Part shown: positions 1 through 37,719 of the stretch, one piece after another
Numbering within the stretch: position 1 is the first letter of the stretch
How the letters are laid out: every line of letters begins with the position of its first letter
From: a virus
IMG/VR virus record: IMGVR_UViG_3300030098_004447
Span: 1-37,719 of that record
DNA: 37,719 nt
Direction: 5' to 3' (one strand)
Program-made: the position numbers and the translations under genes
Notes under the pieces: model-generated
Seen by the model: only the letters and a program-made list of their open reading frames with translations
Database searches by the model: none
What the model was told of the DNA's origin: nothing

Positions 1-98
1 GAAATGCCTGAAAGATGTAGTGAAAGTGGTTTGCCTGAAGAATATAAAGGTGTTTGGATAGTAGAAAATCAATTTCATCCTTTATATAATACAAGTGG
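1..98. repeat. Terminal direct repeat (left copy), circularisation overlap
   Basis: Positions 1-98 are identical to 37621-37718; only the final base of the window (T at 37719) differs from its counterpart (A at 99). The repeat lies inside an open reading frame that stays in phase across the junction (codon starts are congruent at 1 and 37621). This is what assembly of a circular or circularly permuted phage genome gives. A true 98-bp terminal repeat is less likely, because it would sit in the middle of a tail gene. Confidence 0.9.
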
Positions 99-1074
99 AT
101 GGAAATGGAGTGATATACATGATTATTATAATCAAGGATGTTTTGATAATGACTGCTCTTCATACTTTCCTACACTTTTCTCTATAACATCATGTAATGC
201 TAATAATGATACTGCTAATCCATCAATATTAAATGTAGATTATGGAACATATAAGCGTAATAACTTTTCGGATCCGGAAGATGATGAACTTGTTTTTAAT
301 CTAGATAATATATCAAACTCATCTTTTCCATATCCTGATCATTCAATACTATATCCAATGTTAGATTTACAAACCTCTCATTATGATAAATTTACTATTA
401 AGATAGATACATCTTTATATAACCATGATAATTTAAAGATAAAGATTGCCCATTCATTTGCAGTTCAGCTTAATGAGAATCCTGATCATTATATTGACCT
501 TACTAATAAGCATCCTGAAGAGTTATTTGCAGAAGATTCTACTTATTTTGCATATTCAACTCAAGATGAGGTAAGTTTATATGGAATGTCTAATTCAGAA
601 TTATCTAATGGATTGATTATACATAATGGAACTTCTAGCTTAGAGGGAGAAAGTTTAGATATAGGTAATATGACTACTGATCATTTGGATTATTTAAGTG
701 AATATGGGGAGATGGATAAAAGATTAAGAATTGCCCATAAGATAGATATTAAACTTATTGATGCATTTACTAATGCTGGTGTTGGAGAAGATAATGAAAT
801 TATGGATTCTTTTTCTTTCTTCTTATATACAGATTCAGGTTTCCCTCCAGAGCCTGAAGAACAAGGCTGTCAAGGAAATATAGGTGATTTAAATAATGAT
901 GGTGGTTATAATGTTTTGGATATTGTTACTCTAGCTAATTGTGTATTGGCAGGGAATTGTATGTTTGATATTTATACAGCTTGTGGAGATATGAATAGTG
1001 ATGGTGGCTACAATGTATTAGATGTAGTAACATTGGCAAATTGTGTATTATCCAGCAATTGTGGAGGAGAATAA
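1..1074 (+). CDS. Tail hub/tip protein, C-terminal part with two dockerin-like repeats (wraps from right end)
   Basis: This is the last third of the long tail protein that starts at 34698 and runs off the right end of the window; position 1 (GAA) is about residue 975 of the joined product and the stop is at 1072-1074 (about 1331 aa in all). The first ATG, at position 4, is internal and not the start. The extreme C-terminus (about residues 1263-1331) carries two copies of an EF-hand/dockerin-like unit, GDLNNDGGYNVLDIVTLANC and GDMNSDGGYNVLDVVTLANC, each with a D-x-N-x-D-G loop and an invariant Asp at loop position 12, plus paired Cys. Dockerin units bind Ca2+ and, in cellulosomes, bind cohesin. 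On a phage tail tip they could contact a host surface protein or stabilise the particle; that role is inferred. RBS-like GGAGGAGA at its end serves the next gene, whose ATG overlaps the stop (TAATG). Confidence 0.85.
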   Translation, partial: EMPERCSESGLPEEYKGVWIVENQFHPLYNTSGWKWSDIHDYYNQGCFDNDCSSYFPTLFSITSCNANNDTANPSILNVDYGTYKRNNFSDPEDDELVFNLDNISNSSFPYPDHSILYPMLDLQTSHYDKFTIKIDTSLYNHDNLKIKIAHSFAVQLNENPDHYIDLTNKHPEELFAEDSTYFAYSTQDEVSLYGMSNSELSNGLIIHNGTSSLEGESLDIGNMTTDHLDYLSEYGEMDKRLRIAHKIDIKLIDAFTNAGVGEDNEIMDSFSFFLYTDSGFPPEPEEQGCQGNIGDLNNDGGYNVLDIVTLANCVLAGNCMFDIYTACGDMNSDGGYNVLDVVTLANCVLSSNCGGE

Positions 1075-1811
1075 TGATTATTAAAATGTATTATGGTAAT
1101 GGTAATTGTAGTATTCAAGATAGTAAAATAATAGGAGGTATTCATATTTTTTATTCAGGAAAAATTATTATAAATGATAAAACTCCTCTTGAATTTAATT
1201 TAATAGAAAAAAACAATCAAATATTAATCTTCTCATTATCTCAAAAAAATATTATTTTAAATAATTTATTCGACTATAAAGGAAATTTTAAGATAAAAAA
1301 TGTAATTATTGCTGACAAAGATGCAAATAAGATACAATGTGGATTAAAACCTATAATGCATTATTCTGAACTAATGGATACAAATGCAGAAGATTTAGAT
1401 TTTACAGGTGAAAAATTAAATTCAGGTTATTTAGTTAATAATCCTATTGAAAATAATTCACTAGATCAGTCTAGTATTAATAATCTTAATACAGCAAACC
1501 ATGATGGAAATTTATATCTTGAAGATGGAACAGAATATATTGGAGAATTTCATATTCATAAGAAAACTTGTGAAGCTATGACAGGCTCTATGCATAGTGA
1601 AAATTCAGAAACATTATATACAAAATTAAAAAATGATCAATTGATTTCTACTAAAAATACAACATCTGTTCCTCCTGGATTAGGTGCTAATAAGAGAAAT
1701 AATTGGATAAAGAAAACATTTAGAATAAGTGGTTTTTTAGGTAGACTTTCAAAAGGATTAACAATTAAAAGAAAGCCTAATAAAACTAAAAAAGGATTAG
1801 GGGGTTATTAA
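1074..1811 (+). CDS. Tail-tip associated protein with HIH motif
   Basis: Predicted 245-residue protein. I place the start at ATG 1074, which overlaps the tail-tip stop codon (TAATG) and is preceded by GGAGGAGA; an upstream GTG at 1041 is in frame but would overlap the tail gene further. Residues about 150-175 hold DGTEYIGEFHIH and MTGSMH, a His-rich motif I recall from structural proteins of marine phages. The last 40 residues are strongly basic. No transmembrane segment is evident. It sits after the tail hub and before another tail-tip protein, so a minor virion or assembly role is likely, but no enzymatic function can be assigned. Confidence 0.65.
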   Translation: MIIKMYYGNGNCSIQDSKIIGGIHIFYSGKIIINDKTPLEFNLIEKNNQILIFSLSQKNIILNNLFDYKGNFKIKNVIIADKDANKIQCGLKPIMHYSELMDTNAEDLDFTGEKLNSGYLVNNPIENNSLDQSSINNLNTANHDGNLYLEDGTEYIGEFHIHKKTCEAMTGSMHSENSETLYTKLKNDQLISTKNTTSVPPGLGANKRNNWIKKTFRISGFLGRLSKGLTIKRKPNKTKKGLGGY

Positions 1812-2932
1812 TGGCATATCAAGATATTACTGCAGCACCAAGATTTTATATTAATGGATTAGAATGGCTAGATATATTGGGATATTCCTCTGTTCCTTCT
1901 AATCATTATAGAACATTGCCTGTCAAGCCATCAAGATATCAATGGATAGACGCTAATAATAACCAAGTATATAATGCTTCATATAATTATCAAGCATTCA
2001 CATCACAATCTTTTGTAGCTATATTGGGTCATAATGCAGGTAATGAGGGTGGAGGATTTCAAGTTAATTATGACAGCAATGAAAATAACTATACTACTAG
2101 TGATGAGGGAGTTCAGAGATATTTTATACAAGAATCTCCCATATTTTCTATAGATGTAAATTCAGCTTCATTAACAGAAGTTGTTAATCTTACATACAAA
2201 GAAAATTATACTCAACAAGAAGACCCATCAGCTAATTTGTATATGCCTGATTATGATGGATTTAGTATAGCAACTTTTGATGGTAGGATGGCAGGAACAA
2301 CAGATAATCATCCCTCTTGGCTTCTTACAACATATGAAATTAATCAGATAGATATAGGTTCTGTAATAATGGGTTCTTATTTTCAGATGCAAAATTCTCC
2401 TGACTTATCATTAACTATGAGTATAGAATATGGTGGTATAAATAAAATAGAATCTAAAGGAGGCTCATTATTTACAAATTATGATTGGGTTTCAAAGCCA
2501 AAGTGGGGGAATCTCCCTCCTTGGGAAATAGGAAATGGTTATACTTTTGATTCATCAAACTTGCTGCAGGGTAGATTTAGCCCTGAAGTAGAAAGTGCAG
2601 ACCTATCTAGGTCAGGTAGACGTGTTTGGAAATTAGACTTTTCATATATGAATAATAGCAATATATTCCCTGATGTTACATCATTATCAGCAATGAAAAG
2701 TATTTATGAAGATGATTCTACAGATAAAACCTTATTAGATGATAATAATTTTTTCTCACAAGTTATACACAGAACAAATGGAGGTCAAATACCTTTTATA
2801 TTTCAGCCTGACTCATCCAATAATTCCCCTGATATGTTTGCAATAGCAATAATTGATCAAGACTCATTTAATTTAGAGCAAGTGGCTAATGGTGTATATA
2901 ATATTTCTTTAAAAATAAGGGAGGTATGGTAA
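1811..2932 (+). CDS. Putative tail-tip/fibre structural protein
   Basis: Predicted 373-residue protein and the last gene of the rightward late block. Its ATG overlaps the stop of the previous gene (TAATG), so translation is probably coupled. The sequence is rich in Asn, Ser, Tyr and Gly with alternating polar and hydrophobic residues, typical of beta-rich virion proteins. It has no signal peptide or transmembrane segment that I can see. Position after the tail hub and before the convergent terminator suggests a receptor-binding or distal tail protein. I do not recognise the family. Confidence 0.6.
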   Translation: MAYQDITAAPRFYINGLEWLDILGYSSVPSNHYRTLPVKPSRYQWIDANNNQVYNASYNYQAFTSQSFVAILGHNAGNEGGGFQVNYDSNENNYTTSDEGVQRYFIQESPIFSIDVNSASLTEVVNLTYKENYTQQEDPSANLYMPDYDGFSIATFDGRMAGTTDNHPSWLLTTYEINQIDIGSVIMGSYFQMQNSPDLSLTMSIEYGGINKIESKGGSLFTNYDWVSKPKWGNLPPWEIGNGYTFDSSNLLQGRFSPEVESADLSRSGRRVWKLDFSYMNNSNIFPDVTSLSAMKSIYEDDSTDKTLLDDNNFFSQVIHRTNGGQIPFIFQPDSSNNSPDMFAIAIIDQDSFNLEQVANGVYNISLKIREVW

Positions 2933-2940
2933 CATACCCC

Positions 2941-2982
2941 CCTCGTTGCCATGCGAGGTAGTTTTCACGATTTCTGCCTCGC
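2941..2982 (+). terminator. Convergent terminator region with two competing hairpins
   Basis: Between the last late gene (stop 2932) and the converging resolvase gene (stop 2965). CCTCG (2941-2945) pairs with CGAGG (2954-2958), followed by TAGTTTT, a weak intrinsic terminator for rightward transcripts. The same GCGAGGTAG (2953-2961) can instead pair with CTGCCTCGC (2974-2982), a 9-bp stem with one G.U pair that reaches into the end of the resolvase gene. The two hairpins are mutually exclusive. Confidence 0.5.
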
Positions 2983-3519
2983 ATTTGCAGCCAATTTCTT
3001 ATAATACGTTTCTTTATTATAATTAGCTATCAACAATGCATCACTAATATTAAAGGTCATCTTTATATTAGGAAATAACTCTTCTGCTATTCCTCTTAAA
3101 TATCTCTTCCTATCTTTCTTATCCATTCTTGGCTTACAATCATAGTGACTCATCCAAGTCCTCGGTCCAGCATATATCGGATCTAATTCAAGTGAGCCTA
3201 ATATACCTTCCCATTGTCCTAGATTTTGACCAAATGAAAACATAGAGACTACTCCATTCATAGGCATTGCATGAACAAATTCTATAAGAACTATAACATC
3301 ATCATAAGGAACATTTGTAGGGATTGTAGACATTAATGAAAATGCCATATCTCTAGGATTCTTAGGACATCTAAAACATATAACAGGATCACCATCCATT
3401 ATTTCATTTAATACTGCTACTCCTCCATTTTTTCCTGGATCAATACCAATAAATATTTTTTCACGAAGTTTATCGTCTATTATATGTTCATTTGTTTTTA
3501 AATTACCATTATATTGCAT
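2965..3519 (-). CDS. RuvC-like Holliday junction resolvase
   Basis: 184-residue protein with an RNase H-like fold signature. Residues 24-33 read IGIDPGKNGG with the first catalytic Asp (D27); LIEFVHA supplies Glu80; the C-terminal SDALLIANY supplies Asp160. The motif SFGQNLGQWEG between them is typical of phage and bacterial RuvC-like resolvases. Such enzymes cleave four-way junctions and branched replication intermediates, often before packaging. It is the last gene of the leftward replication operon; its ATG overlaps the end of the DnaB gene by 11 nt. Length is close to cellular RuvC. Confidence 0.85.
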   Translation of the reverse strand: MQYNGNLKTNEHIIDDKLREKIFIGIDPGKNGGVAVLNEIMDGDPVICFRCPKNPRDMAFSLMSTIPTNVPYDDVIVLIEFVHAMPMNGVVSMFSFGQNLGQWEGILGSLELDPIYAGPRTWMSHYDCKPRMDKKDRKRYLRGIAEELFPNIKMTFNISDALLIANYNKETYYKKLAANARQKS

Positions 3520-4843
3520 CTATTTTATCTCTCCTATATTCTTCTATTGAATTATAAATCTTTACTTTATCTCCCTCATATCCAAGTTTTGTTGAGCCTG
3601 ATGTTCCATATCTAACCTTAGAACCTATAAGTTCAATCACATTTTCTCCATCTTTAGACTTAGTCATATTAACCTTATGGTCATAATAAACAAATAGCAC
3701 ATTTTCTGCCACTTGCTCAATTGATCCACTTTCAGCTAAATCAGATAATCTAGGTTTACCATCATTCCTAGATTCTAGTCCTCTATTTAACTGAGAAAGT
3801 AGAACACAGGCACATTCTTGCTTTTTAGCCAACCATTTATAATCATTTACAAGTTTTTCAAGTTGTAATCGTCTTTCTGTAATCTTTTTATCAGGCTTTA
3901 TTAATTGTATATAATCATCAAATATAACATCAGGCTTAAATTTCTTAACTTGGGATGAAGATTCATCAAAACTAGGCATATTGTCAAACATAGCAAATCT
4001 ATCTGCACTATACTTTTCTTCTATCTTCTTTTTAGTAGCCTCTAATTCAGCCATTTTAATCGTATCACCTACATACCCTAACCTAACATCCAAATAAGAT
4101 AATTTGCCTGATTCTAGCACTATTAGCTTCTTCAACATTTCTACATTTGTCATTTCCCTATTAAATACTAGAACTTTCAACCCATTGTCAATGCAAGATT
4201 TCATCATATTTAGCATTGTAGTTGTTTTACCATGTCCTGGTCTACCACCTATCACAGTAATTTCACCTCTAGTCATACCACCTGATAGATTATCAATTCC
4301 CTCAAATCCTGTTTTTATAATATTTCTATCACTTTGAATAATATTTTCAAATGTCTCTTTCATTGATTCACCAATATCAAATGTTAATCCTGGTCTAATA
4401 TTTATAAGTTTACCAATCACACTATGTGCATCATCTAGAATATTATAAACATCTTGATTGTTAGTATAGGCAACATCATTTATTTCGTGAGTTTTGGTTA
4501 TAACTTGTCTCAATAGATGCTTTTCATACACCTGAACTGCATATCTTTTAGACATTGAAGGTGTTCCTGAATTATTTACAAGGTCGGAGACATAATAAGA
4601 CGTTACTCCTGAGTTTTTGTCCTCGTCATTGAGTCTTCCTGCAATTGTAATTATATCTATTTCTTCTCCATTTTGTGACATAGAACACAAGATAGAGTAT
4701 AACCTTTTATTTCTTTCTAGATAAAAGATTTCTTCAGATAAATATCCTGATACCTCTTCTATTAATGATGGTTGACTTATTATTGCTCCCAATATAGCAT
4801 TTTCTGCCTCTTCTGAGAAAGGCGGTAACTTTACTTTTGCCAT
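3509..4843 (-). CDS. dnaB: Replicative DNA helicase, DnaB family
   Basis: 444 residues, the usual DnaB size. The N-terminal domain (about 1-130) begins with the typical PPFSEEAENAILGAII. The RecA-like ATPase domain has Walker A GGRPGHGKTT (199-208), Walker B DVIFDD (305-310), SQLNRGLESR (350-359) and the DnaB signature RLSDLAESGSIEQ (365-377) with the arginine-finger region near the C-terminus. It unwinds DNA 5' to 3' at the phage fork. No phage primase, loader or polymerase was recognised nearby, so it probably works with host proteins. RBS AAAGGA precedes the ATG; the gene overlaps the downstream resolvase start. Confidence 0.93.
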   Translation of the reverse strand: MAKVKLPPFSEEAENAILGAIISQPSLIEEVSGYLSEEIFYLERNKRLYSILCSMSQNGEEIDIITIAGRLNDEDKNSGVTSYYVSDLVNNSGTPSMSKRYAVQVYEKHLLRQVITKTHEINDVAYTNNQDVYNILDDAHSVIGKLINIRPGLTFDIGESMKETFENIIQSDRNIIKTGFEGIDNLSGGMTRGEITVIGGRPGHGKTTTMLNMMKSCIDNGLKVLVFNREMTNVEMLKKLIVLESGKLSYLDVRLGYVGDTIKMAELEATKKKIEEKYSADRFAMFDNMPSFDESSSQVKKFKPDVIFDDYIQLIKPDKKITERRLQLEKLVNDYKWLAKKQECACVLLSQLNRGLESRNDGKPRLSDLAESGSIEQVAENVLFVYYDHKVNMTKSKDGENVIELIGSKVRYGTSGSTKLGYEGDKVKIYNSIEEYRRDKIDAI

Positions 4844-4851
4844 TGTATCCT

Positions 4852-5016
4852 TTATTTTTTATTGATGCTAATATTATTATTATAATCCTCTTTACTTGGA
4901 ATATCAAATTTATCTAAATAATCCAGCATACACTTATCGTGTACTGTTTGATACTTTCTATTAACTGATGGTCTTATTGGCTTATCGCATACTGCACAAA
5001 AAAATGGCTGTGGCAT
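4852..5016 (-). CDS. Small zinc-ribbon protein
   Basis: 54-residue protein beginning MPQPFFCAVCDKPIRPS, with a CxxC at residues 7-10 and a second His/Cys pair (HDKC) at 26-29, consistent with one bound zinc. Its ATG overlaps the methyltransferase stop (TAATG) and it ends 8 nt before the DnaB start. Too short for confident function; it may be a DNA-binding accessory or a host-takeover protein. Confidence 0.65.
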   Translation of the reverse strand: MPQPFFCAVCDKPIRPSVNRKYQTVHDKCMLDYLDKFDIPSKEDYNNNISINKK

Positions 5017-6014
5017 TATATCTCCTTTTTTAATCGTTCTATAATTTCTTGAACAATAGGAACACTAACTGCATTACCTAATTGTTTATATCTCTGAGTA
5101 TCTGATTGTCCTTCTGTCCAACCATCAGGAAATCCTTGCAATCTCTCACATTCTATAGGGGTGAGTCTGCGAATTTTAGAATTTACACTAAGCCTTATAG
5201 AGTTGTGGCAAGGGTCTGTGAGTGTAGGAGACTCATCTCTTATATTTTTATTATACATATCTAATGCTTTCACATTATATAATCCTGTTTTAGCACCCCA
5301 TCCACCACCTTCTGATTTTAATGTACAAGAAATACCCTTTGGGTCAAATACTCTTCCTGCGTCTCCATTTGCTACAGAACCTACTTGCACTAGAGCCATT
5401 TCAGCATTGCCTATTCCTTTATAGTCTCTTGCTGTAAGACAGGGCGAAACTTCCCTTCCCAATTCTCTTTTACTCGTTTCAGACTTGCTTTCGATAGGAA
5501 ATACTTTTGGTCTACGTTCTCCTCTAAGATGTCCGACAAAGAACACTCGCTCTCTATTTTGGGGTAGTACCCAGCGTGTATTACATAATTGCCATTGACC
5601 ATCATACCCAGCGTTGGCAATCTCTTGTAAACAGATGACAAAGTCACTCCCTCCTTGACTTGAGAGAAGACCTTTGACGTTTTCAAAGATGATATATCGG
5701 GGTCTTTTAGCCCTGATGATACGCATTGCTTCAAAGAATAAGCCGCTTCGTGCAGCCCTAAGTCCTCCTCCTTTTCCAGCAACTGACAAGTCTTGGCAAG
5801 GGAATCCGAAGGTGACGAGGTCGAGCTTTGGCAAATCTCTAGGCTGAATAGACTCAATTCCTCCAAGTTTTTCTGCTTCATTAAAATGTCTCCTAAATAT
5901 ATTGTTTGCATATTTGTCTATATCTGAATAACCATGCCAACCATGAGTTATTCCTGATCTTTTTATAGCTAGAGAGAATCCACCTATACCACTAAATAAG
6001 TCTAAATGATTCAT
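5016..6014 (-). CDS. DNA (cytosine-5) methyltransferase
   Basis: 332-residue C5-cytosine methyltransferase with all core motifs in order: motif I DLFSGIGGF (5-13), motif IV GFPCQDLSVAG with catalytic Cys73, motif VI ENVKG (111-115), motif VIII QNRERVFFVG (152-161), a variable target-recognition region (about 175-280), motif IX RRLTPIECERLQGFP (282-296) and motif X QLGNAVSVPI (311-320). It transfers a methyl group from S-adenosylmethionine to C5 of cytosine at a site that cannot be read from the sequence. No cognate restriction endonuclease is next to it, so it is probably a solitary protective enzyme. Start ATG at 6014 overlaps the upstream gene's stop (ATGA). Confidence 0.94.
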   Translation of the reverse strand: MNHLDLFSGIGGFSLAIKRSGITHGWHGYSDIDKYANNIFRRHFNEAEKLGGIESIQPRDLPKLDLVTFGFPCQDLSVAGKGGGLRAARSGLFFEAMRIIRAKRPRYIIFENVKGLLSSQGGSDFVICLQEIANAGYDGQWQLCNTRWVLPQNRERVFFVGHLRGERRPKVFPIESKSETSKRELGREVSPCLTARDYKGIGNAEMALVQVGSVANGDAGRVFDPKGISCTLKSEGGGWGAKTGLYNVKALDMYNKNIRDESPTLTDPCHNSIRLSVNSKIRRLTPIECERLQGFPDGWTEGQSDTQRYKQLGNAVSVPIVQEIIERLKKEI

Positions 6015-6151
6015 TCTTCTTCTCTCTGTAATATTCCTAATATTGCTACACTATGTTCACCACATTTCCTACAAATACCATCATTCCAATCTTTATTGTA
6101 TTTTCTTAGAGGTGCTTCACAACACTCACTATATTTTGTTGAATCTATCAT
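6011..6151 (-). CDS. Small zinc-ribbon protein upstream of the methyltransferase
   Basis: 46-residue protein with CC at residues 10-11 and CRKCGEH at 27-33, the pattern of a short zinc ribbon. Strong RBS AAGGAG lies 6 nt before the ATG at 6151, and its stop overlaps the methyltransferase start (ATGA), so the two are translationally coupled. The RBS and leader overlap, on the opposite strand, the promoter proposed for the structured RNA at 6173. Function unknown. Confidence 0.65.
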   Translation of the reverse strand: MIDSTKYSECCEAPLRKYNKDWNDGICRKCGEHSVAILGILQREEE

Positions 6152-6167
6152 GTAATCTCCTTATAAT
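6139..6167 (+). promoter_or_regulatory. Sigma70-type promoter for structured RNA
   Basis: TTGAAT at 6139-6144, a 17-nt spacer, then a perfect TATAAT at 6162-6167. The expected start, about 6 nt downstream, falls on the first G of a GGG at 6173, which opens the first hairpin of the RNA. The promoter faces right, against the flanking leftward genes, and no plausible rightward gene follows it. Confidence 0.6.
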
Positions 6168-6172
6168 TTTTT

Positions 6173-6549
6173 GGGTGGAATATATAAACATCCCACCCTA
6201 TCTGTCTCTATGGTGCAGTAATTACCATTACTTGTTTTTGTTTACACCTACAGAATAACAGGGCAGATAGTTAAGGGATATATTTGCGGATATATCATCA
6301 TTCACCAAGGTTATTTAGAAACGTATCTGCCCAAATTTATCACGTTAGAGGGTAATACAATATGTTAGGTAATCCGATTAACTAAGGAATAAGGATGCCC
6401 TTCAAAACATCCTAAGTATTACCCCATTAACGTGTTTTTTTGTAAAGGGAGTTTTTATACTGCAACTTCCAGCCAGTTGTATTCGTCTCTATGGTATAAG
6501 TAGATTGACTCGTTACTAGGAAATTACCTCTTATACCTACGAATTTTTT
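6173..6549 (+). ncRNA. Candidate structured non-coding RNA, 269-377 nt, multi-domain
   Basis: Longest stretch without a credible gene in the leftward block. Read on the plus strand it folds into a series of domains. Hairpin A is GGGTGG/CCACCC (6173-6198). Motif copy 1 is TCTGT/ACAGA and GGTG/CACC around an internal loop (6201-6254), capped by AGTAAT-TACC-ATTACT. Domain B is GGGCAGATA/TATCTGCCC (6261-6332), enclosing GATATAT/ATATATC. Domain C is CACGTTA/TAACGTG plus GGGTAATAC/GTATTACCC (6341-6434), enclosing two hairpins as a three-way junction and followed by T7 (6435-6441). Next are hairpin GCAACT/AGTTGT (6462-6480) and motif copy 2, ATTCGT/ACGAAT and GGTATAAG/CTTATACC (6481-6544), followed by T6. 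Promoter and two terminator-like ends suggest an autonomous transcript. The strand is inferred; family not recognised. Confidence 0.65.
6435..6441 (+). terminator. T-tract after the three-way-junction domain
   Basis: Seven T residues directly follow the closing strand TAACGTG of domain C of the structured RNA, whose outer stem (7 + 9 bp) is the strongest in the region. This gives a possible 3' end of about 269 nt. A second hairpin-plus-T6 at 6544-6549 could terminate read-through. Confidence 0.45.
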
Positions 6550-6746
6550 ATATAATTCCAATGGTTTGAACCTGCCTCTCTCATTGCACACTTAGAACAT
6601 ATTATGCCATGCATTTCTGTTCCTAGAACACTCTTTATTGATGGACTTGGATACCATTCATAAAACATTGCTCTCATTTTATAAGAACCACAAGAGAAAC
6701 AGGTTCTTGTTTCTTTTTTACCTCTTGGTAATAACCATTTCTCCAT
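6537..6746 (-). CDS. Small zinc-ribbon protein
   Basis: 69-residue protein with two CxxC pairs, CFSCG (16-20) and CSKC (about 50-53), a classic zinc ribbon. Its ATG lies inside the end of the upstream HTH gene (29-nt overlap) and no strong RBS is seen, so coupled translation is likely. The stop codon (TAG, 6537-6539) falls inside the last stem of the oppositely oriented structured RNA, so the two transcripts would overlap by about 13 nt. Function unknown. Confidence 0.6.
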   Translation of the reverse strand: MEKWLLPRGKKETRTCFSCGSYKMRAMFYEWYPSPSIKSVLGTEMHGIICSKCAMREAGSNHWNYIKNS

Positions 6747-6876
6747 ATAGTTTTTTCTTATGCCTATAAAATGTTGCTCTTGAAATATTTGCCTTTTGGC
6801 AAACCCAATTTACATCTTTTCTAAGCATTTTTTTGAGAAAAATTAATACCTTGAGTTTTGTATTTAAGCTAAGCAT
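6718..6876 (-). CDS. Small helix-turn-helix protein
   Basis: 52-residue basic protein. Residues about 18-40 (RKDVNWVCQKANISRATFYR) have the spacing of a helix-turn-helix, with ISRATFYRHKKKL as a likely recognition helix. Its ATG overlaps the stop of the SSB-like gene (TAATG). A DNA-binding regulator or recombination accessory is plausible but not proven. Confidence 0.55.
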   Translation of the reverse strand: MLSLNTKLKVLIFLKKMLRKDVNWVCQKANISRATFYRHKKKLYGEMVITKR

Positions 6877-7475
6877 TAAAATGGTAGGTCTGCTACTGCA
6901 AAGTCCTTAACTTTACCATCTGTCCAAGCCATAAAATCTTTAACTTTGTAGGATGTTCTAGTTTCCCCATCTTTTACATATTTCTGAATATCGATAAAAC
7001 CCATAACAGGCTTACCAATAATATCTGATTCTTCTAGTTTGGGAAACTGCTTAACCATACGTTTTTCACCATCTACATCAACCTCTATATCAGGACATTC
7101 TACTCTAATAGTTTCACAAAAGTTTAAGTATCTTTCATTTGCTCCATTATTAGCTTCAAATGAATCTCCTGGCTTTGGGTTTAAGAACATAAATATACCA
7201 TTAGCCCAAATCTCTTTACCTACAAAAGCAGAGCCACTAATCTCCCCATTTTCAGTAGGGTATTTCTTCTGTGAGCATTCTTCTGCAATTTCATAAATAA
7301 TATTATAAACTATTGCTTTATGTTTACCTTTAACATCTACTTCTCTAGTAGTAACTTTCTTGCAATGCATTGGATACAATTGCTTTGGAATCAGAGAAAC
7401 ATTAGTATTTTCTTTTGGGTCATAATAATGCATATTTGTTTTATCTCCTATATTTATTTCGTTTACTGATGTCAT
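6876..7475 (-). CDS. Putative single-stranded DNA-binding protein
   Basis: 199-residue acidic protein directly downstream (3 nt) of the annealing protein. The C-terminus ends DFAVADLPF, which resembles the acidic tip ending in Pro-Phe by which bacterial and phage SSBs recruit partners. The body is predicted beta-rich (for example IVYNIIYEIAEECS, ANGIFMFLNPKPG), compatible with an OB fold. Position between recombinase and helicase genes fits an ssDNA-binding role in replication and recombination. No close family could be named with certainty; similarity to phage recombination-associated proteins of DUF669 type is possible. Confidence 0.55.
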   Translation of the reverse strand: MTSVNEINIGDKTNMHYYDPKENTNVSLIPKQLYPMHCKKVTTREVDVKGKHKAIVYNIIYEIAEECSQKKYPTENGEISGSAFVGKEIWANGIFMFLNPKPGDSFEANNGANERYLNFCETIRVECPDIEVDVDGEKRMVKQFPKLEESDIIGKPVMGFIDIQKYVKDGETRTSYKVKDFMAWTDGKVKDFAVADLPF

Positions 7476-7477
7476 TT

Positions 7478-8083
7478 TTATCCTTTCATTGATGTTAGTT
7501 TTCTAATTGTTGCCTCATAATTCGTAGAATTAATAGACAAGTCTTCCATTTTAGGTTTGATAACATCCCAATTACCAACCTCTTTGCTTAAATCTGTAAT
7601 AGATTTAATTTGGTCTAAATCAAGTTCGAGATCAGGAACTTGTTTTCTATATACATCATCTGCTACATTACAGAGACGATTAACTGCTACTTTAAAGCAA
7701 TCACTATTGGCTGCCTTTAGATCGTTCCCTAGGTCTACATAACCTTTTTGATTCTTGGCTATCCTATGGGCGGCAACACTATCAAAATATCTCTCAACTC
7801 CATGATCTATAATAGTCAATCTACCATGTAGAGATATAACTTGATCTCCTATAAATTCGTATTTTATAATCTCCCATTTCCATATTGGATAATGAGCATT
7901 TAACTGCTTTCGCATATAAGCCTCATCAACATAATCAAAGCCACCCTTAGCCTTGACAAATGCTTTTGGTGTAGGCACACTTGAAATAGAATCATGTTTA
8001 GATTGTAGGTTATCTTCTATCTCTAATAAACCACCATTCGTATGATTTTCTTTAACTTTATCTAGCATATTTTCTTGACTCAT
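7478..8083 (-). CDS. Rad52-type single-strand annealing protein (Sak-like)
   Basis: 201 residues. The core, residues about 47-147, carries features of Rad52-superfamily phage annealases: KGGFDYVDEAYMRKQLNAHY followed by WKWEI, alternating beta strands GDQVISLHGRLTI, and AANSDCFKVAVNRLCNVADDVY, matching the usual K-x-A-x-SDA-x-KRAA...G-x-x-x-Y region. Such proteins anneal complementary strands in phage recombination with an exonuclease partner; the Cas4-like nuclease two genes upstream is the obvious candidate. RBS AAAGGAGA precedes the ATG. Subfamily assignment (Sak versus DdrA-like) is uncertain. Confidence 0.7.
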   Translation of the reverse strand: MSQENMLDKVKENHTNGGLLEIEDNLQSKHDSISSVPTPKAFVKAKGGFDYVDEAYMRKQLNAHYPIWKWEIIKYEFIGDQVISLHGRLTIIDHGVERYFDSVAAHRIAKNQKGYVDLGNDLKAANSDCFKVAVNRLCNVADDVYRKQVPDLELDLDQIKSITDLSKEVGNWDVIKPKMEDLSINSTNYEATIRKLTSMKG

Positions 8084-8093
8084 ATAATCTCCT

Positions 8094-8393
8094 TTAATAT
8101 TTTTTTATTCCAAGCTCAGTAAACTGTTCAGTAAGCTGTTCATTAAACTTATCATTAGCTTTATTTTGATATTTATATTTTTTATTTTTATTGCTACACA
8201 TTTTACAGATTTCGCAATTTGAATCTAATAGTTTATAATATTCTTGATCAACCTCTTCTATCATTTCTTCATATTTTATACCACCACTAGACCACATTTT
8301 GCAATGGGTATCATTATTGTAAAATATGTGATATTTAGTGATCTTATTCTTATGAATCTTGCTCTTGGCAGATGATAATAACTTTATTTTCAT
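8094..8393 (-). CDS. Hypothetical Lys-rich protein with Cys cluster
   Basis: 99-residue basic protein between the Cas4-like nuclease and the annealing protein, which suggests membership in the recombination operon. Contains CEICKMC (about residues 60-66), possibly metal-binding, and a Lys/Asn-rich C-terminal half. RBS AAAGGA precedes the ATG, which abuts the nuclease stop. No family recognised. Confidence 0.6.
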   Translation of the reverse strand: MKIKLLSSAKSKIHKNKITKYHIFYNNDTHCKMWSSGGIKYEEMIEEVDQEYYKLLDSNCEICKMCSNKNKKYKYQNKANDKFNEQLTEQFTELGIKKY

Positions 8394-9206
8394 TTATAAT
8401 CCTTTATTTGCATCTTCTTGGCATCTATCCTTGAAATTACAATACTGACATTCCCACGTTGCTACAGGGGATACATCGTCTTGTAAAGTAGGTAGACTAG
8501 AATTGGAATGTTGTTTATTGATCCTTTCCCAAAAACCAAGGGCAGTCAAGAGTCTATCTTTACTGACCTCTTTATAACGTAACATGGAATTGTCTTTGTT
8601 ATAATATAAAATATACATCCCATCTAGCCTACCATACTCTTTCTGAACCCACAAACCATAAGTTGCTAATTGCAATTCTTGATGAATTGAAGGCTCTCTT
8701 CTCTCCTTCATCCTAGAGAAATTCTTTCTGTACTGGAAAGCACCAATGCTCTTGATATCATACAGATATACTCTTCCATCTCCTACGCATACTAGCAAAT
8801 CAAGAAATCCTCTGACTCTTATTTTTTTTAATATTATTTCTTTTTCTGTATATATATTATTTATATATATATTATATATACTAAAGTAAGAGTCACTTTT
8901 TTCAATTTTTTGAAATGCATCTTGAATGTCTTTATGTATTATTTCACCTAATCTAAAGAGACGTCTCACTCTCTTGTCGATAGTATTTGTAGGTTCGGCT
9001 CTCAATATAGTCTCATAGTATATTTTCCTAGAACACATCCCTGCAGAAGATGGTTTATAGTAATGAATATCCTTAGGCTTAATTTTATCTAGTTCTTCTC
9101 TTTCCTTCTTCTTAATTTCTAGAATATGATCATTGTATATCGATTGAATATCAATTGGGTTTTTCACGATTTTACTTTCCTTTATTTTTGGTTTTTTTGG
9201 GTGCAT
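8394..9206 (-). CDS. Cas4-like PD-(D/E)XK nuclease with Fe-S cysteines
   Basis: 270-residue nuclease of the Cas4/RecB type. The catalytic motifs are in order: GEIIH with His91, GFLDLLV with Asp136, LYDIKS with Asp150-x-Lys152, and the helix QELQLATYG (177-184). One Cys (C58, in GMCSRKIYYE) and a C-terminal WECQYCNFKDRC (C253, C256, C262) form the four-Cys arrangement of the Fe-S cluster in Cas4/AddB-like enzymes. It probably degrades one DNA strand to feed the Rad52-like annealing protein. No CRISPR array or other cas genes are present. It is the first gene of the leftward replication operon. No Shine-Dalgarno is obvious before its ATG; the leader holds an inverted repeat instead. Confidence 0.85.
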   Translation of the reverse strand: MHPKKPKIKESKIVKNPIDIQSIYNDHILEIKKKEREELDKIKPKDIHYYKPSSAGMCSRKIYYETILRAEPTNTIDKRVRRLFRLGEIIHKDIQDAFQKIEKSDSYFSIYNIYINNIYTEKEIILKKIRVRGFLDLLVCVGDGRVYLYDIKSIGAFQYRKNFSRMKERREPSIHQELQLATYGLWVQKEYGRLDGMYILYYNKDNSMLRYKEVSKDRLLTALGFWERINKQHSNSSLPTLQDDVSPVATWECQYCNFKDRCQEDANKGL

Positions 9207-9366
9207 AAATATACATCAGTTTGCATCATTTTGCAAAATAGTATTTTCAATATTTTAATCTTTTTTTTAATTTAATTAAATGATACATTAAAGTCTCATA
9301 TTATAATATAAATGATACTTTTTTTTTCAAGTCAAAATATATAATATATGATTAAAAAGTATATTA
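9207..9366 (-). promoter_or_regulatory. Promoter/operator region of the replication operon
   Basis: Very AT-rich gap between the terminator at 9.38 kb and the nuclease gene. On the minus strand TTGACT (9335-9330) is followed at 19 nt by TATATT (9310-9305), with TATAAT slightly further on (9305-9300). The sequence GTATCATTT occurs twice (9318-9310 and 9286-9278), 32 bp apart, about three helical turns. An inverted repeat TTTGCA-N6-TGCAAA (9220-9237) lies just before the start codon. This arrangement suits a regulated promoter, but the regulator is unknown. Confidence 0.45.
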
Positions 9367-9405
9367 TTTTTTTTAAAAAAAGATAGGGGAGATAATCCCC
9401 TATCT
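9367..9405 (-). terminator. Intrinsic terminator after the 9.4-13.4 kb gene block
   Basis: Perfect 9-bp stem AGATAGGGG (9381-9389) / CCCCTATCT (9397-9405) with a 7-nt loop. Read on the minus strand it is followed by TTTTTT (9380-9375). It lies 15 nt after the stop of the leftward gene at 9421, a textbook rho-independent terminator. Confidence 0.85.
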
Positions 9406-9420
9406 AATATTATCTTACTA

Positions 9421-9891
9421 TTAATACTCTTCATACTCATCTATGAGTTCACCTCTACCACTAATAAATCCTCTAAATTGGATTCCAGGTTCATTATATG
9501 TTAGTTCAATCCATAGATTAGGAAAGATTAATGCTACTTTTTCTAACCAAGGTATTGGTGGATTCCAAGCTGTGTTAAAAGTAAACCTTAATTCGTTATG
9601 TTTATATTTCATTATACAATCTGATGCATCCCATTTAGTACCCCAATTGTCGCAGCACCATTCATACCACCATATAGTAGTTCCATCTTCTAATTTATAT
9701 GGCTTCTCCTTGGTAGTTCCTTCTAGTTGACTAGGCATACATATTATAGAGCCAAGCAAGTTTGTTATACATTCTTTAGATGAACTATAGATTAGGGTTT
9801 CTCCTAGTAATCTTTTTAGTCTATTAAAATCAGGCTCTGCATCTTTTCCATCTGCTTTTATTATTAAGTTATTTTCACACCAATTAGGCAT
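9421..9891 (-). CDS. MPNWCxN-type (Api92/DUF1281-like) protein
   Basis: 156 residues beginning MPNWCENNLII, the hallmark of the YubB/Api92-like family found in phages and plasmids. Other family features are WWYEWCCDNWGTKWDA in the middle and FNTAWNPPIPW followed by a C-terminal GIQFRG region. The fold is thought to be ferredoxin-like and the function is unknown. It is the last gene before the 9.38-kb terminator, and its start overlaps the HNH gene by 8 nt. Confidence 0.8.
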   Translation of the reverse strand: MPNWCENNLIIKADGKDAEPDFNRLKRLLGETLIYSSSKECITNLLGSIICMPSQLEGTTKEKPYKLEDGTTIWWYEWCCDNWGTKWDASDCIMKYKHNELRFTFNTAWNPPIPWLEKVALIFPNLWIELTYNEPGIQFRGFISGRGELIDEYEEY

Positions 9892-10255
9892 TTGATTGTC
9901 TCCTTTTTTTTCTGTCTATTTTTAGTTGTTGTATAACCTTGTCATTACTTGGATGTTTTTGTCTATTTATATATTTAACACCCTTGCTATTTAAACATCT
10001 AACAAGCATTTCTACGTCCTTTAAAACCTCGTGACATCTCTTACATAGAGTCTTTACAAAGATTTCATGATACTCCCAAGCCCTTAATCTCTCACCATCT
10101 TTCTGCTGATATTGCCAATGATGTGCTTGTAATGGATTCTTAGTATTGATTATTTCTGTACAATGTGGATTTGTGCATTTGTATTTATCTCTAGAATATA
10201 TTTTTCTACGAAACTCATGCCATCTAGGGTCATCGAAATCATCTTTATATTGCAT
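9884..10255 (-). CDS. HNH endonuclease
   Basis: 123 residues from the ATG at 10255 (MQYKDDFDDPRW). A longer in-frame extension to 10321 exists but would overlap most of the upstream gene, so I reject it. Zinc ligands are CTNPHC (27-32) and CKRCHE (71-76), and the HNH core is AHHWQYQ (44-50) with a later His in EYHEIFVKTL. HNH enzymes in phages cut DNA; next to a packaging-capable phage they can act with terminase or as free-standing homing enzymes. It lies far from the terminase genes, so homing or host attack is possible. No flanking intron was seen. Confidence 0.8.
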   Translation of the reverse strand: MQYKDDFDDPRWHEFRRKIYSRDKYKCTNPHCTEIINTKNPLQAHHWQYQQKDGERLRAWEYHEIFVKTLCKRCHEVLKDVEMLVRCLNSKGVKYINRQKHPSNDKVIQQLKIDRKKRRQSNA

Positions 10256-10454
10256 AGCACTTACCATCTTTCGTAAAGAACAATGCTCCTGGACCATTAC
10301 CCTCATAGTCTTGTGATGCATATAACTTTACACCATTATCTAAAACCAATATCATACAATTGTTGCGACCTAAATCCCAACCTTCTTCTGTTGCTTCTTT
10401 TTGAGTCATAGGTCTTATGAATACTATTTTACCACCTAGTATTAGATTATCCAT
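10245..10454 (-). CDS. Conserved small phage protein (GNGPGALF family)
   Basis: 69 residues from ATG 10454, chosen because AAAGGAG lies 5 nt upstream; a GTG two codons earlier lacks that spacing. Sequence features are RPMTQKEATEEGWD and VLDNGVKLYASQDYEGNGPGALF. I recall this pattern in many phage small proteins of unknown role. It is probably a beta-barrel-like fold. It overlaps both neighbours, in keeping with coupled translation. Confidence 0.65.
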   Translation of the reverse strand: MDNLILGGKIVFIRPMTQKEATEEGWDLGRNNCMILVLDNGVKLYASQDYEGNGPGALFFTKDGKCYAI

Positions 10455-10611
10455 TCTCACTCCTTTCTGCTATATTTAGCATTGTTGATTCAATTCTGCC
10501 TATAAAAACGACAAAATCAAAATGATATTTTTTAGGTATTCTCTTGAGCATATCCTCATAATACATTTTATACTCTTCTTTATCTCTAAATTCTGCAAAT
10601 AGTCTAGCCAT
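10447..10611 (-). CDS. Hypothetical small protein
   Basis: 54 residues starting MARLFAEFRDKEEYKMYYED, with RBS AAAGGA before the ATG and an 8-nt overlap with the next gene. Charged, probably alpha-helical N-terminal half followed by a short hydrophobic stretch (FDFVVFIG). No family recognised. Confidence 0.55.
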   Translation of the reverse strand: MARLFAEFRDKEEYKMYYEDMLKRIPKKYHFDFVVFIGRIESTMLNIAERSENG

Positions 10612-10642
10612 GATTATCCTTTCATTATTATTTTAGTTATTA

Positions 10643-11206
10643 TTAACAACAATTACATTTATCCCACTCTATACCATTCCTACAAGTTTCACCCATCTTA
10701 TCCTTTCCTTGAACATATGCTAATGCTATAGTTAATTCTTTATATCTTTTAGTTAGAGATTCTTCTCGTTGTATAGTTATAGTTTTATCTATAAAACCAT
10801 CTATTATATCTTCTTTTAACTCAAATAGAGCATCTCCAATCTCATTTTCACTCCAAGATATATAAGGATTATTATGTAGTATGATCTGTCTCTTTAGCTT
10901 AGCATTCTCCTCTGATAGAGCATTCACTTCTTTTATAAGTTCCATATTTCTTTTAACTAAAGGATGCTCTTTATAAGGTCTGCGATCTTGAATATATACA
11001 CTAAAGGCATTAGCATTTTCTCTTTTTAGACTACCACCACTACCATAGTGAAATCCATCTTTAGGTTTTCTATACTTTATAAATAACCTATGTATGGACT
11101 TACTTTCTTTAGACATTTTATTAATCTTCTTAATAAAGTCTCTATTCTCTTGTGTATTAGGAACATTGCTAACTACATGATCATACTTATACTTATTATC
11201 TGACAT
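10643..11206 (-). CDS. Hypothetical coiled-coil protein with C-terminal Cys cluster
   Basis: 187 residues. Residues about 85-112 (VKRNMELIKEVNALSEENAK) have a heptad pattern typical of a short coiled coil. The C-terminus has CRNGIEWDKCNCC, four Cys that could bind metal. A GFHYGSGGS stretch near residue 50 is probably flexible. Start overlaps the previous gene by 11 nt. No function assigned. Confidence 0.6.
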   Translation of the reverse strand: MSDNKYKYDHVVSNVPNTQENRDFIKKINKMSKESKSIHRLFIKYRKPKDGFHYGSGGSLKRENANAFSVYIQDRRPYKEHPLVKRNMELIKEVNALSEENAKLKRQIILHNNPYISWSENEIGDALFELKEDIIDGFIDKTITIQREESLTKRYKELTIALAYVQGKDKMGETCRNGIEWDKCNCC

Positions 11207-11471
11207 AGTATTCTACTCCCTTCATATTTATATTGCTTATGGTTTCTAGGTTTATCATTCTATATGCATTTTTCTGCATATCAAATACCACTAGCATTGC
11301 TCTGTCTAGTGGATTAAATCTTAGGGATCCGCCTTTTAAATGTTTTTTAACTCCAAACCTACATATCATCTTTCTAATAGTTCCATCCTTCTTTAGGAAT
11401 ACTACAGAAAATATATTACTCTTGTTTTTCTCTAATAATGGTATTATATCTCTTCTACTAATTTTCTTCAT
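11196..11471 (-). CDS. Conserved small phage protein, SH3/WYL-like
   Basis: 91 residues with the pattern FSVVFLKKDGTIRKMICRFGVKKHLKGG...VVFDMQKNAYRMINLETI, which I recall from numerous phages and which looks like a small beta-barrel. Its start overlaps the previous stop by 1 nt. Function unknown; nucleic-acid binding is possible. Confidence 0.7.
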   Translation of the reverse strand: MKKISRRDIIPLLEKNKSNIFSVVFLKKDGTIRKMICRFGVKKHLKGGSLRFNPLDRAMLVVFDMQKNAYRMINLETISNINMKGVEYYVR

Positions 11472-11710
11472 TATTTATTCTCCTTAATAATTCTATAGAG
11501 CCATTCATTAGCTACATATATAGACTCTATTTGTACAAACTTTTCTTCTGCAATTTCTCTGTCTTCTTTATTTAAACCACTATAATCAGGCTCACCATTA
11601 TCATCAAATTTAAGTTCTCTATTCCAAATCATACATAGATACTCACTAACACCTCTTAATAAAGTTGTTGTTTGTTCTATATCTCTTTTATCTTGTTCTG
11701 TTATCTTCAC
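11471..11710 (-). CDS. Hypothetical small acidic protein
   Basis: 79-residue, probably helical protein with a GTG start (11710-11708) preceded by an AAAGG-containing leader. The region just upstream folds into a GNRA-capped hairpin, which may influence its expression. No motif or family recognised. Confidence 0.55.
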   Translation of the reverse strand: MKITEQDKRDIEQTTTLLRGVSEYLCMIWNRELKFDDNGEPDYSGLNKEDREIAEEKFVQIESIYVANEWLYRIIKENK

Positions 11711-11733
11711 TATTTATTCTACCTTTTCCTTTC

Positions 11734-11759
11734 TAGGGGATAGATTTCTCTACCCCCTA
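11734..11759 (-). promoter_or_regulatory. Hairpin with GAAA tetraloop in leader
   Basis: On the minus strand TAGGGGGTAGA (11759-11749) pairs with TCTATCCCCTA (11744-11734): 11 pairs including one G.U, capped by GAAA, a GNRA tetraloop. No T-tract follows, so it is not a normal terminator; it sits 24 nt before the GTG of the next gene. Because the G.U pair forms only on the minus strand, that strand is favoured. A role in mRNA processing, stability or translational control is possible. Confidence 0.5.
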
Positions 11760-11772
11760 TTGATTTATTTTT

Positions 11773-11850
11773 TTATAATATACTATCTGCTAGTGCATAT
11801 ATAATTATAAATATACATACAATAAATATTACTCCTTGCTCTACACTCAT
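11773..11850 (-). CDS. Putative tiny membrane peptide
   Basis: 25-residue peptide, MSVEQGVIFIVCIFIIIYAL then ADSIL, consisting almost wholly of one hydrophobic segment. ATG overlaps the upstream stop (ATGA) and AAGGAG lies upstream, arguing that it is translated. Could be a membrane-acting toxin-like or host-modulating peptide. Confidence is limited by its size. Confidence 0.4.
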   Translation of the reverse strand: MSVEQGVIFIVCIFIIIYALADSIL

Positions 11851-12095
11851 TTAATTCTCCTTCCACTAGAGAGTATGTCTCTAACATATGTATCTCCATA
11901 CTCCCATCTACCAAACGTAGCTTCACTTTTCGCAGCAGTAAACCATCTAGCAAATGAATTTTCTGCTTCTTTTTTAGGTGATTGATATTTCTTTAGAACT
12001 CTATACTCTATAACTCCAAATGCTGTTGAACACTCCCACACCTCATAAGGATTTTCTAGTTCTCTAGTTTTACTACAAGGGTTATTATTAGACAT
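11847..12095 (-). CDS. Conserved phage protein (YEVWE...ARWF...EYGDTYV)
   Basis: 82 residues containing NPYEVWEC, YRVLKKYQSPKKEAE, ARWFTAAKS and WEYGDTYVRDI. This conserved pattern is common in small phage proteins whose function is not known. Strong RBS AAGGAG precedes the ATG. It overlaps the upstream gene by 8 nt. Confidence 0.7.
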   Translation of the reverse strand: MSNNNPCSKTRELENPYEVWECSTAFGVIEYRVLKKYQSPKKEAENSFARWFTAAKSEATFGRWEYGDTYVRDILSSGRRIK

Positions 12096-12378
12096 ATTGG
12101 TCTCCTTTACTTTTTCTTATCATTGTGAATGGAACATTCCATAATTGTCCATCTATTTCTACAACTGCTCTAGTTATATTAATCTTATTGATAATTCCTA
12201 CCTCAGTTCGTTCTTTTCTAGGGCTATCAATATAAACTTTATCACCCTTTCTAAGTTCGTGCTTTATAGAACTACCAACTTCTTTTATTCTATCCATTAT
12301 AGCAGACTTCATTAGCCTTAATCTTTTAATGTCTGTAATCTGCATAATCTCTACTAGTATATCTTTGTCTTGGTTCAT
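12088..12378 (-). CDS. Hypothetical protein with KOW/SH3-like C-terminal half
   Basis: 96 residues. The N-terminal half is helical (DILVEIMQITDIKRLRLMKS). The second half, RKGDKVYIDSPR...VGIINKINITRAVVEIDGQ, reads like a small SH3/KOW-type beta-barrel. Its ATG overlaps the stop of the Gp88-like gene (ATGA). Function unknown. Confidence 0.6.
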   Translation of the reverse strand: MNQDKDILVEIMQITDIKRLRLMKSAIMDRIKEVGSSIKHELRKGDKVYIDSPRKERTEVGIINKINITRAVVEIDGQLWNVPFTMIRKSKGDQYV

Positions 12379-12965
12379 TTTATTACCTCTATTATTTGTT
12401 TAGTGGGTTCACCTAGAGTATAGCATAGTCTACAATCTAGGCATTTTCTATTACAATTAACATTGCTAGAATCTTTACTAACATTGTTAAAGACTTTGTC
12501 AAAATGTTTAGGAACTTTTACATCTAACTTATCTACATAAGGATTAGAATATATAAGTATTAGGTTCTTTGGCTTCCTCCTGGATTTCAATACTCTAGTA
12601 ACTATATTCTTACGTTTAGTCCAGAGAGTGAATGTAGTCATAGGTTGATTTTCACATATATTCATTATATTTTCTAGGTGTATAGAATTGATTAACTCTC
12701 CATGGCTATGAAATCTACCAATAGAACTAGGGCAAGGTGGTAGATATTCTCTAGAGTGAATCTTACTAGATAAGTATTTAGAGTTATTAAGGAATTTAGG
12801 CTTACAATTCTTTCTGAATGTAGACAACATACTCATAGAATAGCAAGACTTACATATTAGATTTTCTTTATTACTATTATACATAGACTTACAGAAATCA
12901 TTCTCTGTAGTATCTGTATTTAGGCTAGGTATTCCTAGCATTTTACCACTACCTACTGACCACAT
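12375..12965 (-). CDS. Cys-rich Gp88-like phage protein
   Basis: 196 residues from the ATG at 12965, chosen because a perfect AGGAGGT lies 5 nt upstream (minus strand of 12971-12977); an earlier ATG at 12986 has no such site. Motifs are MLGIPSLNT, C..SCYSM, RFHSHGEL, FTLWTKRKN, LILIYSNP and a C-terminal cluster CNRKCLDCRLCY. This order resembles the Gene 88 family of actinobacteriophages, which has a Cys-rich N-terminus, an RFH.xG segment and an IWTR segment. The biochemical role is unknown; metal or Fe-S binding is likely. Confidence 0.7.
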   Translation of the reverse strand: MWSVGSGKMLGIPSLNTDTTENDFCKSMYNSNKENLICKSCYSMSMLSTFRKNCKPKFLNNSKYLSSKIHSREYLPPCPSSIGRFHSHGELINSIHLENIMNICENQPMTTFTLWTKRKNIVTRVLKSRRKPKNLILIYSNPYVDKLDVKVPKHFDKVFNNVSKDSSNVNCNRKCLDCRLCYTLGEPTKQIIEVIK

Positions 12966-12966
12966 A

Positions 12967-13188
12967 TTATACCTCCTCTTTATCATTTATAAGGTCTTTT
13001 ACTTTGCCTAGTTTTTCTCTATCCATAGGACTCAAAGTATAAGAATTTAGTATCTCTTGTAGATATACTAATACTTCCTCTAGGTTTTGGTTATGCTTAT
13101 CCATAGTAGATAAGGCTTCTTTAGGGTCTAGGTTAAATCTCTTCATTAGATATAACCATTGCTCCAGACCTTTGATTTGTTTATTCAT
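12967..13188 (-). CDS. Hypothetical small helical protein
   Basis: 73 residues, charged and probably helical, with GAGGAG upstream of the ATG. Ends 1 nt before the next start. No recognisable family. Confidence 0.55.
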   Translation of the reverse strand: MNKQIKGLEQWLYLMKRFNLDPKEALSTMDKHNQNLEEVLVYLQEILNSYTLSPMDREKLGKVKDLINDKEEV

Positions 13189-13315
13189 TGTAATACTCCT
13201 CTTGTATTGTGTCTATTATACTTATACCACAATCTAGACATATAACATCTTCTTTGACATTAGTCTCTCTCTCATATGGTATATACTCTGTGTTCTTATG
13301 CTTACATTTATTCAT
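13181..13315 (-). CDS. Small zinc-ribbon protein
   Basis: 44 residues beginning MNKCKHKNTEY, with a second pair CLDCG at 27-31: C-x-H plus CxxC, a minimal zinc ribbon. GAGAGG lies upstream of the ATG and it overlaps the next gene by 8 nt. Function unknown. Confidence 0.6.
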   Translation of the reverse strand: MNKCKHKNTEYIPYERETNVKEDVICLDCGISIIDTIQEEYYNE

Positions 13316-13391
13316 TAGTGAAAACCTCTCTAATTAATGCTATGCTTATAATTATAATATTTATTATTAAATATATCTCTTCTAAATTCAT
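13308..13391 (-). CDS. Possible tiny membrane peptide
   Basis: 27-residue reading frame MNLEEIYLIINIIIISIALI followed by a charged tail. It overlaps the next gene by 8 nt like its neighbours, but no RBS is visible and the region is so AT-rich that an Ile/Asn-rich frame could arise by chance. Confidence 0.3.
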   Translation of the reverse strand: MNLEEIYLIINIIIISIALIREVFTNE

Positions 13392-13550
13392 TTGTTATAA
13401 AATTTTTGTAAGTCTAATAATATAAACAATATATGGTGTTTTTTAAAAAAATTGGAAATTTCTGAAAAAAAATTTCTAAAAAAGTTCCAAAAATTTGAAA
13501 AAATTTTATTCATATTTTTTATTTTAAGACCAAGTAAAAAAACAAGACGT
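13392..13550. other. Extremely AT-rich non-coding region upstream of the 13.4-9.4 kb gene block
   Basis: No credible gene. Homopolymeric A and T runs with inverted repeats TTGGAA (13452-13457) / TTCCAA (13485-13490) and GAAATTT/AAATTTC nested inside. It lies between a terminator and the first gene of the long leftward block, so it must contain that block's promoter, though I cannot pick -35/-10 boxes with confidence. An unwinding element or origin is also possible. Confidence 0.4.
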
Positions 13551-13585
13551 AAAAAAAGAGCCTAACTCCTGAAAATTAGGCTCTT
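13551..13585 (-). terminator. Intrinsic terminator
   Basis: Perfect 10-bp stem AAGAGCCTAA (13556-13565) / TTAGGCTCTT (13576-13585), 10-nt loop, followed on the minus strand by a T-run from 13557 to 13551. It closes the small leftward cluster 14.7-13.6 kb. Confidence 0.88.
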
Positions 13586-13610
13586 AATTTATCTATCTTA
13601 TTTAATGAAA

Positions 13611-14063
13611 TTAATCTTGATCTTGTTCAGATTGTTCCATTAGTTTTCTATTTTTAGCAACTAATCTTTTATCTGTCCAATCTGTCCAATTGACTCTTCC
13701 AACAATGTCATGATCAATTTTATTTTTGAAACCGATGTGACCCTCTTCAGTATCAATCAATTCTAAAATTTCATCTTTAGAAATTTCAAATGATGTCTTA
13801 CCATTGTTTGAAAGTTCATTCCAAAAGGTTTCGTTAAAATATCTAGTAACTTTTCTCTGAAAGGGTGTATGCAATTTTAAACCTTTCGGCAAGACTACAA
13901 GATCACGTTTTAAAAAGTTTTCTTTTATTTGGTTTTTTAAATCACTATCATCAATAAAAAGTAAACAATTATCTAGATTGGTTTGTTCTATTTGTTTTTT
14001 ACCATCTTTATTTGTAGACCATAAAGCACTATTATCTTCAATTACTTTTATGTATTTTTTCAT
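13611..14063 (-). CDS. Hypothetical acidic protein
   Basis: 150 residues, highly charged, with a C-terminus rich in Glu, Gln and Asp (MEQSEQDQD). Contains VNWTDWTDKR near residue 130. RBS AAGGAAAG precedes the ATG. It is the last gene of a separate leftward cluster with its own terminator, directly downstream of a tRNA-like minihelix. No family recognised. Confidence 0.6.
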   Translation of the reverse strand: MKKYIKVIEDNSALWSTNKDGKKQIEQTNLDNCLLFIDDSDLKNQIKENFLKRDLVVLPKGLKLHTPFQRKVTRYFNETFWNELSNNGKTSFEISKDEILELIDTEEGHIGFKNKIDHDIVGRVNWTDWTDKRLVAKNRKLMEQSEQDQD

Positions 14064-14093
14064 TTTATCTTTCCTTATGTTATTAAGTTAAAT

Positions 14094-14110
14094 TACTACA
14101 ATATGTAGTA
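14094..14110 (-). promoter_or_regulatory. Short hairpin between tRNA-like element and downstream gene
   Basis: TACTACA (14094-14100) / TGTAGTA (14104-14110), a 7-bp stem with a 3-nt loop. It follows the tRNA-like element on the minus strand with one base between them and precedes the gene starting at 14063. It could define the 3' end of the tRNA-like RNA or shield the leader. Confidence 0.4.
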
Positions 14111-14111
14111 G

Positions 14112-14155
14112 AACTTGCTTAAGGACTCGAACCTTAACTTGTACCATAGCAAGTT
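14112..14155 (-). ncRNA. tRNA-like minihelix (acceptor stem plus T-arm, no anticodon arm)
   Basis: Minus strand, 5' to 3': AACTTGC (14155-14149), an 11-nt linker TATGGTACAAG, T-stem TTAAGG, loop TTCGAGT, CCTTAA, then GCAAGTT (14118-14112). The T-arm GG-TTCGAGT-CC matches the tRNA consensus, the outer 7 bp mimic an acceptor stem, and the linker contains GGTA as in a D-loop. The anticodon arm and D stem are absent and no CCA follows. It therefore cannot be a decoding tRNA. A tRNA mimic, degraded tRNA, processing signal or attachment-site remnant are all possible. Confidence 0.5.
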
Positions 14156-14161
14156 TATTAT

Positions 14162-14290
14162 TTATGATATTGTATATGAATACAATTTTTGCAATAATTC
14201 GTTTGTCATGACAATTGAAAAAAGTGAAAACATTCCTACAATTATCAATAATGTAACTTTTAAAATATCTTTGATTAATTTATTTAGCAT
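14162..14290 (-). CDS. Putative small membrane protein
   Basis: 42 residues with one strong transmembrane segment (ILKVTLLIIVGMFSLFSIVM, residues 9-28) and a basic N-terminus. AAAGGA lies upstream of ATG 14290 and the frame overlaps the upstream gene's end by 11 nt. Could be a host-modulating inner-membrane peptide. Confidence 0.5.
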   Translation of the reverse strand: MLNKLIKDILKVTLLIIVGMFSLFSIVMTNELLQKLYSYTIS

Positions 14291-14552
14291 TGTTCATTCC
14301 TTTTAATGATATTAATTCATTTATTTTTATTGTTAAATTACTAATTAATGTATTCAAATTGTCAATTTCAATTCTTACAAGTTTAATTTCCAAATCTAGT
14401 AATTCCATATTGAAATTTTCAAAACCAATTGCTTTAGACTCAATAGAACATTTTAATTCTTCTTTGTCTGTTAATGTAATGAACCTTTCAATTGCTTGAT
14501 CTAATTTCATTTGAATGTTAACCCTTGAATTATTTAACTTACTTAATTCCAT
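14280..14552 (-). CDS. Hypothetical coiled-coil protein
   Basis: 90 residues from ATG 14552, chosen because GGAGG sits 8 nt upstream; a longer frame to 14588 overlaps the upstream gene without an RBS. Nearly continuous heptad-like pattern of Leu, Ile and Glu/Lys suggests a long coiled coil or helical hairpin. Function unknown. Confidence 0.6.
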   Translation of the reverse strand: MELSKLNNSRVNIQMKLDQAIERFITLTDKEELKCSIESKAIGFENFNMELLDLEIKLVRIEIDNLNTLISNLTIKINELISLKGMNNAK

Positions 14553-14553
14553 A

Positions 14554-14712
14554 TTATTTACCTCCATTAATGTAATCAATAGTATCATTTATTATTTCGT
14601 CAATCTCATTTTTGTCAATTGGTAAAACTGATTGTTTACAAGATAGGCCAATATCGGAAATTGCTTTAAGCATTCCAAGTTTAATATCGTTAGTAAGGTT
14701 TATTGTATTCAC
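14554..14712 (-). CDS. Hypothetical small protein, first gene of leftward cluster
   Basis: 52 residues starting at GTG 14712 with AAAGGAAAG upstream, starting (M)NTINLTNDIKLG. It ends 1 nt before the next ATG. Divergently arranged with the small terminase gene across a 74-nt region with an inverted repeat. Candidate regulator by position only; no helix-turn-helix is clear. Confidence 0.5.
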   Translation of the reverse strand: MNTINLTNDIKLGMLKAISDIGLSCKQSVLPIDKNEIDEIINDTIDYINGGK

Positions 14713-14786
14713 TTTTTCTTTCCTTTCAGTTACTTGAGTAACGTTAATTTGTTTTATTTCACTTTATTTATCGGCCTTGTGTGCCG
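14713..14786. promoter_or_regulatory. Divergent regulatory region
   Basis: Separates the leftward cluster from the rightward late block. Holds GTTACT-TG-AGTAAC, an inverted repeat with 6-bp arms, running into AACGTTAA (14740-14747), and ATCGG-N9-CCGAT just before the terminase start. Both directions must be promoted from here or nearby, but no consensus -35/-10 pair is convincing. Confidence 0.4.
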
Positions 14787-15052
14787 ATGGTTAAATTTAC
14801 AAATATTTTACCTACAATTCCAAATATTTTATATAGAGAAATCATATGGCGGATCCCTTGGGGGAACGCAGCCCCAGGCGTGGGGAGACCACCTACCATA
14901 GAAAACGTAAAAAACAACGTAAATAATAATGTGAAAAAAAATATAACGTTAATAATGTTAAATAACGTAAATTATCATATGAAGAAGCCTATAAAGACTA
15001 AGAAATTAGTGGCTAGAAGGGAAGCCATAGAACTATTTGCAAACAACGTTAA
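14740..15052. repeat. Cluster of AACGTWAA octamers
   Basis: Exact AACGTTAA or AACGTAAA at 14740, 14904, 14916, 14945, 14964 and 15045, with near matches at 15098 (TACGTTAA) and 15148 (AACGTTAT). They straddle the start of the small terminase gene. Such short, spaced repeats in an early terS region resemble binding sites for the small terminase (pac) or for a regulator. Confidence 0.5.
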
Positions 15053-15653
15053 AATAGATAATAAGACTGTAGCAGAACAGATTGGAGTATCTGCACCTAC
15101 GTTAAGGAGTTGGTTATCTGATCCTGATTTTTCAGATTTATTATATAAACGTTATATGGAAATAGCAGGTTCTCAAATTCCTTCAGTTATTCAATCTATG
15201 ATAGAGGAAGCAAGATTAGGTAATGTTCAAGCTGGTAGATTAGTATTAGAGCATTTTGGTAAATTAATTCCTACAATAAAGATGCAAGTAGAGAGTAATT
15301 TTGAGAAATTTATAAATGCAGAAGATGCAGAATTTTCAGTAATATCAGATGAAGAGTCAAATGCATTTGATCTTATATCTAAAAAGATAGGAACAGAAAA
15401 TATTGAATTACCTGAACGTGATATTTCTAATGATAATCCATTTGCTAGACAAAGGGAAGAAAATAGTAGAATAGAATTATTACAAAATGCACAAAAATCA
15501 AAGAAAACTGTAAAAGAAAAACAAAATAATAGATATTTAATTCGTAAACGTGCAAAGGCAGTTGGTTTAGATTTACTACCACCTGGTAGACATTCGAGAA
15601 GTGCTAGAAACGCATGGTTGCGTAAATTAGAACAACTTGAAAACGAAAAATAA
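14787..15653 (+). CDS. terS: Terminase small subunit
   Basis: 288 residues from ATG 14787 (a GTG two codons earlier is possible; neither has a clear RBS). A WGNAAPGVGRPPT stretch (25-37) resembles the Gly/Pro/Arg-rich N-termini of small terminases. Residues 93-112, NKTVAEQIGVSAPTLRSWLS, form a helix-turn-helix for binding the packaging site. The C-terminus ends in RHSRSARNAWLRKLEQ, basic and possibly for contact with the large subunit. It lies directly upstream of the large subunit gene. The segment coding residues about 21-37 is unusually GC-rich for this genome. Confidence 0.7.
   Translation: MVKFTNILPTIPNILYREIIWRIPWGNAAPGVGRPPTIENVKNNVNNNVKKNITLIMLNNVNYHMKKPIKTKKLVARREAIELFANNVKIDNKTVAEQIGVSAPTLRSWLSDPDFSDLLYKRYMEIAGSQIPSVIQSMIEEARLGNVQAGRLVLEHFGKLIPTIKMQVESNFEKFINAEDAEFSVISDEESNAFDLISKKIGTENIELPERDISNDNPFARQREENSRIELLQNAQKSKKTVKEKQNNRYLIRKRAKAVGLDLLPPGRHSRSARNAWLRKLEQLENEK
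14848..14893. other. GC-rich patch, candidate cos/pac site
   Basis: By hand count about 34 of 46 bases are G or C, in an otherwise AT-rich genome, and the third codon positions are mostly G or C, unlike other genes here. CTTGGGG (14857-14863) can pair with CCCCAGG (14872-14878), and the same CCCC can pair with a later GGGG (14882-14885). Location at the beginning of terS is where cos or pac sites often lie. Confidence 0.4.
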
Positions 15654-15765
15654 TGACTCTTATTTTTTTAAATACTATTTTCTTTATATTATATTATATA
15701 TTATTATATATATTATATATATATATTATTAATATAGCAGAAAATTTCAAAAAAACAAGGAAAAT
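15654..15765. other. AT-repeat spacer between terminase genes
   Basis: 112-nt gap of TATATTA-type low-complexity sequence with no gene and no convincing hairpin or promoter. Unusual because most neighbouring late genes overlap. AAGG (15757-15760) at its end serves the TTG start of the large subunit. Confidence 0.5.
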
Positions 15766-17106
15766 TTGTTAGCATCTCAAATAAATAAAGAAAAAGTATT
15801 CAAATTTAAAGAAAAATGGTTTGATTATACAGGTTATACACCTCATAATGGTCAGAGTAGTTTACATTTCCCTTCAAAACAAGCTAGATTTGTTGTTGCT
15901 ATTTGTGGAAGACGTTGGGGTAAGTCAGTTGCTGCATCAAAAGAGATAGAGGTTATGTTAAATATACCTAAAACTCGTTCTTGGGTAGTAGCTCCAACAT
16001 ATCAGACTGCTGAAAAGGTATTTCGTGAGGTGTGGCACAGTATTATACAGAATCGTGATCCATCAAGAAACATTCCAACAACAAGAGCCTCTTACAAAGA
16101 TATGTATATTGAGACAACTAGCGGATCTACATTTGAGGCTAAGTCTGCTGATAATCCCAACTCTTTAGTTGGTGAAGGACTTGATCTATTGATATTAGAT
16201 GAAGCTGCAAAGCAGAAAAAGATTGTATGGGAGATGTATCTTAGACCTACCCTATCCGATCGGAAAGGTAGAGCAATTTTTATAACAACCCCTGAAGGCT
16301 ATAATTGGGTATATGATTTATATTTGAAAGGACAAGCAGATGAAGAATGGCTATCGTTTAACTCACCATCTTGGGAAAATCAATTTGCATACCCTAAAGG
16401 AGCAAGTGACCCTGACCTTACAGAAGCTAAAAGAAACCTCTCAGTCGAAGTATTTGAGCAAGAATATGGATCGAAGTTTACGAGCTTTGCAGGAAGGGTC
16501 TATCCTTTTGATCGTGATCTTGATGTTGGGAATTTTCCTTATGATCCGAACTTTCCAACTTTCTGTAGCCTTGACTTTGGTTATAGGATGCCTGCTGTTG
16601 CATGGTTTCAAACAAATATGGCTGAAGGCAAATGGCATATCAACATAATTGATGAAATAATACATCATTCTAATGTCAAGACAGATGATCTTGCTAGACA
16701 AGTAAAATCTAGACCTTATCGTGTCCAGGCTTACTTTGGAGATCCGGCAGGAAAATCAGTTCAAGGACAAAGTGGTTTGGGTGATATGGAAATCTTTCGT
16801 AAGTTTGGAATGAGTATACGCTGTGTTAGAGACAAAGTTAGCACTAATATAGCATCAGGAATTTCTCATGTTAGAGGTTTTATAGAGAATGCTGAAGGTG
16901 GAAGATTCGTTCATTTAGACAGAAAATGTAAAGGACTTGCGGAAGACTTTGAGAATTATAGATATCCTGAACATAAAGAAGGTACAAACTTGAAACCTGA
17001 TCCACTAAAAGATGGGATACACGATCATGGCATGGACATGGTGCGTTATTTTTTTATTAATAGATTTCCAATACGAACAACTAAATTGAGGCTAGAACCA
17101 AGATGA
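15766..17106 (+). CDS. terL: Terminase large subunit
   Basis: 446 residues; TTG start with AAGG 5 nt upstream. ATPase: CGRRWGKS (Walker A, 48-54), LLILDEAAK (Walker B with catalytic Glu146, 141-149) and coupling motif TTPEG (174-178). Nuclease, RNase H-like: SLDFG with D270, GDPAG with D326, and a late Asp in HDHGMDMVRY. It translocates DNA into the prohead and cuts concatemers. Start overlaps nothing; the stop overlaps the portal start by 4 nt (ATGA). Confidence 0.95.
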   Translation: MLASQINKEKVFKFKEKWFDYTGYTPHNGQSSLHFPSKQARFVVAICGRRWGKSVAASKEIEVMLNIPKTRSWVVAPTYQTAEKVFREVWHSIIQNRDPSRNIPTTRASYKDMYIETTSGSTFEAKSADNPNSLVGEGLDLLILDEAAKQKKIVWEMYLRPTLSDRKGRAIFITTPEGYNWVYDLYLKGQADEEWLSFNSPSWENQFAYPKGASDPDLTEAKRNLSVEVFEQEYGSKFTSFAGRVYPFDRDLDVGNFPYDPNFPTFCSLDFGYRMPAVAWFQTNMAEGKWHINIIDEIIHHSNVKTDDLARQVKSRPYRVQAYFGDPAGKSVQGQSGLGDMEIFRKFGMSIRCVRDKVSTNIASGISHVRGFIENAEGGRFVHLDRKCKGLAEDFENYRYPEHKEGTNLKPDPLKDGIHDHGMDMVRYFFINRFPIRTTKLRLEPR

Positions 17107-18425
17107 GTTATGCAGAAGAAGTTATAAAACAGTCAATTCAAGATGTAAAATTAAATAAATCTATAGCAAGGCGGAAGAGTGTAGAAAAATTATTAAATTA
17201 TTACACAGGAACAGATACCTCGAAATATATTGCAGGTAATGAAAGTAATTATTTTGACTCTCAATCTTTTAATGAAGTTCCTCCTTATGGAATGAATCTA
17301 ACAAAGAAATTTGTAGATAAAAAATCAAGAATTTATACCTTATCTCCTAATAGAGATTTGGGAAATGCTACAGCAAATAAAGAATATAGTAATCTTTTAG
17401 AATATAAAGACCTAAGAATGAAACATATTGAGAGAATGACAAATCTTGTTGGTACACCAGCCGTCAGAGTGATGTGGGTTGAGAAGGAAGATGGAGAGGT
17501 CTGTTTTGATTATCGTGTAGTCTACTATTACGATGCTTTTTTCACTCCTCCTAGTCCATATAAACCTACCTCGATAACATATCCTATCCTCAACCCTACA
17601 TCTGATGTTACTTATGACCAGCCAACTGATTTTGCGTATTGGGATGCCAATGAACATATTATTTTTGATGAAGATGGTAATATTATAGAGCAATATGCAA
17701 ATCCATATGGAATGCTTCCATTTATATTTCCAAGAGACCTAGAACAGATTGATGATTTCTATGGAGAAGGCTCTTCAGATGTTGTAAATGTAAATGAACA
17801 CGTCAATATCTTAATGACTGAGCTTATGCTTGGTTTACGTTTCCAAATGTTTGGTCAATCCTGGGCATCTGGTGTGTATGAGGATCAGCCGATTGCCAGA
17901 GTTGGTTCTGATAAACTGATCAATCTGCCTGCAGAAGGTCGTTTTGGGATAGAATCCCCAGGAGGCGATCCTCAAAAAGTGCTAGAAATAGCAAAAGGTA
18001 TGATAGAGATGTTGGCAGTATCAAAACATATGTATGTTACTTTTGATTCTAATCAAGATAGACCCTCTTCAGGTCTAGCTCTTCGTATAAAAGATTTTGA
18101 GTTTGTTGAAGATTATAAAGATAATATAGAGAATTGGAGAAATATAGAAAAAGATTTATATAGATTAGAGAGAAGGATCGCAGAAGTTAATGGAGTGACT
18201 CTTCCTAATACTTTTTCTATAGACTTTAAAGAGCCTGAGTATCCTCGTGCAATTTCTGAACAAATTCAAAAAGATGATTGGGAATTATCCCATGGATTGA
18301 TTACATTAGAGGAGATTCTAAAGCGAAATAATTCAGATTTGTCTTTAGAAGATGCAAGAAAGATTATTGAAAATAATAAAAAATTAGCAGATCCGGTGGA
18401 GGTAGATGTAGAGCAGAATGGCTAA
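17103..18425 (+). CDS. Portal protein
   Basis: 440 residues, in the usual place after terL. Features include the N-terminal KLLNYYTGTDTSKYI, a central IIEQYANPYGMLPFIFPRD, SSGLALRIKDFEFVEDYKDN and a helical C-terminal region, all typical of siphovirus portals that form the 12-fold ring at the capsid vertex for DNA passage. GAGG lies upstream of the ATG. The end overlaps the next gene by 8 nt. Confidence 0.9.
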   Translation: MSYAEEVIKQSIQDVKLNKSIARRKSVEKLLNYYTGTDTSKYIAGNESNYFDSQSFNEVPPYGMNLTKKFVDKKSRIYTLSPNRDLGNATANKEYSNLLEYKDLRMKHIERMTNLVGTPAVRVMWVEKEDGEVCFDYRVVYYYDAFFTPPSPYKPTSITYPILNPTSDVTYDQPTDFAYWDANEHIIFDEDGNIIEQYANPYGMLPFIFPRDLEQIDDFYGEGSSDVVNVNEHVNILMTELMLGLRFQMFGQSWASGVYEDQPIARVGSDKLINLPAEGRFGIESPGGDPQKVLEIAKGMIEMLAVSKHMYVTFDSNQDRPSSGLALRIKDFEFVEDYKDNIENWRNIEKDLYRLERRIAEVNGVTLPNTFSIDFKEPEYPRAISEQIQKDDWELSHGLITLEEILKRNNSDLSLEDARKIIENNKKLADPVEVDVEQNG

Positions 18426-18885
18426 AGAAGAAAATATACAAGCAAGATTTAGACAAGCCATAGATGATGCATTAAAAGAAATTGCATCCCTAGCCAAAAA
18501 AAATATCCTAAAAAATTTCGATGAAGAAGCTGGTTTTACAGAGAAAGGTAGGCGAGTTAAGTGGGATGATCTAGATGATGACTATGTTTTTAGAGAAAGA
18601 GGTGGTAGTTACCATCCTATGTTATATGTAAAAGGAGATTTGAGATCGGCTATTGAAGTCAAAGTCACCCCCAAGGGAATAAAAACAGGGGTCTTTAGCA
18701 ATAAGCAAAAAAGAAGATGGAAGGGTGATACAATACCATTGTCTGAGGTATCAGAGCATCTATCTTGGAAGAGACCACATTCAAACCCATCTCCAAAATT
18801 TTTAGGGGAGAGTAAATTTATTCAAAGTATTTTTGAAAAACATACTGCAAGAGTTCTAAGGCAATTAGAGAAAGAGGGGCTATAA
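18418..18885 (+). CDS. Phage virion morphogenesis protein (Mu gpG-like)
   Basis: 155 residues with GFTEKGRRVKWDDLDDDYVFR and GGSYHPMLYVKGDLRSAIEV, matching the gpG/virion morphogenesis family that acts in head or tail completion. Position after the portal agrees. Basic C-terminus. Its stop overlaps the next ATG (TAATG). Confidence 0.75.
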   Translation: MAKEENIQARFRQAIDDALKEIASLAKKNILKNFDEEAGFTEKGRRVKWDDLDDDYVFRERGGSYHPMLYVKGDLRSAIEVKVTPKGIKTGVFSNKQKRRWKGDTIPLSEVSEHLSWKRPHSNPSPKFLGESKFIQSIFEKHTARVLRQLEKEGL

Positions 18886-19055
18886 TGACAAAAAAAGATT
18901 TAAAATTAATAGAAATGATAGTCAAGAAGGCTATGTCAGAATTATTAGATATTGGTTACGAACAAGATAAGGAAGATGTTATAGTATCAATATCGGTTCT
19001 AGAGAAAATAGAAGCCTATATGGGTGAGCCTGTCAGGTTCATGGCAATTTCCTAG
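18885..19055 (+). CDS. Hypothetical small protein
   Basis: 56 residues beginning MTKKDLKLIEMIVKKAMSEL, charged and probably helical. Its ATG overlaps the previous stop and AGAGGGG lies upstream, so it is likely expressed. No family recognised. Confidence 0.6.
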   Translation: MTKKDLKLIEMIVKKAMSELLDIGYEQDKEDVIVSISVLEKIEAYMGEPVRFMAIS

Positions 19056-19111
19056 TTGCATATTATTGCTAGAGATTATTAACTTTGCCTGTAAAAAAAT
19101 CGGAGAAAATT

Positions 19112-19636
19112 ATGACAGAAGAAGGAGTTCAGATGAACCAGGAAGCAAAAGATACACAGCAAGTACAGGACAGTACACCCCAGGCTCAAGAGGAGTCTGT
19201 TGATTACAAGGCACTCTATCTTGATGAAGTGCAGAATGCAAAAAAACTTCGCAAGAGAGCGCAGGATGCAGAGGAAACGGTTCAGAAAAATGCTAAGGCA
19301 CAAGAGACCATGAAGGTTAAACAGATGCAAGAGAAGGAACAGTATAAGGAATTATACGAACAGGTTGCTCCGTTTAAGGAAAAATGGGAGTCTTATGAGT
19401 CTAAGCGTAGAGAAAGTTTGCTTTCAAAGCTGCCAGAGGAAGATAGAGAGAAAATGAGTCAGAAAGATTTAGATACTCTCGAATATATTGTTAGTATAAA
19501 AGAAGAGTCTAAGCCAATGAATCCTCAACATCAACCAAATGCATCTAGAAAGGTTGTTACAGATAAGCCTTATGAGCAAATGAGTGAGCAAGAGAGGAGA
19601 GCATGGCATCAAGACGTAATGAAAAATTATAAATAA
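19112..19636 (+). CDS. Capsid scaffolding protein
   Basis: 174 residues from ATG 19112, preceded by CGGAG; an upstream in-frame TTG at 19085 lacks an RBS, and ATG 19133 with its own GGAG is an alternative. Composition is Gln/Glu/Lys-rich and almost wholly helical, with a coiled coil in the middle (KALYLDEVQNAKKLRKRAQD onward) and a short C-terminal charged helix (EQMSEQERRAWHQDVMK), the usual scaffold plan. It lies directly upstream of the capsid gene. Confidence 0.8.
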   Translation: MTEEGVQMNQEAKDTQQVQDSTPQAQEESVDYKALYLDEVQNAKKLRKRAQDAEETVQKNAKAQETMKVKQMQEKEQYKELYEQVAPFKEKWESYESKRRESLLSKLPEEDREKMSQKDLDTLEYIVSIKEESKPMNPQHQPNASRKVVTDKPYEQMSEQERRAWHQDVMKNYK

Positions 19637-19649
19637 GGAGAATTAAATT

Positions 19650-20594
19650 ATGGCATATAATGCTAATGCAGTAATCTCAGGTGGTCTGAATGGTGAAGGT
19701 ACTAGAGCTGCGGAGAGTTTCGCTACTGAAGTATGGGGTCCAGCAGTTGAGGTTGCTATTAAAGAAAAGCTAGTTTTAGCTAGTTTATGTAACGATCTAA
19801 GTCCTTTTGTGGCTACTCAAGGTGAAATAATACATTTACCTAAAATTGACCAAGTTACCAAGGGAACTAAAGGTGAAGGCACTATTAGTTGGGAGACAAG
19901 CTCTTCCGATGCTGGTGAAGAAACATTGAATGTTGATACACACGAATATGCTGCTGTATTGATTGAGGATGTTATAAAAGTTCAGGGTAATTATGATATG
20001 ATGAATTTATTTGCTAAAGAGCTTGGCTATGCTTTGGCAAATAGTATTGATAGTGCTATTGATACTGCTATCATAAATTCTCTTAAAGCATCTGGTGGTG
20101 GTATAAATCAAATTAATGTTAATGCTACACCTATGAGTGTTAATGCTGATTGGGATTTAGTTTTAACTAGCGTTTTAGCACAAGATCCGGATCCGACTAA
20201 TTGGACTGTTTGCTTAACTCCAGGTACTTATGCTAATATGGCTAATCTTGGTGATTTAGCTTTAGGTACTGTAGGCTCACCTCTTGGTGCTGCTTTTGGA
20301 ACTACCGGTGCTGTTGCTAGAGTCTATGGTATGCCTGTGCTTATGAGCCAAAATATAACTTCATCTGCTGTAGATTTTGATTCAGGTGGTGGTACTGACA
20401 ATGTTACAGTTAAAGGTTATGTTGTTCATAAGTCTGCTTGTCATATAGCATATTCTATGAAACCTAGGCTACAATCGCAGTATGATGTAGATTTCTTAGG
20501 AACTAAAGTTATTGCTGATCAAATATTTGGCACTTTAGTAAGAAATGCTGTTAGCACAAATGCTGGTCAAGGTAGAGTATTCTTACTTGATTAA
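19650..20594 (+). CDS. Major capsid protein, HK97 fold
   Basis: 314 residues with an alpha/beta pattern typical of HK97-fold capsid proteins: TEVWGPAVEVAIKEKLVLAS near the N-terminus (N-arm and first strand), an A-domain with MMNLFAKELGYALANSIDSA, and a C-terminal GYVVHKSACHIAYSMKPRLQ. No N-terminal delta domain of the long HK97 type; the separate scaffold gene upstream fits that. RBS AAGGAG precedes the ATG. High-expression codon pattern (many GCT, GGT) relative to neighbours. Confidence 0.9.
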   Translation: MAYNANAVISGGLNGEGTRAAESFATEVWGPAVEVAIKEKLVLASLCNDLSPFVATQGEIIHLPKIDQVTKGTKGEGTISWETSSSDAGEETLNVDTHEYAAVLIEDVIKVQGNYDMMNLFAKELGYALANSIDSAIDTAIINSLKASGGGINQINVNATPMSVNADWDLVLTSVLAQDPDPTNWTVCLTPGTYANMANLGDLALGTVGSPLGAAFGTTGAVARVYGMPVLMSQNITSSAVDFDSGGGTDNVTVKGYVVHKSACHIAYSMKPRLQSQYDVDFLGTKVIADQIFGTLVRNAVSTNAGQGRVFLLD

Positions 20595-20616
20595 TCATAG
20601 TAAGTGTTTTTAATAA

Positions 20617-20642
20617 TCAAGGGGGTGTAAAAACCCCCTTGA
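20617..20642 (+). promoter_or_regulatory. Hairpin after capsid gene
   Basis: TCAAGGGGG (20617-20625) pairs perfectly with CCCCCTTGA (20634-20642) around an 8-nt loop. No T-tract follows (ATAACTC), so it is a poor intrinsic terminator; more likely it stabilises the 3' end of capsid mRNA or attenuates read-through into the next genes. Confidence 0.6.
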
Positions 20643-20661
20643 ATAACTCAAGGAGAATTAA

Positions 20662-20838
20662 ATGGCTAGAAATAAATTAAGAGCTAGAAGAGAAGATATA
20701 ATTAATAATGTTTCAAGGGAAGAAAGAACCTGGAGAGTATTTGAGAAAGACCTTCCTATTAATGCTGAGGCAAAAGCTGAGCCTAAGCCAAAAGCTAAAA
20801 AGAAAGCTAAGAAGACTACAAAATCTAAGAAAAAATAA
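20662..20838 (+). CDS. Small basic protein with Lys/Ala-rich tail
   Basis: 58 residues. N-terminus RNKLRARREDIINNVSREER, then PINAEAKAEPKPKAKKKAKK, a histone-like Lys/Ala/Pro tail. AAGGAG lies upstream and its stop overlaps the next ATG. Just after the capsid gene, so it may be a head decoration or DNA-binding head protein; this is inference. Confidence 0.6.
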   Translation: MARNKLRARREDIINNVSREERTWRVFEKDLPINAEAKAEPKPKAKKKAKKTTKSKKK

Positions 20839-21155
20839 TGCCTGAAAATGGCAAAGGTGCTAGATCATATAAAGGTCAGATCATTGGAGACTCTATGGCT
20901 ATCACTATTAATTTCAAATGGCTTATACAGATTATAGCAGGAACTGCTATGGTTGTATATGCTTTTTGGCAATTAGAAAGTAGAATACAAGAACTAGAAA
21001 GAAATATGGAACTTGCTTTACAAGAGATAGAACTACATGAGCAAGAAAGGAAATTAGCAGAAGAAAAACATATAGCAGATATGCAAGAGCAGATGGATTG
21101 GTATCAACAAGAATTAAATTTAAACCCATTTAGTTGGGGGAAGAGAAAAAAATGA
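20838..21155 (+). CDS. Membrane protein with coiled coil (paralogue A)
   Basis: 105 residues. A short N-terminal tail is followed by one transmembrane segment (WLIQIIAGTAMVVYAFWQL, about 28-46) and then a long charged coiled coil (ESRIQELERNMELALQEIEL and onward). The same order with similar sequence recurs in the protein at 21267. Such proteins near lysis genes can be holin-associated or spanin-like, but no lipobox or signal peptide is seen. Confidence 0.6.
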   Translation: MPENGKGARSYKGQIIGDSMAITINFKWLIQIIAGTAMVVYAFWQLESRIQELERNMELALQEIELHEQERKLAEEKHIADMQEQMDWYQQELNLNPFSWGKRKK

Positions 21156-21274
21156 ATAACTGTTATAAATGTGACATAGAAATAGATGAAGAAGATTCTA
21201 TATGTTGTAATTGTATGGATAATACATATGGAAGAAATCAGCATTTTTGGCAAATAAAAAAAGAAGATGAATAA
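21152..21274 (+). CDS. Small zinc-ribbon protein
   Basis: 40 residues, MNNCYKCDIEIDEEDSICCN C..., with CxxC at 4-7 and CCNC at 18-21, a compact zinc ribbon. ATGA overlap with the previous gene and 8-nt overlap with the next show it belongs to the coupled late operon. Function unknown. Confidence 0.6.
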   Translation: MNNCYKCDIEIDEEDSICCNCMDNTYGRNQHFWQIKKEDE

Positions 21275-21569
21275 TAGAGTAAGTGACAAAACAAGTTTAA
21301 ATATAAGTCTACCAATGATTATACAGATAGTAGGATTTATATCTGCATTTGTTTGGGGTTATAGTCAATTAACAACTAGAATAGCTTTTGTAGAGAATGA
21401 ATCTACTAGAAATACGCAGATTATAGATGAAATGAAAAAATTACAGGATGATCCTATTCCAAGTGATGTAAAACAGGATGAGAAATTAAGTACTATTGAG
21501 GCTAGGCTAAATGGCATAGAGGATGATCTAGAGTATTTAAAGCGAATTATGTATAACGCAGAGCCATAA
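21267..21569 (+). CDS. Membrane protein with coiled coil (paralogue B)
   Basis: 100 residues with one transmembrane segment (MIIQIVGFISAFVWGYSQL, about 17-35) followed by TTRIAFVE and a coiled coil (IEARLNGIEDDLEYLKRIMY). Aligns by eye with the protein at 20838 (IIQI..G...FVWGY.QL..RI..LE), so the two are tandem paralogues separated by a zinc-ribbon gene. XhlA-like or holin-partner function is possible. Confidence 0.6.
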   Translation: MNNRVSDKTSLNISLPMIIQIVGFISAFVWGYSQLTTRIAFVENESTRNTQIIDEMKKLQDDPIPSDVKQDEKLSTIEARLNGIEDDLEYLKRIMYNAEP

Positions 21570-21615
21570 AATATTACCACTTTTATTATTAAATAAAGTT
21601 AACTAAATTACCCAT

Positions 21616-22083
21616 ATGATTAAAGAGATAAAAGCAATTGCAGAGTATGCACTCTATAAGATAGATTCTTATAGTGATAATGCTCTAGCATTGGTAGTTC
21701 GCACAGGTATGGCAGAATCAGGCTATAGGGCATTGAAGGGATATGGAGACGGAAATCCTGCTATTGGTTTTTGGCAGATTGAACCAGCTACATTACATGA
21801 TATGATAAGAAATTATATAAGTTATAGACCTAAATATCAAGACGCCCTTGAAGGTCTTGGAATGGAGTTTAAAGGAGATGATATTGAGATGTCAGTTATG
21901 TCGAATATGGCAGTACAGGCAGCATTATGTAGACTTCATTATCGTAGAGACAGAGACCCAATACCTGATTGGAGTAATTTGGAGCTTCAAGGTGCATATT
22001 GGAAATCGGTTTATAATACTGTTGAAGGCAGAGGAACAGTAAAACATTTTGTAGAGGCTAATAAAGATGTTACCATCGGTTAG
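21616..22083 (+). CDS. Endolysin, lysozyme/transglycosylase-like
   Basis: 155 residues. VRTGMAESGYRALKGYGDGNPAIGFWQIEPATLHD contains a likely catalytic Glu34 followed by the G-(F/Y)-x-Q-I segment found in lysozyme-superfamily phage endolysins and lytic transglycosylases. It would cleave the glycan backbone of peptidoglycan. No signal peptide, so export should depend on a holin; the overlapping gene at 22067 is a candidate. Confidence 0.75.
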   Translation: MIKEIKAIAEYALYKIDSYSDNALALVVRTGMAESGYRALKGYGDGNPAIGFWQIEPATLHDMIRNYISYRPKYQDALEGLGMEFKGDDIEMSVMSNMAVQAALCRLHYRRDRDPIPDWSNLELQGAYWKSVYNTVEGRGTVKHFVEANKDVTIG

Positions 22084-22300
22084 AGATTCTATGGATAATC
22101 ATCCTTTTACAGCAATATCTACATCTTTAGTAGGATATATGGTATCACTTTCTGATTTTATATCCCCTGCTTTACGATTTTTAATTTTAGTTTTTAGCAC
22201 AAGTACCGCCATATCTGTAGCATATGTTCATTTTATCAAGGCAAGGAGACTGTGGGATGGCGAAAAAAACACCGGTAAGGAGGACAATAGTAACTCCTGA
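22067..22300 (+). CDS. Putative holin
   Basis: 77 residues with one or two hydrophobic segments (FTAISTSLVGYMVSLSDFI about 14-32; ALRFLILVFSTSTAISVAYV about 35-54) and a charged, hydrophilic C-terminus. It overlaps the endolysin gene by 17 nt, the usual holin arrangement. A second possible start, ATG 22091, would remove eight residues. Confidence 0.6.
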   Translation: MLPSVRDSMDNHPFTAISTSLVGYMVSLSDFISPALRFLILVFSTSTAISVAYVHFIKARRLWDGEKNTGKEDNSNS

Positions 22301-23030
22301 TAAGCATTTCCCTTTAGCTGATATGAAGGCTATAAAGGTATTATGCAAATCTATAGAAATACTTAAACCTGATTCTTATGTCGATCTAGGAGATGTAGGA
22401 GAATGGGAAAGCGTTAGTCATTGGAAATGGAAAAAGAAAAAAAGACCTCCCCTAGAATATCAAATGCCTGCAATCAAAAAAGATATAAAAGATGTTAATA
22501 AGGGAATGGATATTATAGACGAAGCCCTTGATAAGGCAAATTGTCATAATAAGCATTTTTGTGAGGGCAATCACGAAGATTGGTTAAACAGATTTAATGA
22601 TGAGCATCCATATTTAAAATTATCAACTCCATCTACTCTAAGATTAAAAGAAAGAGGATATAGTTTTCATGCTATGGGGAAATACTTAAAGATGGGTAAA
22701 TTACACTTCTACCATGGTCATCATTATGCTAGTATAAATCATACTAGGAATCATTTAATGAAGCTAGGGGTTAATATTATGTATGGACATCATCACGATG
22801 TTCAACAATCCTCTATAACTCATATGGATGGTCAGAAGGCAGCCTGGTCAATTGGATGTCTAAAAGATATGTCAGATGAAGAGAATGAATGGCTAGGATA
22901 TAGAAAACATAATTGGAGTCATGCATTTGCTATTGTAGATTTCTTTGAGAATGGTTATTTTACAGTACACGTTATACAGATAATTAAGGGAAAAACCTCC
23001 CTATGGGGAGAGATTATAGATGGGAACTAG
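22257..23030 (+). CDS. Calcineurin-like metallophosphoesterase
   Basis: 257 residues from ATG 22257, preceded by AAGGAG; an in-frame ATG at 22224 lies inside the holin gene without an RBS. Metal-binding motifs in order: D15-K-H17, GDVGE (45-49), GNHED (104-108), HGHH (153-156) and GHHHD (177-181), the complete set for a di-metal phosphoesterase. Substrate cannot be read; DNA, cyclic nucleotides or phosphoproteins are all possible. Its place in a lysis/late cassette is unusual. Confidence 0.85.
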   Translation: MAKKTPVRRTIVTPDKHFPLADMKAIKVLCKSIEILKPDSYVDLGDVGEWESVSHWKWKKKKRPPLEYQMPAIKKDIKDVNKGMDIIDEALDKANCHNKHFCEGNHEDWLNRFNDEHPYLKLSTPSTLRLKERGYSFHAMGKYLKMGKLHFYHGHHYASINHTRNHLMKLGVNIMYGHHHDVQQSSITHMDGQKAAWSIGCLKDMSDEENEWLGYRKHNWSHAFAIVDFFENGYFTVHVIQIIKGKTSLWGEIIDGN

Positions 23031-23033
23031 ACT

Positions 23034-23180
23034 ATGGATTTTTTAACTAATTATTGGGAACAACTAACAGCATTCGTTATCCTAGTAATGACTTTAACTA
23101 GAATGCGTGTAGATATAGATGTTTTAAAGGAAAAAGTTAAAACTTTATTTGATTTATGGAATAAAGAAAAAAATAATTAA
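23034..23180 (+). CDS. Small membrane protein
   Basis: 48 residues, MDFLTNYWEQLTAFVILVMT followed by an amphipathic helix with heptads (VDIDVLKEKVKTLFDLW). A shorter relative in plan of the two membrane/coiled-coil proteins at 20.8-21.6 kb. The ATG is 3 nt after the phosphoesterase stop. Confidence 0.55.
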   Translation: MDFLTNYWEQLTAFVILVMTLTRMRVDIDVLKEKVKTLFDLWNKEKNN

Positions 23181-23190
23181 AGGAGATAAA

Positions 23191-23493
23191 ATGGATTTTT
23201 TTAATACAATTACAAATAATTTAGGAACAATAGGTTTAACAACAAGTGGTTTAACAATGGGTGGTGTAGTTTTATTTTTATTAAAAAGAGTGCCAAATGA
23301 TAAAATAAGTGCATTAGTATTTGATGTGTCTATGAATCTAGGAACTCTTATGACTTTAGGTCTAGGTAAATGGAAGTTAACTAGAAAGCTCTGGAACTCT
23401 GTTATAGAACCCTGGTTTATTGATTTATTAGATAATGTAGTTGCATCGAGCATCAATGGATTTATTAAAGGCTTAAGAAGCGATAATAAATAA
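23191..23493 (+). CDS. Membrane protein, possible holin-like
   Basis: 100 residues from ATG 23191, chosen for AAAGGAG immediately upstream; an in-frame start at 23149 lies in the previous gene. Hydrophobic segments at about 13-32 (GTIGLTTSGLTMGGVVLFLL) and 40-60. The C-terminus RKLWNSVIEPWFIDLLDNVV...GFIKGLRSDN matches a pattern I recall in phage proteins of unknown function beside lysis genes. Confidence 0.6.
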   Translation: MDFFNTITNNLGTIGLTTSGLTMGGVVLFLLKRVPNDKISALVFDVSMNLGTLMTLGLGKWKLTRKLWNSVIEPWFIDLLDNVVASSINGFIKGLRSDNK

Positions 23494-23702
23494 TGATTCA
23501 AGGGCTTGTCATGAAGGGAGTAGCTAATTTTCTTATAAAGAAATTTAAGCTAGATAAAATAGAAAAGATACTTGACTACGTTGAGAAGCCCAATGATGCT
23601 GATAAGGTTGGTAAGAAAAACTCTAAAGAAATAGAAAAACTAAAAATAGAGTATAAAGCATTGAGAGATATAGTTATACAGGGGTTCAAAGATGCCAAAT
23701 GA
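23493..23702 (+). CDS. Hypothetical small basic protein
   Basis: 69 residues, Lys-rich, helical, with an amphipathic KFKLDKIEKILDYV. Start overlaps the previous stop (TAATG) and the end overlaps the fibre gene by 11 nt. No family recognised. Confidence 0.55.
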   Translation: MIQGLVMKGVANFLIKKFKLDKIEKILDYVEKPNDADKVGKKNSKEIEKLKIEYKALRDIVIQGFKDAK

Positions 23703-24672
23703 TGTAAAATTGCAAGAAGGACATCCTTTAGATGAGAACTTAAGACCTATTAAGGTTGATGATGAATCCACTCCTATAGAAGTTTCAAAAGAAGAAACTA
23801 AAATAGATAGTGATCTAGAGGTTACAGGTGAAATCAAAGGTTCTCATCATGGTGCTAATATTCCTAACTTATATGGATCAGGTGGTTCAGATGGAATACA
23901 TAAAGTCTTTGCTAAAAATGTTATATGGTATGACCATACTACAGGTAATGCTACACTTTCAGCTACAGAAGGATTTAATTATATTAGAATATATGAATTG
24001 GGTGATCCTGATGATTTTTTTGCTATTGATCTTAATACAGGAGATAATGGTGCTGTAATACTTGCTACAAATGATGCATCAGGCACTAATGCTCATATGA
24101 CACTTGACCCTGATGGTGATTTAATTGTATCAGGAGCAGATGTAAAAATAGATCAAGGTCAAAAATTATATTTAGATGGTGGTGGTGATACTTATATAGA
24201 AAGTAGTGCAGGTGATATACTTGATATAGTAGTGGGTGGTGTTATGTTGGTAAGGGCAATACAAGGTATAAATCAAAAGGATTGGCTATTTAGAGATTCA
24301 GCTGTTGGATTTGAACAAGTGACAGCATCCTACCATGCTACTAATACCACTATAGATTTTAGAGAAGGAAATAAGGTGATGGTTACCTTTGGTAGTGGCA
24401 ACATAACTAATCTTAATTGCACATTCCCTGCTCTAAGTGGAAATTTTTTAGTATTAATTAAACAAGATGCATCAGGTAGTAGGACAATTACAAATTATAA
24501 AGCATTTGATAGTGCAGGAAATTCAGCAGGAGGTAGTAGTGCAGTTAAATTTGCAGGAGGCTCTGCACCAACTTTAACTACAGATGCTAACCATGTAGAT
24601 ATTATTAGTTTTTATTGGGATGCTACTAATGAAATTGCTTATGCAGTTCCAACATTGGACTTTCAATTCTAA
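23692..24672 (+). CDS. Tail fibre-like virion protein
   Basis: 326 residues, beta-rich and Gly/Asp/Ser-rich. The N-terminus has PNDVKLQEGHPLDENLRPIK followed by ESTPIEVSKEETKID, a pattern I recall from marine phage fibre proteins. The middle (GDLIVSGADVKIDQGQKLYL) resembles repeated beta-helix fibre shafts, and the C-terminal part is a globular beta domain. Likely a fibre or appendage; receptor unknown. Confidence 0.6.
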   Translation: MPNDVKLQEGHPLDENLRPIKVDDESTPIEVSKEETKIDSDLEVTGEIKGSHHGANIPNLYGSGGSDGIHKVFAKNVIWYDHTTGNATLSATEGFNYIRIYELGDPDDFFAIDLNTGDNGAVILATNDASGTNAHMTLDPDGDLIVSGADVKIDQGQKLYLDGGGDTYIESSAGDILDIVVGGVMLVRAIQGINQKDWLFRDSAVGFEQVTASYHATNTTIDFREGNKVMVTFGSGNITNLNCTFPALSGNFLVLIKQDASGSRTITNYKAFDSAGNSAGGSSAVKFAGGSAPTLTTDANHVDIISFYWDATNEIAYAVPTLDFQF

Positions 24673-25223
24673 TGGCTTTTAAAGATACAACATTAGTGTT
24701 TGAAGATACCAAGATATTGGGTGAAGATGATATTGAGGTGATGATGGGTTGGGAATCTCCAATAATGGAAAAAAGTGCAAAATATATTTGTCAAAGTAAA
24801 GGGGATATTTTAGAAATAGGTTTTGGTATGGGTATTTGTTCAGATTATATACAGGCAGAGGGTGTTAATTCTCATACAATAGTTGAGATACATCCACAGA
24901 TATTAGAAAGATTGAATACTTGGGCATCAGGAAAGTCTAATGTTACTGTTATAGAAGGTGATTGGTATAGTGTTAATGGCTTGTCTAAATATGATGGAAT
25001 ATTTATAGATACATTTGGAGATGATAATTGGAGCAATTTTAAAACATTTGCATCATCTAAAGGAAAATCAGGTGCTAAAATCACTTATTGGAATAACTTT
25101 ACATCAGAAACTAATGAACATAACTTTGATAATATTAGTTTTGAAAATGTTTCAGTTAGTCCTGTTAGCAATAGCTATACAGAAATTTCTAATATTTATT
25201 ATATGCCAAAGGTGGTGATTTAA
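24672..25223 (+). CDS. Class I SAM-dependent methyltransferase
   Basis: 183 residues. Motif I LEIGFGMG (47-54), acidic E72 at the end of strand 2 (TIVEIHP), EGDWY (95-99), and IFIDTFGDDNW (110-120). An N-terminal VMMGWESPIM resembles guanidinoacetate/arginine-type methyltransferases. It is overlapped tightly by fibre genes on both sides, so its substrate could be a virion protein, glycan or small molecule linked to adsorption; this is inference. It has no DNA-methyltransferase target motif (no DPPY or PC). Confidence 0.8.
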   Translation: MAFKDTTLVFEDTKILGEDDIEVMMGWESPIMEKSAKYICQSKGDILEIGFGMGICSDYIQAEGVNSHTIVEIHPQILERLNTWASGKSNVTVIEGDWYSVNGLSKYDGIFIDTFGDDNWSNFKTFASSKGKSGAKITYWNNFTSETNEHNFDNISFENVSVSPVSNSYTEISNIYYMPKVVI

Positions 25224-25909
25224 TGGCTACAGTTTATGCAAATACAGGTGATGGATATGTGGGCAGATTTATACAATCAAGTTGGTCTAATGCTAGAGAT
25301 AATACAACAGGAACAGGTGTTAGTTCAACAGTACAAGCATATTTTTCAGGAGTATCTGCTTATTCACAGGCAGGTAGAGGTGGGGGAACAATTTGGTATA
25401 TTTTAAGATCATTTTTTTCTTTTGATACATCAGGTATAACAGATAGTGTAGATGATGGTGCAGTATTTAAAGTATATGGATTTAGTCAGGGAACAGGTGA
25501 TGTAATAGCTGTAAAAGCAACATCAGATATAGCCTCACTTGGAATAGCAGATTTTGATTCTATAGTAGGATGGAATAATACTACAGATGGAAGTGGTGGA
25601 GGTAGTAATGATAGTAATGTTACTAAATATTCAGCAGAGATTACTTCTTGGAGTACAAGTGGATATAATGATATTGCTTTAAATGCACAAGCTAGAACAG
25701 ATATGCAAAATGATGATACATTATATATAGCTTTGATTAATCACGATTTTGATTTATTAGATATTGATCCTAATGGTCTTGCTGCTCAAAAAAATGGTTT
25801 ATACTATCAAAACAGGACAGGAACATCTCAAGACCCATATATAAATTATACTACAACAGCAACAGCAGCAGTAACACATAACGCAACTTTTTTTGGGAGT
25901 AATTTCTAA
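25223..25909 (+). CDS. Virion protein with DNRLRE-like beta domain
   Basis: 228 residues, Ser/Thr/Gly-rich. LRSFFSFDTSGITD is the core motif seen in DNRLRE/disaggregatase-type beta-sandwich domains. The ATG overlaps the methyltransferase stop and its stop overlaps the next ATG. A fibre or carbohydrate-contacting protein is likely by context. Confidence 0.55.
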   Translation: MATVYANTGDGYVGRFIQSSWSNARDNTTGTGVSSTVQAYFSGVSAYSQAGRGGGTIWYILRSFFSFDTSGITDSVDDGAVFKVYGFSQGTGDVIAVKATSDIASLGIADFDSIVGWNNTTDGSGGGSNDSNVTKYSAEITSWSTSGYNDIALNAQARTDMQNDDTLYIALINHDFDLLDIDPNGLAAQKNGLYYQNRTGTSQDPYINYTTTATAAVTHNATFFGSNF

Positions 25910-26748
25910 TGCCATCACTTATAAAAACTAAATTTAGTAATTTTTTTAATAGACTTATACAAGTAAATCAATCAGGTAATTCAGGAGTTGATGCAACAAC
26001 TAGAAACATTCAAACAGGAGATGGTTCAAATACATCTTTATCTGTTTCTGATGATGTATTGCTAGTAAAACCACAGAATGATAATACTACAGGAACATTA
26101 GATGTTCAAAATAATGCAGGAAATTCAATATTAAAAGTAGATACTACTAATAGTAAAATATTAGGAGGAGCAGGGCAAGTAGCATTGAATACTCAATATG
26201 CACATTTTGGTATTTCAGCTTATGATGGTTATTGGGATGATGCAGTAGATGATACCCATTATGCTATTCCTTTTATGTCTGCATTTTCTAATTTATCGGC
26301 AGGAGGTGCAATTACAGACTTTGTGATGGGAAGTGCTACAAGTTCTAGTTTTAATGATACTAATCCATCAACATCACTAACAATATCAACAACTGCAGCA
26401 GGTATTATTCAAGCCTATTGGTATGTAATGGATGATATTACTATAGATGCTGTTAAGTGGCTTCATTCTGCTGATGCAGCTTCAGGGAGTACAACTGCAG
26501 CTCATCTAATGGCTTATACTGCTGATTTTGCTAATGGTAGCACATCAGGTGATTTATCAAGTGGTGTAGTAGTAGCCGATGGTTCTAATATTACTAATGC
26601 AGGATATGAGCAAATGTATATACAGACAATGACAATACAGAATGCCAATGTAGATGCAGGAAAAGTAATATTCTTTACATTTGCTTATGACGATACAGAA
26701 GCTACAGATTGGAGTATAAGTGCAACAGTTAAATTTCATTTGAGATAA
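25909..26748 (+). CDS. Tail fibre-like virion protein
   Basis: 279 residues, beta-rich. NTTGTLDVQNNAGNSILKVD is a repeat-type shaft motif common in fibre proteins, followed by a C-terminal globular domain (LTISTTAAGIIQAYWYV onward). Third protein of the appendage group 23.7-28.4 kb. Confidence 0.6.
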   Translation: MPSLIKTKFSNFFNRLIQVNQSGNSGVDATTRNIQTGDGSNTSLSVSDDVLLVKPQNDNTTGTLDVQNNAGNSILKVDTTNSKILGGAGQVALNTQYAHFGISAYDGYWDDAVDDTHYAIPFMSAFSNLSAGGAITDFVMGSATSSSFNDTNPSTSLTISTTAAGIIQAYWYVMDDITIDAVKWLHSADAASGSTTAAHLMAYTADFANGSTSGDLSSGVVVADGSNITNAGYEQMYIQTMTIQNANVDAGKVIFFTFAYDDTEATDWSISATVKFHLR

Positions 26749-26760
26749 GGAGAGAGAATT

Positions 26761-28410
26761 ATGCCATATATAGGAAAGCCAAGGCAACCGGCTATAAAAC
26801 CAATAGTAGAAAAGAAGAAAAAAGCTCCTGTTGAGCAAATTGAGAAAAGTGTATCTCATGTTGCTTCAGGAACTGATTCAAATTTAGTTTTATCAATATC
26901 ACAGACAGATAGCTCTACAGCAGTTAAGTCAGCAGTTCCAAAAGAAGTTGTTGTAGAAAATACAGGCTTAATTCCTTTAGTTGCTCTGTTTGTATATGAA
27001 GGATTTACTGATAATGATACTGATGCAGGTGAAGGTGCAATACAAACAATAGTTATGCCTGGAGAAGAAGTTCAAGCTCCTATTAGAGGAGCAATTAAAG
27101 AGGCAGGTAGCAATCCTTTACAATTATTATCAGGAACTGTTCAGGATTTTACAACTACAACTATTGGTGATGGTAGCTCAACTCTTGCTACTTTAAAATC
27201 TGATAGTGGAGATAATGCTGCTTCAGGAGAATTGAATAATACAGATGATCCTGTTGTTTTTGAGCTTGACAATGGTCATGAGAAATATCGAGTTGGAGAT
27301 ATGTTACGTTGTGAGAATGAAATACTAAGAGTAGAAGGAACTTATGATGATAATCCTACAGCTTCAACAGTTGCAGATAATCATATAGTGGTTTCTAGGG
27401 CTCATTTAGGTAGCGATGTAGCATCTCATAGTGGAACTCCTGATATTTACTTTCATTGTTTTAATGAATATTATGATTATGACAGAGTATTGTTAGGAAA
27501 TTCTCAATTAAATATGACAGATTCTTTAGGAAGATATAAAAGTTCTAACTTTTTTGGCTTTGGTAGAACAGATGCTACAGCAGATAATAAAACATTTGGA
27601 CTTGTTCCAGGTTCTATTTGTTTTCGTTTCTATAGTTCTGCATATCAAGAGGTTATGATGGGTGGAACAGGAGCATCAGGTGGAAGTTCAGGTCAGAATA
27701 TCCCTATTACAGGTGCGACAGATAGTAAATTAACAGCCTCTACAGCATATGCATTTAATCTCACAATAGATGATAGTTCTGCAACAACTGTTAGCTTTAC
27801 TACAGATTCAAGCAATACTAATTTTGGAGGAGCTAATGGAATTATTCCTAAGATACAAGATGCTATAGATACTGCTACTAGAACCGCAGGTAATGCTTTA
27901 TTTGGTTATAACTGTACAGTTTCTATAGTTAATGGTAAGTTAAGGTTTACATCTAACTCTCATTTATACCCACACGATGAAACAAATGGCTCTCAAATAT
28001 TACTTGCAGATGCAGGTAGTGGAACTAATGTATTTGCAGGTGATGCAGGTATATTCCCTGATATTGTTATGGTCAATGCTCCTGTTAAGCCAATTATAGC
28101 TCCTGTTAGTAATTATGATAATATAACTTATGCAAAAACCCCTAATATGGCTGGAATGTGTTACGATAATGGTAGTGGAGATTTAATATATAATAGTAGA
28201 AAAGTGGGAACTATAAATTATGAGACCGGAGCATTTGATATAAAGGGTGGCATTCCTTCTAATGCTTCATTTGAAATTCAGTTAGCACATGGAAGTCCAT
28301 TCTCAGGAAAGTTAGATAACTCTCAAGAAGACTCTAATGCACTAAAAGCAGTTCATGCTAATGTCTTAAATAAGAATATTGCAGGGAAAATTAAAGTGAA
28401 GGTATACTAA
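26761..28410 (+). CDS. Large virion structural protein
   Basis: 549 residues, RBS GGAGAGA. Begins with a Lys/Pro-rich segment (PYIGKPRQPAIKPIVEKKKK), then an all-beta body. HEKYRVGDMLRCENEILRV resembles domains seen in phage base-plate or appendage proteins. No enzymatic motif. Appendage or head-fibre component by context. Confidence 0.6.
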   Translation: MPYIGKPRQPAIKPIVEKKKKAPVEQIEKSVSHVASGTDSNLVLSISQTDSSTAVKSAVPKEVVVENTGLIPLVALFVYEGFTDNDTDAGEGAIQTIVMPGEEVQAPIRGAIKEAGSNPLQLLSGTVQDFTTTTIGDGSSTLATLKSDSGDNAASGELNNTDDPVVFELDNGHEKYRVGDMLRCENEILRVEGTYDDNPTASTVADNHIVVSRAHLGSDVASHSGTPDIYFHCFNEYYDYDRVLLGNSQLNMTDSLGRYKSSNFFGFGRTDATADNKTFGLVPGSICFRFYSSAYQEVMMGGTGASGGSSGQNIPITGATDSKLTASTAYAFNLTIDDSSATTVSFTTDSSNTNFGGANGIIPKIQDAIDTATRTAGNALFGYNCTVSIVNGKLRFTSNSHLYPHDETNGSQILLADAGSGTNVFAGDAGIFPDIVMVNAPVKPIIAPVSNYDNITYAKTPNMAGMCYDNGSGDLIYNSRKVGTINYETGAFDIKGGIPSNASFEIQLAHGSPFSGKLDNSQEDSNALKAVHANVLNKNIAGKIKVKVY

Positions 28411-28475
28411 TGCCTAAAGGAAAATATAAAAAGAAACCGATTAGACCAAAGAAGACACCTAAAAGGAGATATTAA
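28410..28475 (+). CDS. Tiny highly basic peptide
   Basis: 21 residues, MPKGKYKKKPIRPKKTPKRR then Y, almost wholly Lys, Arg and Pro. ATG overlaps the upstream stop and its stop overlaps the next ATG (both TAATG), which supports translation. May bind nucleic acid or membranes. Confidence 0.45.
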   Translation: MPKGKYKKKPIRPKKTPKRRY

Positions 28476-29437
28476 TGGCTACATCATCTACATATTGTAC
28501 GCATAGAGATTTAAAAGATATATATCCTAATCTAGATGAATTTGATGCTAAGACAGCTATATACGGATGGATAGAAGTAACAAGTAATAAATATGCTGCA
28601 CATAATAGTGGCTTAGTTACTCAATTATTTGCAGATGGAGAGGATTTGGGTCCAGCACAATCTGCCCATACGGATCTAAATGTTGAAGGAGAGTGGTTTT
28701 ATAATTCAGCAGAAGATATATGTTATTATTATTCAGCAAGTACCCCATTAGATAAATTAATGGAGGCAGGAGAGGAGTTCTCAACGTTGATTACACGAAT
28801 TATGAAAAACGCCTCACGATATGTTGATTCTAGAGTAGACGCAGGTATCCCTAGGGATGCATTTAAGGATAAGGAAGGTAACTATGACTATTTCCTCGTA
28901 CGCACATCTTCTCTTGTCTCTGTTTATTTTCTTATAAATGCTCATACTCCAGGTTCAGATGTTGCAGAAAAGTTTCTAGAAGAAGCAAATTTTAATATTG
29001 ATCAAATCAATACAGGAAAAACAAAATTATCATATCAAGTTACAGGAGATTCTGCAGGTGGTGTTGTGAGGGAAGTAACTTCTCCTCAAGCAGCTAATGC
29101 TTTATATATTGTAGATACTAGAGGAAGATATACAGGCGTATATGATCTTATGAAGATAGTTATAACTACAGCAGGAGCAATAGGAACTTGCAAGTTTGAT
29201 GTATATCATGGAGATGATACAGGATTAAAACAAAATAGAGTTGTAGAAGCAGAACTTATTACAGGTCAATATCAATCTATAGGAGGAGGTTTACAGGTTA
29301 GATTTTCAGGTAAGAATAGTAGTTCTGTTGCAACAGTTAATGATGAGTGGGAATTAGAATGTTGGGGTCAGTATGAATCCCTAGATGATTCCCCTGGTAG
29401 TGGAACAAATACTAGGTTGACAAGGAGGACTTATTAG
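28475..29437 (+). CDS. Head-tail connector (gp6/DUF1320-like) with C-terminal extension
   Basis: 320 residues, RBS AAAAGGAG. The first half has YCTHRDLKDIYPNLDEFD, then IMKNASRYVDSRVDAG and a hydrophobic helix, in the order of gp6/DUF1320-type connector proteins, which bind under the portal. Residues about 190-320 form an extra beta domain (GGVVREVTSPQAANALYIVD and onward), unusual for the family and perhaps a surface-exposed addition. Confidence 0.65.
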   Translation: MATSSTYCTHRDLKDIYPNLDEFDAKTAIYGWIEVTSNKYAAHNSGLVTQLFADGEDLGPAQSAHTDLNVEGEWFYNSAEDICYYYSASTPLDKLMEAGEEFSTLITRIMKNASRYVDSRVDAGIPRDAFKDKEGNYDYFLVRTSSLVSVYFLINAHTPGSDVAEKFLEEANFNIDQINTGKTKLSYQVTGDSAGGVVREVTSPQAANALYIVDTRGRYTGVYDLMKIVITTAGAIGTCKFDVYHGDDTGLKQNRVVEAELITGQYQSIGGGLQVRFSGKNSSSVATVNDEWELECWGQYESLDDSPGSGTNTRLTRRTY

Positions 29438-29446
29438 TTTTAAATT

Positions 29447-29881
29447 ATGCCTACAAGTTTTACAAATAATTGGAAGAATATACTAGATAAGCTAGAGAAT
29501 GTTATTAGGGTAGAATTTAAAAATGCTCTACCTACTTATACAGGTTTTGATAACGATCCAGCTGGATCACAATATTTAAGAATTATACCTATAAGTAGCA
29601 CTCTTTTAGATTATAATTCAACATCAGAAACAAGGGAGTTTGATATAAATATAATGCTACATTTTAAAAATGCAAATATTAAAGAAAAAGCATTAGATCA
29701 TATTCTTAGATTAGTCTCTAGATTGGAATCCCTTATAGTAGATAATATGTCTATGACTCTTTCTGATAGTAGTAGTCTATTTAATTGCAGAATTGAGTCA
29801 ACATTATTTGATTCAAGTAATTCAGAAGAACATATTGTTACTTTTGATTATAAATGTCAACATCTAGGTAATGTAGGATAA
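29447..29881 (+). CDS. Tail terminator/completion protein
   Basis: 144 residues between connector and tail-tube genes. Compact alpha/beta pattern (WKNILDKLENVIRVEFKNAL, then strands and a central helix KALDHILRLVSRLESLIVD) consistent with tail terminator proteins. Assignment rests mainly on position and size. Confidence 0.6.
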   Translation: MPTSFTNNWKNILDKLENVIRVEFKNALPTYTGFDNDPAGSQYLRIIPISSTLLDYNSTSETREFDINIMLHFKNANIKEKALDHILRLVSRLESLIVDNMSMTLSDSSSLFNCRIESTLFDSSNSEEHIVTFDYKCQHLGNVG

Positions 29882-29889
29882 GGAGAAAT

Positions 29890-30069
29890 ATGAAAGTAAA
29901 ATTAAAAAACAAGGGTGTAAAACTTCCTAATATATGGAAGCAATGTAAGGTTTCTTATGAAGATTGGCAAGAGTTACACGATGGCAAGGAAATTGAAATG
30001 AAATCTGTTCCAGAAGGTATAAAAACTTTAGTAAATGTCTCTGGTACAAAAAAGAAAGGAGATAAATAA
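29890..30069 (+). CDS. Hypothetical small basic protein
   Basis: 59 residues, MKVKLKNKGVKLPNIWKQCK onward, ending in Lys-rich KKKGDK. AGGAG lies upstream; its stop overlaps the tail-tube ATG. No family recognised. Confidence 0.55.
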   Translation: MKVKLKNKGVKLPNIWKQCKVSYEDWQELHDGKEIEMKSVPEGIKTLVNVSGTKKKGDK

Positions 30070-31070
30070 TGGCAGGAGCAATACAAGCATTTTCACCAAA
30101 AGAATGGAAAGTTGCTGTTGTATCAGATGCAACTAACGCAGGAGACACAGGAATAGGAACAACAATGAATCAATTAGATGTTGATTCTATATCTATGCCT
30201 TCACTTAATCCAACACAAGTATTAGATGTTAGAAGTGGAGTAGGGAGAACTTTGAAAGATGAAGATGTTTTCCAAGATAATGTTTTAAGAGTATCAGAAA
30301 TTTCATTATCAGGAACTCTCCATAATGATACAGGGCATAAATTATTATTGCAAAATATTTGTAATGATGTTAGTGGAGATGTTGCTGTTTCATCAAATTT
30401 TACACCAGCTTCGCAAAATATGGTAGGCGATACAGCTGTTACTAATGCAGCTTCTTCATTAACATTAGTTTTTCAACCTTCTGATGTAACTAATCAACAA
30501 GGAATGGAGTTCTTTGGATGTGTAGTTACTAATTTTTCTATATCGGCAGATATGACAAGTGAGGGAGGTAGATATAAATGGTCAGCTACAATACAAACAG
30601 GATTAAAACCTGATTTGGCTTCAACAGCAACTCCAACTATAACTGCCTATGCAAATACAAATATACCTTTGCTATCCAATGCTTCTGATGTAAGAATTAG
30701 TGATGTTTCAAATATGGTATTAAATTCATTTACTGCAAGTATTGAAAGTCCAGCTGTGTTTTCAGGTGCATGGACAGGTGGATATGAAATCACAAGTAGA
30801 GGTGCAGAGATTGCTGTTAATGTTGATGCTCAAGTTAAATATGATGCTAATACTAAAGGATTTATAAGTGAGTTTGATACACAAACAGCGGCAAATACTG
30901 CAGGCAATATGTTTAAGATAGTAAATAATAATGCATATGGTATATTAGTAACATCAGGACTTTTTACAAATGTAGCATTGTCAGAAGGTGATATTATGAT
31001 GCTTGATTGTTCTATAAAGGCTATTGATGATGGTAGTAGTGACTTAATATCATTTGATTTAACTGCTTAA
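30069..31070 (+). CDS. Major tail tube protein
   Basis: 333 residues, beta-rich, located just before the tail chaperones as in long-tailed phages. Gly/Ser/Asn-rich with repeated strand patterns (GRYKWSATIQTGLKP; GAEIAVNVDAQVKYD). RBS AAAGGAG. Length is in the range of tail tube proteins with an extra surface domain. Confidence 0.75.
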   Translation: MAGAIQAFSPKEWKVAVVSDATNAGDTGIGTTMNQLDVDSISMPSLNPTQVLDVRSGVGRTLKDEDVFQDNVLRVSEISLSGTLHNDTGHKLLLQNICNDVSGDVAVSSNFTPASQNMVGDTAVTNAASSLTLVFQPSDVTNQQGMEFFGCVVTNFSISADMTSEGGRYKWSATIQTGLKPDLASTATPTITAYANTNIPLLSNASDVRISDVSNMVLNSFTASIESPAVFSGAWTGGYEITSRGAEIAVNVDAQVKYDANTKGFISEFDTQTAANTAGNMFKIVNNNAYGILVTSGLFTNVALSEGDIMMLDCSIKAIDDGSSDLISFDLTA

Positions 31071-31089
31071 TAAAAAATAGGAGATTAGA

Positions 31090-31398
31090 ATGAGTAAAAA
31101 AATCGTGGAATTAAAGAGCAAGAAAAAGGTTGAGATTAGGGAAATGTCAATTGACGAGATTGATTATTGTAATGATATAGCAGTTTTAAAATATGAAAAA
31201 GGTGAGCTATCTCATATGGCAGGATTCTCTAAGGCTAGAACTGCTTGGCTTAGACGTGGTATTAAGGGTGGTGATTTCAAGGTATTTAAAGTAGATGAAA
31301 ATGGCTTTCCTGAAGATTCTATTATTAAACAATTGACTGAAGATGAGAAAAATGAATTAGTTCAATTAATACAGGATTATCAAAGCCTGGGGGAATAG
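31090..31398 (+). CDS. Tail assembly chaperone (gpG-like, unshifted product)
   Basis: 102 residues, helical and charged, ending LVQLIQDYQSLGE. RBS AGGAG. Positioned between tail tube and tape measure, with a slippery G-run next to its stop codon, so it is the short form of the usual chaperone pair that coats the tape measure during tail assembly. Confidence 0.8.
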   Translation: MSKKIVELKSKKKVEIREMSIDEIDYCNDIAVLKYEKGELSHMAGFSKARTAWLRRGIKGGDFKVFKVDENGFPEDSIIKQLTEDEKNELVQLIQDYQSLGE

Positions 31399-31865
31399 AA
31401 TCCCTCACGCTATCACTAAATATCCATATAGATAATTGGTGTGAGGGGTGTGGATTTCATAAATATCCATATAAGGCAAATATTCCAATAGCTAATGAGC
31501 CTATTAGAACCTTTAAATGCGATGAAGATGTTTGGGATGTAATAAAATTATTAGTAACTGAAACTAAGGAGGTTAATAAAAAGATGGGTAAAGATTTTGA
31601 TATCCCAACTAGCATATCATATCAATTGCCTCATTTCAGTTGTGTAAATATATTTTTAGATTCTGAAGCTCAAAAAGATATATCAAGATATTCATATTGC
31701 AATCAAAATAAATCTATAGCACCCTATCCTGGAACTTATGGAGATCAGCCTATTCGATGGATTCATAAATCACATATAATAGAGCAATCTATCAAGCAAA
31801 GAGCAGATAAGATTAGGAAGAAAATGGAAAAAGAGAATCAAAATAAGGTGAATACAAATGGCTGA
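31090..31865 (+). CDS. Frameshifted tail assembly chaperone (gpGT-like fusion)
   Basis: Slipping back one base on GGGGG (31389-31393) merges the 102-residue upstream frame with an open frame that continues through CEGCGFHKYPY and KKMGKDFDIPTSISYQL to a stop at 31863-31865, about 258 residues in all (777 nt). The downstream part has no RBS of its own before 31584, and its frame is open back to the slip site. This is the conserved G/GT arrangement. The T part carries Cys (CEGC, CNQN) not usual in lambda gpT. Confidence 0.75.
31389..31447 (+). other. Programmed -1 frameshift signal
   Basis: Zero frame reads CTG GGG GAA TAG. The five-G run at 31389-31393 lets the Gly tRNA re-pair in the -1 frame (GGG to GGG). 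Starting 9 nt later, CCCTCAC (31402-31408) pairs perfectly with GTGAGGG (31441-31447), enclosing a smaller TATC/GATA hairpin, a suitable stimulatory stem. Confidence 0.75.
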
Positions 31866-34365
31866 TGGTGATTTTACAAAATATATAAAAGGTGTTCAAA
31901 AGGTTGGGCAAGAGGTAGAGAAAGCCAAGAAAAAAACTCAAAATTTAAATAAAACATTTAGAAATCAGAAAGATATTTTAATAGCTCTAGTTAATGGTCA
32001 AAATACAATGATCAAGTCATTAGAGAAGGTTGCTAGTGCTACAAATAGGTCTGCAAAGGTTACAAAAAGAGCTAGTAGGCAAACACTTTTATGGACTAAG
32101 CATACTAGGATACTTGGCGGATCTTTAGCTGTTCTTCGTTCTAAATTATTGGTTGCATCTTTTGGTATGGCTCTTGTAGAAAGGAGTGTTGGAAGATTAG
32201 TTGATGAATTTGGAAACTTTGAAGATTCTCAAAATAGAATAAGAAAAGCGATAGATAGCACAAATATGTCTGCTGGAGTGACTGCGGAACAAGTTTTTGC
32301 TATGAATACTAGAATTGAAGAAACAACAGGAATTGCTGAAACTCTAGTTAATCAATCATCTGCATTATTATTAACTTTTACAAATCTTGGTGAGTCTGTA
32401 TTCCCTCAAACACAAACAGCAGTTTTAGATATGGCTGCGGCTATGTATCAAGGAAATATAACCCTTGACAATATGCGTAGTATAACAATACAGGTTGGAA
32501 AAGCATTAAATAATCCTTTAACAGGTTTAACTGCTCTTACTAGAGTAGGTGTTGTATTTACAGAAAGACAGAAAAATGTTATAAAAATGTTAGTTAATAC
32601 CAATCAACTTGCAAAAGCTCAGGGAATAATATTAGCTGAATTAAATAAAGAATTTGGTGGTCAAAGTAATATAGAGGGATATTCAAAAACTGTTCGTGAG
32701 TTTAATACAGCTTTAGGTAATCTTCAAAAAGACATTGGTAGGGAATTGAGACCAATGGTTGAGGCTTTATTGAAAAGTATGACAGAATTAATGGAGACAT
32801 TTGAAACAGATAAGTTATATTCGTTTACTACACAAATGACTACAATGGTTGCTGCAGTATTAGGTGCAAAGAAAATTATGTTATTATTATTGGCCGCAAA
32901 TGCATCTAACATTAAAAGTTTTACTAAACTTGGTAAAGTCCTTGCGATCCAAGGTAGAAATTTTGTTGGTCTTACAGCAAGTATGAGAAAAGCTACTCTT
33001 GGAATAAAGGCTATGACTGTTGCTACTAGACTATTAAGTGGTCCAGCAGGATGGTTTTTACTTGCGGCAGCTGCTGTGCCTAAATTAACAAATATGTTCA
33101 ATAAGCAAGATACTCAATTAGAGAGTAATAATGAACAATTAGAAATGTATAGCAAATCATTAGAAAGAATAGATAAAGAAGTCAAGACATTGGAAGGTGG
33201 ACAAGCACAAGTCTCTAAGATGAGAGAAATATTTGGAAAAGACTGGGATGTTGACTTGTTAGATATGGGGGAAATGTTTACAACTACTAAAACAGAGAAA
33301 GTTGACAGATTTAGAGAAAAGCTACAAAAGTTGCGTGACGAATTAGAATTTACTAATACAGTTATGGGAGGAGGTGGAGAGACAGCTCAAATAACATCTG
33401 AAGTAGATAAATTATCTCAGAAATATGATAATTTAAGATTTGTTTTAGAGGCATCTCACGATGAGCAAGGCAGATTAATGGATAAGAATAAAATGTTTGC
33501 AGAAACTATTCTTAAACTTAATTTAAGAGTTCAAGAGGGAACAGATGAATTGCTAAATTATAAAGATGCTCTTGATAAACTGCCTGAGTCAGTTAAGAAA
33601 TCTATAGAAGCCTTTGATAAGGCTGCAGATGCTCAAAGACTGAGAATACAGACAACAAAGGATGAAATTGAACTTGAGCAAAAAAAGTCTACAATGTATG
33701 TAGAAATTGCCGATAGTATAGCTTCAACGACACTTAATATTATTGATACAAGTATAAATAAACAATCAAATGCAAGAAAAGATCAATTTGATTTAGAAAG
33801 AAAGCTAATAGAAGATACTGTTAAAAATGAGGAAACTAAAAGAAAAAAATTAGAAGAGATTGATAAAAAAGAAGCAACACATCTAAAAGAAATGCATAAT
33901 AAGGGATTACTATTAAAGGCGGCTGAACTTAGTATGAATTTTTCACAATCAATAGCTAGAATAAATATTGCAGTTCAGACTGCTTTAGCTAATGCAGAAA
34001 TGATTGAAAATGATGATTTAAGGAATTTAAGAAAAAATACTATTAATACAACAAAATCTATGAATGTTGCAACTGCTACTGCTTCTTATATTACCGGTCT
34101 TGCAGGAATATATGCACAAAAATTAGCTCGTGGTGGAGATTTTGTTACTAGCGGTCCTCAAATGATAATGGTTGGGGATAACCCTGGCGGTCGTGAAAGA
34201 GTTCAAGTGACGCCTCTTTCCTCGCCCAATATAGATGGTCCGCAGGGTGCATCTGTTGTAGTGAACGTCTCAGGGAATCTCATGTCTTCTGAGTATGTTG
34301 AGGGAGAATTAGCAGAACAGATAAAGACAGCTATTAGAAGAGGGAGTGATTTTGGTATTAGCTAG
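31858..34365 (+). CDS. Tape measure protein
   Basis: 835 residues, the largest unambiguous single-frame gene. Helical N-terminus with Lys/Gln coiled coil, a hydrophobic region near 94-115, membrane-like segments near 331-350 and 395-410 (GPAGWFLLAAAAVPKL), and a second long coiled coil at 560-700, ending in a Gly-rich tail. Typical of siphovirus tape measures. By the usual 1.5 angstrom per residue rule the tail would be about 125 nm. Confidence 0.88.
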   Translation: MADGDFTKYIKGVQKVGQEVEKAKKKTQNLNKTFRNQKDILIALVNGQNTMIKSLEKVASATNRSAKVTKRASRQTLLWTKHTRILGGSLAVLRSKLLVASFGMALVERSVGRLVDEFGNFEDSQNRIRKAIDSTNMSAGVTAEQVFAMNTRIEETTGIAETLVNQSSALLLTFTNLGESVFPQTQTAVLDMAAAMYQGNITLDNMRSITIQVGKALNNPLTGLTALTRVGVVFTERQKNVIKMLVNTNQLAKAQGIILAELNKEFGGQSNIEGYSKTVREFNTALGNLQKDIGRELRPMVEALLKSMTELMETFETDKLYSFTTQMTTMVAAVLGAKKIMLLLLAANASNIKSFTKLGKVLAIQGRNFVGLTASMRKATLGIKAMTVATRLLSGPAGWFLLAAAAVPKLTNMFNKQDTQLESNNEQLEMYSKSLERIDKEVKTLEGGQAQVSKMREIFGKDWDVDLLDMGEMFTTTKTEKVDRFREKLQKLRDELEFTNTVMGGGGETAQITSEVDKLSQKYDNLRFVLEASHDEQGRLMDKNKMFAETILKLNLRVQEGTDELLNYKDALDKLPESVKKSIEAFDKAADAQRLRIQTTKDEIELEQKKSTMYVEIADSIASTTLNIIDTSINKQSNARKDQFDLERKLIEDTVKNEETKRKKLEEIDKKEATHLKEMHNKGLLLKAAELSMNFSQSIARINIAVQTALANAEMIENDDLRNLRKNTINTTKSMNVATATASYITGLAGIYAQKLARGGDFVTSGPQMIMVGDNPGGRERVQVTPLSSPNIDGPQGASVVVNVSGNLMSSEYVEGELAEQIKTAIRRGSDFGIS

Positions 34366-34720
34366 ATTAAAAATAATTAATTTTTTCCTTGCTTTTTTAA
34401 AAAACATTACTTTGAAATTATTATATTTAAAGGCAAAGTATGAAATAGATGATTACTCTACTAGAAATCAATCTATAGACCTAAGATCATTGCCTAATAG
34501 AATTAAAAATATATTATTATATGATGAAAATATAATAAATAGAAGGTGGGAAGAGTGCCAAAAATGTGAATACTTAATAAAGCCAACCAATCAATGTAAG
34601 AAATGTAAATGCTTTATGAAGGTAAAGACTAGAGTTGCATCTGCTAGTTGTCCTGTTGGTAAGTGGAATAAGGAGCATAATTTTTTAGGAGAGCCAAATG
34701 GCATTACAGCTACCACTTAA
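34346..34720 (+). CDS. Zinc-binding tail-region protein
   Basis: 124 residues, GTG start at 34346 with AGAGGGA upstream. The N-terminus is hydrophobic/basic. The second half is CQKCEYL...CKKCKCFMKVKTRV...CPVGKW, a multi-Cys zinc module known from several phages as a short protein next to tail genes. It overlaps the tape measure by 20 nt and the tail hub by 23 nt. Confidence 0.7.
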   Translation: MILVLARLKIINFFLAFLKNITLKLLYLKAKYEIDDYSTRNQSIDLRSLPNRIKNILLYDENIINRRWEECQKCEYLIKPTNQCKKCKCFMKVKTRVASASCPVGKWNKEHNFLGEPNGITATT

Positions 34721-35600
34721 TTTTAGTAAAGATATACAAGGTAATAATATAAATATATTCCCTGTTGTTATATTTGGAGATATGAGCAAAACATATGAAG
34801 ATGGCTCATATAGAGATGTTGTGGGTATTAGCACTAGGGAAGTTACGATAGATGGTATTGAATGCTTTCCTATGCTATTAAATATACCAAATATAACAGA
34901 ATCAATTGATCTAGAAAATCGTAAATATAAAATTTCTAGTGTTACGATTGATGTAATACCATATTTATCTAAATTTAAGAGATTTTCAAATTTATTTGAT
35001 CTAAGAAGTTTATCCAATATGGAGTGTAGGATATTTTGGTGTTCACAAAGCACTAATTCAATAGTAGCCACAGACCTAGATAGTTCATATAATGATAGTT
35101 CATTATTTCAAGTATATTATGGTTGGGTTAGAGATAGTAGAGAAACTGTCAATAAAATACAAATAAATTTAGAAGATAGGAGTCAATCTAAACTTCATTT
35201 AGATTTGCCTACAAATCATATTGAAGACAATGAAAATATTCCTGATTCATATAAAAATAATATTATTCCATATGTTATTGGTCATGTAGATAGAAGCCCT
35301 TGTGTTTTTACATGGCAACAGGAAACTGAATTTTTTGGATTAGCTGCTAAAACATTGCTTTTCGATTCTTATGGTGCTACGCTTAGCCCAGGAGGAGGTA
35401 TTACATCTTTTCCTAAATATGATTTTCCAGATGATGGATTATTTGCCTTAGATGGAGAAAAATCTTATCTTCCTTTAAAGAAGGATTCTATCTTAGAAGG
35501 CTCTCAAGATATAAATTTTAATTCTATGCCTAATAAGGTAGAATTTAATCTTTCAGGCTCTTCTTGCCAATACAGGTGGAATAGCTTCTTATTTATTTAG
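34698..35600 (+). CDS. Tail hub/tip protein, N-terminal part (apparent frameshift)
   Basis: First about 288 residues of a long tail protein; ATG 34698 with AGGAGAG upstream. The frame ends in TAG at 35598-35600, after residues that no longer look like the protein. From 35542 the +1 frame is open and reads LANTGGIASYLFREISSWSF, natural tail protein sequence. Removing one T near 35565 would give SGSSANTGGIASYLF. Either a real indel in the population, a sequencing/assembly error, or a +1 programmed shift; I favour the first two because no known +1 slip site is visible. Confidence 0.75.
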   Translation: MALQLPLNFSKDIQGNNINIFPVVIFGDMSKTYEDGSYRDVVGISTREVTIDGIECFPMLLNIPNITESIDLENRKYKISSVTIDVIPYLSKFKRFSNLFDLRSLSNMECRIFWCSQSTNSIVATDLDSSYNDSSLFQVYYGWVRDSRETVNKIQINLEDRSQSKLHLDLPTNHIEDNENIPDSYKNNIIPYVIGHVDRSPCVFTWQQETEFFGLAAKTLLFDSYGATLSPGGGITSFPKYDFPDDGLFALDGEKSYLPLKKDSILEGSQDINFNSMPNKVEFNLSGSSCQYRWNSFLFI

Positions 35601-37719
35601 AGAGATTTCCTCTTGGAGCTTTGCTTATTGTATTCCAAATCATCCTCTTGAAGATGCAGACCCTGAAGGATTAGCTCCAGGTGCTTTTTTATATATATGT
35701 AATGATTTGTCAAATGATACAGTTGGAACAAATGCTATAGATACTTATATAGCTCCTCGTTTAAATGTAAATATAGATGGTTCTAATACTACAGATTTTC
35801 AAGAGAATACATCTCTTCGCTTAAAGGGTATGGTTACTGATGAAAATGAAACATGGGCTTATATTAGATTTAATTTAAAGCCCTATGACTCAGATTGGAG
35901 TTGCTCTACATATGCAATTTTAAAAGTAAGAAAACATTCAGAAAATCATACTGCTCCTTGGTTAATTAAGCCTGGAGCAAATGAAGATTATCAATATAAT
36001 ATAGATATGGGTCATGTAACTCCTGATGCAGACAATTTTAGTGAATCTTCTAATGCTAACTTAAAAGATTATATGATTGGGGGAGAAGGAGATTGGACAA
36101 CTGTTAGTCAGCATTCTTCATTTCAAATTGGAGTTCCTAATCCACAAGATGAATCGAGTATGGATTGGTCAAATGATGAAAATCATTTTGATTTATATGT
36201 AGATGAGGCTCATGTATTTCAAGAGGTTCATATTAATAATTTATTATCACAGAAAATTTATGCAGATGTTATGTCTTTAACAACTGTTAGAGCAGAAGAA
36301 GGTGGTGAAATAGTATCTCCTGAAGAGAATAGATTTAGTAATGTTATTGGAAAGATTATATCAGATGAACTAAATGTTTCAATGGATGAACTATATGATA
36401 ATGATTCACCAGGCTTATGGATAAACCCTAATAATGAAAATTATTACAATACATGGAGATATGATTTTACAATTGATAAAAGAATCAATTCAAAGAGATT
36501 ATTTGAAGAGATTTCATCTGCTTCTCCTAGTATTCTTAGAATGAAATATAATGATAAATTTGATATTGTAACTATTCCACCTTCCGAGCCTGATGTAGTT
36601 GATATTTCTATAAACAGTCAAGATGTAATAAATTTTCAATTCTCTAGAACTCCTATACAAAATGTTTATACAAAAATAATATTTAAATATAATTGGGATT
36701 ATGGATTAGAGAATTTTTTAAGCTCTGTTTCTTATGGTATTTATGACTTATATCCAACTATTCAAGGTGGAGAAGCTGGTGGATATGATTATTCATATTA
36801 TGGTTTTAAAACATATAATGAAGATATTTTAAGTGAAGAAAATGTATCTGATACAACATTATTAATAGATGACCATAGAGGAAAATACATTAGAAATAAA
36901 GAAACTGCTGAAAGTTTTGCAAAATGGTTATTAATGTTTCATTGTAATCAGCATTTAAAAATAAAAATCACATTACCTCTAAAATATATAAATATAGAAA
37001 TTGCAGATATAGTAATATTTGACAAATTAATTTCAGATATTAAACCTTATGGAATTAATTATGCAGAATGTGTAAACCAAACTTGTGGTGACTTGTTGAA
37101 TGGTCAATTTATATATAATAAATTTATAGTGACAAAAACAAAAAGAACTATCAATTTTGTAGAAGTAGAGTTAACACAATTACATAGTTTAGAAGAAGAG
37201 GCTATTGCAGGTTGCACAGATACAGATGCTTGTAATTACAATCCAAATGCAACTATTGATGTTGGATGTAAATATGAAGATTGTGAGGGAGTTTGCGGTG
37301 GAGATAATGGTAGTGTAGATTGTCTTGGAGCTTGTAATGGTATGGCTGAATATGACGAGTGTGGAGTATGCAATGGACCAGGCTATGATTGTGAAGGTGG
37401 TTGCAATGGAATAGTTGAAGATAATTGTGGTGTTTGTGGTGGAGATGGGTCTAGTTGCCAATATTGTAATGTATTTTGGGGAACTGTTAATTACGATCCA
37501 AGTGATAATAGTGATGAAGGATGCTTAACTCCTACAATTAATAATGAAATATGCCCTACTAGCCAATGTTGTAATGATTCATCAGCTCCTAATAATATTC
37601 CAACTAATTATATTTGTGACGAAATGCCTGAAAGATGTAGTGAAAGTGGTTTGCCTGAAGAATATAAAGGTGTTTGGATAGTAGAAAATCAATTTCATCC
37701 TTTATATAATACAAGTGGT
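35542..37719 (+). CDS. Tail hub/tip protein, central part with Cys-rich repeats (continues at position 1)
   Basis: Open to the end of the window in frame with 1-1074. Residues about 289-830 of the joined protein form a hub-like body (KRLFEEISSASPSILRMKYN; KYIRNKETAESFAKWLLMF). From 838 (GCTDTDACNYNPNATIDVGC) to about 925 follow Cys-rich repeats of type CGVCGGDGSSC, with about 18 Cys, resembling short EGF/thrombospondin-like or marine-bacterial surface modules. A further Cys-rich linker leads to the wrapped C-terminal dockerin-like repeats. Function: base of tail and probably host contact. Confidence 0.8.
37621..37718. repeat. Terminal direct repeat (right copy), circularisation overlap
   Basis: Second copy of the 98-bp sequence at the left end. 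Joining the two copies yields one uninterrupted tail-tip gene, which supports a complete genome of about 37,620 unique bases. Confidence 0.9.

Follow-up and report, generated by a model that had tools for sequence, protein, structure and literature searches.

The Noncoding Interval and Its Gene Context

The window considered in the present work, i.e., the whole stretch of DNA that was analysed, is a virus record from IMG/VR, 37,719 bases long (32% G+C). Its packaging and structural genes run rightward; a leftward replication block includes a DnaB-like helicase (3509-4843), a C5 methyltransferase (5016-6014) and an exonuclease-like gene (8394-9206). Within this block, two phage genes are separated by a gap of about 385 nt (6536-6152), which raises the question of whether it carries a structured RNA, on which strand, and what such an RNA might do. 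The original prediction, made from the letters alone, described about 380 nt without a credible gene and placed there an autonomous, multi-domain RNA transcribed from the plus strand, opposite to the operon. The absence of credible ORFs was borne out on both strands, from the end of the 69-aa ORF (6537) to 6152. The interval and its neighbours are the following:

6537-6746, minus strand: 69-aa Cys-rich ORF, upstream of the RNA, with a relative in the locus L002 (59% identity).
6152-6536, minus strand, sense to the operon: noncoding structured interval, defined by the lack of credible ORFs and by its folding z-score.
6011-6151, minus strand: 46-aa Cys-rich ORF, MIDSTKYSECCEAPL...CRKCGEH..., recognised from its sequence and translation.
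5016-6014, minus strand: C5-cytosine DNA methyltransferase (PF00145, E = 6.7e-65; PHROG DNA methyltransferase).

The 46-aa ORF is absent from ORF lists limited to at least 60 aa and did not match any Pfam family. Its start codon (6151-6149) is preceded by an AAGGAG (6162-6157), and its end overlaps the methyltransferase start by ATGA; the translation of the methyltransferase is probably coupled to it.

Folding, Domains, and Strand

When 6150-6560 was folded, the minus strand reached -108.7 kcal/mol (z = -4.30) and the plus strand -95.7 kcal/mol (z = -2.56), with 0 of 100 shuffles as stable in either case. A fold scan across the whole window, covering both strands in segments of 150 nt (1002 window-strand combinations), ranked 6151-6300 on the minus strand fourth by z, and 6301-6450 was unremarkable on both strands (-1.2). 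The several stable stems that had been anticipated were found, including a long two-part helix, and the description of a large multi-domain structured RNA is supported. Besides the module treated in the next section, the predicted domains are:

6481-6544, minus strand: hairpin A, AUUCG-UA-GGUAUAAG...CUUAUACC-AUAGAGA-CGAAU, with a local fold of -15.3 kcal/mol, overlapping the 69-aa gene at its stop codon.
6341-6434, minus strand: domain B, CACGUUA/UAACGUG and GGGUAAUAC/GUAUUACCC, a long helix compatible with a three-way junction.
6200-6255, minus strand: hairpin C, UUCUG-UA-GGUG...CACC-AUAGAGA-CAGAU, with the same internal loop as hairpin A.
6173-6198, minus strand: hairpin D, GGGUGGGAU...AUUCCACCC, immediately 5' of the ribosome-binding site.

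A 16-nt direct repeat (6199-6214 and 6480-6495) accompanies hairpins A and C, from which we infer that the two would share an asymmetric loop, G-UA-GGU/ACC-AUAGAGA-C, set in different flanking helices; in the minimum-energy fold of hairpin C, part of this loop is paired differently. A simple pattern search did not retrieve the repeat from the loci that it covered.

Taken singly, hairpins A, C, and D (the last with -17.3 kcal/mol sense vs. -10.1 antisense) and the junction domain fold better on the minus strand, whereas for the module alone (80 nt) the plus strand has a small advantage (-23.5 vs. -20.6). Modelled folding as a whole favours the sense (minus) strand, short of proof. Moreover, all the homologous modules lie on the sense strand of their own operons, and the G-U pairs in the closing stem (P1) of L025 and L002 would turn into A-C mismatches if the opposite strand were read.

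The case for the plus strand had included a promoter:

6139-6167, plus strand: TTGAAT-17-TATAAT promoter-like site (10/12 match).

The sequence is indeed present, but 19 promoter-like sites were counted in 5000-9000 vs. 18.5 expected from shuffles, four of them scoring 10/12; for this reason, the site is weak evidence. It also overlaps the start region of the leftward 46-aa ORF, and we judge it incidental. On the antisense strand of the relatives, nothing similar turned up in L002 or L025, and a single 9/12 match in L006. As for the two hairpin-plus-T-tract ends proposed on the same strand, neither was flagged by the terminator scan, although hairpins near T tracts are visible. An autonomous RNA made from the plus strand, antisense to the operon, would be in keeping with the promoter match, with these hairpins followed by T tracts, with a plus strand that beats its shuffles too, and with the stability of the module on that strand; the weaker overall folding, a promoter frequency at chance, the orientation of the homologues, and the G-U pairs, which fit the sense strand only, make it very unlikely. 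Correcting the strand aims any follow-up at the right transcript.

Two other regions gave the strongest folding z-scores of the scan, both on the minus strand: 6676-6825 (-5.6), overlapping the start of the 69-aa gene, and 9301-9450 (-4.7), which extends from the gap beyond 9206 into the ORF that comes next.

A Conserved Module in Other Phage Loci

Searches that started from the 69-aa ORF, the genes around it, and the methyltransferase reached relatives with the same gene order. In L006 and L002, the noncoding stretch that fills the slot before the Cys-rich ORF and the methyltransferase is shorter (z = -2.42 and -2.89, respectively); a second contig, behind L007, gave the same matches as L006. 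The link between L006 and the window came first from BLAST and was weak (E = 0.06). L025, in which the module sits between two ORFs, was located by a loop-sequence pattern, sequence alone giving an E-value near 0.065 if a collection of 60 Gb is assumed. It is an otherwise different phage contig, whose ORFs include, by reading, Erf-like and primase/helicase-like ones. The case for its putative homology is made by the closing stem, which was not used in the search; since the loop sequences alone served to find L025, its P1 represents an independent check. A covariance model built on the window and L025 matched L006 (E = 1.7e-4 over 343 kb) and did not find L002, which was included on the basis of synteny, the motifs GUUCCU and CUUAGAUGAAU, and a P1 near-identical to that of L006. 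The module and its homologues are:

6256-6334, minus strand: conserved module of about 75 nt, with homologues in L025, L006, and L002 and covariation in P1.
6332-6324/6269-6261, minus strand: stem P1.
6323-6317 and 6311-6300, minus strand: joining strands CGUUUCU and ACCUUGGUGAAU, respectively.
6296-6290/6283-6277, minus strand: hairpin P2, with the loop CCGCAA and the joining sequence CUUAAC.
L025, 2302-2380: homologue found by loop sequences.
L006, 2729-2816: homologue R1, matched by the covariance model.
L002, about 3096-3176: homologue placed by synteny and motif.

All 36 cells of P1 (9 pairs in four sequences) are standard pairs, and both sides have changed at 5/9 pairs, in an alignment that is a composite of P1 and the conserved joining strands, the internal variable parts being omitted. 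The observed pairing and covariation values were reached in 1-3 of 500 shuffles (1/500 for the covariation score), and slid registers left 31-50% of positions paired. The original prediction had named covariation among homologues as a test, and it is seen here in P1. According to these alignments, P1 appears supported at a level below R-scape grade, given four sequences, three of which come from related phages. P2 could not be aligned in L006 and L002, and the compensatory changes typical of cis-acting leaders are apparent, in these sequences, for P1 only. A pseudoknot between a joining strand and the P2 loop (CUUG with CAAG), considered by eye, is not proposed here: it is possible in L025, weaker in the window, and not possible in L002.

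Further searches did not enlarge this set. When the region and the modules were compared with 50,697 phage records by BLASTN, no real match emerged; a fecal phage hit, MT836453, covers an ORF and lacks the motif. The pattern scans, which covered viral and bacterial genome contigs, returned many matches attributable to chance, in which no clean closing stem was adjacent. Among the candidates set aside, L035 falls inside an ORF on the other strand, L021 has an imperfect, mismatched stem, and four matches in genome contigs have no stem. A hammerhead-like CUGAUGA in L002 found no support in Rfam.

The slot itself is variable. Other genes occupy the space between the 69-aa ORF and the methyltransferase in L008, where one is PAPS-reductase-like, and in L010 and L011, which carry different ORFs. 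Structured gaps of another kind, none with the module, are present in L068, L070, and L071. The equivalent slot of L068 (7896-8120) is noncoding, with several predicted hairpins; it follows an ORF of 66 aa that is a relative of the 61-aa one in L006.

Outside the module, no homologue was found for the window domains (B, and hairpins A and C), and at the place of domain B the folds of L006 and L002 show an unrelated hairpin. One may then suppose that the module is real and the remainder is untranslated filler or decayed accessory sequence, structured without a role; the flat z-score of 6301-6450 and the absence from the window of the 61-66 aa ORF found in the slot of L006 and L068 would agree with this. 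However, the two-part helix and the repeated internal loop look maintained, and the z-score of -4.3 applies to the whole interval, so that we regard filler as quite unlikely.

Comparison with Known RNA Families

At the gathering cut-off, Rfam 15 gave no match in the whole window, nor in L002, L006, L008, L010, and L011. A relaxed search of 6000-6700 retrieved chance microRNA matches only (E = 3-4.2), and the same search of L025 likewise gave nothing beyond chance. By Rfam 15, the RNA does not belong to GOLLD, ROOL, the riboswitches, or the small ribozymes, in agreement with the earlier statement that it could not be placed among the large structured RNAs known from phages and marine metagenomes.

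The closest precedent in style is represented by the manA and wcaG RNAs, structured domains of marine phages mostly known from marine metagenomes and cyanophages; manA RNAs lie in likely 5' UTRs of phage genes (PMC2864571). As in that case, a phage RNA domain is located upstream of genes; unlike them, the context here is a Cys-rich protein and a C5 methyltransferase instead of sugar metabolism or photosynthesis, and the Rfam models do not match. Many GOLLD RNAs exceed 800 nt, and both GOLLD and ROOL, which are several hundred nt long, are often found near tRNA islands (PMC12286853). The RNA described here resembles them in being phage-borne, multi-domain, and of no known function, but it measures 385 nt, with a common core of only about 75 nt, has no Rfam match, and lies in a 37.7-kb window where ARAGORN found zero tRNA genes.

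The module is a new RNA family of a known kind, based on four sequences. It is not a new class of autonomous antisense RNA. The family consists of a small and testable RNA domain, outside Rfam, found in phages that otherwise differ; in three of these phages it is placed before a DNA-methyltransferase gene pair.

Possible Role of the RNA

The distance from the module to the next start codon is 16-20 nt in L006 and L002, about 33 nt in L025, and 109 nt in the window. As in cis-acting leaders, a folded domain on the sense strand stands close before a start codon in L025, L006, and L002. A leader or intercistronic element acting in cis fits best because the module is on the sense strand and close to start codons; we give a probability of about 45% to the reading of the RNA as an intercistronic element controlling the Cys-rich/methyltransferase pair. 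The structured RNA would be carried within the mRNA of the leftward replication genes and would act in cis on the 46-aa Cys-rich gene and the overlapping methyltransferase, perhaps also on the helicase beyond. Its working part is likely the module of about 75 nt (P1, the conserved joining strands, and P2), which could bind a protein or a small molecule and in this way alter the translation or the readthrough of the downstream pair. If the RNA is regulatory, it offers a handle on gene control inside the dense operons of uncultured phages.

Some observations run counter to this reading, besides the small set of four sequences and a P2 that does not align in two of them. In the window, two more hairpins occupy the 109 nt between the module and the start codon. 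Moreover, no regulated gene is common to all four loci: in the window, L006, and L002, the module precedes a small Cys-rich ORF overlapping a methyltransferase ORF, and the next ORF downstream in L025, which has a good ribosome-binding site, is a different gene; a riboswitch would be expected to control one type of gene in unrelated genomes. Sequestration of the ribosome-binding site was considered as a common mechanism and rejected; its predicted partners differ in each sequence and are unconserved, and for this reason no switching mechanism is supported.

L025 (2904-3447) and the window (6011-6151) both have small Cys-rich ORFs that resemble each other in their CC...CxxCxEH pattern, which suggests a gene pool common to the two phages.

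The main rival to the cis-acting element is a trans-acting RNA, processed out of the operon mRNA or else transcribed from a leftward promoter of its own within the operon, which would be a stable RNA or RNP having the module as its core. The size and the multi-domain structure seen in the window, the long spacer before the next gene, the different gene downstream in L025, and a surrounding slot as variable as an accessory-element site all speak in its favour. Nevertheless, the related stretches measure about 167 and 185 nt vs. 385 nt in the window, the module alone is conserved, and in 3/4 cases it directly precedes a start codon; we consider such an RNA possible, with less confidence than the cis-acting element.

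A little more doubtful still is the idea of an aptamer-like core, binding a protein of the phage or the host or a metabolite, of a new family that times replication-region genes in unrelated uncultured phages. It is with comparable reserve that we propose that large phage-specific domains, such as the junction and the paired G-UA-GGU/ACC-AUAGAGA-C loops, may have been built around this core.

Finally, the element might act in cis on transcription. The put RNAs of phage HK022 are short antiterminator domains, located on the sense strand of early operons, that make RNA polymerase read through terminators in cis. The likeness would lie in a short RNA domain on the sense strand of a phage operon, acting in cis; the window RNA differs in being mid-operon rather than beside an early promoter. 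A put-like antiterminator or an early-operon attenuator would suit the presence of a folded RNA among the replication genes in both types of phage, the P1 of L002 being followed by a T run and then by the ribosome-binding site, and L071 having a T run with a hairpin in a similar position. No T run follows P1 in the window, L006, or L025, and we hold this kind of element to be unlikely.

In both L071 (3300-3400) and L002 (3160-3195), a hairpin and a T run lead straight into AGGAG and then a start codon, an arrangement that looks like a terminator overlapping the ribosome-binding site.
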